Shown: piece by piece, positions 1 through 50,328 of the stretch | Position numbering within the stretch: the stretch's first letter is position 1 | Layout: each line of letters starts with the position of its first letter | Origin: a virus | DNA length: 50,328 nt | IMG/VR virus record: IMGVR_UViG_3300037200_000052 | Coordinates: 1 to 50,328 of that record | Strand: one strand, 5' to 3' | The notes under the pieces: generated by a model | Database searches by the model: none | What the model was told of the DNA's origin: nothing | The model's input: the letters and a program-made list of their open reading frames with translations, nothing else | Program-made: the position numbers and the translations under genes

Positions 1-122
1 TTTCTTCGGCGCGTCGCTGTAACGCCTCTTCTTTGGAGCCAAGTTCGCCCATCCCTAGCGCCCTAGCCGCTCCCATCCTCAACTCTTCTTCCGTGGCTGT
101 GGCGGAACCGTATGACCCAAAG
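1..122. repeat. Terminal direct repeat, copy 1 (circular junction)
   Basis: These 122 bases are identical to 50207-50328. An open reading frame continues in phase across the junction, so the repeat is best read as assembly overlap of a circular or circularly permuted molecule of 50,206 bp. A true short terminal repeat of a linear virion genome is less likely, because the joint falls inside the tape-measure gene. Confidence 0.9.
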
Positions 123-379
123 TGTGCCGCGCTCCGTCTCTCCGCCTCGATTGCCTTGGCCATATCCAAGTCTTGTCTGGCCTGTGATCTCAGAAGCTCT
201 CTGTCCGCCATCCTTTGATCGGTACTTCTGGCTTCAAGCGCGTCAGAGTAAGCCCGTGCCTGATCGGTTGCCCTCCAATTTTCTAATTGATCTTGGAGCC
301 ATTTCTTGTCAGCAGCTTCTCTGGCCTTGAAACCAGAGTCGTCAAACGTACTGCCGATGTTGATGTTCATGTCAGGCAT
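1..379 (-). CDS. Tape measure protein, N-terminal part (continues at 50328)
   Basis: This is the start of the tape-measure gene. The rest lies at 48195-50328 once the genome is circularised, giving about 796 residues. The ATG at 379 (MPDMNINIG) is the first in frame; a second ATG lies at 370. The start overlaps the end of the chaperone-like ORF at 372-683 by 8 nt. This part is charged and helical, with many Ala, Glu, Arg and Gln residues. The junction to the second part was checked by phase: position 82 here equals 50288 there. Confidence 0.8.
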   Translation of the reverse strand, partial: MPDMNINIGSTFDDSGFKAREAADKKWLQDQLENWRATDQARAYSDALEARSTDQRMADRELLRSQARQDLDMAKAIEAERRSAAHFGSYGSATATEEELRMGAARALGMGELGSKEEALQRRAEE

Positions 380-683
380 AGGAATCCATCCCTTGTCTCA
401 GGCTCTCCTCGCTGATGTCGCAGGTGGCCGTGTCTATTTGGAGTTGCCAGTCGGAAAGAAGCGATTCGCGGTCTGACTGAAAGAGTGGACCGGCATCGCG
501 CTCGGTGACTCCGAACAGCGCATCTCCAACAATGCCCTTTTCGGCTAGGACGAAACGGCAGGATGCTCGGCGGAGGTCGGCGATTCGGCAGGCGGCTTCG
601 ATGATAACCGCTTCAATACGCCCGGCAGCAAGTGCGGCTCCGTTGCCGCCAGCATTATCAGATCGTGATCGTTCCGGTTGCAT
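372..683 (-). CDS. Tail assembly chaperone T-like ORF, overlapping in the -1 frame
   Basis: This 103-residue ORF overlaps the 3' end of the ORF at 545-1042 by 139 nt and lies in its -1 frame. It sits between the tail tube gene and the tape measure, the position of the gpG/gpGT chaperone pair of lambda-like phages. Its frame is open upstream only to a stop at 707-705. I see no canonical X XXY YYZ slippery heptamer in the overlap. Instead a strong Shine-Dalgarno sequence (AAGGAGG, 700-694) lies 10 nt before the ATG at 683. Separate initiation is therefore more likely than frameshifting, although the site could also stimulate a shift. The sequence itself matches no family I recognise. Confidence 0.6.
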   Translation of the reverse strand: MQPERSRSDNAGGNGAALAAGRIEAVIIEAACRIADLRRASCRFVLAEKGIVGDALFGVTERDAGPLFQSDRESLLSDWQLQIDTATCDISEESLRQGMDSYA

Positions 684-1042
684 TGTTCGATGACCTCCTT
701 GGCATCATCCTCGCCCATCTTACCCGTGAGAAGTAGTTTGAGCAACTCCCGTCGATGAACATCCGACCGTTTTCTCAATTCGGCAAGTGTATCAATCGTT
801 TTGATGACCTGATCGGCGGACAATGATGAAAGAACCGGGGGTTGATCGGGCTGGCCTTTGGCCGGGACATCAACCGGTATGCCCTGTAACGCGCATTGCT
901 GGCTGGCGCAATATCCCTGGATACGGGCAATGCATTCCTGAAGGCGTTTGATCTCGTCGTCCTGTGGATGCAGGGTGATGACCCGCACCTGTACGGTCTT
1001 GCCGGTGGACAATGGCACCTGCTCGTATCGCGCTTCGGGCAT
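545..1042 (-). CDS. Tail assembly chaperone G-like protein
   Basis: A 165-residue protein begins MPEARYEQVPLS and lies between the tail tube and tape-measure genes. The N-terminal part is beta-like (a TGKTVQVRVITL stretch); the rest is helical, with several Cys in residues 35-50 and a helical segment near DVHRRELLKLLLTGKMGEDD. The C-terminus is Ser/Pro-rich. The chaperone role is inferred from position and from the overlapping -1 ORF, not from a family match. The gene follows the 54-residue ORF at 1052-1216 by 9 nt. Confidence 0.6.
   Translation of the reverse strand: MPEARYEQVPLSTGKTVQVRVITLHPQDDEIKRLQECIARIQGYCASQQCALQGIPVDVPAKGQPDQPPVLSSLSADQVIKTIDTLAELRKRSDVHRRELLKLLLTGKMGEDDAKEVIEQCNRNDHDLIMLAATEPHLLPGVLKRLSSKPPAESPTSAEHPAVSS
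694..700 (-). promoter_or_regulatory. Internal Shine-Dalgarno of the chaperone-like overlap
   Basis: AAGGAGG lies inside the coding sequence of the ORF at 545-1042, 10 nt before the ATG of the overlapping ORF at 683. It decides in favour of independent initiation of the second ORF, or could act as a frameshift stimulator. Confidence 0.55.
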
Positions 1043-1051
1043 GATGATGGC

Positions 1052-1216
1052 CTATTTTGAGGGCAGGAAATCCAAGTAGAGACGGTAGCCCTTGATCGCA
1101 TGAACCTTGAACCGAACACCGTTGATTTCCAACTCTTCGCCTTCGGAGAATTGGGAGATCGGGTGCTTGGACTGCTCGGGCTTATTCGCATCCTGCTTTG
1201 GTGTTTCATCTGGCAT
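1052..1216 (-). CDS. Small conserved-looking tail-region protein, 54 aa
   Basis: This 54-residue ORF begins MPDETPKQDANK and ends YLDFLPSK. It starts with ATG at 1216, preceded by GGAG eight bases upstream. It fills the gap between the tail tube and chaperone-like genes. The N-terminal third is hydrophilic and probably disordered. The rest (EGEELEINGVRFKVHAIKG) looks like a small beta-rich domain. Phages often have a short gene here, but I cannot name a family. Confidence 0.7.
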   Translation of the reverse strand: MPDETPKQDANKPEQSKHPISQFSEGEELEINGVRFKVHAIKGYRLYLDFLPSK

Positions 1217-1235
1217 GAGAATTCTCCGTTGAATG

Positions 1236-1649
1236 TTATCCGGCCTGTGTGATGGTCAAATCGCCATACCGGAAGTTGACCGAGATGGATTCGGGAGCCA
1301 TCGCGCCGCCCGGTACGTCTCCGCCGGGTTGAGCAAATACTACGCTGGTAAATGTGTGGGTCGAGTTGGTTGCACCGTTTCGGTTGTGTCCAACAACGAT
1401 TAGGGTGACCGAAGTGGTATCGGCCCCAGTTCCCTTGAGGGCCTGTGCCGTTGCCGGGTCCCGAAGATGAACGGTGCCATTGCCCCGATGCGGACCGCTC
1501 CATACCTCCGTGTCGGACGTGTCATCATCATAGCCCTCGCCGCTGAGTGTCGTCCCGTCGCGGAAATCCACCCGGACGATGCCGGTATAGGTCTGCGAAT
1601 TGTAGGTGAATGTCTTGATTCCTATAATGAATCCTGATGGGGCTGGCAT
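1236..1649 (-). CDS. Major tail tube protein
   Basis: A 137-residue, beta-rich, Gly/Thr-rich protein starts with MPAPSGFIIGIK behind a strong GGAGG ribosome site. Position and composition fit a tail tube subunit: it follows the terminator and neck genes and precedes the chaperone-like pair and tape measure. Strand-rich segments include residues near 10-35 and the C-terminal SISVNFRYGDLTITQAG. It is short for the family (usually 130-250 residues). The assignment is by context and fold appearance. Confidence 0.65.
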   Translation of the reverse strand: MPAPSGFIIGIKTFTYNSQTYTGIVRVDFRDGTTLSGEGYDDDTSDTEVWSGPHRGNGTVHLRDPATAQALKGTGADTTSVTLIVVGHNRNGATNSTHTFTSVVFAQPGGDVPGGAMAPESISVNFRYGDLTITQAG

Positions 1650-1670
1650 GGTAGAATTCCTCCGTTGTGA

Positions 1671-2120
1671 TTAGTTCGGCACCCAAAATATCCTGACCGT
1701 CTGCGTGCCATTCGAGCTTACGCCGTGAAGGTTTCCAGAGGGGTCTGTTTGAAATCTTCCTTGGTAGCTTTCTCCCGGCCTGAGCATGTTCGGATAATTA
1801 GTAGTGTTCGCATAGGCTGCGTTTCCAAACAAAAACTGGCTCGTGCTGTTGGCGGAAGTCGTGTTGTCGATATGCAGTTGACCACCGTTGATTACCGGGT
1901 TTACCCCATAGACCGTATCCGTTGCTCCGGCGAAATTGAAGTTCTGAAGATTGACGTTCGCGTTGCTGGACACCTGCGAGAACGTGCTGGAGAGCGTCAC
2001 CTGCGCGCCGTTCGTGCTGTAGGACTCACTGAGACTATAGCTGGTGGTCTGTCCAAAAGACGAAATGGCCAACATCGCAACCGAGCATCCAACGGCAATA
2101 GATTTAAGAATTCGATTCAC
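1671..2120 (-). CDS. Exported beta-rich protein inside the tail operon
   Basis: The most plausible start is GTG at 2120, seven bases after AGGAG; the ATG at 2126 sits too close to that site. The product is about 149 residues. It opens with a classical Sec signal (NRILKSIAVG, then hydrophobic CSVAMLAISSFG, then QTT). The mature part is rich in Ser, Asn and Thr and looks like a beta-sandwich. A signal peptide is out of place for a protein between the neck genes and the tail tube. It could be a decoration protein or a host-derived exported protein. No family is recognised. Confidence 0.65.
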   Translation of the reverse strand: MNRILKSIAVGCSVAMLAISSFGQTTSYSLSESYSTNGAQVTLSSTFSQVSSNANVNLQNFNFAGATDTVYGVNPVINGGQLHIDNTTSANSTSQFLFGNAAYANTTNYPNMLRPGESYQGRFQTDPSGNLHGVSSNGTQTVRIFWVPN

Positions 2121-2163
2121 TGTCATTCTCCTAGTTGTGCGGCCATGTCTCATTCCAAGCTGC

Positions 2164-2667
2164 CTACCAGCCAATCCAAATGTTCACGTTGATGTTCACG
2201 GGTTGCAAATTCATCTCCCGAAATTCCACGTTGATTCGTTCCTGTGTCCTCGCCTGTATCGCATCGCATTCAGCCTTGGCTTCCGCGCTCACTCCGAAGA
2301 ACGGACGCGCTGCTGGCATCCGTGAAGTACCGAATTGCTGAAAGTGCGCCACCAGCTCATCTCCTTCGATGGCCACGAACGCCGAATCCTCTCCAAGCGA
2401 CCCGCTCATAATCGATTCTTCCAACTCCCCGAAGCGAAGCCTTGGGGTGCTCGGCGAGATAGCCCCAATCTTTTCCTTGCGACGGATCGTTGATGGGGCG
2501 AGTGGTATGGCCGGCATGACCGGGCTTCCAACCATTTCCGGTGTGGTAAGTTGTTCGCCTGCCTCAATCATGCCCCGGCAATCAAACTTGATTGCATCGG
2601 CCATCTCACGCACCATACGCGTCATCTGGGCGTGAACGGATTCGCGTAGGGTGTCGATATTGGGCAT
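2164..2667 (-). CDS. Neck/tail completion protein (phage virion morphogenesis, HK97 gp10-like)
   Basis: A 167-residue protein has a helical N-terminus (residues 1-55) and a conserved-looking segment HFQQFGTSRMPAARPFFGVS (about residues 108-127). That matches the H-Q-F-G...P-A-R-P-F signature of Mu gpG/HK97 gp10-type proteins, which finish the head-tail joint. It lies next to the terminator-like and connector genes, as expected. It starts at ATG 2667, just after the stop of the gene upstream. Confidence 0.75.
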   Translation of the reverse strand: MPNIDTLRESVHAQMTRMVREMADAIKFDCRGMIEAGEQLTTPEMVGSPVMPAIPLAPSTIRRKEKIGAISPSTPRLRFGELEESIMSGSLGEDSAFVAIEGDELVAHFQQFGTSRMPAARPFFGVSAEAKAECDAIQARTQERINVEFREMNLQPVNINVNIWIGW

Positions 2668-2670
2668 GGC

Positions 2671-3153
2671 CTAGTTGTCCCCCTCATCTGCCGATTGCGA
2701 CGGATCGATCAGGCTTTCCTCCCAAAGGACTGTGAAACACGGCATGATGGAACCACGCGATATTGCCGCCCATTCGGTAGGTGTCTTGGTGGCATACCAC
2801 CGGGCCAACTGACTGCCACCGGGCTGCTGCTCGTTCACCGCCGCCTTCACGAGCGCCTCCCCGATGAGCAGGTTGTCCTCCAAGGATTCCAGATCGGCAA
2901 TCGTCTGGGCGCTGTCTGGCTTGGCGTATATCAACAAAATTCCGTAGTGCCCGGCATGTTCGGCCACATCCTGAATCTGATCAAACTTCAGGGCGTCATC
3001 CGCCGTGAGAATGAATGCCGATGGTAAATCCACTGCACCAAGAATAGACGGGCTTGGCCATCCGCGAGACACTGTCTTGAATTGTCCGGTGCCCTGCACA
3101 AGTTGCTTGAGACCGACCGCAATCGTCTGCTTGATAGGATAGGTGGCCTGCAT
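2671..3153 (-). CDS. Tail terminator-like protein
   Basis: A 160-residue protein starts MQATYPIKQTIA, two bases after the connector gene, and has an alpha/beta character with an acidic C-terminus (SADEGDN). It sits between connector and neck genes. Size and position fit the tail terminator/minor tail protein that caps the tail tube. There is no decisive motif, so the role is inferred from gene order. Confidence 0.5.
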   Translation of the reverse strand: MQATYPIKQTIAVGLKQLVQGTGQFKTVSRGWPSPSILGAVDLPSAFILTADDALKFDQIQDVAEHAGHYGILLIYAKPDSAQTIADLESLEDNLLIGEALVKAAVNEQQPGGSQLARWYATKTPTEWAAISRGSIMPCFTVLWEESLIDPSQSADEGDN

Positions 3154-3154
3154 G

Positions 3155-3754
3155 TCAGGTGTTCAAACTCCATGTCGTATAGTGGTCAAGCGTCTGCCTG
3201 CACTTGGGCGATATGTCCACGATCTTGTATTGCTCAGTGCCCGCCTCGGTGAATCGGTCGGTGAGTTTCCCAAGTCGCTTCAGTTCCGAGTAAATCCATA
3301 CCGCCTCCGATACAAGAGCCACGTACAAATCCCTCGGAAGATTGTCCACCGTCGCATATCCCGCCGTATAATTCACGAACACATTGGGACGGTCTGATCG
3401 GCAGAATGTTTGACCGCCATATAGGAACAGTTCCGAACCGCTGAAACCATACCCGCAAGAATTGACCAGATAGGCTCCATTCGCGTCCTGTGGACATGCC
3501 GCAATGGAGCAGTTGTTGACGGACAGGTATGTGACCGCCGTGATTGGTTGCTGGTTGATGACCAGCGCAACCCCACCGTTGCCTCGATATTGCTCTTGGT
3601 ATGTCCCCTGAAGGAATTGCTGCCCGCAGTATGTACGCGCAAGGTCAGAGACGTATCCAGCGAGTAGATTGACTTGTGTGTCAACGGTGTCGCCGGATAT
3701 CGTCCCCGCCAAAAGCGACCGAATATCGTTCGGATTTACAAGCAGCGATGCCAT
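3155..3754 (-). CDS. Head-tail connector / adaptor protein (gp6-like)
   Basis: A 199-residue protein begins MASLLVNPNDIRSLLAG. Helices lie at both ends, around residues 5-45 and in LPRDLYVALVSEAVWIYSEL. The middle holds a beta segment with four Cys. Immediately downstream of the capsid gene, this layout fits the adaptor ring (HK97 gp6 / SPP1 gp15 type). The Cys-rich centre is unusual for that family. Identity rests on position and the helical frame. Confidence 0.6.
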   Translation of the reverse strand: MASLLVNPNDIRSLLAGTISGDTVDTQVNLLAGYVSDLARTYCGQQFLQGTYQEQYRGNGGVALVINQQPITAVTYLSVNNCSIAACPQDANGAYLVNSCGYGFSGSELFLYGGQTFCRSDRPNVFVNYTAGYATVDNLPRDLYVALVSEAVWIYSELKRLGKLTDRFTEAGTEQYKIVDISPKCRQTLDHYTTWSLNT

Positions 3755-3770
3755 TCATTCACACTTGCGC

Positions 3771-5702
3771 TTATTGCACGTTGGTTTGGGTGCCCATGGT
3801 AATCACAGGCTCGGCTGTCGTGGCCGGCGAGGTAGCGATGTTCTTGATGGCCGGGAACGCGGGCGGGAAATAGACCTCCGCCAGTTGTTCCGAGTACACG
3901 CCGTTCTCATAGCGCCGGGTGCGAATCGGCCATTGGAAAGCGTAGTAGTCACGGCGGGCGCGGACCTGCGCCAGATTGCCGACGTTGTTCATCGCGTAGG
4001 GCAGTGTCTCGGTCCAGCCCAGGGCATTACCCGGAGGTAGATAAGGGTGCACGATGATATCCACGGAACTCTGGAACGCGAAGAACGGATTGATGAGCTT
4101 CGGAATCTGGAATCCACCCACGATGCGATTGGTTTCTCCACCCTCATAACCCTCAATCATGCGGACCAGAGGAGCACCGCCATTCGCAACCACCAGGTTC
4201 TTGATCGCCTGTCCAACATCGGCGGAAACGTAGAACCGCTGTGGCCCGAACTTCCATTTGGTCCAGAGCGTATAGAACATGGTGTTGAACGTGGTGATTC
4301 CACCGGCGCCATCGGATGTCATCACGGCGCCGTCGAGCGAGGCGCTGTATCCGCCCGGGAAGGTGCCGGACTGCGAGACATTGTTTCCTTGGAAGAAGTT
4401 GTTGCCACCGGGCACGCTGGCCGGATTGATATATGCCGACAGGCTCCCGAGCGCCTGCGTCCAGATACCGTCGAACACGAGAATGTTGGCGCTGCGGTCG
4501 TTGTTCACGAGATCCGTGGGCAACCATGCCAAATTCGTATAGGTCAGCGCGCCGAGCACGCATGAATTTAGGTTGCTGTAACCGGCGAACTGATATTGTC
4601 CGGTTGAAGCTGTGGCCAAAAACCAGCAATAGGCATAGGCGTTCGGTATGCTCGTGCAGGATGCGGTAATGTATCCGCCCGTGCTGCTTGTGCCGGACGA
4701 ACTGGCGGCGCTCGCCTTGCTGCAACCGTTGTTATAAACGGTCGTGGTGCCGTCGAGATTCTGGCGCGTAATGGTCGCGGTGCCGGCAGCGCTCAGGAGC
4801 GATCCGCCCGTTGTCGCCAGAGAGGTGTTTCCCGTGGGATCGACAATGCGAGTCATATCCATGCTCAGGGCCACAACCTTTAGGTAATAGGTCGAGCCGT
4901 TGCCGAGAGTTCCACCGGTACCAGCGGGACTGGTCGTGGCCAGCGTGGCTGCCGCCGGCGCGCCGAGAGCAAAGCTGCCGTTATTGAGTTCGCTGGGCAA
5001 ACCGATGCCGCCCATGAGCAGCAACTCCTCCGAATACGTCAACGCCTGGATGGTCTGCAATACGGCGAGGGCCTTCACGTCCTGATAGCCCTGCGAGGCC
5101 GTGTCCATTTCAAACGTGACGTAGTTTTCCAAACCGATTGACCGGAATACCGCCGTCATGGCGAAATCGCGCTGACTGATCGCTCCGCCTCGTGTGCCTT
5201 CCGAAATGCCCACGCCGGTTGCGCCTTCGTTGATACTCACGACGGCGCGCCAGTTGGCAGCCGTCCCGGTGCCGGGGACGCGCGGGGTGCTGTTACGAAT
5301 CGGGCTGAATACCGGGTAGAGGAGCTTCATCGGCGCTTCGAGATCGTATTGGACCGGGCCAGTGACAGGCGATGTGGGTATGCCCCATGCCTTTGTTACA
5401 CCATCGGACGCCCGGAACATATCCAGCAATTCCAGATAAGCGCGGGCGGTGTTCACGTTCTGTCGAACCAGACGAAGCCCGGAGGCCACAACACTTTGCG
5501 CGCTCTGCGAGAAGTCACCCGAAACCTTGGTGAGGCCATGGGATTCCTCGGAGACGCGAGCCATTACTTCATCGTCCTTCATCTTGCGGATGGTAGAGTC
5601 GTCGGCTCGACCCCGGAGAGGCACGCGGCCCTTGGGAAGATTTCCAGAGGAAGCAATCAGGGCTTCGAGTCCGGCGTCAATCGTTTGGAATCGGGATTTC
5701 AT
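3771..5702 (-). CDS. Major capsid protein (HK97 fold) with inserted domain
   Basis: At 643 residues this is about twice the usual length. Residues 1-240 and 400-643 read as an HK97-type capsid protein: N-terminal helical arm, central sheet and C-terminal P-domain-like part (KFGPQRFYVSADVGQAIKN, ETNRIVGGFQIPKL). Residues about 245-395 are Thr/Ser/Gly-rich with strands such as GNGSTYYLKVVALSMDMT and look like an inserted Ig- or FN3-like domain, probably displayed outside. The start has AAGGAG ten bases upstream. It directly follows the protease-scaffold gene. Confidence 0.85.
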   Translation of the reverse strand: MKSRFQTIDAGLEALIASSGNLPKGRVPLRGRADDSTIRKMKDDEVMARVSEESHGLTKVSGDFSQSAQSVVASGLRLVRQNVNTARAYLELLDMFRASDGVTKAWGIPTSPVTGPVQYDLEAPMKLLYPVFSPIRNSTPRVPGTGTAANWRAVVSINEGATGVGISEGTRGGAISQRDFAMTAVFRSIGLENYVTFEMDTASQGYQDVKALAVLQTIQALTYSEELLLMGGIGLPSELNNGSFALGAPAAATLATTSPAGTGGTLGNGSTYYLKVVALSMDMTRIVDPTGNTSLATTGGSLLSAAGTATITRQNLDGTTTVYNNGCSKASAASSSGTSSTGGYITASCTSIPNAYAYCWFLATASTGQYQFAGYSNLNSCVLGALTYTNLAWLPTDLVNNDRSANILVFDGIWTQALGSLSAYINPASVPGGNNFFQGNNVSQSGTFPGGYSASLDGAVMTSDGAGGITTFNTMFYTLWTKWKFGPQRFYVSADVGQAIKNLVVANGGAPLVRMIEGYEGGETNRIVGGFQIPKLINPFFAFQSSVDIIVHPYLPPGNALGWTETLPYAMNNVGNLAQVRARRDYYAFQWPIRTRRYENGVYSEQLAEVYFPPAFPAIKNIATSPATTAEPVITMGTQTNVQ

Positions 5703-5730
5703 AATCGGTATTCTCCTTGGTTAGGCAAAA

Positions 5731-6441
5731 TTAATTCATCGCCGCGAGCACCTTGGTCAACTGACCGTTGCCCTTGGAATCATCTTCCTTCTTCAAAAGT
5801 TCGGACACGATTTCCTCGCGCGGTCGATCCGGCATTTCCAGCATGAACTTGGTCAACAGCGACAGGCGTTTGACCATGCCGTCGAAGTCATCGGACAGTT
5901 TCTTGAAATCCTCGCCGGAGACTTCGGATTCGATTGTGTCGCCGGAAGACTTGGCGAGCGACAATTTGCCGAATGCGGCGGAGAACTTCGAGAACGCATC
6001 GCGCATCTTGGTCATTGCCGACTTCCGCATCTTGGCGGCGTTCTTGCGTTTTTCCTCGTCCTTGCCGTCGCCCTCTTCCTCGTCGGCGGCATCCATTTCC
6101 TTGCAGGCCATCTCCATGCAGTCAGCGGCCTTGGTGACCCCATCGACCGCCTTGCCGGCGTAAACCGCGCTGCTCTTTTGAACTTCCTGGATGGCGGCGA
6201 TAATGCGTTCGTTGGCTGCGCCCTGCTCCGTGGTCTGCCGATTGCCGGACTGAATTGCCTTGACGATGGCGTCGGCTAGATCGCCGTTGCCATTTGGCGC
6301 GGGATCAGCCTTTCTGCCGCCAATGCCCTTGGCAATCGTTTCGAGTTCCGTAAGTAACGTCTTATCGGAATCGCTCAGGTCGTCCGCCTTTCGGAGGTCA
6401 TCAATCTGTGATTGCAATTTCTTAACGGCATCAGCTTTCAT
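5731..6441 (-). CDS. Nested scaffold protein (internal in-frame start)
   Basis: Inside the protease gene an ATG at 6441 (MKADAVKKLQSQIDDLRK) is preceded by AAGGAG (6453-6448) with ideal 6-nt spacing. The resulting 236-residue product is the charged, helical scaffold part alone. This copies the lambda C/Nu3 arrangement, in which scaffold is made from an internal start of the protease gene. The site is visible in the sequence; use of it is inferred. Confidence 0.6.
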   Translation of the reverse strand: MKADAVKKLQSQIDDLRKADDLSDSDKTLLTELETIAKGIGGRKADPAPNGNGDLADAIVKAIQSGNRQTTEQGAANERIIAAIQEVQKSSAVYAGKAVDGVTKAADCMEMACKEMDAADEEEGDGKDEEKRKNAAKMRKSAMTKMRDAFSKFSAAFGKLSLAKSSGDTIESEVSGEDFKKLSDDFDGMVKRLSLLTKFMLEMPDRPREEIVSELLKKEDDSKGNGQLTKVLAAMN

Positions 6442-7113
6442 AACTGTCTCCTTGGGGGGATGGTTTTCGGGAAAAGAAGAAGCCGAACCGCAAACACAAT
6501 GTTCTCGGTCGGCTCCGCAGGTTGCACACCCGGCTCGCGCTGTCTGTCTGTCGCCGGTTGACGGTAAATCCTTGTTGGTTGGAGAATTACTACCGGACTT
6601 GCGTATTGTCAACAGAAAATCTCCGAATTGTATTTCAGTCGATCCGTCGTCGGGATTCTCGGAAACCTTTCCGAAGGACAAAACGCACTCTGGATTGGCG
6701 GGCCGGTCAACGAGAGAAATCTCATTCAGCACGAGCCGAATGATCTCTTTTCCGGCCTTCAATACCTTGCGGCCACCGATGCTGAATCCCTTCAGTACAC
6801 CTTTCAGAACCTTGTCTTTCGAGTCCGGGTTGACCACGCGCGCCCTTATAAATAGGCCCTTATCATCGACATGGGCATCTTCAACCTTGCCGGCGGCGAT
6901 GTTGGAGTGCATCTCCCGGAGGTTGGCCCATTTCATGTAGTCAGGAAGAGCATCCTTGATCGCATCCAGCGTCACGATGTCCCCCTGATCGTCCAGTTTG
7001 TCGGTGGAAGCGTAGCCCTCCACGATGACATCGCCGTTGTCCTCAGTTGTACCGGTGAATTTGAAGAACCAGCCGAAAGATTTTTCTATGGTGACGGGTT
7101 TTGGGATACTCAT
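5731..7113 (-). CDS. Prohead protease fused to scaffold
   Basis: Residues 1-145 are a phage prohead serine protease of the XkdF/HK97 gp4 class: WANLREMHS places the candidate His at 69, KGFSIGG the Ser at 111, and EISLVDRPANPE is the family's conserved end. A Cys-rich linker (CATCGADREHCVC) follows. The region from about residue 225 is highly charged and helical, typical of scaffold. A strong internal start at 6441 would make the scaffold separately. The gene overlaps the upstream exported-protein gene by ATGA and uses GGAG ahead of ATG 7113. Confidence 0.85.
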   Translation of the reverse strand: MSIPKPVTIEKSFGWFFKFTGTTEDNGDVIVEGYASTDKLDDQGDIVTLDAIKDALPDYMKWANLREMHSNIAAGKVEDAHVDDKGLFIRARVVNPDSKDKVLKGVLKGFSIGGRKVLKAGKEIIRLVLNEISLVDRPANPECVLSFGKVSENPDDGSTEIQFGDFLLTIRKSGSNSPTNKDLPSTGDRQTARAGCATCGADREHCVCGSASSFPENHPPKETVMKADAVKKLQSQIDDLRKADDLSDSDKTLLTELETIAKGIGGRKADPAPNGNGDLADAIVKAIQSGNRQTTEQGAANERIIAAIQEVQKSSAVYAGKAVDGVTKAADCMEMACKEMDAADEEEGDGKDEEKRKNAAKMRKSAMTKMRDAFSKFSAAFGKLSLAKSSGDTIESEVSGEDFKKLSDDFDGMVKRLSLLTKFMLEMPDRPREEIVSELLKKEDDSKGNGQLTKVLAAMN

Positions 7114-7586
7114 TGGACGGCTCCTGAAACGTTATCGACCTGCGTTGTCACGGTGATGGATGCGTTGGTTGATGCCTGTGGTTGCAGCACGAATCCCGGC
7201 GTTGCTGAGGCCGGCCAGTTGCTCACGCATCCGATAATCTCCCAAGGCCCGGCGGAATTGGTGATGCCCATGGCCGGAAATCCTATGCCATTTCCTAGAC
7301 ATATGTTTATCAACATGACGCCATTGCTCAGAATTCCAATGGTCGAGAAATTGGAGTAGATGCAGGACAGGCGCGTAGAAGAATAGAGGGATTGCTGTGC
7401 AATCGGTGTGAGTGCATTCACGGCATTGGTGGCCTGAACTGCAGTAAGTCCCAAATTGGTAAATACTGGCACGAGCCACGCAACGATCTGCGCCGTGTTG
7501 GTTGGAGTGAGGGCCGGGCATGGGTCGGATGCGAAGACAGGCATGGCCAGCAATGCGAGAAGAACGGATAGTTTAATTACGCGCAT
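7110..7586 (-). CDS. Small exported protein between portal and protease genes
   Basis: The start is ATG 7586, behind GGAGGTG, overlapping the portal-MuF stop by 14 nt. The 158-residue product opens with a clear Sec signal (MRVIKLSVLLALLAMPVFAS, then DPCP). The mature part contains several Cys and a repeated Asn/Thr/Ala character. It is coupled by ATGA to the protease gene. A secreted protein at this point in a head operon is unexpected. No family is recognised. Confidence 0.7.
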   Translation of the reverse strand: MRVIKLSVLLALLAMPVFASDPCPALTPTNTAQIVAWLVPVFTNLGLTAVQATNAVNALTPIAQQSLYSSTRLSCIYSNFSTIGILSNGVMLINICLGNGIGFPAMGITNSAGPWEIIGCVSNWPASATPGFVLQPQASTNASITVTTQVDNVSGAVQ

Positions 7587-10044
7587 GGCTGGGCACCTCC
7601 AAAAAATCGTATTCCACGTCACATCGACAATCCGGGTGAACATCAGTATCCGAACCAGAAGGAAACTCTTCGTCAATCGGAATCCATCCAACATCCTCAT
7701 CGGCGAGACAATAAGGGCAAACTTTTTCATCCCCTGCCGTTACTCTTCGTTTCCGGTTCATGCCGGCGTCGCGGGCAATGGCACCCGCCACGAGTCGCAC
7801 GACACGCCCTACCTCTGTGATGGAAATTGTCTGTGCGCGTTGCGGATCAAATGCGCCGGTGACCAGCAGCGCCGCCGCCAGCCGTTTGTAATCCCAGTTT
7901 TCTTTTACCGCCTGATTGATGGCCTTGTGCGCTTCATCCCGAACGTCGTCGCTGATGGCCCATCCCGGCGTCTCGTTCGTCTCATGCCCATGGTGCGGAG
8001 TGCCGACGATCTGCGCGGCGCGTTGATCGGCAATATCCATACCAATCTTTTCCCACCGCTCCGCATTATCCAGCGATGGATCGAAATGCGCCACTGTCTC
8101 CACTGCTGCCAGTCTCAGGACTTCCGCGACCGGTTCATACTGCTCGTGCCAACCCTGCGTCATCCAGTGGTCAAAATGAGCCCGGGCATTGGCCTGAAGA
8201 ATCAGCAATGCCGCCTCATCGCGGTGACGGCGTTTACCAGTTGAGCGAGCGTTCGCTGTCCCCACACTTAAACGCGCGAGAGTTTCAGCCTTGAGGGCGA
8301 ACGCCCGCTGCAACCGATTCTTGAGCACCGTGACCTGGGCTTCAAACTTGGGATCCGTCCGCGCAATCATCACAGGTCTTTTTTTTTGAGTATCCCCATT
8401 TCCGTTGCCAGCCAATTTTCCATATGGGCGAAGATCGTTCCGGTGCCGGCGCTCCAAACCGCGCGGCTCTGGATTTGGATTGCCGGGTGAAGCCATGGGA
8501 CGACCACCGGGATTGGGCTGTTTCTTGGCGGCAATGGCGTCTAGTTCCGATTGCTCCAGGGGTTCCTTGCCGAGTTCGGACCGGATTTCGTTGATCTTCA
8601 AGATGCTGTCATTCACATAGAGGTGGTACATCTGGGCCTCTTGCAGAGGGTCAGTATGGCGTTGTCTCTGCCACACAAATTCTATGTCGGTGTATCCCCA
8701 CCCAATCCGAATGAGTTCGTCAAAGCTGCATTTGAAGTGGTTGAGCATCGGCATCGAACCCTCGCGGTCTGCCGCTTCTTGCTCGGATTGTTTCGAGGCC
8801 CCTCGCGCCGTGCGAATCAGCGGCATCGGCGATACTCCGAAAAAGAAGCAGATCACACGGGCGAGCCATTCGTCCATCTCGTCTTTGAGATGCGAGGCCG
8901 GCGCCGTCCACGGTTTCATCGGGCCCGGTATGACGCGCATCTTGTGGCGCTCGCGAAGATTTCCTGACATCAACTCGTTCCAGTACGACATGAATTCTTT
9001 GATCTGGCTTGGAGTCCAATTTTCCGGAGCTTGCAGCACGTTTTCTCCACGCGCGCCGTCCGTGTAGTAGGCGAGTTGTGAGAATTGTCTTCGGATGGCG
9101 ATATTGATCGTGACCAGGGCCATCTCGATTGGTCCCAGTCCGTAGACACGATTGGTGCGGACATTCTTGGGAAAATAGAAAACTTCTTCGCTGGTATAAT
9201 CGAGCGCGGGCAGTCCCTTGATGACTTGCTGATAGGCAATTCCCGGGGGTTCGGGGGTGCGACCATGATAATCAATCTTGCGAGCGATGGTCGCGCCGTC
9301 GATGGCAATGAAGGAGTGTGGCTTTCTGCTGAATGTACGCTGGATAAAAAGTGTGGGCGCATCTATCGCCAGCGCGTCCTCGGTCAACATTCCCAGCCAT
9401 TGTGGAAACGTGTGCTCGTTGTCCGGCTTCTTGAAGAACGTCCTGACCTCATCAATCCGCGACCGCATTTCCTCGGGTATGGCCTTCGGGTTGGATTTGG
9501 ATTTACCACGCAAGTTCTCATCCACAGGAACAATATCGTAATCCTGAGACGTGATTTTGTTCTTAGCGTGTTCCAAGGCTCCCCGGGCCAGGTCATATCC
9601 ATCCGACCAGTCGCGCAGCAATTGAAAGCTCACGCTCTCATAAGCGCGGGGCATGATCTGCATGTTGTAGTAGTACGGGTAATCAAGTTGCCGGGGCGCG
9701 GCATCGGGCGGGGCGAGTGGTGAGAGCCCGCGTCCCGGCGGGAAGAAGGCACGAGGATCACCGAAAAGTGCATATTCGAGTCCTTGAACGGCCCGGCGTC
9801 CGAATGGCGCTGGGTCTGGAATGGCGGTGCCGGATTGAGCGGCCAACATCAGGGCTTCAGCCGGCACATCGCCGCGTATGGCGTGGAAGGCGGCTTTCTG
9901 GATTCGTGAACCCAATCCGGTTCCCGCATTCAGATTTACACCGGCCAGTCGATAAGCGTCGTGAGCGATCTGTGAGGCATCGCTCTCGGCATCTTTGCTG
10001 GCCCGGGCGTTTGGACTCGCGCTCCTTGGCGCGGGCTTTGACAT
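7573..10044 (-). CDS. Portal protein fused to MuF head morphogenesis domain
   Basis: The 823-residue protein joins two usually separate proteins. Residues about 110-500 are portal-like, with a Tyr/Pro-rich entry, VYGLGPIEMALVTINIAIRR and the helical clip/crown region ending near QMYHLYVNDSILKINEIRSELG. A Pro/Gly/Asn-rich linker (about 510-560) leads to a helical region. The end carries the MuF minor-head signature: TISITEVGRVV, then VCPYCLADEDVGWIPIDEEF and VHPDCRCDVEY (about residues 735-810), a Cys/His cluster typical of the Mu gpF C-terminus. Fusion removes one gene from the usual order. Confidence 0.85.
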   Translation of the reverse strand: MSKPAPRSASPNARASKDAESDASQIAHDAYRLAGVNLNAGTGLGSRIQKAAFHAIRGDVPAEALMLAAQSGTAIPDPAPFGRRAVQGLEYALFGDPRAFFPPGRGLSPLAPPDAAPRQLDYPYYYNMQIMPRAYESVSFQLLRDWSDGYDLARGALEHAKNKITSQDYDIVPVDENLRGKSKSNPKAIPEEMRSRIDEVRTFFKKPDNEHTFPQWLGMLTEDALAIDAPTLFIQRTFSRKPHSFIAIDGATIARKIDYHGRTPEPPGIAYQQVIKGLPALDYTSEEVFYFPKNVRTNRVYGLGPIEMALVTINIAIRRQFSQLAYYTDGARGENVLQAPENWTPSQIKEFMSYWNELMSGNLRERHKMRVIPGPMKPWTAPASHLKDEMDEWLARVICFFFGVSPMPLIRTARGASKQSEQEAADREGSMPMLNHFKCSFDELIRIGWGYTDIEFVWQRQRHTDPLQEAQMYHLYVNDSILKINEIRSELGKEPLEQSELDAIAAKKQPNPGGRPMASPGNPNPEPRGLERRHRNDLRPYGKLAGNGNGDTQKKRPVMIARTDPKFEAQVTVLKNRLQRAFALKAETLARLSVGTANARSTGKRRHRDEAALLILQANARAHFDHWMTQGWHEQYEPVAEVLRLAAVETVAHFDPSLDNAERWEKIGMDIADQRAAQIVGTPHHGHETNETPGWAISDDVRDEAHKAINQAVKENWDYKRLAAALLVTGAFDPQRAQTISITEVGRVVRLVAGAIARDAGMNRKRRVTAGDEKVCPYCLADEDVGWIPIDEEFPSGSDTDVHPDCRCDVEYDFLEVPSHARN

Positions 10045-10093
10045 TTCCTACGAGGAAGTAAACCCTGGCAGGGAGATTGTCAACACTTCCCGT

Positions 10094-10489
10094 CTATCGG
10101 TGACCATGCTTTGCGTGAGGCTTGGGGGCGACGGGAACCTCGGCGGGCACCGGCGTCAACGTCATGGACATCCTCGACAGGCTGGCGGGGTCGCCAACAA
10201 TCGTCAGCGCGACGGCTACTTTTCCGGCGTTGGGGTCTTGGTTCTTTTCGCCTTTCACTTGCGGATTGCAAGCCATGGCGATGATTACAGAGACTCCGGT
10301 TGCTTTCGCGGTCTTATCTACCGGAAGCACGAGCGCGGTGGAAATGTTACCATCGTCAGTGGCCTTGGCCGTAGCGTAGTCGGGGTTGCTGGATACCCAT
10401 TTCACTTCCACGTTCTCGGCGGCGATAAATTCGTGGAATGTGGCTGTGGCGATAAGGCCGTTGGGGGTAAGCGGGGTTGCGTTTTCCAT
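10094..10489 (-). CDS. Ig-like (Big-type) head-region protein
   Basis: A 131-residue protein starts MENATPLTPNGLIA after GGAG with 8-nt spacing. The segment VKWVSSNPDYATAKATDDGN and the following ISTALVLPVD resemble the W-S-S-N-P...A-T pattern of bacterial Ig-like domains. The C-terminus is a Pro/Ala/His tail. With its position between packaging and portal genes, a capsid decoration role is possible. Function is inferred from the fold only. Confidence 0.55.
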   Translation of the reverse strand: MENATPLTPNGLIATATFHEFIAAENVEVKWVSSNPDYATAKATDDGNISTALVLPVDKTAKATGVSVIIAMACNPQVKGEKNQDPNAGKVAVALTIVGDPASLSRMSMTLTPVPAEVPVAPKPHAKHGHR

Positions 10490-10623
10490 GTGATAGACTC
10501 CAGATTGAATTGTTGGTTGCTATGAATAGAGCTTCCGCTATGGCCGCAGATTACGCCATAAGGTATTGACCCCACCCCCGCCTCCTCGGGTCTCCCCTCT
10601 GTTTCCAAAGGAGAGTGTCGAGA

Positions 10624-10986
10624 CTACGGGGTAGTCGTTTCGGTTGCGGTCGTCGATGCCACCGGTGCCGGCGCGGGAGCCGGTACGATGTTCACGATGT
10701 TCGCCACTGACTGTTTGAGCGCGTTGAAGTCCGCCTGTTGCTGGTCGTTCAACCCGACGCTCGATAGCGAGTTTTGCAGATTGGTGATCTGCGTCGTAAT
10801 CGCTGTAGCCGCCGTATTGAGCGCGGTCGTCAATGCCCCGATGTCCGTGTCCACTTGAGCGATTGTTTCGTCTGCCATGATTTCCTCCTTTCCGATTTTG
10901 TCCAGCTTACATTCTATTCGTTCCAAAGTCTCCATCAGACGACGAAACTCTCGTCGGCTCACTTCGTCACCATTTTGTTTAGCCAC
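10624..10986 (-). CDS. Coiled-coil head-region protein with two possible starts
   Basis: The longest form starts with GTG at 10986 (120 residues). A GTG at 10962 overlaps the stop of the 44-residue ORF upstream (GTGA). A third start, ATG 10878 (MADETIAQVDTDIG), has a perfect AAGGAGG site and would give 85 residues; it may be the main one. The sequence is helical (IGALTTALNTAATAITTQI) with a Pro/Ala/Thr tail. It looks like a trimeric coiled coil such as a head fibre base, which is inference only. Confidence 0.5.
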   Translation of the reverse strand: MAKQNGDEVSRREFRRLMETLERIECKLDKIGKEEIMADETIAQVDTDIGALTTALNTAATAITTQITNLQNSLSSVGLNDQQQADFNALKQSVANIVNIVPAPAPAPVASTTATETTTP

Positions 10987-11093
10987 AGCGCGGCGACCAA
11001 TCGACTTCGGTTCGGAGAGACGTCCGAGTGGGGACTCAATGAGTCCACGTAATTCTCCACCTTTCTACTGTCGAGATATAAAATAGGGGGCAT
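10959..11093 (-). CDS. Small ORF, 44 aa, upstream of the coiled-coil protein
   Basis: MPPILYLDSRKVENYVDSLS...LWLNKMVTK is encoded from ATG 11093 to a TGA that overlaps a GTG start of the next gene. No clear Shine-Dalgarno is visible, and the frame remains open upstream to 11252. The stop-start overlap argues for a real gene, but the start is uncertain and no family is known. Confidence 0.35.
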   Translation of the reverse strand: MPPILYLDSRKVENYVDSLSPHSDVSPNRSRLVAALWLNKMVTK

Positions 11094-11158
11094 CGTTTGT
11101 ACAGCATCCGGTTTGATGACATACCTCTGGGTACGAGGAAAGAAGCATTGCGGCGTTA

Positions 11159-11626
11159 TCACTCCGGGCACCTCACGGCCACGCCGTTGACGAACAATCC
11201 GGTATCGCCATCCACGATGACACTCGCTGATTCCGCCGGTCGCAGTTCGCAAAGTGAGATGCTATGGACGGTGGCAATCTGCGGGCTGTTACCCTTGGCA
11301 TTGAGCGCGGCGCATGTGTCGCCCGATTTGATGGCGGATGCGCTGACCCATTCATTTTTCACGAGCAACAAGCATTCCATACCGCAGAGCAGTGATAGCG
11401 CCCTACCCGCGCCCTCGTCGCTCATCAGGGAAATAAGAATCGCGTGAGTCATTGCCGGGGCGGGGGTGACGATAGCCTTCACCGGAACCAGTTTGAAGTT
11501 CGATGACAATACCAAGTCACCTACCTGCAAGACCGGGATCTTCTGGGTGATGTTCGGTGGCAGCGCCAGCGGCATTCTGCCGTGGTCCGTCCATGCGTGC
11601 TGCCGGGAGAGTAAAAAATTGTTCAT
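11159..11626 (-). CDS. Stand-alone Hint-like domain protein
   Basis: A 155-residue protein starts at ATG 11626 after AAGGAG. It has the outline of a Hint (hedgehog/intein) domain: VLQVGDLVLSSN with V-K-A-I near residues 35-52, then GMECLLLVKNEWVSASAIKSGDTC, resembling the H-P-f...g-W-v-x-a-x-x-l-k-x-G-D block. The end, VDGDTGLFVNGVAVRC, resembles the closing F-V-N-G-V strand. The usual N-terminal Cys and the penultimate His-Asn are not evident, so autoprocessing is doubtful. It follows the large terminase. Confidence 0.55.
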   Translation of the reverse strand: MNNFLLSRQHAWTDHGRMPLALPPNITQKIPVLQVGDLVLSSNFKLVPVKAIVTPAPAMTHAILISLMSDEGAGRALSLLCGMECLLLVKNEWVSASAIKSGDTCAALNAKGNSPQIATVHSISLCELRPAESASVIVDGDTGLFVNGVAVRCPE

Positions 11627-11669
11627 CGCGCTCCTTCTCTGTTATCGAACCTTCCTACCATTGTCAACC

Positions 11670-13424
11670 CTAATGATAACTACCGGCCCAAGAAAGTTCT
11701 TCATCGGGCAACATCGGGCCGGCAGCGGCGAACATGGCATCCAGCCGCCTGATCTCCAGAAGGGTGAATTGCGCCATGTTGATGCTACCCTCTTTGTCCC
11801 AGATTTCGGCCTGAGCCTTGACCGCTCGCCGAATCTCGTTCACGTAATCCCGGCGGGTACAGTTGAGGGGATGCCCATGCCAGAGACAGCCGATGGCGCG
11901 TTTGGATATTTCCGTTGGCTCGCGCTGGAGTTGCGTCGGCACTCCTATTTGGATTTGGGTGTCCCGTCCCGTCAACTCTCCGGCCACGATGCCGCACCAA
12001 TCCTCCGCCGTAGCTCCGCCAGACCCGCCGTCCAAGGCTTCGTAGAGCATTCTCAGGCTGTCTACACTGTGATTATATTCGTCCTTGGGCTCGTCTTCTC
12101 CCGCCTTCCACTCGTAACTCTCAAATTCGTTGATGGTATTTTCGCAGGATGGGTCAATCGTGAACCTTGGCAGGCCGTCGCCCTGAATCATCAGGCGATT
12201 TTGCAGGTAGGGAATACCGCCGGATTCCGGCCTGACCTTGCCCTTGGCCCCAATCAGCGACGTGTAGCTTGGCAGCGCATGGCGAAGATCAGCGATCAAT
12301 AGCGCGGCGGAGTTGTCCACCGCCGCTGTCGAGGCCATGAATTCCAATGCCCATGCTCGTGTCAATCCGACATGCTCTGCCAGATGTACGTGGCTCCGAT
12401 AGAACTCGCGAAAGACATGCCACCGCCGGTCGGTGTCCTCTCCCACCAACAGTGTCACCGCCGGGTCTGTCCACCCAGAATCGCAGCATAGATGCCATCG
12501 GCAGAATTCACTTTTCTCCCGGCTCCGAACGTGAACCTGCCTGTCAAACGTCGGGAACACCGCTCCCTCGGCGGTGGCCCATATATTTTCGAGAAGCCGT
12601 TTCCGCCGCACTCCCGATAGCGCCGCCAACGGCCGCATTCGGCGCCAGCCTTCCGCCGATAGAACGAACACCATTTCGTTTCGACGTACAACCGACAACT
12701 TTTCCACCTCATCATCCACGAGGTCGGGTGCTTCCTGAATGCTTTTTGGCCGGTGATAGCCCGAACCATATTTCTTCTGGAATTCTTCCTCGGTTAGAGA
12801 CTTGTAAAGCTGTGGATTATCGGTATGTCGAGAATCGAGCATGGGTGTTCGACCGGCATCACAACGGACTTTCAACCAGTGTTTGGCCGGTCCCGGGTTG
12901 CAGTCGGCAAATGTCTGGGCGTGCGGATAAACCGCGCTTCGACCCGTTGTGCAGGTGGTCAGCTTCTCCCAGTCATCCTCGCGTAATTCTTCCGCCTGGC
13001 AGACGTAACAAAAATCTTTTTCACTGGAAAGCACTTTGTCGGCGTTGTCCATGCCGCAGACCCAGAGACGCGATCCGTTGGAATACTGATAGTGTTCGAC
13101 ACGTTCCCCACCGTATTTCGATATGATACCATGCTGGATTTCTGCCTTCAGCAGTCGCTCATAGGTCAGCAGCACGGATGCCGGCATGGATTTTAGTTCA
13201 CGACGGATGATGACGCCCTGCGCGCCGGCGTACTTGGAAAGTATCAGGTGGGATTTCACACAGCAGGCAAGGCTCTTGCCTGTGTCGCGACCGCCACAGA
13301 TCACCAGTTCCCGGTTCCAGCGGTGTTCGCCTTCAATCAGTTGCCGCTGCGCGCCCCGGGGGACGTAGGAGCCGGGCGGGGCTTTGTCACCGAGACAGCG
13401 GACTTCATAGGTCGGTCCGGGCAT
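11670..13424 (-). CDS. terL: Terminase large subunit
   Basis: At 584 residues this is the ATPase-nuclease that packages DNA into proheads. Walker A is GGRDTGKS at residues 44-51. The Walker B region is near FCYVCQAEELREDDWEKL. The C-terminal RNase H-like nuclease begins with HLCCDSGWTDPAVTLLVGED and continues to AAVDNSAALL and EYNHSVDSLRMLYEAL. The start at ATG 13424 lacks a good spaced ribosome site. A weak promoter-like pair ends 6 nt before it. It is separated from the small subunit by a 1.6-kb inverted recombinase module. Confidence 0.9.
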   Translation of the reverse strand: MPGPTYEVRCLGDKAPPGSYVPRGAQRQLIEGEHRWNRELVICGGRDTGKSLACCVKSHLILSKYAGAQGVIIRRELKSMPASVLLTYERLLKAEIQHGIISKYGGERVEHYQYSNGSRLWVCGMDNADKVLSSEKDFCYVCQAEELREDDWEKLTTCTTGRSAVYPHAQTFADCNPGPAKHWLKVRCDAGRTPMLDSRHTDNPQLYKSLTEEEFQKKYGSGYHRPKSIQEAPDLVDDEVEKLSVVRRNEMVFVLSAEGWRRMRPLAALSGVRRKRLLENIWATAEGAVFPTFDRQVHVRSREKSEFCRWHLCCDSGWTDPAVTLLVGEDTDRRWHVFREFYRSHVHLAEHVGLTRAWALEFMASTAAVDNSAALLIADLRHALPSYTSLIGAKGKVRPESGGIPYLQNRLMIQGDGLPRFTIDPSCENTINEFESYEWKAGEDEPKDEYNHSVDSLRMLYEALDGGSGGATAEDWCGIVAGELTGRDTQIQIGVPTQLQREPTEISKRAIGCLWHGHPLNCTRRDYVNEIRRAVKAQAEIWDKEGSINMAQFTLLEIRRLDAMFAAAGPMLPDEELSWAGSYH

Positions 13425-13531
13425 GGCCTTCTGTTACCATCAGTTTGCGGCCATTGCAATTCTTAAATCAGGACATCGCCCTCCAAACTTTGTGCTTGCA
13501 TTCTTCCTACCTTTCGGAGTAAGGTTTCGGT

Positions 13532-14266
13532 ATGAAAGCCATCGGTTACATCCGCGTGTCCACCGAAGAACAGGCCCGGGACGGTCAATCCCTCGAACGC
13601 CAGCAAGCCCTGATCCGCGCCGAGTCGGACCGCCAGCACTGGGAACTGACTTCCATCCTCCGCGATGAAGGCGTGTCCGGCGGCAAACCCGCCGCCAAAC
13701 GCCCCGGGTTCTCGGCTCTCACCGACGCCATCCGAACGCGCGCCGCCGAAGTCGTTGTTGTCTCGGACATCTCCCGTCTCTCCCGCAGCCAGAAAGATAC
13801 CCTGATCTTCATCGAGGACGTGTGCCTGCCTTCGCACGCGCACCTGTATGCCATCGACAAGGGGTTCATCGAGAACAATACCGTGTCCGGTACCATGGAT
13901 CTCACCCTGCGCTCCCTGTTGGCCGAGGTTTACCGCAAGGAGATCAGTGAAAAAACCCTCCGGGCCATGGCCTTCAAACGTCAGCGCGGGGAATTGCTCG
14001 GGGGCTCAGGGCCTTTCGGGTTTTGCTCGGTCGATAACGGTAAACGTCGCATCGACCGGGATGGCCAGGAACGTATCATTTTCGACCTGGTACCATTGCC
14101 AGAAGAGCAGGCCACCATCCATAGGATTACAGCCCTTCACAAAGCAGGCGCCAGCCTTGCCGTTATCGCCCGCATACTCACCACCGATCTAGTCCCCACA
14201 AAACAGGGCAACTCACTCTGGTATCCATCTCAAATTAAAAGACTTGTAGAAAGAAAACAGCTATGA
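13532..14266 (+). CDS. Short serine recombinase
   Basis: A 244-residue site-specific recombinase. The N-terminal resolvase domain is intact: MKAIGYIRVSTEEQ places the catalytic Ser at 10, with SLERQQALI and SDISRLSRSQKDT following. A recombinase-type domain follows from about residue 140 (GFCSVDNGKR...AVIARILTTDLVPTKQGNSLWYPSQIKRLVERKQL). The zinc ribbon and coiled coil of large serine integrases are missing, so it is about half their length. It begins the only plus-strand operon near the terminase genes, divergent from terL, and is coupled by ATGA to the next gene. Confidence 0.85.
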   Translation: MKAIGYIRVSTEEQARDGQSLERQQALIRAESDRQHWELTSILRDEGVSGGKPAAKRPGFSALTDAIRTRAAEVVVVSDISRLSRSQKDTLIFIEDVCLPSHAHLYAIDKGFIENNTVSGTMDLTLRSLLAEVYRKEISEKTLRAMAFKRQRGELLGGSGPFGFCSVDNGKRRIDRDGQERIIFDLVPLPEEQATIHRITALHKAGASLAVIARILTTDLVPTKQGNSLWYPSQIKRLVERKQL

Positions 14267-14646
14267 ACTTTTGGGATGAACAGGTTCTCTGGATTGCTTC
14301 CCACACCGACCGCCCACGCTATTCGGTATTTGCGTTGCTCTGGGAATGGAAACTGTTTCGAGATGCAGAAAAAATCAGTCACTCATGCAAAAAACGCCTG
14401 AAATCTCAAGAACGCCGTCATGCAATCCGTTTTGAAAAACGACTGCGAAAAATAGTGTCCGAAACCAAAACGGCGCTTCGGGAAACGCAGCGTACAAGTC
14501 CAGTCATACTACGCCAACTCAGGAAAGATCGTCGCGACTTCTTTGTTGCACGAGATGATCCAAAACGTCCCGTAAATATCTGCCCCGATCTCTGGTCGGA
14601 ACTCAAAAAAACAAAACGATGGGCTGAGAATCGAGGAATAAAATAA
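14263..14646 (+). CDS. Basic helical protein in the recombinase operon
   Basis: A 127-residue protein starts MNFWDEQVLWIASHTD and overlaps the recombinase stop by ATGA and the next gene by TAATG. The middle is strongly basic and helical (KKRLKSQERRHAIRFEKRLRKIV). It may be a DNA-binding partner of the recombinase, such as a directionality factor. No family is recognised, and the role is inferred from coupling alone. Confidence 0.6.
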   Translation: MNFWDEQVLWIASHTDRPRYSVFALLWEWKLFRDAEKISHSCKKRLKSQERRHAIRFEKRLRKIVSETKTALRETQRTSPVILRQLRKDRRDFFVARDDPKRPVNICPDLWSELKKTKRWAENRGIK

Positions 14647-14780
14647 TGTCCCGCCCACGCAAATCTTCCAAAGGCAAGGTCATCAAAATATCCGTTTCCA
14701 TCACGCCGGAAGCCCTCAAAAAACTGCCCAAAAAAGGCCGAAGCGCGTTCGTTGACCGGTTACTCCTGAGAAAGGGGTAG
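14646..14780 (+). CDS. Small ribbon-helix-helix-like DNA-binding protein, 44 aa
   Basis: The ORF starts at the ATG of a TAATG overlap. After a basic arm (MSRPRKSSKGK) comes a short strand (VIKISVSI), a helix (TPEALKKL) and a second helix (GRSAFVDRLLLRKG). This is the ribbon-helix-helix layout of Arc/CopG repressors. Being last in the recombinase operon it may autoregulate it. A palindrome (14798-14815) lies 18 nt beyond its stop. Confidence 0.65.
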   Translation: MSRPRKSSKGKVIKISVSITPEALKKLPKKGRSAFVDRLLLRKG

Positions 14781-14791
14781 TGGGCTACTTT
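14777..14791 (+). repeat. Dispersed 15-bp repeat GTAGTGGGCTACTTT, copy a
   Basis: The copy covers the TAG stop of the 44-residue RHH-like gene. An identical copy is at 26050-26064. One-mismatch and two-mismatch copies on the opposite strand are at 26433-26447 and 16922-16936. The GTAG/CTAC arms could form a tetraloop hairpin. Confidence 0.55.
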
Positions 14792-14797
14792 ACGTAT

Positions 14798-14820
14798 AGT
14801 GCGTAATTACGCACTTTTTA
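14798..14820 (+). terminator. Palindrome AGTGCGTAATTACGCACT with T-run: terminator or operator
   Basis: A perfect 18-bp palindrome (14798-14815) is followed on the plus strand by a T-rich run (TTTTA). It follows the end of the recombinase operon by 18 nt, so it can serve as a Rho-independent terminator. An exact second copy lies at 33484-33501, again followed by T's on the strand that is ending transcription there. Exact conservation of both arms and centre also fits a repressor operator. Confidence 0.55.
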
Positions 14821-14837
14821 GAGCAGAGTTCGTACAA

Positions 14838-14903
14838 CGGTGCAATTAGTTGCACCCGGCACCCCCGAAACCTTAGCAAAAGTGGAGAATTTGGCGCCAG
14901 CCA
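14838..14903 (+). repeat. 66-bp exact copy of part of the gene at 25000-25809, inverted
   Basis: All 66 bases equal the reverse complement of 25485-25550, which lies inside an early gene and encodes VQLVAPGTPETLAKVENLAP. Here the frame is not embedded in a full gene, has no ribosome site, and the flanking sequence diverges at once. The segment begins with a small dyad (GGTGCAA, TTAG, TTGCACC). It may be a recombination scar, a regulatory decoy or one arm of an invertible segment. Confidence 0.85.
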
Positions 14904-15012
14904 AAACCACTTCCCCCAAATCTTGGTTTTTCCGGATGTGGGACTGCGCACGACTTAGGACGTCGCAGCGCCTAAAAAGAACATGCTGGTTATCAACGGG
15001 TTACGCTATCAC

Positions 15013-15038
15013 CATAACACACCGCACGGTGTGTTATG
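15013..15038. other. Perfect 26-bp dyad with 2-bp core, candidate recombination site
   Basis: Two 12-bp arms (CATAACACACCG and CGGTGTGTTATG) flank a central CA at 15025-15026. This 12-2-12 geometry is that of crossover sites of serine recombinases (26-bp hix/gix type). A serine recombinase gene lies about 0.75 kb away. No second copy was noticed in the window. There is no T-run on either side, so a terminator for the terminase small-subunit gene, which ends at 15042, is unlikely. It could instead be an operator. Confidence 0.5.
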
Positions 15039-15041
15039 CCT

Positions 15042-15605
15042 TCAAACCGAATCGCCCCCGACATTGACGTTAAACTGAATGTTTACTTGGCTTGTAGGCT
15101 GATCCCCGGTCATGCGGAGGATGCGGGCCATGAGCTCCAAGGCTTTGTGGCGGTCGTGGAGTTCTAGCTTGTAACCATACTTGTTGCGTTCCAGCGATTT
15201 CACCAGATGCCCATTCGCTGCTACCTTCTCGGGATCGAAGTCGAGGGTCGGTTTGCCTTCCTCGTCGAGTGCGAGGAAGTCGGAGATGTCGGTGCCTGCC
15301 ACGGCTCCCAAGTCAGCCATTACCCGGTCCGGCGTGAGGTGAAGGGAGCGCATCATGGGGATCAATGCGGCCTGTATGCGCTGATTGCTCAGGAGTTTAC
15401 TACCTTGTACATCGCAGGTGCCTGGGGAATACCCTGCACGCCTGGCGGCTTTGCTGGCGTTCCACGTCTTCAGGTACTCGTAGACGAAATCCCGCTGTTG
15501 ACCCGTTAGCTTGGGCAACCTGATACGCTTTGCCTTTGGTTTGGCGGGGTTGTGCTCCAGGATGGCCGTGGTTGGAGCTGTGGGGCGGCTGGCTGCGTCT
15601 TCCAT
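15042..15605 (-). CDS. terS: Terminase small subunit
   Basis: About 187 residues from ATG 15605 (MEDAASRPTAPTT). A basic N-terminal arm (KPKAKRIRLPKLTGQQRDFV) leads to a helix-turn-helix of the Terminase_2 type: FVYEYLKTWNASKAARRAGY, then SPGTCDVQGSKLLSN. An oligomerisation region follows (TPDRVMADLGAVAGTDISDFLAL and LELHDRHKALELMARIL). It selects phage DNA and hands it to TerL. A longer frame to 15641 exists, but its TTG start lies exactly in the -35 box. The ATG falls 7 nt after the -10 box, so the mRNA is probably leaderless. Confidence 0.85.
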   Translation of the reverse strand: MEDAASRPTAPTTAILEHNPAKPKAKRIRLPKLTGQQRDFVYEYLKTWNASKAARRAGYSPGTCDVQGSKLLSNQRIQAALIPMMRSLHLTPDRVMADLGAVAGTDISDFLALDEEGKPTLDFDPEKVAANGHLVKSLERNKYGYKLELHDRHKALELMARILRMTGDQPTSQVNIQFNVNVGGDSV

Positions 15606-15612
15606 GGTGGGG

Positions 15613-15641
15613 AGCATACATTCTGGCCGAACGCCTGTCAA
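15613..15641 (-). promoter_or_regulatory. Sigma70-like promoter for the terminase/late operon
   Basis: On the minus strand TTGACA (15641-15636) is followed after exactly 17 bp by TATGCT (15618-15613). The expected start point is at about 15606, next to the ATG at 15605. This would drive terS and perhaps the head genes. Confidence 0.7.
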
Positions 15642-15723
15642 CGTGTCCCTTGGGCTTGTTGTTGCCGAACAGGTGGACGGCGATCGGTTCCCATGATTCT
15701 GATTGCCGTCCTGACCGCTGGAT

Positions 15724-15887
15724 TGTGTAAATAAAGGCAGAATCGTGTCGGAAAATCATACATTGAGTTGCAAGGGGTTACGCAATATGCGTCGGGATTG
15801 ATTACATGTCGGAAAACCTTACATATCAATTCATTAGGGAAATTGCGAGGTTGTAAGTGGCATGGGGAGTGCTATTGAAGGGGAGCA
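15724..15887 (+). repeat. Cassette leader repeat, copy 1
   Basis: First of three near-identical leaders (others at 16954-17105 and 18682-18832), each directly in front of a plus-strand gene. The conserved core runs from the TGTCGGAAAA box at 15746 to GGGGAGTGCT. Two direct boxes TGTCGGAAAATCATACAT (15746) and TGTCGGAAAACCTTACAT (15807) lie 61 bp apart within it. A TTGATT hexamer precedes the second box. It likely holds promoter and operator sites. Confidence 0.85.
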
Positions 15888-16105
15888 TGAAAAACAAAAA
15901 CATTCCGAGCGGAGTCCGAAACGCAGCAATCCACGTTTACCAGTCCGGCGCAGAGGTCGGTCGGGAGCCGATAGACTTTTCGCAGTACCGTCTGTGGGCC
16001 GAAGTCCCGAGCGAAGTGTGTGAGGCGCACCGAGTCCTGACCGCTGAGCAGATCGCACGATTCGGCCTCCAGCCCGATACCACGATCTTCGCAATTGAGG
16101 GCTGA
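15888..16105 (+). CDS. Cassette A gene 1, unknown protein, 72 aa
   Basis: The start is ATG 15888 (MKNKNIPSGVRNAAIHVYQS) just after leader copy 1, behind GGGGAG. The product is a small mixed-charge protein with VCEAHRVLTAEQIARFGLQP near its end. It ends in IFAIEG. The last 16 coding bases before the final codon equal those of the first gene of cassette B (17460-17475), which suggests the two cassettes share a frame with replaced contents. No family is recognised. Confidence 0.65.
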
Positions 16106-16127
16106 GCAATTCAGTTGAAGAAAGTTC

Positions 16128-16156
16128 TTTACAAACCGATCTGATAGGTTTATCTT
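16128..16156 (+). promoter_or_regulatory. Sigma70-like promoter inside cassette A
   Basis: TTTACA (16128-16133), a 17-bp spacer and TATCTT (16151-16156) are followed by nine A/C bases and the ATG at 16166. No Shine-Dalgarno is present, so the transcript would have a leader of only 0-3 nt. Confidence 0.5.
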
Positions 16157-16165
16157 AAAAAAACC

Positions 16166-16435
16166 ATGAAAACAAATACAGTTCGAGCAGAAATCCTTCA
16201 ACGGGCCAAAAAGTATGTGGTCATCGACGATGGTCAATTCCAGTATCCGATGCTTCTCTCGGATACCGGCGCTGACACCGCTGACACCCTGCGCGATATG
16301 GGTGCCGATGCCTACTCGCACTGGTGCGCTACTCATCCCGCCGATCTCCGGTACGCCGAGGTCGGCTCGCAGGAGTGTATCGACCTTTGCCGCGATCTGA
16401 TCGAGGCGGGCTGTATATGTTGGAGGATAGCCTAA
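16166..16435 (+). CDS. Cassette A gene 2, unknown acidic protein, 89 aa
   Basis: MKTNTVRAEILQRAKKYVVI begins a small acidic protein with four Cys, two of them in the C-terminal ECIDLCRDLIEAGCICWRIA. A promoter lies directly upstream and no ribosome site is seen, fitting leaderless translation. The next gene starts 2 nt after its stop. Function unknown. Confidence 0.65.
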   Translation: MKTNTVRAEILQRAKKYVVIDDGQFQYPMLLSDTGADTADTLRDMGADAYSHWCATHPADLRYAEVGSQECIDLCRDLIEAGCICWRIA

Positions 16436-16437
16436 GC

Positions 16438-16761
16438 ATGGAGACCTTGCTCGTGTCGCGTGATGTCCGGTTCCGGTGCCCGCATTGCCACAAATGGATG
16501 CGGGTCCTGAAGCCGAATGCACCTCCTGACCGGCGTGCGCTGCTGTCGGGCGATCCGGGAGCACCACGGCGTCCGGGCAGGCTCAGAGGCAGCCGCAACA
16601 GACACCTGCATGGACACCAGAATCCGGCCCTGTGCGCCGAAATACACCGGATGCGACGTGGTGGCTCGACCCTACAGGCCATTGGCACCCGATTCTGCCT
16701 CACGCGCGAGCGGGTCAGGCAACTTTTGCGGGATTTCGACCCCGACGGCAGGCGAAGATGA
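16438..16761 (+). CDS. Zinc-knuckle protein with sigma70 region 4-like helix-turn-helix
   Basis: About 107 residues from ATG 16438; an in-frame ATG at 16417 is also possible. Near the N-terminus lies CPHCHKWM, a CxxC zinc-knuckle-like segment. A Pro/Arg-rich linker follows. The C-terminal part STLQAIGTRFCLTRERVRQL matches the helix-turn-helix of sigma70 region 4, which reads the -35 box. A -35-binding regulator is plausible, perhaps acting on the cassette leaders. It overlaps the next gene by ATGA. Confidence 0.65.
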   Translation: METLLVSRDVRFRCPHCHKWMRVLKPNAPPDRRALLSGDPGAPRRPGRLRGSRNRHLHGHQNPALCAEIHRMRRGGSTLQAIGTRFCLTRERVRQLLRDFDPDGRRR

Positions 16762-16928
16762 AATGTCCTCATTGTCAGCGTGAGATAAACGTCGGTTCGT
16801 TGCTCGGGCCGATCCGTAGCGAACGCAAGGCCGCGTCCAGCCGAGCCAACGGTCTGAGACCCTGTGCGCCCGGCAAACACCGTGGCCGGCCAAAAAAACT
16901 GAGCGATAAAGGTGCAGTTTCAAAATAG
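16758..16928 (+). CDS. Zinc-ribbon/AT-hook-like small protein, paralogue 1
   Basis: A 56-residue protein starts MKCPHCQREINVGSLLG. A CxxC knuckle is followed by a basic stretch and the AT-hook-like HRGRPKKLSDK. The gene at 18535-18678 encodes a clear paralogue (MKCPHCKRSLNVGALLGSI...GGRPRKK). Both close a cassette just before the next leader. A minor-groove DNA-binding role is inferred. The stop overlaps a copy of the 15-bp dispersed repeat. Confidence 0.65.
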   Translation: MKCPHCQREINVGSLLGPIRSERKAASSRANGLRPCAPGKHRGRPKKLSDKGAVSK

Positions 16929-16936
16929 GCCACTAC
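16922..16936 (-). repeat. Dispersed 15-bp repeat, variant copy d
   Basis: On the minus strand it reads GTAGTGGCCTATTTT, two mismatches from copy a. It covers the TAG stop of the gene at 16758-16928. Confidence 0.45.
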
Positions 16937-16953
16937 CTGGATTTCTGTCGGAT

Positions 16954-17105
16954 TGCCAGAATGTCGTCGGAAAATCAGACATTGAGTTGCAAGGGGTTAC
17001 AGAAACAGCGTCGGGATTGATTACATGTCGGAAAACCTTACATATCAATTCATTAAGGAAATTGCATGGTTGGAAGTGGCATGAGGAGTGCTATTCAGAG
17101 GGAGT
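16954..17105 (+). repeat. Cassette leader repeat, copy 2
   Basis: Nearly identical to copies 1 and 3 over about 130 bp, with both TGTCGGAAAA-type boxes (the first as CGTCGGAAAA). It differs from copies 1 and 3 at the CGCAATATGCG stretch, here AGAAACAGCG, so that small dyad is not essential. It contains a possible leader ORF beginning MVGSGMRSAI. Confidence 0.85.
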
Positions 17106-17480
17106 ATGAAAATGAAACTTAGCAAAAATGACCGAAACGATCCGCGCTCGCCAATTTGGAAGCGGCTCTATGCTTGCCTTACCAAAAACAGTTTTCGGGT
17201 GGGCAATTCGAGTTTTCCATTTAGTGGCGACGCTTGGAACACCTGCAGCATCGCCGGCCTTGACTCGCCGGAGGTGAATAGAAGCCTTCAAAAGCTACTG
17301 GAACACACCAAGCGGGGTCGGGAACGCGAAATGATTCTTATCTGCGCTGAACTCGGGCGCTTCTGGCTCGATGCACCAGAAAATAGTCGCCATCTATGCC
17401 GCGCCGACGTTCAGAAAAGCGTCGATGGACTCACGGCTATTGCTAACCGATACGTCGAAATCTTCGCAATTGAGGTCTGA
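17106..17480 (+). CDS. Cassette B gene 1, unknown protein, 124 aa
   Basis: The start is ATG 17106 (MKMKLSKNDRNDPRSPIWKR), directly after leader copy 2 and GGGAG. The product is helical with several Trp and Cys. It ends YVEIFAIEV, sharing its last codons at DNA level with cassette A gene 1. No family is recognised. The middle (LDSPEVNRSLQKLLEHTKRG, LGRFWLDAPENSRHLCRADV) suggests a small helical bundle. Confidence 0.65.
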   Translation: MKMKLSKNDRNDPRSPIWKRLYACLTKNSFRVGNSSFPFSGDAWNTCSIAGLDSPEVNRSLQKLLEHTKRGREREMILICAELGRFWLDAPENSRHLCRADVQKSVDGLTAIANRYVEIFAIEV

Positions 17481-17497
17481 CCTACGACAGGATATAG

Positions 17498-17516
17498 AAG
17501 GAATGACACAGTGAAA
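17498..17516 (+). promoter_or_regulatory. Repeated translation start block AAGGAATGACACAGTGAAA, copy 1
   Basis: The same 19 bases occur at 18251-18269, where they form the ribosome site and GTG start of the gene at 18264. Here the matching GTG opens a five-codon ORF (GTG AAA AGG AGA ATG TAG) ending just before the ATG at 17531. It may be a leader peptide or a relic of a replaced gene. Confidence 0.5.
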
Positions 17517-17530
17517 AGGAGAATGTAGTT

Positions 17531-18160
17531 ATGATCAAAAAACTCGGAACCATTGAGCAAGAGGTCAAAGCCTGCCGCGAAGCTTTTGCCGCCTCAAAAG
17601 TAGGCGATATGGTATGGCTTTGCCACCATGGAGTGCTTTGCGAGGATCTTACCGAGCCCCCAGAGGCCAGAATTGCCTACATTTTGGCATACAAGCCGGA
17701 ACATGAGCAAGCCCGACGGTTGCGCGAGTTTCGTCCGGTCAAAAGCAAAAAGGCCGTCGCCAAATGGCAGGCCGAGTGCGACGCGATGAGCGCCAAACGG
17801 CAGGCCAAGCGCGACGCGGTGAGCGCCAAATGGCGGGCCAAACGCGATGCGGTTGCCGCCAAATGGCGGCCCGGGTACGACGCGGTGAACGCCAAATGGC
17901 AGGCCAAACACGACGCGGTGGACGCCAAATGGCAGGCCGAGTGCGACGCGGTTGCCGCCAAATGGCGGGCCGAGCTCGACGCGGCGGACGCCAAATGGCA
18001 GGCCGAGCGCGATGCGGTGGCCGCCAAATGGCGGGCCGAGCGCGATGCGATGAACGCCAGATGGCGGGCCGAGGACGACGCGATGGATGCCAAACTGGAA
18101 GCACTGCACAAAAAAGAATATCCGTTCACGCGCTGGAACGGAAAGACGATGTTTGTCTGA
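17531..18160 (+). CDS. Hendecad-repeat coiled-coil protein
   Basis: A 209-residue protein starts at ATG 17531 behind GGAG. Residues 1-76 form a non-repeated domain (VGDMVWLCHHGVLCEDLTEP). Then ten copies of an 11-residue unit follow, of the type AKWQAECDAVA, with Trp at the third place, and a short tail (HKKEYPFTRWNGKTMFV). Eleven-residue repeats usually form right-handed coiled coils. Repeats are nearly identical in DNA, so the number of units may vary. Partner and role are unknown. Confidence 0.75.
   Translation: MIKKLGTIEQEVKACREAFAASKVGDMVWLCHHGVLCEDLTEPPEARIAYILAYKPEHEQARRLREFRPVKSKKAVAKWQAECDAMSAKRQAKRDAVSAKWRAKRDAVAAKWRPGYDAVNAKWQAKHDAVDAKWQAECDAVAAKWRAELDAADAKWQAERDAVAAKWRAERDAMNARWRAEDDAMDAKLEALHKKEYPFTRWNGKTMFV
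17759..18088 (+). repeat. Ten 33-bp tandem repeats inside the coiled-coil gene
   Basis: Units begin GCCAAATGGCAGGCCGAG and encode A-K-W-[QR]-A-[EK]-x-D-A-x-x. Changes are mostly confined to codons 7 and 10-11. The 33-bp period is a multiple of three, so other frames remain open as well and produce false ORFs. Confidence 0.85.
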
Positions 18161-18250
18161 CCTTCGCGCCTATCCGCCCGCGATTAGATCACGGGCGGTT
18201 GCGCGGCGGGGAGTGAGAGCGGTGGTTCAATGACGACCACGGCAAACCAA

Positions 18251-18269
18251 AAGGAATGACACAGTGAAA
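18251..18269 (+). promoter_or_regulatory. Repeated translation start block, copy 2
   Basis: Identical to 17498-17516. AAGGA lies eight bases ahead of the GTG start at 18264. Confidence 0.5.
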
Positions 18270-18473
18270 TGGAATCTAAAATTTGAGAGCGGCGTTTGCT
18301 GGCGTCAGCCGGGCGCAAGGAAGCCCGTTGAGTTTGACACGGTAGAGTTGGCTTTGGCTTCCGCCAAAACTTCCGCAGATCAACTAGCGCGTGCTGGCTA
18401 TGCCAGTGAAGCGCGTTTGTTCAAAGCGGCACAAGCGGTCAAGATTGATATGCGCTGGGGAAAGGACAAATGA
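18264..18473 (+). CDS. Cassette B gene 3, unknown protein, 69 aa
   Basis: GTG start at 18264 with AAGGA correctly spaced. The small alpha/beta protein has VELALASAKTSADQLARAGY and a C-terminal KIDMRWGKDK. It resembles short phage proteins with one sheet and a helix but has no known family. About 60 nt separate it from the zinc-ribbon paralogue. Confidence 0.6.
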   Translation: MKWNLKFESGVCWRQPGARKPVEFDTVELALASAKTSADQLARAGYASEARLFKAAQAVKIDMRWGKDK

Positions 18474-18534
18474 ACCGACTCTCCAATACTGACCGCTCGC
18501 GGGTTGTTGCCTGCATTGTCGAGGACAACAGCCG

Positions 18535-18678
18535 ATGAAATGCCCACATTGTAAGCGGAGTCTGAATGTCGGGGCTTTGCTTGGCTCGATAAAGTCCAAG
18601 GCCAAATCCGATGCGTCGCGCCAGAACGGGAAGCTTGGGGGACGCCCTCGAAAGAAGCCCACCGAACAGAAGGGTTAA
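18535..18678 (+). CDS. Zinc-ribbon/AT-hook-like small protein, paralogue 2
   Basis: A 47-residue ORF from ATG 18535 to TAA 18678. It is a paralogue of the protein at 16758-16928: both share M-K-C-P-H-C, the N-V-G-[SA]-L-L-G segment and a basic G-R-P-[KR]-K AT-hook-like motif. It closes cassette B, four bases before leader copy 3. No ribosome site stands out. Confidence 0.65.
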   Translation: MKCPHCKRSLNVGALLGSIKSKAKSDASRQNGKLGGRPRKKPTEQKG

Positions 18679-18681
18679 TAA

Positions 18682-18832
18682 TGTGTAAAGAAAGGCAGAA
18701 TCGTGTCGGAAAAGCAGACATTGAGTTGCAACGGGTTACGCAATATGCGTCGGGATTGATTACATGTCGGAAAACCTTACATATCAATTCCTTGGGCAAA
18801 TTGCATGGTTGGACCTGGCATGAGGAGTGCTA
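18682..18832 (+). repeat. Cassette leader repeat, copy 3
   Basis: Copy 3 shares the upstream TGTGTAAA...AAAGGCAGAATCG stretch with copy 1 and the GCATGGTTGG stretch with copy 2. It therefore looks like the common ancestor type or a recombinant. It leads straight into the gene at 18836. The possible leader ORF here reads MVGPGMRSANYV and overlaps that gene's start. Confidence 0.85.
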
Positions 18833-18835
18833 ACT

Positions 18836-19192
18836 ATGTATGAAATGAACAAAATCAAACACAATAATAACTGCGGAGAGAGAAGGCAGGAGAACCAAAT
18901 GAATTACGAAAATCGAAAATACGGAATCAAAATTGAAGGGGATACAATCACCGCCCATTTTGGTGCGTTTGACCAAAACGAATACCGCACCCAAGCTAAC
19001 ACCGAAGTATGGGGATACCCAGCGAAAACCATCGCCTTCTGGAAAAGCCCGAAGTCGCGGGGGGGAGGATGGGTTGGCGTGAATCTCGAAACCGATGCCG
19101 TTTCCAACCACACCGAGCTTTATCTTCTTCTTCACGAACTTCGGGGCGAGTCCCAAACCGGTGACGCCGTGGACAAGGCAGGTGGGGAGTGA
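18836..19192 (+). CDS. Cassette C gene 1, unknown protein, 118 aa
   Basis: ATG 18836 follows AGGAG with 8-nt spacing. A second in-frame ATG at 18899 (MNYENRKYGIKIEGDTITAH) has an even better AGGAG with 6-nt spacing and would give 97 residues. The sequence is beta-rich with a Gly/Trp loop (SRGGGWVGVNLE). No family is recognised. The next gene overlaps by GTGA. Confidence 0.65.
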   Translation: MYEMNKIKHNNNCGERRQENQMNYENRKYGIKIEGDTITAHFGAFDQNEYRTQANTEVWGYPAKTIAFWKSPKSRGGGWVGVNLETDAVSNHTELYLLLHELRGESQTGDAVDKAGGE

Positions 19193-19308
19193 ACCCAAAT
19201 CGACATCCCACCGGCGCGTTTGTCGGCATGGTAATAATCCTCACCCTCGCCTTCTGGCTGTCATGGCTGGCCTATGCTATTTACAACTGGCAGATCGTGA
19301 AACCATGA
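19189..19308 (+). CDS. Small single-pass membrane protein, 39 aa
   Basis: A GTG start at 19189 overlaps the upstream stop (GTGA) and its own stop overlaps the next ATG. Residues about 11-32 (FVGMVIILTLAFWLSWLAYA) form one hydrophobic helix. It could act at the host membrane, for example in exclusion or inhibition. That is speculation from cargo-like context. Confidence 0.6.
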   Translation: MNPNRHPTGAFVGMVIILTLAFWLSWLAYAIYNWQIVKP

Positions 19309-19502
19309 CCCCGCCCATCACCGTTGCGGCCAAGAAACTGATTGCCCAGCTATCTGTCGAGGGCCGGGGAACGTATGCCGAGATCGTCAATGTATGCCTT
19401 CGGGAAATGGGAACGCCACTGGTCAACGGGTTGCAATGGCATGACGTTAGGTTTTGCCTTCGGTCGGGACTTCTGCCGATCAAAGAAAGCGTGACGAAAT
19501 GA
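19305..19502 (+). CDS. Cassette C gene 3, small helical protein, 65 aa
   Basis: MTPPITVAAKKLIAQLSVEG starts at the ATG of an ATGA overlap. The product is helical with VCLREMGTPLVNGLQWHDVR. It might be a small winged or helix-turn-helix protein. No family is certain. Its 3' end overlaps the convergent HNH gene by 23 nt. Confidence 0.6.
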   Translation: MTPPITVAAKKLIAQLSVEGRGTYAEIVNVCLREMGTPLVNGLQWHDVRFCLRSGLLPIKESVTK

Positions 19503-19863
19503 ATCTATCCCGAGCCACCATCACCAAATCTATCAGCTTACGACCTTCTGCCGGGTTCTGGTGTACCCAATCATGGTGCGCTCTACAAAGACAGATTCCG
19601 TTCGATTCAACGTGTCTCAAATCTGACCGCGCCTTTTTTCCCTCGATGTGGTGCGCGTGATTCGTGTTGTACCGGTCGCAGTGTGGTCTGAATACCCGAT
19701 TCCACAACTGACACTGGTTCCCATCCCTCTCTAGTACCGCCTTCCTCCACTTCGCATCCAGGTACTCGACTCGCCCCCGGTTCTTCGACCGCTTCCGTAA
19801 CGGCGCCTTGCGTACACGTGGAGTTCCAACTGCGTTGAGTCTTTGTAGCCCACTACCCCCCAT
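19480..19863 (-). CDS. HNH endonuclease
   Basis: A 127-residue protein with basic N-terminus (RVRKAPLRKRSKNRGR) and an HNH core: NHAHHIEGKKARSDLRHVES, then NGICLCRAHHDWVH. The paired His, the Asn before G-I-C-L-C and the final His form the metal site. It is the last gene of the early operon, overlapping the methyltransferase gene. It could be a free-standing nicking or homing enzyme, or a packaging-associated HNH. Confidence 0.8.
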   Translation of the reverse strand: MGGSGLQRLNAVGTPRVRKAPLRKRSKNRGRVEYLDAKWRKAVLERDGNQCQLWNRVFRPHCDRYNTNHAHHIEGKKARSDLRHVESNGICLCRAHHDWVHQNPAEGRKLIDLVMVARDRFISSRFL

Positions 19864-20821
19864 CCACCGATATCAACTCCTGTTCTTTCACTTCTGGCTT
19901 GATGTCCGCTAGATTCCGAACCGCCTGTCGGAAGTAGGATGCCTTGAGTTCCACCCCGACCGCACGCCTGCCATTTAGCACAGCACCATAGACCTCGCTA
20001 CCAACCCCCATGAAAGGCGTCACTACCGTCTCGCCCGCATTCGACCAAAGGACGACCGCGCGTTCTATCACGTCGAGTTGCAATGGATGAACATGGCGCT
20101 CATCGTCTGGTTCCCGGCTTTCCTTGTAGGGCAATACCCGCTCAATCCGAATATCATCCCAAAACGCGCTTGCGTATTGTCTCCAAATCCAGTGTGAGTA
20201 TCGGTTCTCGATCTGGTTCCCCTGGTGGCCTTTATATTGCTGTAGCTCTCTGGGAATCTCGCGCGATCCCGCGTAAGTGGCAAGACCTGTCGGATGCCCC
20301 ACCGGGATTGCATTCTCGCCTTTCTTGCGGAACATAAGCAGATAGTCCGCTGCCGCAACATCGCAGAGAGTCGAGTCATTTACAACTTGCGCGTGTGCAA
20401 GACCTTTCGCCATCGTGCGATTTCGGACGCCAAGAGGTTCTTTCCAAACGTGATAACGAGCGCAGTATTGGAATCCAAGTTTCTCATGGAGCCGGATGAT
20501 GTCTCCCGAGAAGTCAATCAGTCCTCCGCCAGTGTTCGCCCCCGCCCGGGGCACGTCCGCACAATGCACGGCACTGATCCTGCCGGGCTTGGTGAGCCGA
20601 TGGAGTTCTTTCACTACAAAACCGTAATGTTCAAAAAATTCGTCGTAGTCGCGGCAGTTGCTCATATCGCGTTCGCTTGACGAATAATTATACAGCCCGG
20701 CAAACGGCGGACTGTAAATACTCATGTCTGCCGTGTTCGCTGGTAGTGATGGCAATACCTCGCAGCAATCGCCGCAGTAGAGAGCGTATCGGTCAGTTAT
20801 GGTTTGGTCTTTGACAGCCAT
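19853..20821 (-). CDS. Beta-class DNA methyltransferase (N4-cytosine or N6-adenine)
   Basis: In this 322-residue protein the catalytic motif IV, YSPPFAGLYNY (residues 36-46), comes first and the SAM-binding motif I, TPFMGVGSEVYGAVLNGRRAVGVEL, near the C-terminus, which defines the beta order. S-P-P-F favours N4-cytosine. No cognate restriction gene is next to it except the HNH gene, so a solitary protective enzyme is likely. It overlaps the upstream helicase gene by 25 nt. Confidence 0.85.
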   Translation of the reverse strand: MAVKDQTITDRYALYCGDCCEVLPSLPANTADMSIYSPPFAGLYNYSSSERDMSNCRDYDEFFEHYGFVVKELHRLTKPGRISAVHCADVPRAGANTGGGLIDFSGDIIRLHEKLGFQYCARYHVWKEPLGVRNRTMAKGLAHAQVVNDSTLCDVAAADYLLMFRKKGENAIPVGHPTGLATYAGSREIPRELQQYKGHQGNQIENRYSHWIWRQYASAFWDDIRIERVLPYKESREPDDERHVHPLQLDVIERAVVLWSNAGETVVTPFMGVGSEVYGAVLNGRRAVGVELKASYFRQAVRNLADIKPEVKEQELISVDGG

Positions 20822-22179
20822 GACGGGACTTCCTCCTGTTTGGTGTAGTCGTTTTGTCGTTTGATTTTCAGTTCGTCCATCATCAGCGCGACCAGATGTT
20901 CAAACATTACGTCCGCTGCTTCCGTCTTTCGTTTCAGATTGGCAAGGACGTTGGCCTGTCCATCCGTAGATATGAGGTCAACTGTCACTGGCCGTTTCTG
21001 ACCGAATCGCCAGCACCGTCGCGTTGCCTGATAGTATTGCTCATAGGAATGCGATGGGAAAAACGTCATGTGGGCGCAGTGCTGAAAGTTCAAACCCAGC
21101 GAAGCTATGGTTGGTTTTGTGACAATCACGCGCACCTTGCCAGAAACAAAATCCCTGAATGCTTCCTCCTTGCTATCTTCGCTGTCACTCCCTTCGATGT
21201 CCACAGATCCGGGAATCAGCTTCTTGAGCAGCTTGGCCTCTGTGTTCAAGTGACACCATGCGATCGCCGGTTTCTTGTGGGCGTTAATGAGTTCAGCAGA
21301 CATCTCGCATCGCTCATTGACCGTTCTGTGCAATTCCTCGCGTTGTTCCTGTAATCCGCTTGCCGGAAGTTCAAAGAGCATCCCTTCGGCCTTGCGCCGG
21401 GCTGTGACCTTATGCGCCCGTACAATCAATTCCGGCAGCTTGAAATCCGCATCATCGAAACCCATGTCGGAAGGCTTACGCATGGCTCGCGCCCATGAGC
21501 AGACCCACCGCCAAAAATCATGCTCCGCGTGACCTCGGAAATGCCAACCCTGACCGCCGCGGTTATAGAGCTTCACGAACACTTTGTCGCGTTTAAAGAA
21601 TCGGTTGAGCATGTCCATGTAACCTAGTTCACCAAGCGCATCCGATGAAGTTCCAAGTTCGATGTAATCATTCGGCGCGGCGGTCGCCGTATAGAGTGCA
21701 CGATAGGGAATCTTGCGCATGAAGTCCGTCACAGCCTGACGGGTAGCGCCGTCGAAGTTTTTCAAAATGCTCGACTCATCGCAAACCACGCCACCGAAGT
21801 CAGATGGTGCGAAGTGGTGTAGCCGTTCGTAATTCGTCACAACCAAACGACTGCTTGTGCCGCCAAGACCATCTCGTAAATGTTCTACCTCAAGGTCGAG
21901 CTTTGCGCCTTCTCGTACTGTCTGGAATGCGACCGATAGCGGAGTCAGAATTAGAACTGGCTTATCAGTTTTTTGGGCGACATTCTCGGCCCATACAAGT
22001 TGCTGAAAAGTCTTTCCAAGCCCACAATCGGCGAACGTCGCTGCTCGGCCTTTTCGGAGGGCCCATTCTGTCAGAGCTACTTGAAATGGGAATAGCTTTG
22101 ATGGCATCCATGTGGGCGCGAAGCCGTACTCGGAACCGACATGAGTTTTCCGTTGAAGGAAGTTGATGTAGTGATTCAT
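20797..22179 (-). CDS. SNF2-like SF2 helicase
   Basis: A 460-residue helicase. Walker A ADCGLGKT lies at residues 50-57, the DEXX box at VVCDESSILKN, motif III at YTATAAPND and motif VI at QATRRCWRFGQKRPV. It is a compact SNF2/DEAD type common in phages and probably remodels or unwinds phage DNA. The start at ATG 22179 is coupled by ATGA to a 31-residue ORF with GGAG nearby. Confidence 0.85.
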   Translation of the reverse strand: MNHYINFLQRKTHVGSEYGFAPTWMPSKLFPFQVALTEWALRKGRAATFADCGLGKTFQQLVWAENVAQKTDKPVLILTPLSVAFQTVREGAKLDLEVEHLRDGLGGTSSRLVVTNYERLHHFAPSDFGGVVCDESSILKNFDGATRQAVTDFMRKIPYRALYTATAAPNDYIELGTSSDALGELGYMDMLNRFFKRDKVFVKLYNRGGQGWHFRGHAEHDFWRWVCSWARAMRKPSDMGFDDADFKLPELIVRAHKVTARRKAEGMLFELPASGLQEQREELHRTVNERCEMSAELINAHKKPAIAWCHLNTEAKLLKKLIPGSVDIEGSDSEDSKEEAFRDFVSGKVRVIVTKPTIASLGLNFQHCAHMTFFPSHSYEQYYQATRRCWRFGQKRPVTVDLISTDGQANVLANLKRKTEAADVMFEHLVALMMDELKIKRQNDYTKQEEVPSWLSKTKP

Positions 22180-22271
22180 AGTAGCTCTCCGTTCGTATCG
22201 CTGGCCGTGTCAATCCCCCGTCCGCACCCGCATTCCCACTGCCAGTTTGTTCCCTCCTTGTCCTCAAACAT
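22176..22271 (-). CDS. 31-aa coupled small protein
   Basis: MFEDKEGTNWQWECGCGRGI begins inside the end of the primase gene, and its TGA overlaps the ATG of the helicase gene. It contains a C-G-C knuckle. Coupling on both sides argues that it is translated. Confidence 0.5.
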   Translation of the reverse strand: MFEDKEGTNWQWECGCGRGIDTASDTNGELL

Positions 22272-23103
22272 GGTGAGCCTTTCGTTTCACTTTTCCGGGT
22301 ACGCTCCAGATAAAATTCCGAAGCATTGATTCCAGTTCGTCCCTGGTTCCCCCCGCTTTCAAAAAATCGCGCAGGTCTTTGCCGACGGGCGGAAATACTA
22401 TCACGCTCGGTACGGTCAAGACCTTCTGTAGTTTCTCCGCACCACGTAACCCGGCCTCGTTCTCGTCCACGTCGGCGCAAATAACAACTCGCCGGATACG
22501 GTTGAGTCTCACGTACTCGACTGCCATCTCGTCACACGCGCTGCAATTTGGCCTGCCAATCGCGCCCAGTCCTAGCGTCAGGGCGGCACTGAGACTGGTT
22601 GGGCCTTCCACCAGCCAAAGCGGTTGCTTGTTGTCTACGGGCATCGTGGAGCGAAATAACGCGTTCCTTGAGCCGGTCCATGCGTATTTGTCGCCTTCCA
22701 GTGTCCTTATCCGTATCCCGACGATCTTCCCCTTGGCGTCGTACATCGGGAACCCCCAAGCTTGGCGCTCCGGTATCCAACATGCCCCAATCATCCACAA
22801 TGCCCCGCCTTCAACGCCCAAGGCATCGCCAAGCTCGTTAACCCGTTTCGGTGTTGTCTTGTCCTTCCATCCTCGCCACAAGGCTCCGGCGTCGATTGTG
22901 ACGGGTTTTTTAGGCTTCCGCGTTACGGGAATTCCCGCAACGGGGTTCGCGGCCGTATGCAACCATCCGCCGTTTTTCAGCGGCCTGTCACTCGTCAGTC
23001 TCATGCAACAGTATTTCCCATCATCCGTGTACGTGCACCAGTCCGGTTTCTTGCACCCTTCGCATGGTCGTTTCTTGCTGACTCTGTGCCAGACCTGATT
23101 CAT
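22264..23103 (-). CDS. DnaG-type primase with zinc finger and TOPRIM domain
   Basis: About 279 residues from ATG 23103, which overlaps the upstream TGA as ATGA; an ATG at 23118 is possible. A Cys cluster (CEGCKKPDWCTYTDDGKYCC) forms the N-terminal zinc finger. The TOPRIM core has the acidic motif in LWLVEGPTSLSAALTLGLGA and the D-x-D in VVICADVDENEAGLRGAEKL. It makes primers for phage replication. The helicase-binding C-terminal domain is lacking; the helicase genes flank it instead. Confidence 0.8.
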   Translation of the reverse strand: MNQVWHRVSKKRPCEGCKKPDWCTYTDDGKYCCMRLTSDRPLKNGGWLHTAANPVAGIPVTRKPKKPVTIDAGALWRGWKDKTTPKRVNELGDALGVEGGALWMIGACWIPERQAWGFPMYDAKGKIVGIRIRTLEGDKYAWTGSRNALFRSTMPVDNKQPLWLVEGPTSLSAALTLGLGAIGRPNCSACDEMAVEYVRLNRIRRVVICADVDENEAGLRGAEKLQKVLTVPSVIVFPPVGKDLRDFLKAGGTRDELESMLRNFIWSVPGKVKRKAHHV

Positions 23104-23234
23104 CTTCCGTAAAACCATCCTTCGCAGTCGGTATGAAGATATACGTCAAACTCCGTGCCGGTCTTTTCTCTGACCAGTACCCAGTGGACCGGGTTTTCGG
23201 TTACGGGTTTGTTGCAGTGGAAGCAGAGGGTCAG
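23100..23234 (-). CDS. 44-aa zinc-binding protein with probable CTG start
   Basis: The frame (LTLCFHCNKPVTENPVHWVL) is bounded upstream by a stop with no ATG, GTG or TTG available. A CTG at 23234 overlaps the helicase stop (CTGA) and has GGAG seven bases ahead. The end overlaps the primase ATG (ATGA). C-x-x-C and H-x-x-x-C near the end suggest a zinc site. If the CTG is not used, the frame would be untranslated. Confidence 0.5.
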   Translation of the reverse strand: MTLCFHCNKPVTENPVHWVLVREKTGTEFDVYLHTDCEGWFYGR

Positions 23235-25003
23235 ATCAAATCTCCGTTGGTTTCAGATTGTGGAATTTTGTTGTTGACACCAGAAAAATTTTGCCCTATA
23301 TCCGGATCCACGTTGCAAGTATGAGAGTCAGATTGGGTGTCTGGTGGTTGAGTTGCAGTCTGGTCGTTTCCTTCTGGCCAGCGTTTCCCGTTCTTAACAC
23401 ATCCATCAATCAGGCGGGAGGCTTCCCACTTCACCAGATTCGGATCGTCGTACACTTCCTTCGGAGCCTTGCAATACTTTAGAAAGTTTCGCTGCGGTAG
23501 AGTCGCTGAAATCAGTTCCTTGTGTCGGGTGAGGTTCTCCATGATGGTGTGATCGTCCGGGTTCCATCCGTTCTTGATGAGCCGATCCCTCTGTTTCCGG
23601 CTGAGGCGTGGCCCCTGTTGAAACCCTTCCCATTTCTGGGCGTGTTTGTGGTAAGCCTCAAAGGGATCAACGTAGGTTGCGCGGAATGACGCTTTCGCTT
23701 TGATGCCTTTTCTGACTTCCGTTTCCGCGTCAATCAGTTCCGCCAATATATCCCCGCGTCCGGCTTTCTCGACTTTCTCTCTGGCCTTGGCCTTGGCTTC
23801 CTCGGAGAAATTCCCACCCAACACGTCAACGCTGCTTATTGTCAGTTTGTGGCGTAGAGCGTTCCCCTTGAAATCCAGTACCAACACATTCGGTTTCGGA
23901 CTGGCGGCGATGGCGGAACGCCTCTCCTCAGCGGTCGGATATTGGTCTACCAGTCCGCTCAATGGTCGAGTGCCACGCCCCAACATCTGAGTGTAAAGCG
24001 ACCGGCTCAAAGTCGGGCGTGCAACAACGATTGCCTCAATGCCGGGAACATCGACACCCTCAGTCACGACTCCAACATTAACGAGAAACTGAATCTCTCC
24101 GTTATGAAACCTCTTGAATGTATCCCGTCGTGTATCCTCCGGTGTATTACCAAAAACGGTTGCTGCACAATTGGGTTTATACCGATTGAAAATCTCTGCA
24201 TACCGTTCAGCCTGCTTGACAGTGACGGCAAACACAAGCGTCCGCTTGTCGCCCACGGTCTGTAAGGTTGAGTCCGCGATTCCCAAAAGAGGCTTTTCTT
24301 CCTCCAGCACATCTGCCAGATCGCGCTGGTTGAAATCTCCGGCCGTTACCCGGCAATTCGAGAAGTCCAACCCGTCAATTTTCACCAGGCGTTGATCGAC
24401 ATTGACGAGCCAGCCTTCCTGTATCAGATATTGAATGTGGATATTGAAGGCTACGGCGTCGATGATTCTCGCCAGTGCTTTTCCATCGTGACGGTCGGGA
24501 GTGGCGCTGCATCCGAAAAACTTCAGGTTCTGATTTTGCTTGAAGTGATTGATGATTGTCTGGAATTTTGGCGAGACGAAATGGTGCACCTCATCGACCC
24601 ACAGCATTTCAAACTCAGCCGGGTCAAACCGTTTCAATCTAGCCCCATCTCGTGAGTACAAAGTTTGGGGCGTACCTATCACCACTTGATTTCGGTTCCA
24701 CAGCTTCACGGAAGCGCAGCGATCCGCTTTTTCGATGTCGGCTCGGATTCCAAATTGCGCCAGCCGATTCCTGGCTTGTTCGACAAGTTCGTTTCTGTGA
24801 CATACCACGAATGTCCGGCAACCACGACGACGGATCAGTTCGCAGGCTACCTGAGTCTTGCCGCCACCAGTTGCCATGCAACCCAAAACAGAGTTGTGGG
24901 TCTGCCATTTCGATTCGACATCATCAGCCGCTTGCACCTGATAGGGACGCAACACACATGGAGATTCCGGCTTTGCTACCAGCGTGAAAAGGTCTTCAGT
25001 CAC
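23231..25003 (-). CDS. SF2 helicase, type III restriction-like
   Basis: In this 590-residue protein Walker A (ATGGGKT, residues 44-50), DEVHHF, GCSATPDRHD, EGVDVPGIEA and QMLGRGTRPL give the full set of SF2 motifs as in UvrB/RES-type helicases. The C-terminal 200 residues are unique and helical, perhaps for DNA or partner binding. The start is GTG 25003 in a GTGA overlap with the upstream gene. Confidence 0.85.
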   Translation of the reverse strand: MTEDLFTLVAKPESPCVLRPYQVQAADDVESKWQTHNSVLGCMATGGGKTQVACELIRRRGCRTFVVCHRNELVEQARNRLAQFGIRADIEKADRCASVKLWNRNQVVIGTPQTLYSRDGARLKRFDPAEFEMLWVDEVHHFVSPKFQTIINHFKQNQNLKFFGCSATPDRHDGKALARIIDAVAFNIHIQYLIQEGWLVNVDQRLVKIDGLDFSNCRVTAGDFNQRDLADVLEEEKPLLGIADSTLQTVGDKRTLVFAVTVKQAERYAEIFNRYKPNCAATVFGNTPEDTRRDTFKRFHNGEIQFLVNVGVVTEGVDVPGIEAIVVARPTLSRSLYTQMLGRGTRPLSGLVDQYPTAEERRSAIAASPKPNVLVLDFKGNALRHKLTISSVDVLGGNFSEEAKAKAREKVEKAGRGDILAELIDAETEVRKGIKAKASFRATYVDPFEAYHKHAQKWEGFQQGPRLSRKQRDRLIKNGWNPDDHTIMENLTRHKELISATLPQRNFLKYCKAPKEVYDDPNLVKWEASRLIDGCVKNGKRWPEGNDQTATQPPDTQSDSHTCNVDPDIGQNFSGVNNKIPQSETNGDLI

Positions 25004-25809
25004 TTCTTTTTACCTGGTGAACACGTCTCGAAAAGATACTTGGACAGAAACCCGCGTCCATAACACCGTGTGCAATTCTTGGTGTTCAATCCCCGGCAGA
25101 CATCGCACACGGCATGGGGAATCATCTGTTTCAGGGAAAATCGCAGGGCTTCAATGTCGCTCATGGTCGTATTGGAAAGCTCTCGACTGGCCGGCTCTCG
25201 TTTGTTTGGAGGACAATCCAGATCGCCCACCATGGCCTTCACTTCACCAAGCATCGACCACACCTTCTTGCCGAGTTCCTCTGCTGTCCGCCAGTCCAAC
25301 AAAATCTTTTCGGGAATCGGTGTCCCAAGTTTGTCGAGTTGGATAATGGGTTTTTCTTCGATTTTGGCAGCAGCCTCTTTGACTTCGGTTTTTGCAGCCT
25401 CAATATCCTTTGGTTTGCCACTCTTCGCGCGGGCCAAAATATCGACCTGTTTTGCCGTTGGAATGCCATCCAGAATCTTGCGGGTGGCTGGCGCCAAATT
25501 CTCCACTTTTGCTAAGGTTTCGGGGGTGCCGGGTGCAACTAATTGCACCGCAGTTTTGTCATCCAAAAGCGCTTTTAGTTCGACAATTCGTTGACCCGTT
25601 TTGTAGAGTTGTCGCGCCCATTCCTCGGTGAAACCGCATGATTCCACAAAGTCCTTCCAAGTGTCATGGTGGAGCTTCCACACGCCCGTTGTTTTGGCTT
25701 CGTAATACACTTGGGAAAATAAAATCGTGTGTTTCGCCCAAGAACTGAGGGTCTGGTGAATGCGACGATAATCTTTTTCGGTTGCTGTTGCGGCGAGAGG
25801 GGATGGCAT
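25000..25809 (-). CDS. Helical phage protein with C-terminal DnaJ-like zinc knuckles
   Basis: About 269 residues from ATG 25809 (MPSPLAATATEKDYRRIHQT), just after the stop of the gene upstream. Residues 10-150 resemble the DUF3102-like helical proteins found in phages and plasmids (WKDFVESCGFTEEWARQLYKTG). The C-terminus has CDVCRGLNTKNCTRCYGRGF, a double CxxC as in DnaJ. A 66-bp part of the gene recurs inverted at 14838-14903. Function unknown; DNA binding is likely. Confidence 0.6.
   Translation of the reverse strand: MPSPLAATATEKDYRRIHQTLSSWAKHTILFSQVYYEAKTTGVWKLHHDTWKDFVESCGFTEEWARQLYKTGQRIVELKALLDDKTAVQLVAPGTPETLAKVENLAPATRKILDGIPTAKQVDILARAKSGKPKDIEAAKTEVKEAAAKIEEKPIIQLDKLGTPIPEKILLDWRTAEELGKKVWSMLGEVKAMVGDLDCPPNKREPASRELSNTTMSDIEALRFSLKQMIPHAVCDVCRGLNTKNCTRCYGRGFLSKYLFETCSPGKKK
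25485..25550 (-). repeat. 66-bp repeat, genic copy
   Basis: Exact inverse copy of 14838-14903. Here it lies in frame in the gene at 25000-25809, so this is the probable source. Confidence 0.85.
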
Positions 25810-25810
25810 A

Positions 25811-26038
25811 TCAATTCCTCTCGTTCTGCAATGTTTCGGCGGCGGCAATTATCTCATCGACTTGTTGTTGACCCCACAACTTGTAATGCTTTCGCATCCA
25901 ATCCCACCGAGGCCCTGCTCCATCCTTGTGATCGCGAACATCTCGGAAACCCAAACCCTTATCTAGTATGTCAGCTCTGCATCCCGCCGAATCGTCCACA
26001 GACACAATCATTGTCAGTATCTCCTTGGCGTACATCAT
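25811..26038 (-). CDS. Small unknown protein, 75 aa
   Basis: ATG 26038 follows CCGGAAATTCAC. The product (MMYAKEILTMIVSVDDSAGC...) has WDWMRKHYKLWGQQQVDEII and a helical end. It is encoded tightly between its neighbours in the early operon. No family is recognised. Confidence 0.55.
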   Translation of the reverse strand: MMYAKEILTMIVSVDDSAGCRADILDKGLGFRDVRDHKDGAGPRWDWMRKHYKLWGQQQVDEIIAAAETLQNERN

Positions 26039-26049
26039 GTGAATTTCCG

Positions 26050-26064
26050 GTAGTGGGCTACTTT
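26050..26064 (+). repeat. Dispersed 15-bp repeat, copy b
   Basis: GTAGTGGGCTACTTT, identical to copy a. It covers the stop of the gene at 26058-26414 and, with copy c, frames that gene as an inverted pair. Confidence 0.55.
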
Positions 26065-26414
26065 GTATACAGCGTTTCTTTTTCCTTTACCGAAATGAAT
26101 GCCAAGGCACTAATTTCAGCGGGCGGCTCATTTCCCCAATGTTCTGTATATTCTTCCCCACAATTCAGCCTTTCGTCGGGCCATAGCTGACAAAACGATT
26201 GATGTCTATCAAGCGTGCGCAGATGCAGGTGAATCGTCTGGCACCGCAGGCATCGTTTAATCGTCTCTGCCGAGCCATCAAACACCGTGTTGATTCTGGC
26301 GTAATGCTGACCCTTCGGTATAGACTCTTTACAGGCATCACAGGTATGAGCCTTATTCGCCTTCACCGATTTCTCGTTATAAACAGCGTATTGTTCGTCG
26401 CATTCGTAGCTCAT
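26058..26414 (-). CDS. Cys/His-rich zinc-binding protein, 118 aa
   Basis: The N-terminal half has CDACKESIPKGQHYARIN and CLRCQTIHLHLRTLDRH, two CxxC pairs typical of a zinc domain found in small phage proteins. The C-terminus is hydrophilic. The gene is framed by inverted copies of the 15-bp repeat and preceded by the interleaved dyads at 26471-26569. It could be a cassette inserted into the early operon. Confidence 0.65.
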   Translation of the reverse strand: MSYECDEQYAVYNEKSVKANKAHTCDACKESIPKGQHYARINTVFDGSAETIKRCLRCQTIHLHLRTLDRHQSFCQLWPDERLNCGEEYTEHWGNEPPAEISALAFISVKEKETLYTK

Positions 26415-26423
26415 TTTTAACCT

Positions 26424-26573
26424 TCAATTCTCAAAATAGCCCACTACCGAATTTCCCCCACTCTGAAAAGACAACCCGGTCGCGTCAAGCTGGTCGCAAG
26501 AATGGAATGGGGTGAGGCCCACACTCCTGCGCGACCGGGTTGTAAATTGTTGATTGAAGCGACCAGCTTTCAT
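26424..26573 (-). CDS. Doubtful 49-aa ORF across the dyad region
   Basis: The frame MKAGRFNQQFTTRSRRSVGL to VVGYFEN is open over the whole structured segment, but the GGGAG directly abuts the ATG and the composition is unremarkable. It may be an accident of the repeats. Confidence 0.2.
   Translation of the reverse strand: MKAGRFNQQFTTRSRRSVGLTPFHSCDQLDATGLSFQSGGNSVVGYFEN
26433..26447 (-). repeat. Dispersed 15-bp repeat, copy c
   Basis: On the minus strand it reads GTAGTGGGCTATTTT, one mismatch from copy b, with which it shares an AATTTC-like flank. Confidence 0.55.
26471..26569. other. Two interleaved perfect dyads (pseudoknot-like or switch element)
   Basis: The 14-bp arms ACAACCCGGTCGCG (26471-26484) and CGCGACCGGGTTGT (26530-26543) interlock with the 11-bp arms AAGCTGGTCGC (26487-26497) and GCGACCAGCTT (26559-26569). 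The order 5'A-5'B-3'A-3'B is that of a pseudoknot or of mutually exclusive hairpins. On the minus strand the last arm is followed by CTTTTC. It lies in the leader of the zinc-protein gene. Confidence 0.6.
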
Positions 26574-26605
26574 CTCCCCCACCCTCTCACAAAATTCTAT
26601 TTCCT

Positions 26606-26638
26606 GTCAACGCCTTTCATGGAATCCTGCAACTCAAA
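26606..26638. repeat. 33-bp direct repeat, copy 1
   Basis: Identical to 26677-26709, with a period of 71 bp. It lies at the 3' end of the nuclease-like gene and partly beyond its stop. Confidence 0.85.
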
Positions 26639-27021
26639 CCTTGGTACATGCCCGCCAAAAACATCACGGCATCGACGTCAACGCCTTTCATGGAATCCTG
26701 CAACTCAAATCTCCACACCATTGCCCGACGGATCATGTCCACCGTGGATTGAAGTGTCACATCCTTGGGTTGGACGTAAATTATCCTCCAACCCATTTGA
26801 GCCAGTTCGTTCAGCTTCTCGTATTCCTTGAGCAACGCGGCCCCTTGGGTGTGCCGGCCTCTCACGAACAATCCCCCTTGGACTTCCACCGCCACACGTT
26901 CAGCCGGGAAAGCGATGTCCAGTTTCCACTTACGATCTTTATGAAATTTGTATTCAAATATCGGCGTAGGCAATCCACATTGTTCGTAGTACGCTGTGAC
27001 GATCTTCGTGTTGTACTTCAT
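26617..27021 (-). CDS. PD-(D/E)XK-type endonuclease, C-terminus altered by duplication
   Basis: 134 residues from ATG 27021 (MKYNTKIVTAYYEQCG). The core FEYKFHKDRKWKLDIAFPAE then VAVEVQGG matches the D...E-x-Q pattern of restriction-like nucleases of the VSR/VRR-NUC type. MGWRIIYVQPKDV supplies the later strand. The ending is odd: a 33-bp direct repeat with a 71-bp period shifts the frame, so the last residues (YQGLSCRIP) replace an ancestral end that would have read GVDRK. The core is intact. Confidence 0.65.
   Translation of the reverse strand: MKYNTKIVTAYYEQCGLPTPIFEYKFHKDRKWKLDIAFPAERVAVEVQGGLFVRGRHTQGAALLKEYEKLNELAQMGWRIIYVQPKDVTLQSTVDMIRRAMVWRFELQDSMKGVDVDAVMFLAGMYQGLSCRIP
26677..26709. 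repeat. 33-bp direct repeat, copy 2
   Basis: Second copy of the repeat at 26606-26638, in frame in the nuclease gene. Confidence 0.85.
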
Positions 27022-27025
27022 CTCA

Positions 27026-27631
27026 CTACCCTTTCGTCCCTGGCTTGGGCGAGTCGAGGAAGGAGGCTCTTTTGCGGGCGATCTCATCGGCAAGTGGCCT
27101 TAAGACTTCCAAGTCGTACTCATCAATGCCAGTGAAATCAATCGCACCATATGCCTTCAATACATCCTCAGCCACCTGCTTTTGGTCATGTGCCCTGATG
27201 AACGTGGCGACGGCCAAATAATATCCCCTACGAAACTCACTCACTCCAAATCCACCTCGCTTGTCCTTCTCTTTTGCCGTGCTCGGGCAGTCACCACGTT
27301 TGTTCCTGACCAGCATTTCGGTCAGGTGTTCGTGGAGGGCTTCCAACTCCTTAACCTTTGCCGCCAGCGTGAAAGCATCTTGGCCGTGGGCGCGGGTGTG
27401 CTCGACGATTATTTTCGCACACTCCTTCCTGATTTCACCCGGTGCTGAATGAGCACTTCGGTGATGATAGACAAGTTCTGCCGCCTCCATCTCCTGCTTC
27501 GTCGGCTCCCCCGTGCAAGGCTGGCTGAGTGCGGCGAGGTCGGATTCAGCGGCTAAGGCACGGCGCTTCCACATATCAAGTTCACTTTCTAGTGATTCCC
27601 TTTGATCGTACTTCAGTTGTTCATAGTCCAT
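27026..27631 (-). CDS. Coiled-coil protein of the early operon, 201 aa
   Basis: The N-terminal part (QRESLESELDMWKRRALAAES) and residues 85-110 (AAKVKELEALHEHLTEMLVR) are coiled coil. The rest is helical and acidic. A good AGGGAGA site precedes ATG 27631. No family is recognised; it lies between an unknown Cys-containing protein and the nuclease. Confidence 0.6.
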   Translation of the reverse strand: MDYEQLKYDQRESLESELDMWKRRALAAESDLAALSQPCTGEPTKQEMEAAELVYHHRSAHSAPGEIRKECAKIIVEHTRAHGQDAFTLAAKVKELEALHEHLTEMLVRNKRGDCPSTAKEKDKRGGFGVSEFRRGYYLAVATFIRAHDQKQVAEDVLKAYGAIDFTGIDEYDLEVLRPLADEIARKRASFLDSPKPGTKG

Positions 27632-27661
27632 CAGTCTCTCCCTTGGTCTTGGTGTTCAGGG

Positions 27662-28339
27662 TCATCGTAGCCCACCGCCCGAAGGACATGGGGCGTTGAG
27701 GATGGCGTGTAGACATCTCTGCCCAATTTCACCGACTGTTTGGTCGTTCAATCCTATCTCTTTTAGATAGGCCGCACCACACGCCTCTCTCTGCAACCGA
27801 CAAGCCTCCGCCCTGCGCTGCTCCACCGTCTCTGCCGTTGCGGGAGGAGTCAGGGAAGCGAGTTGTTCCTTCAGCCTGTTCGTGTGACTGATGAACATCT
27901 CACGCTCTTGGTTGCAGTAAGACAATCGTCGTATCAGGTTCTCCACGCAAGTCATTGCTGGCATGTCCTCTTGCCAACCGCAGATCGTACAGGTTTTGAG
28001 CCCGCTATCGACCGCCACATCCAGCTTGTGTTTGGCCTCATACTTCGCCCGCGTGAGGGAGGCGACTTCGTAAGCCAACTTTCTGAAGTCATCGTAAGTT
28101 TCAGGTTTGTACAAGTGTATGGCAGGTGTATTAGTAGCCAGCCACTTTTCCACAAAGAGTTTCACATCCTCCCCCACCGGCTGCTTGTCAGCCTCGGCTT
28201 GGGAGTACTCAAGTACACTTCGGATTACCGCCTCCAAAGCATCACGAGCGACAACTGTGTCGATGACGCGGCGCCCTTCCCGCTGGTATCGGTCTGCCAA
28301 TTCTCTCACGGTCTGTTCGTTGATCGGTTTCGTGGTCAT
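27662..28339 (-). CDS. Unknown protein with CxxC pairs, 225 aa
   Basis: The start is ATG 28339, in an ATGA overlap and behind GGAG at 7 nt. The helical N-terminus (NEQTVRELADRYQREGRRVI) is followed by a Cys block LKTCTICGWQEDMPAMTC near residue 115. The C-terminal part holds paired Cys (ACRLQREACGAAYL). No family is recognised. Confidence 0.6.
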   Translation of the reverse strand: MTTKPINEQTVRELADRYQREGRRVIDTVVARDALEAVIRSVLEYSQAEADKQPVGEDVKLFVEKWLATNTPAIHLYKPETYDDFRKLAYEVASLTRAKYEAKHKLDVAVDSGLKTCTICGWQEDMPAMTCVENLIRRLSYCNQEREMFISHTNRLKEQLASLTPPATAETVEQRRAEACRLQREACGAAYLKEIGLNDQTVGEIGQRCLHAILNAPCPSGGGLR

Positions 28340-28593
28340 GGGGTCACTCCAAACTTTCTCTCGCATTTTTGCATCCGTCGCTTGGCGGAATCCATTTCCG
28401 AACATGCTTCGTCAAACTTGTCTTGGGCGCGCAGAACCAGAAACGCTCTCGCGTCGCTCATGGCATCGAAAAAGTGGTGACGAATAGTTCCGTCCGCGAA
28501 TGTGTCTGGGACTTTGTTCCATGGCTTGATTGTGTCCTGCCAATTATCTACCTTGAAGGCGTATATGTGGGCCTTATCATATTCGTCACTCAT
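28336..28593 (-). CDS. Small unknown protein, 85 aa
   Basis: MSDEYDKAHIYAFKVDNWQD starts after AAGGAG. The first half is beta-like with W and H; the second is a helix (ARAFLVLRAQDKFDEACSEM). It is coupled on both sides. Confidence 0.6.
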   Translation of the reverse strand: MSDEYDKAHIYAFKVDNWQDTIKPWNKVPDTFADGTIRHHFFDAMSDARAFLVLRAQDKFDEACSEMDSAKRRMQKCERKFGVTP

Positions 28594-29041
28594 GTCTTGT
28601 CTCCTTGGGGTTCGTCGTCAGTCCAGCGGCCAGTAGCAAGACCACAGCGATGGCGAGTGATGGAGATTTGGATTCGTGATTGTACGTCCGCATCACCGAG
28701 CCGTCCGGTTTCCACAGCGAGAAACCATGCAAGCCAGTCAAGCCGTCATACGTCAATTCCCAGTTCCAGTCCTTCTTTGCCTGCAACAACGGAGCGATGG
28801 CATCCAGGGATGAGGCGTAGTCTGGCACCGGCATTCCCTCAACCTGACTTCCACAGCCCTCGCTATGAATGTCATGCTTCTCATCAAACGCAACAAATGC
28901 TGACGCAACTTCTCTGTCGCATTTTGGACAATACCAACCTTCGGTTTGCAGCCCCTCCATCTCCGCCATCATCCGATTGAAAGCCTCGTGGTTACCGGAC
29001 TCGGCCAGTTTTGCGGCATCTAGGATTGCTTGAAGGGTCAT
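28586..29041 (-). CDS. Zinc ribbon plus phage ABA-sandwich-like protein
   Basis: 151 residues. Near residue 37 CPKCD and the later GCGS suggest a zinc ribbon. The second half (YASSLDAIAPLLQAKKDWNW, then NHESKSPSLAIAVVLLLAAG) has the layout of the phage ABA sandwich domain: a helix, strands and a long final helix. Its role in phages is not known. Confidence 0.6.
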   Translation of the reverse strand: MTLQAILDAAKLAESGNHEAFNRMMAEMEGLQTEGWYCPKCDREVASAFVAFDEKHDIHSEGCGSQVEGMPVPDYASSLDAIAPLLQAKKDWNWELTYDGLTGLHGFSLWKPDGSVMRTYNHESKSPSLAIAVVLLLAAGLTTNPKETRHE

Positions 29042-29043
29042 GG

Positions 29044-29250
29044 CTAGATGTTGAATCCTCTCACGTTTTCCGGACTGAAATACTTGCTGGTTGAACCGCC
29101 CAAATTTGAATCCTTGACCTCAATCTTGCACCCGACTCCCTGCACAATCCGGGTCTGACCGCATTGGCCTGACCTCATCTCGGCTTGTACGGCGCGGCGT
29201 AGGTCGCCGGGGAGATCCTCAAGCGGAATCCATTCCCATTCGGTAATCAT
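29044..29250 (-). CDS. Small unknown protein, 68 aa
   Basis: MITEWEWIPLEDLPGDLRRA begins at an ATGA overlap with the ATPase gene. The frame encodes short strands and one helix. It is a typical small early gene with no family match. Confidence 0.55.
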   Translation of the reverse strand: MITEWEWIPLEDLPGDLRRAVQAEMRSGQCGQTRIVQGVGCKIEVKDSNLGGSTSKYFSPENVRGFNI

Positions 29251-30644
29251 GGTTTTAGTTTGCCTCCTTCGACCACAAACACACCCACATCATCAGGAAT
29301 CAATGCCGGTTTCTCCCCCACAATCGTTGCCAAGATCGTGCTTTGCCGTTCTTTCGCACCCTCAATGATTTTGAATACATCCACACCCAGGGACTCCGCA
29401 CGATCCAGCAATTCAATTGGAGCCGTATCAGGGTACATCTGAGATAAGGCCAATCCCAACCGTTGATGTTGCGAGGTTGAAATCAGGGCGTTCGCTGTTC
29501 CCTCGAAAAGAAAATCTCCGTCCTCATCGAACGACAATCCTTTGATGCCGGAATCTTCCGCGATTTGAGCTAACTTTTTCGCCTTGAGAAGTTTGATCTC
29601 TCGTCCCCGTTCTTTGTTCAACCCCAGTAGATCGTTGTCGTTCTTGCGTTGCTCGACTCGGCGCATGTTCTCGACATACTGCGAAACTCGTACCTCTTGA
29701 GCAGCGGCTTCCTTGAGTTTTTCTTCCAAGTCAGACAGGTCAAGCGGCTTGGCGATCTTCGCTTTCAACTCGTTTGCTTGAGCAGTCAGATCCGGGAGTG
29801 CGTTGACTTCGGCGGTCAATGTCTCAACCTGTGTACGCAATGTCTGACAACTGCCGTCGATCTTCGTGCGTTTGTCGATGGCACTCTCAAGCTCTTTGCG
29901 GAGCCGGACAATCGTGGCTTCAATATCGGTGAAATCAGACTCCGCTATCGTCAACGAGTTCTTGGCTTCCCGCAATTCTTTCCGTTTTCCCGACTGCCAT
30001 TCGAGTCGCAGACCGTCCAACTGTTTCTGCCATTCCTCAATCTGGACACCGTGAACCCTTCGACGGGATTCCATCTCGGCCTTGATCGGGGCCGTGTCGA
30101 TGGCTAGTACCGGAGTCTCGTCAATGTCTCCGTACCCGGCGATCTTGGCTTCCAACATCCGGTTTTGATCGTCCAAATCCTTCTTCTCAGCGTCCAACTC
30201 CCCGGTGTCGATGTTCAGGAGAGAAATGAAGTATTGTTTCCGGTCAGTTGGCCCCATGCGTTTGAGAAAATCGCCGTCCTGCAAAAACGGGTTGCCGAAT
30301 ATCTCGCGCAACTGGGCGACGGGTTTCGGTACTGTTATCGGAGAGTTGTCCCTGAGAAACACGATCTCTAGCGCCTTGGTCAATCCGTCCTTGGGATCGA
30401 CGTAGAACTCGCGTGTAATAGAACCGCCTTCGATGTCCAGCTTTACGAATCCTTCCTTGGTCTCGTGTCTCAGGATGTCCGGTGGAAACGCTCCTCCGCG
30501 TAGGAGGTTGATGGCTGTACTCGTAGCGGTGGTCTTGCCCTGCCTCGTTGCACCAAAGAAGCAAATCAGGGATTTGTTGAACGGGTATTCGATGTCGGAT
30601 ACCGGGCCGATGTTGTGGATCGTGAGTTTGATGGGGCGAATCAT
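29247..30644 (-). CDS. SMC/RecF-type ATPase
   Basis: In this 465-residue protein Walker A is GATRQGKT at residues 31-38, in an N-terminal head like RecF/SbcC. A coiled coil spans about residues 170-350. The closing head part has a signature-like STSQHQRLGLALSQMY and a Walker B-like IELLDRAESL. It probably tethers or processes DNA ends with the SSB-like protein encoded upstream. It is shorter than SbcC, as usual for phage forms. Coupled by ATGA on both sides. Confidence 0.75.
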   Translation of the reverse strand: MIRPIKLTIHNIGPVSDIEYPFNKSLICFFGATRQGKTTATSTAINLLRGGAFPPDILRHETKEGFVKLDIEGGSITREFYVDPKDGLTKALEIVFLRDNSPITVPKPVAQLREIFGNPFLQDGDFLKRMGPTDRKQYFISLLNIDTGELDAEKKDLDDQNRMLEAKIAGYGDIDETPVLAIDTAPIKAEMESRRRVHGVQIEEWQKQLDGLRLEWQSGKRKELREAKNSLTIAESDFTDIEATIVRLRKELESAIDKRTKIDGSCQTLRTQVETLTAEVNALPDLTAQANELKAKIAKPLDLSDLEEKLKEAAAQEVRVSQYVENMRRVEQRKNDNDLLGLNKERGREIKLLKAKKLAQIAEDSGIKGLSFDEDGDFLFEGTANALISTSQHQRLGLALSQMYPDTAPIELLDRAESLGVDVFKIIEGAKERQSTILATIVGEKPALIPDDVGVFVVEGGKLKP

Positions 30645-31594
30645 ATTTTGTTTCCTTCCCGATCAACTTCGTAACACTTTCCACCGGTTACGCCTTTGGC
30701 CTTGATCTTCTGTGGGTATGAGCCGTCCGGATGGACTACAATGTCTTGTAGCTTGATGGGACATGCCACAAATTTCTCAGCCGCAGCATTAAATTCCAAG
30801 GTCATTGAAGGGCACGGAGAGAAGTGAAGGCCACCGCCACACTCAACTTTACCACCGTCCCAATCCGGCGCTACCGGTGATGTGCCCGGTTTGTAGCTTG
30901 TGCCTTTTGGAGAAACCCAATCTTTGTTGACCCCTTTGAAAACGACAGCGATTGACTTCGTAACTTTTACACCCCAGAACAAGCACCACTCTTTTGCTGT
31001 CTTGGGTTTAACAGCGATGTGTTTTTGACCTCCCTCGATTGCCTCATTCGATCCGTGTACAATTACAATGACACTGGCGGCACACTTGACTTTTACGGCT
31101 GAGAAAAGGCGAATGAAAACATTTCCCCACGCCACGACGTGCGAGCTTTCCCACGCCACGACGTGCGAGCTTTCCCGCGCCTCGACGTGCGAGCTTTCCC
31201 ACGCCTCGACGTGCGAGCTTTCCCGCGCCTCGACGTGCGAGCTTCCCCACGCCACGACGTGCGAGCTTCCCCACGCCTCGACGTGCGAGCTTTCCCGCGC
31301 CTCGACGTGCGAGCTTTCCCGCGCCTCGACGTGCGAGCTTTCCCACGCCTCGACGTGCGAGCTTCCCCGCGCCTCGACGTGCGAGCTTCCCCACGCCTCG
31401 ACGTGCGAGCTTCCCCACGCCACGACGTGCGAGCTTTCCCACGCCTCGACGTGCGAGCTTCCCCGCGCCTCGACGTTTACGTTGCTTGGAGTGGAAACTG
31501 TAATCCACAAATGCGCACTGGCAATAATTCGTATTTCCAAATGGCCGGCCTTAACGGCTGCATCAAATTCCATCTGTGTGGTAACTTCAATCAT
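30641..31594 (-). CDS. Octapeptide-repeat protein with C-terminal globular domain
   Basis: 317 residues. Residues 1-44 form a lead-in (MIEVTTQMEFDAAVKAGHLE). Then 14 copies of SSHV[EV]A[RW][GE] follow, likely a beta-solenoid or beta-roll. A domain of about 160 residues ends the protein (HIAVKPKTAKEWCLFWGVKV...). Similar repeat proteins occur in phages and plasmids, but their function is not known. The nearly identical units suggest recent expansion. Coupled by ATGA to the neighbouring genes. Confidence 0.7.
   Translation of the reverse strand: MIEVTTQMEFDAAVKAGHLEIRIIASAHLWITVSTPSNVNVEARGSSHVEAWESSHVVAWGSSHVEAWGSSHVEARGSSHVEAWESSHVEARESSHVEARESSHVEAWGSSHVVAWGSSHVEARESSHVEAWESSHVEARESSHVVAWESSHVVAWGNVFIRLFSAVKVKCAASVIVIVHGSNEAIEGGQKHIAVKPKTAKEWCLFWGVKVTKSIAVVFKGVNKDWVSPKGTSYKPGTSPVAPDWDGGKVECGGGLHFSPCPSMTLEFNAAAEKFVACPIKLQDIVVHPDGSYPQKIKAKGVTGGKCYEVDREGNKI
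31124..31459 (-). repeat. Fourteen 24-bp tandem repeats
   Basis: Each unit encodes an octapeptide. Only three places vary: Glu/Val at 5, Arg/Trp at 7 and Gly/Glu at 8. All frames stay open through the array, producing false ORFs on both strands. Confidence 0.9.
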
Positions 31595-31863
31595 AGTGGC
31601 AATTCCTCCGCTTGAACCTTCTCGATGTCATCCAGCCAGTAATACAATGTCCCGTTGTAGTCCGATGCCCGGACTGTGCACGACACTTTCTGGCCGGTCT
31701 GGTACAGGTTGATCGCTTTTTGTGTGTAGTACATTCGTCCGTCATTCTCGAATTCCACGCGGAACGCCTTCCTGCCTTCCGGTGGATGAGACCAAGCCCG
31801 GATTGTCTTTTCGACCAGACAGGTCTCGCCGTCTTCAAGCTGGTCGATGCGTTTGTTAATCAT
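31591..31863 (-). CDS. Small beta-rich protein, 90 aa
   Basis: ATG 31863 overlaps the upstream gene. The sequence (MINKRIDQLEDGETCLVEKT...YYWLDDIEKVQ) alternates strands and could be an OB-like or SH3-like barrel. This is a guess from the strand pattern. Confidence 0.55.
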   Translation of the reverse strand: MINKRIDQLEDGETCLVEKTIRAWSHPPEGRKAFRVEFENDGRMYYTQKAINLYQTGQKVSCTVRASDYNGTLYYWLDDIEKVQAEELPL

Positions 31864-32185
31864 GTGGTTTGTAATCGCCTTCTTGTTCCTCCGGGAAAAA
31901 ACAGTCAACGGCCTTCCCTTGGTAAACCGCCTTGTAACACCATCCAAATCCCGACACCTTCTCAAATCCAATTTGTTTCAGGGCTTGCCACAAAGCCTCC
32001 AGGTTGATCTCTTTCACCTGTCGAATTCGATAAAACAGGATGTCGCAGTCTTTTCGCGTTCCCTCTTTGTAGAGAAGTCCTCCGGTCAGCGCGACATGAC
32101 ACCCAAACTCCGGGCAGATGGATTCGATCTTTTTGCACAGGTCAACAGCTTCGGATTGCGTCCAGCGTATCGGGTAATCGCTCAT
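31856..32185 (-). CDS. Minimal nucleotidyltransferase-fold protein
   Basis: 109 residues. VALTGGLLYKEGTRKDCDIL (about residues 31-50) fits the pol-beta superfamily motif: a Gly pair followed, 8-10 residues later, by D-x-D. The rest is short, so substrate-binding parts are missing. Similar small proteins occur in phage early operons. An adenylyl- or nucleotidyltransfer activity is inferred. Confidence 0.6.
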   Translation of the reverse strand: MSDYPIRWTQSEAVDLCKKIESICPEFGCHVALTGGLLYKEGTRKDCDILFYRIRQVKEINLEALWQALKQIGFEKVSGFGWCYKAVYQGKAVDCFFPEEQEGDYKPHD

Positions 32186-32544
32186 CTGAACCCCATTGCC
32201 TGTTTCGCCATTGAAAGTAAACTCCTTCGTGTTTCAACCCTCGCAGACCAGTACGCCCATTCGTCAATCAGTTCCCGCGCCCGTTCATAGTCCCGTTTCT
32301 CTTGCTCGATCTCTTTCAAATACTCCGGGTTCGTCCTGGCGAATTCATCGGCGTCAGCCTGAGATTTCTTGGTCTCTCGTTCCAGTTTGTAATACTTCGC
32401 TTTGATCGCCTTGAGTCGTACCTCGACAAACTTCTCTTGGGCAATCTGCCGGGCTTTGCTGAGAGCGTGGAGTCGTTTCTTTACTTCTGACTCCGCGCTC
32501 TCTAGCTCGGCCCGAATCTTGGCGATGTCGTCGGCGTCAAACAT
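32182..32544 (-). CDS. Coiled-coil protein, 120 aa
   Basis: The protein is helical throughout, with heptad-like spacing (AKIRAELESAESEVKKRLHA, KEIEQEKRDYERARELIDEW). It follows the SSB-like gene and overlaps the nucleotidyltransferase gene. Function unknown. Confidence 0.6.
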   Translation of the reverse strand: MFDADDIAKIRAELESAESEVKKRLHALSKARQIAQEKFVEVRLKAIKAKYYKLERETKKSQADADEFARTNPEYLKEIEQEKRDYERARELIDEWAYWSARVETRRSLLSMAKQAMGFR

Positions 32545-32546
32545 GG

Positions 32547-33275
32547 TCAGAAAGGAATTTGCTCCTCTTCTTCGGCTGGTGCGCCCTGCGCTGCTTCCTC
32601 ATCAGTCGGTGGCTTCGACGACGCAGCTTCCTCGTGAGTATGCGAAGCGGCCTCGACTTTTGGACGCGAGAAATAACCTTTCAGGTACGCCTGCAACTCT
32701 ACGTCAATTGCGACGGCCTGTTTGTTCGTATCTTCGGCGCAATCCACCAAGAAGAAACACGGCGTCTTGAATTCAACGGCGCCCTTCTTTCCGTCCTTGC
32801 TCCCCTTGATCCGCACGGCCTTCTTGTAAAGGTCGGCTCCGCTGGCCTTCTCGAAGTCCATCCAGGCTCTCAGGGCCGCACCCTTAAACTGGATAGACCC
32901 AAGCACAAGTTGGCCCTCAGCGTTCTTGTAAGCCAGATAACAGTTCAGAGTAAAATCTCCACCGTGGGCGTTCACCCTGTCTTTGATGCCGGCGTAGATG
33001 CCCTCGGCCAGCAATCCCCCCTTGAATGATTTGACAACGAACGGTTCCTGTCGAGTGTCCCGGACTTCGTTGGAATAGATAATGCTCTGGGACTTCTCGT
33101 GCCAGCCACGTATCGAACCGAGCCGATCCAGCAGGATGAACGTCAAATCAGCGGGCAATTCCACGTATTTCTTTTCGGTCTTGTCGTAGTAGCCCGGCAC
33201 GCCTTTCGTGCCATCCCACTCAAACCATCGAGTACAGGGATTTGGGCTGTTGCTAGTAGGATTGCTTCGGCTCAT
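32547..33275 (-). CDS. Single-strand DNA-binding-like protein
   Basis: A 242-residue protein of a kind common in phage early regions (CTRWFEWDGTKGV, FTLNCYLAYKNAEGQ). The C-terminus is a long acidic tail ending EEEEQIPF, matching the D/E-rich I-P-F tip by which SSBs recruit partners. An OB-like beta core is plausible in residues 20-190. Located at the head of the replication block with primase and helicases downstream. The role is inferred mainly from the tail. Confidence 0.65.
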   Translation of the reverse strand: MSRSNPTSNSPNPCTRWFEWDGTKGVPGYYDKTEKKYVELPADLTFILLDRLGSIRGWHEKSQSIIYSNEVRDTRQEPFVVKSFKGGLLAEGIYAGIKDRVNAHGGDFTLNCYLAYKNAEGQLVLGSIQFKGAALRAWMDFEKASGADLYKKAVRIKGSKDGKKGAVEFKTPCFFLVDCAEDTNKQAVAIDVELQAYLKGYFSRPKVEAASHTHEEAASSKPPTDEEAAQGAPAEEEEQIPF

Positions 33276-33424
33276 GGCTTCTTCTCCTTTTTGGGCTTGT
33301 TCCAGTATGGACTATGACAGTTGGGGCAGACGGTTGGTCTGACGTTGCGTTGAGTTGTCCAGTGATGTTCGCAGCGTAGACAGTAACACTGGATTACCGT
33401 CACCCGAATTGCTTTGGCAGGCAT
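33272..33424 (-). CDS. Zinc-ribbon protein from a probable leaderless mRNA, 50 aa
   Basis: MPAKAIRVTVIQCYCLRCEH starts at ATG 33424, which falls 6 nt after the -10 box, i.e. at the expected +1. Two CxxC pairs (CLRC and CPNC) form a zinc ribbon, followed by a basic tail. It is the first gene of the early operon and overlaps the SSB-like gene by ATGA. A longer frame to 33475 would begin upstream of the promoter and is rejected. Confidence 0.7.
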   Translation of the reverse strand: MPAKAIRVTVIQCYCLRCEHHWTTQRNVRPTVCPNCHSPYWNKPKKEKKP

Positions 33425-33430
33425 GACCCG

Positions 33431-33459
33431 ACTATATGACCCGGCTGAAACGGAGTCAA
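33431..33459 (-). promoter_or_regulatory. Sigma70-like early promoter
   Basis: On the minus strand TTGACT (33459-33454), a 17-bp spacer and TATAGT (33436-33431) each match five of six consensus bases. Expected start at about 33424, the A of the first ATG. The palindrome at 33484-33501 lies centred about 68 bp upstream. Confidence 0.8.
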
Positions 33460-33483
33460 CAACTATTTTAGACAAAATCGAAA

Positions 33484-33501
33484 AGTGCGTAATTACGCAC
33501 T
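33484..33501. promoter_or_regulatory. Palindrome AGTGCGTAATTACGCACT, copy 2
   Basis: Exact copy of 14798-14815. On the minus strand it is followed by TTTTCG, so it can end transcripts from the gene at 33585. Its place upstream of the early promoter also fits an activator or repressor site. Confidence 0.6.
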
Positions 33502-33508
33502 AGAGACG

Positions 33509-33557
33509 AAGCGGGGCCAGCCCTATTGGACTGACCCCACGGCGCTTTTTTGATTTT
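33509..33557 (+). terminator. Strong hairpin with T6 tail
   Basis: GGGGCCAGCCC and GGACTGACCCC pair imperfectly around TATT, with AAGCG/CGCTT outside, followed on the plus strand by TTTTTT. It separates the late region from the early promoter and is probably bidirectional in effect. Confidence 0.55.
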
Positions 33558-33584
33558 GGTTTAACCGTGTTCGCTTCGATGCGA

Positions 33585-34292
33585 CTACAGATTGACCTTG
33601 AAATCCAGACCGCCCACGTAGACCTCTCCGGAGATGTCAGTACGTTTGCCGATACCGGCATTCAGGCCGAACTCGAATGTATCCGTCTTGTCCTTGTAGA
33701 GACCCAAGGCGAGGCCTGCCGCTGCTTCCCCGACGATCTTGGTGCTCTCCTTCCCAAAGCCAACACCAGAGCCTACAAAGCCCCAAGGCGTCGCGCTGAC
33801 GTTGGCTAGCCATGCCGGTAGTTTGCTGGCATAACCGATGAGCGGATGAGTCGGTAGTTGCAACGTCAGTTGTCCACCCCCGTAGGTCGGAAGGTCGTTG
33901 AGATATTCAGCGTGCACCCCGACGATCACTTGTGGGCTGACGGCGTATCCAAGCATGGCGATACCTCCAAACTGACTGCCGCTGGCCGCGTGGGGCGCGT
34001 AGAGGCCATCCACTGCAAACACCCAGTTCGTTGCGCCTGACTCGGCTCCGGCGATGATGGCGTCAATGCCAGTAGGGGCTGGGTTGGTTGCTGGCGGTGT
34101 ATTGGTCTGCCCATACGACTTGCCAATCCCGAGTGTGACCAGTAACAGGGCGATGAGGAGGCCGTCCTTCAGGTGCTTTTGTCGCATTGCCCGCCGCTGG
34201 AGCAAATGCTTCAAAGATATTTTCACACATAGCAGTTCTTTCAAACTCAACACTACCACACAAAGCCACACGACAATTTCAATCCACTTCAT
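33585..34292 (-). CDS. Outer-membrane beta-barrel-like protein with double N-terminal hydrophobic segment
   Basis: 235 residues from ATG 34292, with AAGGAG and an ATGA overlap. Residues 1-22 form a first hydrophobic helix. A second signal-like segment starts at an internal Met (MRQKHLKDGLLIALLLVTLG), so a shorter form from 34187 is possible. The mature part has alternating strands with Gly/aromatic turns (FGGIAMLGYAVSPQVIVGVH, GLALGLYKDKTDTFEFGLNA), as in small outer-membrane barrels. It may alter the host surface or aid lysis. No phage family is known to me. Confidence 0.55.
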   Translation of the reverse strand: MKWIEIVVWLCVVVLSLKELLCVKISLKHLLQRRAMRQKHLKDGLLIALLLVTLGIGKSYGQTNTPPATNPAPTGIDAIIAGAESGATNWVFAVDGLYAPHAASGSQFGGIAMLGYAVSPQVIVGVHAEYLNDLPTYGGGQLTLQLPTHPLIGYASKLPAWLANVSATPWGFVGSGVGFGKESTKIVGEAAAGLALGLYKDKTDTFEFGLNAGIGKRTDISGEVYVGGLDFKVNL

Positions 34293-34528
34293 TTCTGTTT
34301 CTCCTTTTTGGTTAGTGCGCTTCGTAACACTGCATTACGGTTTTTCGGAAGTGGTGTACCAAGAGTTTGATTTGGTTTCAACTCCAACTTGGTGACATGC
34401 CACTGTTCTGTTCTGTGACAGTGCTCCCAGTTCTCGCCATTGTACTTCCAATCCCAAGAATATGGGTCTAGCCACTCGCCGCAGCTACAACGCCACGTTT
34501 TCTTAGAACCCGGAATTACCTGCATCAT
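34289..34528 (-). CDS. Small Cys/Trp-rich protein, 79 aa
   Basis: The start is probably ATG 34528, seven bases after GGAG; the ATG at 34534 is too close. WRCSCGEWLDPYSWDWKYNG holds a C-x-C pair and is Trp-rich. The C-terminus is basic. Coupled to the barrel gene. Function unknown. Confidence 0.55.
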   Translation of the reverse strand: MMQVIPGSKKTWRCSCGEWLDPYSWDWKYNGENWEHCHRTEQWHVTKLELKPNQTLGTPLPKNRNAVLRSALTKKEKQK

Positions 34529-34546
34529 CCGCATTCTCCTTTCGGT

Positions 34547-34693
34547 TTACTTGTTGTGGAGGATACCAAGGTCAATCCCGCCAGCGCCAGCCTCAAAATG
34601 GAACCGGAGGCCGACCAGCCAGCACAGGGCTACGACCACGATGACGATCAATACGAATACAACGAACTTGTTTGCGAAGATTCTTGCCCACAT
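34547..34693 (-). CDS. Small membrane protein, 48 aa
   Basis: MWARIFANKFVVFVLIVIVV starts at ATG 34693 with GGAG nearby. One hydrophobic helix (about residues 10-28) is followed by a short polar end. In this lysis-like region it could be a holin, an antiholin or a spanin part. Confidence 0.6.
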   Translation of the reverse strand: MWARIFANKFVVFVLIVIVVVALCWLVGLRFHFEAGAGGIDLGILHNK

Positions 34694-34694
34694 G

Positions 34695-35033
34695 TTACTT
34701 ACTCCTTCTTGTTGACCATCGAAACAGCTTCAGGCCATTTCTCTTTAACTGCTTCTCGAACGTCCACAGAATTGCCACGAGCGCAGCCAATCCACCGAGG
34801 TAATACTTCTGGCGCTGTTCGCTCTGCGTCAGGTGATTCTGTACCAGCCTGTCCACGCTATTCGTCATTTGCGATACCGCGCACCATACGGCCTTGTCGC
34901 AATCCCAAATACCAAGTATCGCATTCGTGCTCACAGCATCCACATCGGCCCGTATCCGGTGGCTGTCCTGAAGACAGCTACTTCCAAGCAGGCAGAGAGC
35001 CGCTAACACCCATATAAAACTCTGGCCTCGCAT
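34695..35033 (-). CDS. Lipoprotein-like protein with C-terminal membrane helix
   Basis: About 112 residues from ATG 35033. The signal MRGQSFIWVLAALCLLGSSC ends in a lipobox with Cys. The centre is helical, and YYLGGLAALVAILWTFEKQL gives a second membrane helix. It lies next to another lipoprotein and a membrane protein, so a spanin or other lysis role is suggested. Confidence 0.5.
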   Translation of the reverse strand: MRGQSFIWVLAALCLLGSSCLQDSHRIRADVDAVSTNAILGIWDCDKAVWCAVSQMTNSVDRLVQNHLTQSEQRQKYYLGGLAALVAILWTFEKQLKRNGLKLFRWSTRRSK

Positions 35034-35172
35034 GTCCGTCCGTTTCAACGGTCGTGTTCCATCCGTTCGGTAGCATCGACTTTGCTGTCTGACAACCGCT
35101 ACTTGACAACAGGAACAGCAGGAGGCAACACAGGGGCAGCAGTTGTATCCGCTTGAACGGTCTTTTTGGCAT
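34978..35172 (-). CDS. Small lipoprotein, candidate o-spanin (Rz1-like)
   Basis: 64 residues. RIQLLPLCCLLLFLLSSSGC is a lipoprotein signal, with mature Cys then a short soluble part. It overlaps the gene upstream by 74 nt and the one downstream by 56 nt in other frames. Small size, lipobox and overlap are typical of outer-membrane spanins, but Pro-rich repeats are absent. Confidence 0.5.
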   Translation of the reverse strand: MPKRPFKRIQLLPLCCLLLFLLSSSGCQTAKSMLPNGWNTTVETDGHARPEFYMGVSGSLPAWK

Positions 35173-35569
35173 TCGCTCCTCGTTGGGCCAACGGTGTTAC
35201 ATTCTGGACGCCCTTCAAGTTTTCAAGAATCATCACGATTGGCGAAAGCCACGGGTACTTCGCCTCGTAGCCGTCCAAAATCTTCGGGCCATACAATACG
35301 ACCAGACCGGCGATGGCAGGCCAGTACGTTGTGGCGAGATTCCAAAGGACGACCAACCAATGCCAAGAGACGGTAAAGGTGAAGCTCGGCACCGTGAAAG
35401 TGAAGTTCGTGCTCACAGCGGCCACCGGCGGCGCGGAAATTGGCACTGTGGCGACCGCGACGCTGCTTGTCACCTGCGCCCACACGACGGCATGCCAAAT
35501 AAATACGAACGCCGCAACCATCAGTATCAGTGTGGGCAATCGTTCGATAAGACTGTGTAATCGTTTCAT
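35099..35569 (-). CDS. Membrane protein, possible holin or i-spanin
   Basis: 156 residues after GGAGG with 8-nt spacing. An N-terminal hydrophobic segment (LPTLILMVAAFVFIWHAVVW) and a second around WLVVLWNLATTYWPAIAGLV are separated by a Val/Thr-rich stretch. The C-terminus is polar. Placement and two helices suggest a holin-like role. Confidence 0.5.
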   Translation of the reverse strand: MKRLHSLIERLPTLILMVAAFVFIWHAVVWAQVTSSVAVATVPISAPPVAAVSTNFTFTVPSFTFTVSWHWLVVLWNLATTYWPAIAGLVVLYGPKILDGYEAKYPWLSPIVMILENLKGVQNVTPLAQRGANAKKTVQADTTAAPVLPPAVPVVK

Positions 35570-35657
35570 CTTCTCATCCTCCAGTTAAATGCCGCACGCT
35601 GTCAAGTCGGACAAGGCCGTCCCTCGTTCACCCCGCAAGACCATACGCGCGGCAAAG

Positions 35658-37766
35658 TTAATCGCTCCCCATCCATCCGTTCGATCCTGTACTCGGTCGG
35701 TTCGTGCCACCCCGCGTGACCGTGATGCCCGGAAGCCATGAGAAAGCCGTGGTCAGATTAGACCCATTCCCATAAATAGACGAGCTTGGCGACACCTGAT
35801 AGTTGTTCAGGATCGTGTTTGTCTGGTTCGGGCCATATGTCACTGATACAAAACCCGGGTTTAGGTTCGTGCCATGTGTTTCCCACCCGTTGGCTTGCAA
35901 CGAACCCAGATTCATTGGGCCTCCTATGCCCGGAGGATTGGCCGAGCCGTTGAAGTATAGATACGACGATGGCGTGTTGCTAACATTGTAGAAATCATCG
36001 TGGTCGAATGCCAGCGAGTTCGTTCCGCCCGGAGGAGCATTGGTGAACCCGGCGCTCATCAGGTCGTCTGGTGGCGCTTCCTGCTCGTACACAATGTTGT
36101 TGGCTGTGAATGTGCGCTGTGACGGGCCGAGGCATTCAAAGTTGAACGGTTGCGGCGGCGCGGTCTGTCCGGGATCTCCCACCGTCTGGAATATCATCGG
36201 GTTGTACCACTCGACGACGGTATTGTTGATCACCCTGAAATAGTGGTTCGTAACCGTGTATCCGTCGATGGAATCGTATAAGTAGCCGTCCGACACGGAA
36301 TTATCCACCAGCAAGTTGTTGTAAATGTTCAAGCTGGTCGAGCCGGTACAATGGATGACACCAGAAGCTAGTCCACCGTCCACGTTCCCGTTGTCGGCAT
36401 AGAACGTATTGGCATACACGTCCATGTTGCTTCCCTCAAGAAACGGGTTAGCACTTCCACCAGCCGCCGCGCTTGGGGAACCCCTGGAGTAGATCGCATT
36501 GGAGTGCCAGTTACCAGACTCCGCACAGTTGGTGCTCGGCCCCCATGTTCCGGTCACAACTTCCGTATTATAGAACGTATTGTTGTGGATGAAGTAGGCG
36601 TCTCGGTAAGGCGAGAATACACCGTCGGGCGATGAAATCGGCATGTCGATTGTCCAATTGAATGACCAAAGGAATTGGCAGGCTACGACCGTGATATTTG
36701 ACGAGCCTTGAACGGTTCCCAATTCCAAGGCGGTAGGAGCGAAGGTGAACACGTCGTTGCTGACAATGATATTCAGGAAGTCTTTGGCTGTGTAACAAGC
36801 TCCCTGCGGGCTGTAGCACTCCCCGGCGTAACCGATGTTGTGGAAGTAGCAATTCTCGACCGTCACGTTGGTCTGACCGACCGGGCAGTCAATACCCCAG
36901 GATGGATTGAGGGGCGAGCCTGTGCTGACCTCGATATTTGTGATCGTACCACCTACCGGCCCAATCTCCAGATTGTTGAATACGATGTTGCTAAAACCGT
37001 TTGGAGAATAAAAAGCGGCCAGCATGTTACTGCCATAATTGTCGGTGATGACCGCTCGGTTGGTGGTGATCCCCCAAGCGTTGGTGCTGGTGTACGTTAT
37101 CGGATTTCCCGTCGTGCCACTCCACTTGACCGCAATACCGGCTGTCTCCGCGCTGCCGATGTTGGGAGCCGTTAAAACGTAGTTTTCGCCGCCTTTGAAA
37201 TAGACGACATTTCCGGCGGTCAAAGTCGCATTGCTGGCTGTTTCAGTCGCCTTCGGATCGCCCGGACAATGCTTCCACGCCGTGGCGATGTTCGTACCCG
37301 CCAGCGAGTCTGATCCGCCAACGTAGTCAATGTAATACCCTTGCCCTGTCAGATTGGTATTCCCCCCGGTGCTCACAACGTTCGTGGTGATGACCGTCCC
37401 CGGCGGAAACTGTACCGTGAAATTGGTCTGACCCGGCGCTGAGAGCGATAGCATAAAGCTCATGGACGCGCCTGCCGCGAGCGTCTTGACCGCCGTGGAG
37501 TACGAGGTCAGATCGAGAGGGATGTTGAAGAAGGCGGTTTTGTTCGACATGATTAGGCTACCTGAGTTGGTGGTTGCTGCTCCCCATTGAATCCCTTGGC
37601 TGTTTCCGATCCTCACGAATCCCGATGGCCCAATAGTGTTCGTCACCGTGACCCATGGGCCTTTGGGCGATGTTGCTATCTGGATGGCGTTGGTTTGACC
37701 GTTCACACAAGCTGCGAACCCAATCAACAAGACGGCGAAGAGGATGGCGGTTCTGAGGCATCTCAT
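35658..37766 (-). CDS. Exported right-handed beta-helix protein (tailspike or depolymerase candidate)
   Basis: 702 residues from ATG 37766, five bases after GGAG. The N-terminus MRCLRTAILFAVLLIGFAAC is a Sec or lipoprotein signal. A beta-sandwich-like region (to about residue 165) precedes GYYIDYVGGSDSLAGTNIAT, the usual entry to a parallel beta-helix, followed by repeated N-x-x-F/V-x-N rungs (SNIVFNNLEIG, TNVTVENCYFHN). This fold is typical of polysaccharide lyases and phage spikes. No catalytic set can be named. Confidence 0.65.
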   Translation of the reverse strand: MRCLRTAILFAVLLIGFAACVNGQTNAIQIATSPKGPWVTVTNTIGPSGFVRIGNSQGIQWGAATTNSGSLIMSNKTAFFNIPLDLTSYSTAVKTLAAGASMSFMLSLSAPGQTNFTVQFPPGTVITTNVVSTGGNTNLTGQGYYIDYVGGSDSLAGTNIATAWKHCPGDPKATETASNATLTAGNVVYFKGGENYVLTAPNIGSAETAGIAVKWSGTTGNPITYTSTNAWGITTNRAVITDNYGSNMLAAFYSPNGFSNIVFNNLEIGPVGGTITNIEVSTGSPLNPSWGIDCPVGQTNVTVENCYFHNIGYAGECYSPQGACYTAKDFLNIIVSNDVFTFAPTALELGTVQGSSNITVVACQFLWSFNWTIDMPISSPDGVFSPYRDAYFIHNNTFYNTEVVTGTWGPSTNCAESGNWHSNAIYSRGSPSAAAGGSANPFLEGSNMDVYANTFYADNGNVDGGLASGVIHCTGSTSLNIYNNLLVDNSVSDGYLYDSIDGYTVTNHYFRVINNTVVEWYNPMIFQTVGDPGQTAPPQPFNFECLGPSQRTFTANNIVYEQEAPPDDLMSAGFTNAPPGGTNSLAFDHDDFYNVSNTPSSYLYFNGSANPPGIGGPMNLGSLQANGWETHGTNLNPGFVSVTYGPNQTNTILNNYQVSPSSSIYGNGSNLTTAFSWLPGITVTRGGTNRPSTGSNGWMGSD

Positions 37767-37818
37767 GGGGTCTCCGGTTGAGTTGCAGGCGCGAAGGCGA
37801 TGATGAGATAACAGCGAA

Positions 37819-38151
37819 TCATCTTGGCCTTGGTTCCGGCTTGTCGGTGGCCTGATGTGCGGCGAGTTGCAATGCAACTAAGTTTTGATTCTCGGCAACA
37901 TGGTCAACCTTTTCGCCAAGTTCTTTCACGTCGGCTTTCGTGGCGAGGGTGTTGGCCATTTCCAGCCTGAGAGAGGCTATGTCTTTCACGGCGTTCGTGA
38001 CCTGCTCACTGTTCTTTTCAATGTCCGTGCGACAATCGGTGAGCATTCCCCAAATGACAATCGCCAGAGCCGCTATGAGCGCGGCGATGATGGAACACGC
38101 TATACCGAGCGCCCATTTAAGCGTGATGTTGTTCTTTTCTCCGTCGCCCAT
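37819..38151 (-). CDS. Membrane-anchored coiled-coil protein (XhlA-like)
   Basis: 110 residues starting MGDGEKNNITLKWALGIACS after AAGGA. A membrane helix spans about residues 13-36. The rest is a coiled coil (LEMANTLATKADVKELGEKV). It resembles haemolysin XhlA-type or spanin-type proteins of lysis cassettes. Confidence 0.5.
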   Translation of the reverse strand: MGDGEKNNITLKWALGIACSIIAALIAALAIVIWGMLTDCRTDIEKNSEQVTNAVKDIASLRLEMANTLATKADVKELGEKVDHVAENQNLVALQLAAHQATDKPEPRPR

Positions 38152-38185
38152 TTTTTCCTTAGCGTTAAAAAGAGATGTTCACCCG

Positions 38186-39583
38186 TTAGAACAAAATGTA
38201 TCCGCCCCCCATCAGCACCGTGATGTTCGGGGTCAACACCGTTACGATTCCGATACCCAAGACGTTCGAGTAGATGTCCGTCGCCTGCGTATAGGAATTC
38301 AGTGCGACCTGTTGTGTGGTTCCCTCTTTCGTACAGGCGAACGTGATCTCGTTTGACCCGGACCCAAAGGAGAACGCCCATACATTGCCGTTGGTGACGA
38401 CGCCGGATGCCGTCTTGTTGCCGATCCACGCCGCCGTGTAGGACGCCGCTCGTTGTTCGGTGGTCGGGTAGAAAACCTCATTTGAGAAGCTCCCGGTATA
38501 GGTGTACAGGTACGGCACGCCACCGGGATTGAAGTTGAAGCTCGTCGCTCCACCCGCGCGCGCCATGATCATCTCCTTGGCGAGTCGTTGAGGTGGGACT
38601 CCGGTGTTGTTGGCGTATGATGTTCCAAATTCATCAATCCGCACCGGCATGTTGCTGGGAATAATCGTGTAGACGTAATTCAGGTATTGATAAATGTTCC
38701 CTGGATACCAACCGGATGGACAACTGGTTGGGCAGAAGTCCACCATGGCCACGAGCGGGTCTAAATCCGCCGGGGCATACAGATGCACGTTCATGCAATC
38801 CGCGTTCGTCAAAATACCAAGTGCAACCAAGTCGGTCATCTGGTTCGTGGCAGGCCCGGTAAAATCTCCCCAAGCGAGTTGCACACCGTTTGTCCGCGCT
38901 CCCTGGCACGCGCGGTAAATCTGCATCTGGAACGCTTCCGAGAACGTACCGGCTGATGGCCCCACCGATACCGGCTGGTTCGTGGCTGCAAACGGCTCAT
39001 TGCGTACCACGACCCACGCCAGCCCATTCGTGACTCCGTTCCCGGTAACGGTGTGATATGCACCCGTCGAGTACCTCGCTACAAACCACTCTACGAAATT
39101 TGCCAGCGCCGCCGCGTAGTGGTTGGTGTCCAGATTGGTAGCCCACGCCGGGTCGGCCAAAGGATTGTTCGTGTATGCCGAACACACCCAGACGACGCCA
39201 AGTTGCATGTTAAACTTGCAGCCCCACACCATCTGAGAGTCCGCCCCGCTCGCCCCCTCGAATGTGTTCGATCCATTGGGCTGGATTTGTGACCATGCCA
39301 AAGACGTATTAGCCAGTGCACCCGAGTACCCGAATGTCCCATACATGCTTCCGAATCCCCAGGTTGGCCAGTAGAGATATTGCCCGAATGTGTCCTGTGC
39401 CGAACCGGGTAGTCCGCCGGAATCCTGACCATCCCAGCTCGCTGATGCCCCGTACCAAGGATACTGACCGATGGACAGCGGCATCTGCGGAGGTGGAAGA
39501 GGTATCCAGCCTGTCATCTGCACTTGAGCACAGGCAGACAGGCAGAGAGCGCAGAGGGCGAGGATGGATAAGTGCAGGCGCAT
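38186..39583 (-). CDS. Lipoprotein-type clan GH-A glycoside hydrolase
   Basis: 465 residues. The signal ILALCALCLSACAQ carries a lipobox. A TIM-barrel-like enzyme follows: WVVVRNEPFAA has the N-E-P acid/base motif (Glu 196), MNVHLYAP a typical His-x-Tyr loop, and VRIDEFGTSY the nucleophile region (Glu 318). The spacing of about 120 residues fits GH5/GH39-type enzymes. It starts at a TAATG overlap with the fibre-like gene. It may be a depolymerase that clears host polysaccharide. Confidence 0.7.
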   Translation of the reverse strand: MRLHLSILALCALCLSACAQVQMTGWIPLPPPQMPLSIGQYPWYGASASWDGQDSGGLPGSAQDTFGQYLYWPTWGFGSMYGTFGYSGALANTSLAWSQIQPNGSNTFEGASGADSQMVWGCKFNMQLGVVWVCSAYTNNPLADPAWATNLDTNHYAAALANFVEWFVARYSTGAYHTVTGNGVTNGLAWVVVRNEPFAATNQPVSVGPSAGTFSEAFQMQIYRACQGARTNGVQLAWGDFTGPATNQMTDLVALGILTNADCMNVHLYAPADLDPLVAMVDFCPTSCPSGWYPGNIYQYLNYVYTIIPSNMPVRIDEFGTSYANNTGVPPQRLAKEMIMARAGGATSFNFNPGGVPYLYTYTGSFSNEVFYPTTEQRAASYTAAWIGNKTASGVVTNGNVWAFSFGSGSNEITFACTKEGTTQQVALNSYTQATDIYSNVLGIGIVTVLTPNITVLMGGGYILF

Positions 39584-42500
39584 TAGAGGAGTCCGCTGGC
39601 TCCATAAATATGTGAATTGTAATTCGTCCCCGCTGGCGTAGGAATAGTTGCCTGCCAGTCATTGGAGCCGGTCAGGTTTCTCAGCAGATTCCAATCGGGT
39701 GGCACGCTCTTCACCGCATTCGTGACCGTCTGCAACGTGTCCGCCCGAGTCCCCGGCAGGTAGTAGCTCATATTCTCGTTGGTTTCAAACCCGCCAAAAA
39801 TCACTGTATACGAATCGCCATTCGTGCCACTCACTCCGTTAGCATTTGGATTGGAAAGAGCCCACGAGTTGACAGCAAACGGGATGCCCGTCGAACAGGC
39901 TATAGATGCGTTGTCCCCCTGATTGTTGATGCCCAAATCCCACGCATCGCCATAAAAGTAGCAGCCATTAAGCACAATGGTGTAGTTGGCCGCGATGGCG
40001 TTTCCGTGGAACGCGCCGATGCTGGCAATCTGTTGCGTCTCTCCGCCGGAATAATTTTCGACATTACCAATCTTGCAATTGTTGATGTAGATATTCTGGT
40101 TTCCACTCACAATCGGGATGGCTTTTACCTTTGACGGCGCGGGCTGCTCGTTCATCTGAATCTGCGCATGCATCCCGTTGATGTAGACCCACTGAGAATA
40201 GGCTATCCCAAAAAGCTGCGAGTTTAAATTGGTGTTATACCCGGAAAGGAAAATCGCCTGTATGTTCCAGTCGCCGTTAACTTGCAGATTAGTGCAGTTC
40301 TGGAACGACATGGCTTCACCGATGGCGGATGCGGAGGAATTCCAATACGAAAATATCTGCGGCTGATAAGAATTCACGACCACCCCGGTCAATCCATCAA
40401 AAGTCAGGATGGTATTCGTGAGGGTGTAAGTCCCACCGTTCACGTAGCCTACATCCCCAGTCGTAAGCGAGTTCGTCCAAGCCGTTATGTTGTTGCTAAA
40501 TAGCAACGTCTGGCCATTACGCCAGATGGAGCAACCAATTGGAAGGCTCGGCAGCAGATTGGTGATGCTGGTATTGTTGGCGAAGGTCAGGGAGTTGGTT
40601 GCTGATGATGTGCCCGTTGTCTCAAATTCCCCCGCCACCGCCGCACCAAGCGCGTTGGCATTATTGGTGTACCAAGTGGCGTTCGGGCCAACTCCGTTGG
40701 TGGACGTAAAAAGCCATCCATTCGTATAGGTAGCGGCAACAACAGCGGCAAAACCACCAACATTTGTAAGTTCAGAGCCGGATATCACAAACGTATTATA
40801 ATTTGACCCGGCTCCCTGCAATAGCCACCAGTACGTTGCTGGTGATTTTTCTTTGACTCCAAGCAACGCAGACAATACTCCGGGAAATACTCCCGAAACT
40901 TGATTGAACACTCCCGTTAAAGACGCTGAAGCGAAACCCGTTGCAATCGCGGAAGTTATCTCAGCAAATGGAACACCCCCGATTGTCACTGCACCCACAG
41001 TCCCGAATACTGCCGAACCCGTGGTGTTCGTCGAACCCGCCACCAGATTAGTCGTTGCGACCCCGCTCAATGCTCCGGCGTTCGTGCTGATGGCCGAAGC
41101 CAATGCCCCTGTCGAAACTATTGGACTAGTGCCTGAGGTATCAGCGGAGAACACCGTCGTTGTCGGGCTGGTGGCAGCCACGAGAACGCCGTTTGAGCCA
41201 ATAGCGGACTGAGTGACCGCGCTGACGATGCTCGTGGGAAAGTAGGTGTTTCCGACCTGTCCCGTACCGCCTTGTGTCAACGTGAACCCGGTTCCAAAAG
41301 CCACGGTTGAATTGGTGACCGGCGTTGCTGACGTAGGAATCGGGATGTACATCTGCTGAACCGGGCCGTCTACATGAATCGGCAGATACATCGTGCTACC
41401 CTGAGCCAAGGTGAACCCGTTGCTGCCCGGCCCTTTGAATGTCCAGCCACTCACGTTGCCAGCAAATACGAAGTTCACCACCACATTATTTGTAGGACTT
41501 ACCGGGGCATACAGATAAAGCTCTTCGGATAACGTAGACGGTGGCTCATTGGAGAATACATAGGTCACGGGAGACGCGCTTAATCCTGTCGTGTTCGTCA
41601 CAACCTTCTCAAGATTGCCAATGACGTTTATCAACTGCGAATTCGTAGAGCCGTCATGGAGTCCGGCAAAGAAAGACAGATTCGTGGTCTGGATTGGGCC
41701 GCCCCCGAAAGCGTTCAACCCGACTTCCAGTACATTGCTTACAACAGTCACCGTCGCGCCCGCAAGACCGACGCCGCCCGTAACGGAATTGAACACCCCA
41801 AGTTGCACCAACTCATTCGAGTCCACCAGTTGATTGGCGGGTGTGAGAGCGCCGTTCTTGTCGTAGAATACCCATGCGACGTTTGTTCCCTCATTAAACA
41901 CGAGTGAGTTCTCATAGTTAAAGCTGCCCGCGTTTCCGTTTTTGGAACCGAAGTTTGCTATGGGAGAGCTTAATGCCGCTGACCAGAGAGTATCGTTGCT
42001 GATGATGAGGTTTTGACCGGAGTCGAATAACAGCCCATTCAGCAGCGTCAACGCGGTCAACTTGGTCACCCCGGATTGGCCGTTCGTGATAACCCCCGGT
42101 GTGGCGCTGGCTGTAAACGTATAACCGTTCTGGGCGTCCGGGCCGGTGACTCCCACCGTGGAGCTTGGGTGAATAGTTTGCACTATGTTCGTGAGACCGT
42201 TGGCGTTACCATTCGCCAGCGCCGCTAAGGTCGCATTCGTCGGGACGATCCCTATGGATTGCAGGTAGGGAATGGATGCGTAGGCCACTTTGCCGGTGTA
42301 GAAACTGGGCGCACCCAAGGCCAGATTCGTGATGATGAGACTGGCATCGCCATTGGTCACCCCACCCGAACCCGTCTGCGTGATGTTGTTGACGATGGTT
42401 GTGCCGGAGCCTCCGACCGGAACCGTTCCCCCTGAATTAGTGACAGTTCCAAATGTAGCCCATGTAGACCAGTCATTGCTGACGATGAGGGAATACCCGT

Positions 42501-42882
42501 TGGAAACACTCATGCTCACCGTGGCGCTGCTGATGGTGGCGTTGAACGAAGCCGGGGAGGAAGCCAGACCAAAGCTCTGATTGAGGGAATTGGTGATGGC
42601 ATTGAACAGATTGATTGCCCCTTGATTGACGGTATTGGTCAACTGCATCTGGTTCCCTCGTACCGGGGAGTTGGTCCACTGCAACTGAAACCCGTTCACG
42701 GTCAAAGTGCCGTTGGTGGGCGCGGGATTCGTTATGGTCAGGCTTATCGTGGCCACTTGTCCAGTGACGATACTGATGGCCTGAAACGCAGTGATCGAGC
42801 CCACATTGACATGCAGGAAGTCGGCTCCAAAAACGGATGCCGACCAAAGGATAATCAACAGGATTGATAGGCGTGTTTTCAT
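39583..42882 (-). CDS. Large exported fibre-like protein
   Basis: 1,099 residues from ATG 42882, behind AGGA. MKTRLSILLIILWSASVFGA is a Sec signal. The body is Thr/Asn/Ser/Gly-rich with many TNxx repeats and no Cys-rich part. Residues about 870-1050 show parallel beta-helix-like rungs (TNLQVNGDWNIQAIFLSGYN, NIYINNCKIGNVENYSGG). It has the size and composition of a tail fibre, but fibres do not normally carry a signal peptide. It could be an exported adhesin-like protein. Confidence 0.6.
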   Translation of the reverse strand: MKTRLSILLIILWSASVFGADFLHVNVGSITAFQAISIVTGQVATISLTITNPAPTNGTLTVNGFQLQWTNSPVRGNQMQLTNTVNQGAINLFNAITNSLNQSFGLASSPASFNATISSATVSMSVSNGYSLIVSNDWSTWATFGTVTNSGGTVPVGGSGTTIVNNITQTGSGGVTNGDASLIITNLALGAPSFYTGKVAYASIPYLQSIGIVPTNATLAALANGNANGLTNIVQTIHPSSTVGVTGPDAQNGYTFTASATPGVITNGQSGVTKLTALTLLNGLLFDSGQNLIISNDTLWSAALSSPIANFGSKNGNAGSFNYENSLVFNEGTNVAWVFYDKNGALTPANQLVDSNELVQLGVFNSVTGGVGLAGATVTVVSNVLEVGLNAFGGGPIQTTNLSFFAGLHDGSTNSQLINVIGNLEKVVTNTTGLSASPVTYVFSNEPPSTLSEELYLYAPVSPTNNVVVNFVFAGNVSGWTFKGPGSNGFTLAQGSTMYLPIHVDGPVQQMYIPIPTSATPVTNSTVAFGTGFTLTQGGTGQVGNTYFPTSIVSAVTQSAIGSNGVLVAATSPTTTVFSADTSGTSPIVSTGALASAISTNAGALSGVATTNLVAGSTNTTGSAVFGTVGAVTIGGVPFAEITSAIATGFASASLTGVFNQVSGVFPGVLSALLGVKEKSPATYWWLLQGAGSNYNTFVISGSELTNVGGFAAVVAATYTNGWLFTSTNGVGPNATWYTNNANALGAAVAGEFETTGTSSATNSLTFANNTSITNLLPSLPIGCSIWRNGQTLLFSNNITAWTNSLTTGDVGYVNGGTYTLTNTILTFDGLTGVVVNSYQPQIFSYWNSSASAIGEAMSFQNCTNLQVNGDWNIQAIFLSGYNTNLNSQLFGIAYSQWVYINGMHAQIQMNEQPAPSKVKAIPIVSGNQNIYINNCKIGNVENYSGGETQQIASIGAFHGNAIAANYTIVLNGCYFYGDAWDLGINNQGDNASIACSTGIPFAVNSWALSNPNANGVSGTNGDSYTVIFGGFETNENMSYYLPGTRADTLQTVTNAVKSVPPDWNLLRNLTGSNDWQATIPTPAGTNYNSHIYGASGLL

Positions 42883-42890
42883 GGTGTGTC

Positions 42891-43457
42891 CTACGGAGAT
42901 CCAAATCCGGTGGCGCCAAGCCAGCCGGCCAGCGTGCCGTTGATATACCACTCATACCGGCCCGTGGTGGAATTGAATATCATGGCTGTGCCGCTCGGGA
43001 TGGTTGACGGCGGCGGTGCCCCGCTTACGTCACCATGCGCGATACAGAGACAGGAAATCTGGCGCTCAAACTGATACGTCACTCCACCGGCTACCCATGT
43101 AGCCAGCACGCAAACGAACCCGGTGGCAGACAGATTCGTGGAAATGAATGTCGCCATCTGCGGGGTATTGCAGTTGAGTACCCCTAGGAATGTAATGCCA
43201 TCCCCCTGAAGCGTTAGGTTCGTCAGGGCGAGTTGGTTTGGGTTTGGAGGAGGCCCGGTTCCGCTGGGCTTGTCTACGATTACAACCTGCACGCTGATGC
43301 CCGCCGGTGGCGTATAGATGCCGTTCCCGCCATTGCTGAATTGCAGGGAGATCGGCACCCCCAGATCGTTCTGGTTGACAGTCAGAGACCCCGGCGACGT
43401 GGTGCTCGTCGGCGAGATGTAGAAATTCTCGGAATTCCAGTCCGGGTAGATCAGCAC
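42891..43457 (-). CDS. Tail tip/fibre-region protein, 188 aa
   Basis: GTG start at 43457 behind AAGGAGG. MLIYPDWNSENFYISPTSTT opens a beta-rich protein with Cys pairs (CLCIAH) and a C-terminal NSTTGRYEWYINGTLAGWLG resembling structural adaptor domains. The ribosome site lies inside a small hairpin. Probably a virion tip or fibre-attachment protein. Confidence 0.5.
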   Translation of the reverse strand: MLIYPDWNSENFYISPTSTTSPGSLTVNQNDLGVPISLQFSNGGNGIYTPPAGISVQVVIVDKPSGTGPPPNPNQLALTNLTLQGDGITFLGVLNCNTPQMATFISTNLSATGFVCVLATWVAGGVTYQFERQISCLCIAHGDVSGAPPPSTIPSGTAMIFNSTTGRYEWYINGTLAGWLGATGFGSP

Positions 43458-43459
43458 GG

Positions 43460-43484
43460 TCTAGCCTCCTTTCGGACGGCTAGA
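43460..43484 (-). promoter_or_regulatory. Hairpin holding the ribosome site
   Basis: Seven-bp arms TCTAGCC and GGCTAGA flank 11 bases. AAGGAGG of the next gene lies in loop and stem, and the previous stop codon is in the other arm. Ribosomes ending upstream would open it. Confidence 0.4.
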
Positions 43485-43992
43485 GGCTTCCGCCACCGGA
43501 AAGCACGGGATAAAGCGCGTTCGTCGTGTTGCCGGTAATCAGCCAGAATTTGTTTGTGGCAACCCATTGCTCGAAGGTGTTGGTGTTTAACCCAATACCG
43601 GTCGCCGTACCCCCAGAGGCGAAAATAGACAATGGATTCGTGATACCGGCTACAACGCCATTGGTGCCCGGCGGGAAGTTCGTGACACCGATGTAGTACA
43701 GACCCAGGGCGCTGACGGAACCAACGTTCGCGGTGCCAAAGTACAACTTGTTCGTTGGCGAGAAGTACATGCCGGTGCCGTAGACGGAGGCGAGCTTGAA
43801 AATTCCGCCCGGCAGATATTCCCACTTCACGTTATTTGTGTCGGTGATGATGGACACGGCACCGGACACCTGATTGCTGATGTTGGTGGGGTCAGCCTGA
43901 GCCTTGGCCGATTGCTCGGACCAGCGGGAGGCGGTAATGAGGATACCGGCGGTGACGATTGCGAGCGCGGCGGCTATGATTCTGCGTTTCAT
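43480..43992 (-). CDS. Membrane-anchored or exported tail-region protein, 170 aa
   Basis: The start is probably ATG 43992, ten bases after AAGGAG; the ATG at 44001 sits almost on the site. MKRRIIAAALAIVTAGILIT is a signal or anchor. The mature part is Gly/Asn/Thr-rich and beta-like. Function unknown. Confidence 0.55.
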   Translation of the reverse strand: MKRRIIAAALAIVTAGILITASRWSEQSAKAQADPTNISNQVSGAVSIITDTNNVKWEYLPGGIFKLASVYGTGMYFSPTNKLYFGTANVGSVSALGLYYIGVTNFPPGTNGVVAGITNPLSIFASGGTATGIGLNTNTFEQWVATNKFWLITGNTTNALYPVLSGGGSL

Positions 43993-44069
43993 GTCTGACA
44001 TTCTCCTTGTTCGCAGACCGGGCCGTCGCGCTCGTGACCGGATACTGCAACTGATTGTTTTGTGGTTCT

Positions 44070-44552
44070 TTACCCCTGTGCGGGCGTATTGTCAACAGGA
44101 TTTGCAGTCTCCGATTCCCGCCCGGTCCTGATGGCCTTCACCAGCGCCTCAAGAATCTTGAGCTTCTTCACATCCAGTTTCCGCTTCTCGCACTCGACCT
44201 TGAGCCAGCCATAGATCGTGGAGACGTTCTGCATACAGCCCATCCATCCCCAACCGTTCATCAGTTTGCGTCTCTGGTCACACCCACCGCACATGAATTC
44301 TTCCGTGACCTCATGGATGACAAAAGCCAGAAGGTCACCCGGTTGTTTCAGGGATGGTGGATTAGGCGGTGGCGGGGGAGCCGCTGCGCGAGACTGCGCT
44401 TCCCTCAACTTCTCCGCATGATTCTCCAATGTCACACCCCATGGGCAAGTATCCGGTGCGCTGACATTCTTGCGCCAATCGGCATTCGTCAGGCAGGTCT
44501 GGCAATGCACCCTACTTTGGCAGTGGTAGGAGTTGGGGAAGTCGGATATCAT
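44070..44552 (-). CDS. Cys-rich zinc-type protein, 160 aa
   Basis: From ATG 44552 in an ATGA overlap. Cys pairs occur at CQSRVHCQTC, MCGGCDQRR and CMQN. A Pro-rich stretch lies in the middle, and the C-terminus is helical. It is likely a folded zinc protein of the tail-tip region. No family is recognised. Confidence 0.55.
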   Translation of the reverse strand: MISDFPNSYHCQSRVHCQTCLTNADWRKNVSAPDTCPWGVTLENHAEKLREAQSRAAAPPPPPNPPSLKQPGDLLAFVIHEVTEEFMCGGCDQRRKLMNGWGWMGCMQNVSTIYGWLKVECEKRKLDVKKLKILEALVKAIRTGRESETANPVDNTPAQG

Positions 44553-45046
44553 GGTCCCACCGTGACCGAGGCCATGCAACCGGAGCAGTTCAATCCTATG
44601 CCATTATTTATGCCCGGAAGGGTAAATGTTCCGTTGACGTGGTTTCCAACATTACATTCCACTCCAGAAACTATTGTGCCTAGATTAAATCCTCCATTGC
44701 ACAAAATATTCCCCCCAAATAGTGCGTACACTAGGGGCGAAGTTTGTTCTATATATGCACCCCATTGCGCGGTAGGGGTGCAATAATTTACTACTAACTC
44801 AATGTATGCATTATCCCAAAACCACAGGCATCCCCTACCATCAAAGCTGGGTGCGGCACCACTAAATGTAAATATACCACCAACTGCACATATCGCATCG
44901 CAAGTCCCCGTTATGGAGATTAGGGCTGACGGCTGGGAACCCGAGCATAAAGAATCGCATGGCAATATGGCACCCCCCACCAAAATCTTCCCCGTGGCCG
45001 AGTCCGTCACTATGCCGCCGGATGCCACGTTGATGCCATCGCTCAC
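44549..45046 (-). CDS. Cys-rich tail-tip protein, 165 aa
   Basis: GTG 45046 overlaps the upstream TGA (GTGA) and has GGGAG six bases ahead. A longer frame to 45064 is less likely. Around ten Cys and a Gly/Ile/Val-rich sequence (CDSLCSGSQ, CDAICAVGG, LNCSGCMASV) suggest a disulphide-bonded beta fold. Confidence 0.55.
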   Translation of the reverse strand: MSDGINVASGGIVTDSATGKILVGGAILPCDSLCSGSQPSALISITGTCDAICAVGGIFTFSGAAPSFDGRGCLWFWDNAYIELVVNYCTPTAQWGAYIEQTSPLVYALFGGNILCNGGFNLGTIVSGVECNVGNHVNGTFTLPGINNGIGLNCSGCMASVTVGP

Positions 45047-45672
45047 GAACAACTCCCGGCGCATTGCTGCTGTGTCTCATAAGCAACAAAGTGAAACCCG
45101 TTCGTGGCATCGTACCAGCCATCGCCCAGAGTAGCGGCATTGCACGGACACATGACCATACGGGCCGGGCTGAAATCTGGTTGTATGGCCGTCACGTTGC
45201 TTCCGCCAATCGGGTTTCCCCAATAATCCGATACCTGATAAGTGAATGTGCAATACGCCGAGTTACTTCCCGCGCTGCCTCCGACTTTGGCGAGTACCAC
45301 GGCAAATTTTGTGGCACTGGCATCCAACTCCGGTGTCTCGATATACCCGGTGATGACGTTCCAGATGACCGTGCTACCGATTATGAACGGCGCATACCGC
45401 TTGGAGGGATTGCGTAGCTGGGGATTGACTGTGGCTACAAACGTCCCATAGATGCCGTTGAGGTCGATAATGGTGTAAGAGTACGTTGTCGGTGGGCCAC
45501 CTACACCGCTGGCTGGCGACGTGCCGGTGATCTTGACCGAGCAAAAGTCGCCCAAAGGTACTGACAATGCCGCGCCGTCGCTGGTCTGCGGTCTACGGAA
45601 ATCCTGATTGAAACGGTCTGCATCCGCCTGATACCCGTTCCGAAGCCAGTATGCGGTGTAGCTGTCCATCAT
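45043..45672 (-). CDS. Tail-tip protein with Cys-rich C-terminus, 209 aa
   Basis: MMDSYTAYWLRNGYQADADR starts at an ATGA overlap with the hub gene. The middle is beta-rich. The C-terminal 30 residues (CPCNAATLGDGWYDATNGFH) carry several Cys, continuing the theme of the next genes. Structural role by position. Confidence 0.5.
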   Translation of the reverse strand: MMDSYTAYWLRNGYQADADRFNQDFRRPQTSDGAALSVPLGDFCSVKITGTSPASGVGGPPTTYSYTIIDLNGIYGTFVATVNPQLRNPSKRYAPFIIGSTVIWNVITGYIETPELDASATKFAVVLAKVGGSAGSNSAYCTFTYQVSDYWGNPIGGSNVTAIQPDFSPARMVMCPCNAATLGDGWYDATNGFHFVAYETQQQCAGSCS

Positions 45673-47771
45673 GCTCCACGCCGAAAATGACGTTGATCGA
45701 CAAAGCTGTGAGCCAGTTCAACCGCTTCATGCCCCAAGTAATTTGCGAATTGATACTCGATACTTTGTTCTTCCCCATTATACATCATGGCGACGATAAA
45801 CTCGTCCCCGACAAGCTCGTAGTTTCCACCGGTCGCTGTGATCTTGGTTCCCACCGGCAGCGATACATAGCTTGGAAACTTCATGCGCCCTTTGCTGGAT
45901 AACCGGCCTAGTTCCGGTTGAACCAGCGAGGCAATCTGTGAAAGCGGGCTGATGCCGTCCACGACAACTTCAGTCCCATTGCTGGTATTCGTGAGCGGCC
46001 CGCCCGGTGTCGTCCATGTAAACACAATCGGGTAAGAGCCCGTGCCGCTCGTGGCGTAATTCCTTGTCCATCCAGACGGCAAAGCGATGGCTTCATTGAC
46101 CGCCCATGAGACGCTGCTGCCTACAATCGTGATCGTCAAGTCCACCGGGGCTACCATCTGGACAGATTCCCGCGTCTGATGAATGAATTCATCCCGGATG
46201 ACCGCCCGCGTGATCGTTGGCAGGCTGTCCGGGTTGTTTGTCGCTAGCACATGCTGTCTCGTCTCCAATCGAAATGGCAGCACCCCTCCACTGGGCGGTG
46301 AATCGTAGGGGCTTATCAATCTGCCGAACACGTCCACGACGCGCTTGGTGGACAATTGTGCCCGGTCCTGGTCAATGCTCACGCCGAGCGGATATTGACT
46401 GGCAAACGGCTCGTGTGTGCTGATGTTGTAGATACCGCATTCGTTGAGCGGGTTGACGTAATTGTTGCATTGGTCGCGCTTCTCGATCAGCGATCCGTTG
46501 ATTCTCTTGCCCCAATCTTTCCTTCGCATGTCCTTGCCCGCGTAATGCAGGGCATAGTGATCGGCCCGGAAGGTGAACCGAATGGTTGCGCCCGCGAATG
46601 TGTGGGCCGGGCTTCCTCCAACATAATTGCTCCACCATCGGATTCCTTCGTAGGCTCCAATGACGTAGCTGTAGAGTGGCGGGAAGATTGGCGCAATGGT
46701 GAATTCAATATCTCCATAGGGCAACCCGCTGCCGCTGGCTCCTGGATACCAGTCGCATGAGCTACCCGCACCCACCGGGGAAATCTCCCGGTCCTGCATA
46801 CCGCCGATGATTTCCATGTCGGTGACGACATCCTCAGAACCGATTTGTACCTCAAATTCTTCCGGCATAGTAAGTTCGTAGCTGCTATTGGACAGGTCGG
46901 TGGTTTCGCTGACAAAGTTAAGGCCATACGTTCCTACCGCCGTTGCCGTGGTAAGCCGCGTCCAGAAGTACAGCGCACCCGCCGGTGTCAGTCCGCAACT
47001 GGTGATCGTGCGGGCAAGGATCTCTTCAAGGGCAGAGCCAACGGGTACACCAAGCAACCGTAGCGGCTCTGTGGGTGTGAGCAGGTCGTTTGTCCAGTTG
47101 GCGATGTTCGACGGCAACAGGTAGGACGGAAATGGAATCGCGGTGACGTAGTTCGCCAGAATCCAGCCCAACAGATACCCATAGTTCCAGTAGTTCGCCT
47201 GTGACAGGGCGCAGTTGCTCGGGGAGCACTCCGAAGCTTGGGTGCCATCGTCGGGAAGCTGGTAGCAGAATTGGGGGTTGCCGTTGGTGTCCAGAATCGG
47301 AGCGCCGTTGGTGTAGGAAGCACCCGAACCAATGGGGGGTTGTGTCGAGTAGCTCCATGCCAGATTTGGAAGTCCTTGGCGATTGAACCAAATATCGGCA
47401 CCAAGAAACGGTAGTCCATTCGCTGGCTGTGACCCGGTGTTTGGTGTGCCGAGATGTAGTTGCCCGATAAAAATGTCATTCAGATCATGCCGTGCATCCG
47501 CAATCAGCACTTCCACGGTTCTGCCGCGTAGTGACTTGGTGACGTTCTTGCAGGTGCCGGTGAACTTCAGGACGCCGTTGAGTGTGAATGTGGCTGGCTG
47601 ATTTACCAGTGTGCCGCGCGAGATGCTACCGGGTGTTTGATCGGCTATAAGGGCAATTATTCGAGAGGGACGAAAACCCAACTGGTTATGCCAGCGACGT
47701 ATTTTGATAACGGTGAATGGCACACCGCCAATCGTTACTACCAAGCTGTCGGGCTCGAATTCAAAACCCAT
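45669..47771 (-). CDS. Baseplate hub / tail-tip protein
   Basis: 700 residues. Residues 1-110 (SLVVTIGGVPFTVIKIRRWH, VNQPATFTLNGVLKFTGTCK) look like a distal-tail/hub N-terminal domain. A large central part has several Cys and Trp. Late strands (VQMVAPVDLTITIVGSSVSW) resemble hub domain IV. Size, position after the tape measure and an N-terminal G-G-V-P-F segment support a gp27-like hub. Confidence 0.6.
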   Translation of the reverse strand: MGFEFEPDSLVVTIGGVPFTVIKIRRWHNQLGFRPSRIIALIADQTPGSISRGTLVNQPATFTLNGVLKFTGTCKNVTKSLRGRTVEVLIADARHDLNDIFIGQLHLGTPNTGSQPANGLPFLGADIWFNRQGLPNLAWSYSTQPPIGSGASYTNGAPILDTNGNPQFCYQLPDDGTQASECSPSNCALSQANYWNYGYLLGWILANYVTAIPFPSYLLPSNIANWTNDLLTPTEPLRLLGVPVGSALEEILARTITSCGLTPAGALYFWTRLTTATAVGTYGLNFVSETTDLSNSSYELTMPEEFEVQIGSEDVVTDMEIIGGMQDREISPVGAGSSCDWYPGASGSGLPYGDIEFTIAPIFPPLYSYVIGAYEGIRWWSNYVGGSPAHTFAGATIRFTFRADHYALHYAGKDMRRKDWGKRINGSLIEKRDQCNNYVNPLNECGIYNISTHEPFASQYPLGVSIDQDRAQLSTKRVVDVFGRLISPYDSPPSGGVLPFRLETRQHVLATNNPDSLPTITRAVIRDEFIHQTRESVQMVAPVDLTITIVGSSVSWAVNEAIALPSGWTRNYATSGTGSYPIVFTWTTPGGPLTNTSNGTEVVVDGISPLSQIASLVQPELGRLSSKGRMKFPSYVSLPVGTKITATGGNYELVGDEFIVAMMYNGEEQSIEYQFANYLGHEAVELAHSFVDQRHFRRGA

Positions 47772-47774
47772 GGC

Positions 47775-48188
47775 TCACGATCCCAGGGCTCCGGTTGCCA
47801 GCGATGTGACTTCCCAGATGATTCGATACCGGACCCTGCCTCCCGTGGTGGAATTGGGTTCGGGTACGCCGGTGCGATCTGGCGCGAGCGTGGCATCCAC
47901 CTTGTAGCAGTTTGAATAAGAACCCTGAAGTCGTGTCGTCACGGCCTGAGTTGTGGCGGGGTTTCCCTTTCCAAAATACAGCGCAGTCAGACTGGCAGTA
48001 TCTTTACCGCATTGTCCCGTCTCGATGATGCGGATGTACTGAAGAGATAATTTCTTGTAAATCTTCCCCTGAATTCCCGGCACCGTGGTTTCTCGAATTA
48101 CAGCGGGGATCGTCTGAATGTCGAAATGCTGAAAATAAACGTTCTCTGCTCCCCCCGTTTTTCCTCCGAATCCATAGCTCTGTGCCAT
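47775..48188 (-). CDS. Distal tail-region protein, 137 aa
   Basis: MAQSYGFGGKTGGAENVYFQ starts just after the tape-measure stop. It is beta-rich with TTGGRVRYRIIWEVTSLATG at the end. It probably joins tube and hub. Confidence 0.5.
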   Translation of the reverse strand: MAQSYGFGGKTGGAENVYFQHFDIQTIPAVIRETTVPGIQGKIYKKLSLQYIRIIETGQCGKDTASLTALYFGKGNPATTQAVTTRLQGSYSNCYKVDATLAPDRTGVPEPNSTTGGRVRYRIIWEVTSLATGALGS

Positions 48189-48194
48189 GTCAGT

Positions 48195-50328
48195 TCACCA
48201 TGGCAGGGTTGCCACCGGCCCGGAATCCGGCTGGTTGTGCGCGTCCGTGGCCTGCCGGACCACCTTGTTAAATTCGTGAAGGCCGCTGATGGTGGAAGTG
48301 ATTACCGTCTCAAACTGGTTCCCAGCGCCCATCGCATGATAACCCCCGCCGGATGGATGCTCACCCATGCCTCGATAGTCCGAGGAATGCACTGTGTCAC
48401 CCATGCGCCGTGTGGGGATACCACTGCTGCCGGCCTGCTCTCTATAGCGACCAACTGCAATCTGTTGCTGGATGGCCTGTTGCCGGAAGTGTTCGGAGGA
48501 TATTTCGCTGTAGGGACGACCGGCAAGGAAGGCTTCCTGATCGGACTCACCGGGTAACTCCGATAAATCCCTGGTGGATAAAGATGCAAGGGCCTGCGCT
48601 TTCTCTAACCAGAATCTATAATCCTCCGGCGTTGTTGTGTCACCCACGTTTCTGCCCGCCTGTTTTGCCTGATCGCGCGCCAAGGCCGCTTCTTGGCGTT
48701 GCCCTGTCATGCGAGCCTGCAAACGTTGGGAGGGTGTCATCCCAAATCGTTCCGTGCCGGCAATCTGGGTTTCGAGTTGTTCTCGGGAGAGTGACGTATC
48801 GAAGCTAAAAACCTGTTGAGCTATGCGACGTTCTTCTTCAATCTTATTTTGGCGCTGCAAATCGCCCATGGCTGATGTTCCCGCGTCAATAGACTGACTC
48901 GATGTTCCCGCGTCAGTGTACGCTTGCTTAAGATTTCGCAGTGAAGCATCGGCGGCCAGTTGCGCTTCCGTAACATCTTCGGCCAGTTTTCTTCCCTCTG
49001 GCGTAAGACCATAGGGCTGCATACCCTTCGTGCGACCTGTTTCGTAGGATTTATCTTCGGTGGCCTGAAGTTCTTGAAGTTGTCCAAGCTTCTGATTTGC
49101 CAGATTGTATTCGTCAACGTAGCCCCGCACTGTGACATTAAGCTTATCCTTCTCAGCCTGCCCCACTTTTTGTATATATCCCAATTCGGAATCGAGCCGC
49201 TGTTGTGTGCTTCCGGCCCCGCGTTCGCGAGCCTCAGACAGAATGTGCTCCGTCCGGATTTGCTCATCGATAACCCGTGTTTCGCTTTCCCGGACCTGTC
49301 TTGATTGTTCTCGTCCCTCTCGCTCACCGGATTGTATTCGTAACAAATCATCACGAAGCCCAACTTCTGCGCGTAAACTGCTCGTTTCATCCGCCTGCGA
49401 TCTTCCGAGTGCTTGCTCGGCTTCTCCACGAAAGCCGGCTCGTTCCGTTGGGTTGTATCGTCGGGCATCGTTGGCCTTGTAACTCGCCTCATAGAACTCT
49501 TCCATGTCCCGGTAGCCCTGCTGCCTGAATTCCGGCCTTAGAGACTCCGTATATCGGGAAATAGCTTCTGCCCCAGGCTTGGCATCCATTCTGGCTCGAC
49601 CCGCCAGATAAGTCAGGTTGGTGGTATCGCGCATCAATTCATCGGCCGGCAGTCCGGCTGCCGCCAGCGAGTTTATGACCTCGGTTTGCTCGGCTTGAAG
49701 GGCGGTTCCCGGGCCGGTTATGGCAGAGGAAAGGAATCTTCCAAAACCGTGATGTGCGGATTCTGCCAGACCCGCTACATATCCGGGCGCTGGCATTCCG
49801 GCGAATACCGTTCCAGAGCGGGCAAACGAGCCAATCGACTGCCCTGAAGCTTTCTCCAGGGATGATACGTTTGCTTCATAGCCAGAATATGCGGAAATGC
49901 CAGCTTCAGCCGCGATCAAGGCAGCCAATACCGGCCAGCCAGCCAGTTCCCCGGCTCCCGTGCCGCCAATCATTCCAAGTACACCGCCTGCGTCACCACC
50001 AATATCACTGCCTATGGCTCGCCCTAAATTTCTACCGGCCATTCGTTCTAGGTAGTTGTTTCCCACAACCTCCGCTCTCCCGGCCACACTTCCAGCGCCC
50101 CTGATAATTCCCATTTCATCTTCGGTGGCATCTCCTACAATACCGGAGGCCCTTTGAGACCGCTGCCAATCCTGCATAGCCCATCGCTCGCCTCGCCGGG
50201 CTTCCATTTCTTCGGCGCGTCGCTGTAACGCCTCTTCTTTGGAGCCAAGTTCGCCCATCCCTAGCGCCCTAGCCGCTCCCATCCTCAACTCTTCTTCCGT
50301 GGCTGTGGCGGAACCGTATGACCCAAAG
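48195..50328 (-). CDS. Tape measure protein, main part (continues at position 379)
   Basis: With the first 379 bases it gives about 796 residues. The part here is mainly helical and charged (REGREQSRQVRESETRVIDE), with a hydrophobic Gly-rich segment near IGGTGAGELAGWPVLAALIA that may form membrane helices. No lytic domain is visible. Its length implies a tail of roughly 120 nm if every residue counts as in other phages. Confidence 0.75.
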   Translation of the reverse strand, partial: FGSYGSATATEEELRMGAARALGMGELGSKEEALQRRAEEMEARRGERWAMQDWQRSQRASGIVGDATEDEMGIIRGAGSVAGRAEVVGNNYLERMAGRNLGRAIGSDIGGDAGGVLGMIGGTGAGELAGWPVLAALIAAEAGISAYSGYEANVSSLEKASGQSIGSFARSGTVFAGMPAPGYVAGLAESAHHGFGRFLSSAITGPGTALQAEQTEVINSLAAAGLPADELMRDTTNLTYLAGRARMDAKPGAEAISRYTESLRPEFRQQGYRDMEEFYEASYKANDARRYNPTERAGFRGEAEQALGRSQADETSSLRAEVGLRDDLLRIQSGEREGREQSRQVRESETRVIDEQIRTEHILSEARERGAGSTQQRLDSELGYIQKVGQAEKDKLNVTVRGYVDEYNLANQKLGQLQELQATEDKSYETGRTKGMQPYGLTPEGRKLAEDVTEAQLAADASLRNLKQAYTDAGTSSQSIDAGTSAMGDLQRQNKIEEERRIAQQVFSFDTSLSREQLETQIAGTERFGMTPSQRLQARMTGQRQEAALARDQAKQAGRNVGDTTTPEDYRFWLEKAQALASLSTRDLSELPGESDQEAFLAGRPYSEISSEHFRQQAIQQQIAVGRYREQAGSSGIPTRRMGDTVHSSDYRGMGEHPSGGGYHAMGAGNQFETVITSTISGLHEFNKVVRQATDAHNQPDSGPVATLPW
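50207..50328. repeat. Terminal direct repeat, copy 2
   Basis: Exactly equals bases 1-122. See copy 1. Confidence 0.9.

Follow-up and report, generated by a model that had tools for sequence, protein, structure and literature searches.

Why does one phage carry the same leader in front of three sets of small genes that otherwise have almost nothing in common? The question is raised by the window analysed here, a 50,328-nt stretch of DNA from a soil phage in which three such cassettes (A, B and C) follow one another. Phages are usually described with sigma-70-type promoters, or with a polymerase and sigma factors of their own. From the sequence, we consider it probable (roughly 0.7) that the leaders act as sigma-54 (RpoN) promoters of the enhancer-dependent class, with PrsR-type activation by the host, which would place the three operons under one host signal.

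Structure of the leaders

The three leader copies are found at 15738, 16957 and 18696, and in a 161-nt register they are 84-88% identical. A 128-nt block, bounded by box 1 and the -12 element, has pairwise identities of 116, 116 and 114 of 128 (89-91%); outside this block identity falls to 28-29%, which is the level of chance. Each leader has, in order, two 17-nt putative activator boxes, an IHF consensus, a predicted -24/-12 element (TGGCATGRGGAGTGCT) and a start codon at predicted +4 (Table 1). An earlier, sequence-only reading had described three near-identical leaders with two boxes 61 bp apart, and this is confirmed. It also had each leader reaching the start of a gene, which holds for the distance to the ATG but not for the homology. 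Sequence similarity runs only as far as the -12 element and leaves off 13 nt short of the start codon; beyond that point only 2 of 13 positions are identical across the leaders, yet the ATG lies at predicted +4 in all three, ie only the distance is conserved.

Matches to TGTCGGAAAA with no more than two mismatches number six in the window, all of them inside the leaders, two per leader and 61 bp apart. When three mismatches are allowed the number is 8, against 1.2 expected by chance, and none of the shuffled sequences reached 8. The first bases of the boxes lie at -138 and -77 relative to the predicted start (+1) in each leader. All three leaders have the same box 2; box 1 of B and of C is degraded, with CAGACA in place of TTACA.

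Directly after box 2, and before the sigma-54 element, a perfect IHF consensus is present in all three leaders (0.4-2% of shuffles). The sigma-54 test required GG at -24 and GC at -12, 10 nt apart, the consensus being TGGCACG-N4-TTGCW. Each leader matches 10 of the 12 informative positions with the GG/GC core intact, and there are only six sites of this quality on both strands of the window, three of them the leader sites. Conservation within the leaders is 17/17 in box 2, 15/16 in the sigma-54 element and 14/21 in the spacer from IHF to sigma-54. Sigma-54 promoters have upstream activator sites, often with an intervening IHF site, an arrangement that all three leaders appear to possess. No sigma-70 site was found in the leaders at threshold.

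Table 1. Predicted elements and genes of the three cassettes
Feature	Position	Strand	Description	Basis
Sigma-70-like site	15613-15641	-	TTGACA-17-TATGCT, at start of small terminase gene, divergent from leader A	consensus match, chance rate in region
Leader A box 1	15746-15762	+	putative activator box, TGTCGGAAAATCATACA	box match
Leader A box 2	15807-15823	+	putative activator box, TGTCGGAAAACCTTACA	box match
Leader A IHF	15824-15836	+	TATCAATTCATTA (consensus WATCAANNNNTTR, 0 mismatches)	shuffles 0.4%
Leader A sigma-54	15858-15873	+	-24/-12 element TGGCATGGGGAGTGCT; predicted start 15884	consensus match
A1	15887-16105	+	72 aa, no known family	
A2 sigma-70-like site	16128-16156		TTTACA-17-TATCTT, A2's own	consensus match, at chance rate
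A2	16166-16435	+	89 aa, no known family	
A3	16438-16761	+	107 aa, zinc-ribbon CPHC and weak sigma-70 region 4-like helix-turn-helix	
A4	16758-16928	+	56 aa, zinc-ribbon / basic GRP tail, B4 paralogue	
Leader B box 1	16965-16981	+	putative activator box, degraded, CGTCGGAAAATCAGACA	box match
Leader B box 2	17026-17042	+	putative activator box	box match
Leader B IHF	17043-17055	+	TATCAATTCATTA	shuffles 2%
Leader B sigma-54	17077-17092	+	TGGCATGAGGAGTGCT; predicted start 17103	consensus match
B1	17106-17480	+	124 aa (or from ATG at 17112), no known family; last 34 nt resemble A1	
B2	17531-18160	+	209 aa, helical, made of 33-bp (11-residue) repeats	
B3	18264-18473	+	69 aa, GTG start, no known family	
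B4	18535-18678	+	47 aa, zinc-ribbon / basic GRP tail	
Leader C box 1	18704-18720	+	putative activator box, degraded, TGTCGGAAAAGCAGACA	box match
Leader C box 2	18765-18781	+	putative activator box	box match
Leader C IHF	18782-18794	+	TATCAATTCCTTG; both changes at consensus-free positions	shuffles 0.5%
Leader C sigma-54	18816-18831	+	TGGCATGAGGAGTGCT; predicted start 18842	consensus match
C1	18845-19192	+	115 aa (ATG at predicted +4), no known family	
C2	19189-19308	+	possible 39-aa protein, GTG start, one hydrophobic helix	read from sequence
C3	19305-19502	+	65 aa, no known family	

Contents of the cassettes

No PEP-CTERM gene stands downstream of the leaders, and A1, B1 and C1 match no family. 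An alternative start for C1, the ATG at 18899, has the better ribosome site and would give a protein of 97 aa. A4 and B4 are zinc-ribbon paralogues, as had been claimed (53% identical, E = 9e-14). B4 has a relative, 87% identical, in the phage contig L068, and none was found in annotated plasmids and phages. The 16 bp said to be common to the 3' ends of A1 and B1 are indeed shared, but the real stretch is longer, 34 nt at 85%. The sole further protein similarity between cassettes is the short CPHC motif of A3, shared with A4 and B4, and the description of the contents as otherwise unrelated was correct. A3 had been called sigma70-region-4-like; the family match that we obtained is weak (PF04545, E = 4.6e-4) and falls short of the Pfam cut-off. 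The protein's only match in the PDB was the sigma factor rpoD at E = 0.84, and no relatives were detected in viral contigs. The array was also said to lie on the strand opposite to the rest of the phage. This applies to the array itself; the serine-recombinase block at 13532-14780 is on the plus strand as well. The contents share almost nothing. The earlier proposal of a modular array whose operons are controlled in common, each leader being a regulatory unit, is supported; that the leaders also serve as homology for swapping contents, as the same reading proposed, is no more than a possibility.

Resemblance to the promoters of PEP-CTERM genes

PEP-CTERM genes encode exopolysaccharide-associated surface proteins of environmental bacteria. 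In their proteobacterial promoters, a box of 17 nt that ends in TTTACA and may occur more than once lies 32-92 nt ahead of a sigma-54 site; the box is the predicted site of PrsR, the genome also encodes PrsK and PrsR, the start codon follows the sigma-54 motif by 23-221 nt, and a few such sites stand ahead of other genes (Haft 2006, PMC1569441). RpoN dependence has been shown for the pepA promoter of Aquincola tertiaricarbonis (PMC9850573). The phage leaders have the same 17-nt repeated box; box 2 (TGTCGGAAAACCTTACA) ends CTTACA, the comparison being with the published text description. All three leaders have a 34-nt spacer between box and sigma-54 site, within the published range but near its lower limit, and only 13 nt between promoter and start codon, the shortest published distance being 23. 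The phage also differs in carrying three copies, ahead of small genes that have no PEP-CTERM signal. A control for the arrangement is provided by contig L064, which was found by box plus sigma-54 site: there a box, a perfect IHF consensus and a sigma-54 element precede two adjacent PEP-CTERM genes, both scoring above the TIGR02595 cut-off.

No gene for a sigma-54 activator was found in the phage, PrsK and PrsR being likewise absent, so the activator must come from the host. Bacterial PEP-CTERM genes are preceded by activator sites that the boxes match, and on this ground too we expect a regulator of host origin, most likely PrsR. We infer that PrsR, or a close NtrC-type relative with the same specificity, would bind the two boxes as a host response regulator, that IHF would bend the DNA at the site right after box 2, and that the activator would open the RpoN polymerase at -24/-12, with a transcription start some 3 nt upstream of the first start codon. 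With three copies of the promoter, three operons that differ in their small accessory genes would answer to the PEP-CTERM/exosortase signal (exopolysaccharide, floc, biofilm), and their products would presumably be active during that state of the host.

The arrangement suggests that the phage lets the slime or biofilm control system of its host decide when the cassette genes are on. If true, three operons under a promoter of the exopolysaccharide/exosortase regulon would tie phage accessory genes to the biofilm or floc state, and the leader promoter offers a testable handle on genes otherwise without known relatives. Among the published titles and abstracts searched, none bore on phage genes controlled by sigma-54 or by the PEP-CTERM system.

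Occurrence in other phages

The sequence-only reading looked for support to the same leader in other phages. A pattern search of viral contigs for the two-box leader gave none, blastn against 50,697 annotated phages returned nothing, and the only other leaders found belong to a second copy of the same phage. Four kin phages, identified by terminase (40-45% identity), have no good box. Six other viral contigs have a box followed by a sigma-54 site; the genes behind it are unrelated, and twice a terminase gene is near. A control with the reversed box gave 0 matches. The IHF consensus is absent from the box plus sigma-54 contigs L022, L050, L062 and L063. Most matches to a single box in viral contigs look like chance, having neither a second good box nor a sigma-54 site. 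Judged by these searches, what other phages share is the predicted promoter design and not the leader sequence. The combination of box, IHF site and -24/-12 element gives a short DNA signature with which such genes may be sought in other phages and prophages.

A wider proposal is that a group of phages, not related to one another but all infecting bacteria that form exopolysaccharide, have put accessory operons under the host PrsK-PrsR-RpoN system, in many cases close to the packaging genes. The operons would be expressed only while the exosortase/exopolysaccharide coat is being built, and the promoter would spread as a module that recruits genes. We put this forward tentatively, and think it somewhat more apt to be wrong than right.

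Alternative explanations

The leaders might be sigma-54 promoters that respond to a different NtrC-type activator of the host, for example in Acidobacteriota, the PEP-CTERM link being coincidental. An acidobacterial (Bryobacterales) MAG includes a contig that is identical along the part that was read. This MAG has many NtrC-type regulators, the best of which scores 419 bits to the PrsR model against a cut-off of 502.6; no PrsK or PrsR above cut-off and no box elsewhere in the genome were found in it, and the promoter is absent from 396 genomes of its phylum. These absences weigh against our own reading as well, and so do the degraded box 1 of B and C, the short distances on either side of the sigma-54 element and the contigs that lack the IHF consensus. 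However, the MAG assignment was made by binning alone and no kin terminase is present in 149 other genomes of the order, while the box is specific and precedes the two PEP-CTERM genes of L064. We consider this explanation unlikely. Less likely again is that the boxes are operators for a phage regulator. The array does encode small putative DNA-binding proteins (zinc-ribbon or helix-turn-helix), and their binding to the boxes had been suggested, but box and sigma-54 site also occur before bacterial PEP-CTERM genes and in phages without these proteins, and at eight loci in other phages relatives of the zinc-ribbon proteins are accompanied by no box followed by a sigma-54 site. The suggestion is not supported.

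Two further explanations are very improbable. The leader could be merely upstream sequence duplicated in a recent triplication of one gene block, as the 89-91% identity of the leaders, the terminal zinc-ribbon gene of A and B and the 34 nt at the end of their first genes might indicate. Beyond these two items the contents have no homology, while the leaders differ by about 10% and conservation inside them tracks the promoter elements; comparison of the cassette contents already refutes simple triplication. It would be equally surprising if the leader proved to be a structured 5' RNA element or a recombination site, as a conserved, non-coding direct repeat of about 150 bp might suggest. The leaders fold no better than shuffles (z 0.5, 1.1 and -1.2, no stable fold), have no Rfam match, and the predicted transcript begins past the conserved block; a recombination role alone would leave the IHF and sigma-54 consensus sites unexplained.

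Comparison with known systems

Mobile regulatory cassettes (PeSL, an early promoter with a stem-loop) were reportedly described in T4-type phages by Arbiol et al. in 2010. There too a repeated promoter unit stands ahead of different accessory genes and could offer homology for exchange. A cassette of the PeSL type is expected before different genes in related phages; the leader unit precedes three different operons within this one phage. The T4-type cassettes differ in having an early promoter of the host sigma-70 type with a stem-loop, whereas the leaders have a predicted sigma-54 promoter, putative activator boxes and no stem-loop. In the cluster K mycobacteriophages the start-associated sequence (SAS) is a 13-nt element tied to translation starts, and its extended form, the ESAS, holds 17-bp inverted repeats with a spacer of 4-13 bp (PMC3203893). 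Like the leaders, these are repeated elements directly upstream of different phage genes, the ESAS also with 17-bp repeats (PMC3203893), but the boxes of the leaders are direct repeats 61 bp apart and are accompanied by putative sigma-54 and IHF sites.

Leader repeats and the genes behind them

A repeat search placed the three leaders in one register, with 84-88% identity over 161 nt, and in the alignment they form a single solid block. Pairwise, the copies match at 116, 116 and 114 of the 128 nt that run from box 1 through the -12 element. The flanks of this 128-nt block show a similarity of only 28-29% on both sides, and leaders A and C have about 20 nt further upstream in common. The three leaders are real and well above chance. 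The TGTCGGAAAANNNTACAT-type boxes (two or fewer mismatches) number six in the window, all of them within leaders, two per leader and 61 bp apart, so that the near-identical leaders with paired boxes described in the sequence-only reading are borne out by search, alignment and count. The mostly unrelated contents that it gave to the three gene sets were also found. The sets cannot be a plain triplication of one gene block, because all that they clearly have in common is the pair of zinc-ribbon genes A4 and B4, with an identity of 53%, and a 34-nt stretch with which both A1 and B1 end on the 3' side. A sigma-70 region 4-like regulator had been proposed behind leader A; the protein there combines a zinc ribbon with a helix-turn-helix, and its match to sigma-70 region 4 is weak. 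B2 consists of at least nine tandem 33-bp units encoding 11-residue helical repeats of the AKWQAERDAV type.

Features of the window and of contig L068
Feature	Position	Strand	Remark
Serine recombinase, 244 aa	13532-14266	+	PHROG 95/125
Recombinase and two small genes	13532-14780	+	between large and small terminase genes
Leader A	15738	+	
Leader B	16957	+	
Leader C	18696	+	
Array products			small proteins: two zinc-ribbon, one repeat-built helical, one possible one-helix membrane protein, others
B2 repeats	17704-18132		
AGTAGCCCACTACC motif	14776-14789	-	
AGTAGCCCACTACC motif	16924-16937	+	
AGTAGCCCACTACC motif	19844-19857	+	
AGTAGCCCACTACC motif	26049-26062	-	
AGTAGCCCACTACC motif	26435-26448	+	
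L068, TGGCACGACGACTGCT	472-487		sigma-54-like, no box; upstream of first small genes
L068, 210-nt block	1406-1615		83% identical to second copy
L068, 210-nt block	4151-4360		second copy

The leader as a predicted sigma-54 promoter

A predicted sigma-54 promoter explains both the length of the leader block and its conserved parts. The boxes are followed by TATCAATTCATTA in leaders A and B and by TATCAATTCCTTG in leader C, perfect matches to the IHF consensus, WATCAANNNNTTR, which were equalled in 0.4-2% of spacer shuffles. The predicted -24/-12 element, TGGCATGRGGAGTGCT, lies 34 nt past box 2 and agrees at 10 of 12 informative positions; only six sites of equal quality occur on both strands of the window, three of them being the leader elements. 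Among these three related copies, box 2 is identical at 17/17 positions, the sigma-54 element at 15/16, and the IHF-to-sigma-54 spacer, the least conserved part ahead of that element, at 14/21. Homology stops at -12, with 2/13 positions identical beyond it. An ATG stands at the predicted +4 in all three leaders, the distance being conserved and the sequence not. Box 1 is degraded in leaders B and C. Most likely, a phosphorylated host activator would occupy both boxes, IHF would bend the DNA, and RpoN polymerase would start about 3 nt ahead of the first gene of each operon.

Identity of the box and source of the activator

The motif logo of the PEP-CTERM box (Haft et al. 2006) is a figure, and box identity was therefore judged from sequence via L064, one of the matches in a box plus sigma-54 scan of viral contigs, rather than from logo letters. 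L064 has the box, a perfect IHF site and a sigma-54 element, with a spacer of 61, ahead of two adjacent genes; one of the two promoters, its box carrying one mismatch, was recognised only later. Both gene products have a PEP-CTERM signal (22.7 and 22.5 bits, against a TIGR02595 cut-off of 16). Since the same arrangement precedes PEP-CTERM genes, the phage leaders carry what is, on sequence grounds, the PEP-CTERM box.

No sigma-54 activator domain was found among the phage genes, and the activator must therefore be supplied by the host. Contig L067 (PMSX01000018.1), which matches the window exactly in the part that was read, is deposited within the Bryobacterales MAG palsa_124. Apart from this phage contig the MAG is free of boxes, and it has neither PrsR nor PrsK above cut-off; 396 genomes of its phylum gave no promoter with the usual spacing, and 149 others of its order no kin terminase. 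L067 is probably misbinned, and the simplest reading is wrong binning with a PEP-CTERM bacterium, probably a proteobacterium, as host; the alternative is a different activator with the same specificity.

The same predicted promoter type in other viral contigs

The scan also found box and sigma-54 element in the candidate phage contigs L050, L062 and L063, in L065 (4.4 kb, only putatively viral) and in L066; L022 has both with a longer spacer. A reversed-box control of the long-spacer scan gave no match. Two good boxes are also present in L062 and L065. The IHF site is perfect in L065 and L066 and absent from four of the other phage promoters. The genes behind these promoters encode small proteins or, in L065 and L066, long alanine-rich proteins that recall B2; none of those tested against PHROG matched. 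The L066 promoter is directed away from a unit in which a repressor-like gene accompanies the large terminase, that of L022 is 1.9 kb ahead of the large terminase, and in the window the array is divergent from the small terminase. As the terminases fall in different PHROGs, phages seem to have adopted one type of host promoter repeatedly.

Other elements

The recombinase block and the array share the plus strand, against the direction of the rest of the phage. Another recurring motif, AGTAGCCCACTACC, with the hairpin GTAG-TGGG-CTAC, is commoner in the window than by chance. The phage record of L068 has 11 copies in both orientations, and a zinc-ribbon gene is also common to both phages; 12 other phage records tested had none. 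It may be an intergenic element that resembles a stoperator or a terminator. Besides the zinc-ribbon gene, the duplicated L068 block takes in the sequence upstream of that gene and a AGTAGCCCACTACC tail, hinting that the zinc-ribbon unit is itself duplicated or mobile in these phages. In L050 a second sigma-54-like element without a box, TGGCATGGCACATGCT, precedes the second gene; TATAnACAAATTCGTCAATATGAAAA follows it just as it follows the first sigma-54 element of this contig.

Comparison with published promoters

The promoter type itself is already known; after Haft et al., pepA of Aquincola tertiaricarbonis was shown to depend on RpoN and to have a -24/-12 promoter (PMC9850573). Searches of titles and abstracts of open-licence papers turned up no phage that uses it, with three copies serving three different operons. 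The leader spacer of 34 nt is close to the lower limit of the published PEP-CTERM promoters, and the phage start codons are nearer to the promoter than in any of the cases of Haft et al.

Follow-up and report, generated by a model that had tools for sequence, protein, structure and literature searches.

The window, by which we mean the whole stretch of DNA analysed, comprises the 50,328 bases of a virus record that has a 122-nt terminal repeat and represents a peat-soil phage. At 26471-26569 it contains two perfect dyads, of 14 and 11 bp, which lie in the minus-strand leader between a nuclease-like ORF and the replication genes. The leader adjoins a 400-bp cassette that carries a gene for a zinc-binding-type protein, and beyond this lie genes for a 75-aa and a 282-aa protein, a helicase and a primase-like protein (Table 1).

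Table 1. Features of the locus, with coordinates in the window, and example elements of the cassette family in other contigs. The arms of the dyads were read from the sequence and with a script.
Feature	Position	Strand	Remarks
Primase-like gene	22264-23118
Helicase gene	23231-25003		ResIII-type
Gene for 282-aa protein	after 25811-26038, before the helicase
Gene for 75-aa protein	25811-26038	-	would have directly followed the dyads before the insertion
Target-site duplication, left copy	26041-26048	+	exact 8 bp, GAATTTCC
IS1-type cassette	26049-26448	-	400 bp; carries the zinc-protein gene; end repeats and target duplication
Terminal inverted repeat, left	26049-26065		17 bp, GGTAGTGGGCTACTTTG; 16/17 match to right repeat
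Cassette cargo gene	26058-26414	-	118-aa zinc-binding-type protein; phrog_7314 (function not known)
Terminal inverted repeat, right	26432-26448		17 bp, CAAAATAGCCCACTACC
Target-site duplication, right copy	26449-26456	+	exact 8 bp, GAATTTCC
14-bp dyad, left arm (B')	26471-26484		ACAACCCGGTCGCG; box AACCCGGTCGCG at 26473-26484
11-bp dyad, left arm (A')	26487-26497		AAGCTGGTCGC, identical to the A' box
14-bp dyad, right arm (B)	26530-26543		CGCGACCGGGTTGT
11-bp dyad, right arm (A)	26559-26569		GCGACCAGCTT
Two 36-nt direct repeats	26606-26712 (26606-26641 and 26677-26712)	-	35 nt between copies; 3' end of nuclease-like ORF
Nuclease-like ORF	26617-27093	-	leader with dyads lies between this ORF and the replication genes
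Example elements	L016: 9512-10092; L045: 7531-8434; L046: 7791-8684; L058: 1224-2192; L070: 3264-5257

The interleaved dyads and their surroundings

The two dyads are interleaved in the order of a pseudoknot, as the first-pass annotation had described, and their coordinates were confirmed both by eye and by script. The arms are separated by 45 nt in the 14-bp dyad and by 61 nt in the 11-bp dyad; all 25 base pairs are Watson-Crick, with neither a G-U pair nor a mismatch in either stem. The hexamer GGTCGC is indeed common to both left arms and GCGACC to both right arms, and the longer motif AA.C.GGTCGC is present in all four boxes (consensus AASCYGGTCGCR), two of which point right and two left. 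Moreover, the bases that differ between the A and B boxes are each mirrored in their own partner arm, which is explained by pairing (or by recent duplication) and not by independent protein sites.

The interleaved perfect dyads are real and well beyond chance. The window has only four perfect inverted repeats that reach 10 bp and span no more than 110 nt, and two of these are the dyads themselves. Among 300 dinucleotide shuffles, four contained a dyad of at least 14 bp and two contained interleaved dyads of 10 bp or more each, and none contained interleaved dyads that were both 11 bp or longer within 110 nt; similarly, 1000 Markov-1 simulated windows gave a dyad of at least 14 bp in 15 cases and interleaved dyads of 11 bp or more each in none. 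Other viral DNA (62 loci, 541,660 bases) yielded 41 dyads of at least 11 bp, eight of at least 14 bp and no interleaved pairs. The occurrence of four GGTCGC/GCGACC hexamers in 99 nt was matched by a single shuffle of the 300.

A scan of the window for sites with up to one mismatch to the box revealed no other site with the GGTCGC core and no second cluster of boxes, which fits a single-locus element; a global regulator with many boxes was rejected on the same ground. Two further candidates were also discarded. The dyads are not the ends of a second mobile element, since neither is flanked by a duplication, and they are not a preferred target of the cassette, since the 170-nt flanks of 19 elements contain perfect dyads of at least 9 bp in just four cases, the present element included, and in this element alone does a dyad exceed 10 bp.

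No relative sharing this leader emerged from the searches. INPHARED gave none by DNA, and five of the six proteins used to search IMG/VR gave no relative; the sixth, the nuclease, gave one distant relative (L003), in which no dyad reaches 11 bp. The portal protein has five matches among 399 class genomes, namely, the metagenome-assembled genome (MAG) holding this virus and four distant ones (30-39% identity), whereas among 257 order genomes the 282-aa protein matches that MAG only. Contig PMSX01000018.1 of the MAG is identical to the virus over the 4933 bases compared, and it thus confirms the sequence while adding no evolutionary information. The MAG contig is labelled as belonging to a Bryobacterales bacterium from palsa; the binning is a hint, albeit not proof, that Bryobacterales are the host.

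The duplicated sequence said to lie beside the dyads is real, and consists of the two 36-nt copies at the 3' end of the nuclease-like ORF, which are identical at 35 of 36 positions. The dimensions of this unit are CRISPR-like, but a CRISPR mini-array was rejected, as the repeat was found in no cellular array. Among genome contigs, its exact 22-nt core is confined to this virus, and with up to three mismatches the repeat occurs in one of 257 order genomes and one of 396 phylum genomes, in each case the MAG holding this virus. Searches of phage and plasmid collections gave nothing convincing (best E 0.3 and above). The repeat might be a duplicate of the nuclease gene's native end, although the related nuclease in L003 stops roughly at the point where the repeat starts.

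A number of other features of the window deserve mention. A gene of the serine-recombinase type for an integrase or invertase (13532-14266; phrog_95, phrog_125) suggests a temperate or inverting virus. An operator-like, 18-bp perfect palindrome, AGTGCGTAATTACGCACT, occurs at 14798-14815 and again, 18.7 kb away, at 33484-33501. Part of the 282-aa gene (25485-25550) recurs, exactly and in inverted orientation, as a 66-nt segment at 14838-14903, which lies 46 nt after a solitary cassette end (14776-14791). Three 161-nt copies (15738-15898, 16957-17117 and 18696-18856; 84-88% identical to the first) are promoter-like in their location and lie in a region rich in short repeats. Coding tandem repeats are found at 17704-18132 (33-nt units) and 31051-31554 (24-nt units), and the MAG contig of the same virus ends within the latter.

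An IS1-type cassette and its family in viral contigs

The dyads had been assigned to the leader of the zinc-protein gene. This is literally so today, but it does not hold for their origin, as the gene sits inside a 400-bp insertion bounded by terminal inverted repeats and an exact target-site duplication. Its stop codon falls within the left terminal repeat, an arrangement that is also seen in L032. On these features of the sequence, the zinc gene appears to be cargo that came in with an IS1-type cassette. The dyads are outside the cassette, 22 nt from its end and 14 nt past the target duplication. When the cassette and one copy of the duplication are removed in silico, the leader runs straight into GTGGGGGAAATTCACATG of the 75-aa gene. 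Given that the zinc gene lies within the insertion, the dyads would predate it and would have led into the 75-aa gene and the replication genes; from the insertion signature, we infer that the dyad element served, or simply preceded, the replication genes before the zinc gene arrived.

The 16-base end motif has five matches in the window with up to three mismatches, against 0.16 expected, and the three further terminal repeats (at 14776, 16922 and 19842) form no pair with a target duplication. The window has no intact transposase, but a remnant that corresponds to the first 22 residues of an IS1-like one was detected at 18470-18535 (E 0.005); within 18470-18681 this transposase start is followed by a small zinc-ribbon ORF that resembles, by eye, ORFs of the long elements L070 and L049. 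A second zinc-ribbon ORF of that kind (16632-16928) ends in the cassette end at 16922-16937.

Across viral contigs, the 17-base end motif GGTAGTGGGCTAYTTTG occurs in 62 stretches (57 contigs), some of which are chance matches. Inward-facing pairs of ends are flanked by an exact 8-bp duplication in 13 of 42 cases, a denominator that includes wrong pairings inside multi-copy loci, compared with 0 of 840 for shifted controls; as L061 and L070 are the same insertion, the 13 duplications represent 12 independent ones. Eight of the 13 duplication-flanked elements are 522-969 bp long and have no transposase match, whereas the remaining five (L049, L061, L070, L074 and L077) contain a transposase. In all three cases tested, this IS1-like transposase, which is borne by the long forms of the family, matches PF03400 above the cut-off; its best NCBIfam match is IS1, with scores of 53.5-64.9 bits that fall below the cut-off of 100, and judging from these matches it appears to be a diverged branch of IS1.

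The cargo of the short elements includes DNA methyltransferases (L020 and L046) and PAPS-reductase-like proteins (L045 and L058), the element in L020 being without a target duplication. A single reading frame covers 89-96% of the element in 7 of the 11 short elements measured, the present one included, and the corresponding fraction is 0.77 for that in L040; in three elements (two in L016 and one in L054), no single frame fills the space (coverage 0.40-0.44). Contig L016 has nine cassette ends within one mismatch.

In the MAG, with up to three mismatches allowed, the end motif gives 42 matches and its reversed control 52, such that the motif is not enriched, although all four matches with up to one mismatch are in the viral contig. 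Relatives of the transposase are encoded by 84 of the 257 order genomes and, therefore, help in trans would be possible. None of six bacterial relatives (L080-L085) is associated with the family ends, nor was another repeat pair with an 8-bp duplication found around any of them; the misses of the latter, blind method mean little, because it looks 900 bases outward and recovered just two of five known viral elements.

The cassettes resemble mobile insertion cassettes and transporter insertion sequences, which are a known concept, and the IS1 family, in that insertion-sequence ends and a target duplication enclose passenger genes and the short forms lack a transposase. They differ in residing in viral contigs, where single phage-type genes fill the space between the 17-bp ends, and in the divergence of their transposase. 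A limited literature search returned no description of IS1-type cassettes in phages, a negative result that carries little weight. From their anatomy and target duplications, the short forms would seem to ferry single phage genes between soil viruses. We lean, with modest confidence, towards an unrecognised gene-shuttling system of soil viruses, in which IS1-type ends would carry single phage genes (for methyltransferases, PAPS-reductase-like proteins and the zinc protein) as compact cassettes, with transposases supplied in trans. In the present virus, one such cassette would have inserted between the replication genes and the interleaved RNA or operator element serving them. As a discovery, the cassette family is better supported than the dyads.

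Possible roles of the dyads

The first-pass annotation envisaged a structured RNA, a translational switch or a multi-site operator. The geometry, the shared hexamers and the non-randomness of the dyads are borne out, and a structured RNA or multi-site operator is best described as possible but unproven. In the predicted fold of the minus strand, on which the neighbouring genes lie, the 14-bp B-B' stem dominates, with a mean pair probability of 0.98; the 11-bp A-A' stem has a probability of about zero in the non-pseudoknotted ensemble, the programs used being unable to score pseudoknots. The predicted energies are -54.2 kcal/mol for the best fold, -44.9 kcal/mol with the A stem forced and -45.8 kcal/mol with both stems forbidden. 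This last fold uses the weaker cross-pairings noted in the first-pass annotation; as the two perfect stems share no bases, a switch would have to rely on topology or on weaker cross-pairings.

By comparison with shuffles, the 191-nt minus-strand leader is not unusually stable (z -0.91; 35 of 200 shuffles equally stable), and the plus strand folds better (z -2.36), though the neighbouring genes are on the minus strand. Rfam has no matches in the window. Old RNA elements often contain a G-U pair or a mismatch, and the exclusively Watson-Crick pairing fits recent copying or constraint at the DNA level at least as well as it fits an old RNA. With the cassette removed and the flanks joined, the ancestral ribosome-binding region is only partly open in the predicted fold.

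The reading that we tentatively prefer is that of a structured RNA leader of the replication genes, which has been cut off from its first gene by the IS1-type cassette. The dyads would then act in cis within the minus-strand leader that separates the nuclease-like gene from the replication genes, the downstream genes presumably forming one operon. During transcription, A would pair first with A' and, once B' emerged, this would pair with B to give a stable stem, perhaps in equilibrium with the pseudoknot. The B stem would end a short way before the ancestral ribosome-binding region, which reads GTGGGGGAAATTCAC-ATG once the flanks are joined, and could thereby tune transcription or translation of the replication genes. 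The later insertion of the zinc-gene cassette between the element and the first gene would mean that the leader now also precedes the zinc gene. This reading is favoured because the dyads exceed chance and occupy a single locus, the box differences are mirrored, the B-B' stem is predicted to be stable and the flanks join; it is disfavoured by the unexceptional minus-strand stability, the better fold of the plus strand, the missing G-U pairs, A stem and Rfam match, the partly open ribosome-binding region, terminator-like matches at chance frequency (see below) and the lack of a relative, and hence of covariation. H-type pseudoknots and structured 5' leader RNAs are a general class, which the dyads resemble in that coding genes are preceded by two stems arranged as A B A' B'; they differ from it in their long loops (15, 32 and 2 nt), in the A stem not being predicted and in belonging to no Rfam family.

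Iteron and multi-box operator or origin sites are likewise a general class, and the four boxes might instead be copies of one DNA site at which a phage protein binds, the whole serving as an operator or replication origin beside the replication genes. The motif common to all four boxes and their clustering beyond that of nearly all shuffles would suit such a site, as would the adjacent helicase and primase-like genes and a pairing that is perfect at the DNA level, and several copies of a short box next to replication genes are also what is seen in iteron-type sites. We nevertheless consider this unlikely, as there are just four boxes, of mixed orientation and irregular spacing, with no second cluster in the window, and their identity is pairwise (14/14 and 11/11) and does not extend to one common consensus. 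Furthermore, the cumulative GC skew falls steadily across the site with no turning point near 26.5 kb, and a phage replication origin is not supported by this measure.

It is also improbable, to our minds, that the dyads are a functionless by-product of the frequent short duplications and inversions in this genome. Copying of this kind is certainly in evidence, as the window holds, in addition to the 66-nt inverted copy and a 33-nt direct repeat next to the dyads (both exact), the three related 161-nt copies and shared stretches of 16 to 19 nt near gene ends, and perfect arms that show no drift would suit recent copying. The order A B A' B', however, would require inverted copying on at least two separate occasions within the same 99 nt, and the 541,660 bases of other viral DNA gave no such pair. 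Finally, a terminator or attenuator of the nuclease-gene transcript, formed by the B stem and the subsequent CUUUUC of the minus strand, is very doubtful: the 14-bp stem is followed by CTTTTC, and one terminator-like match lies at 26492-26472 on the minus strand, but the loop is 45 nt long, only four T residues are consecutive and terminator-like sites occur at the level of chance (two found, mean of 1.3 expected).

Possible implications for phage gene exchange

The dyads by themselves cannot be called a new system; were a function to be shown, they would count as a newly recognised control element in a phage's replication module. Their context, with its cassettes, matters more. Phage genomes are mosaic, and single extra genes appear in them with no obvious vehicle. 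A concrete vehicle for such genes would be provided by cassettes that hold one gene between defined ends and are flanked by 8-bp target duplications, and these lend themselves both to counting in viral databases and to bench experiments. The cassettes also serve as a warning that a structured leader may be older than the gene now following it.
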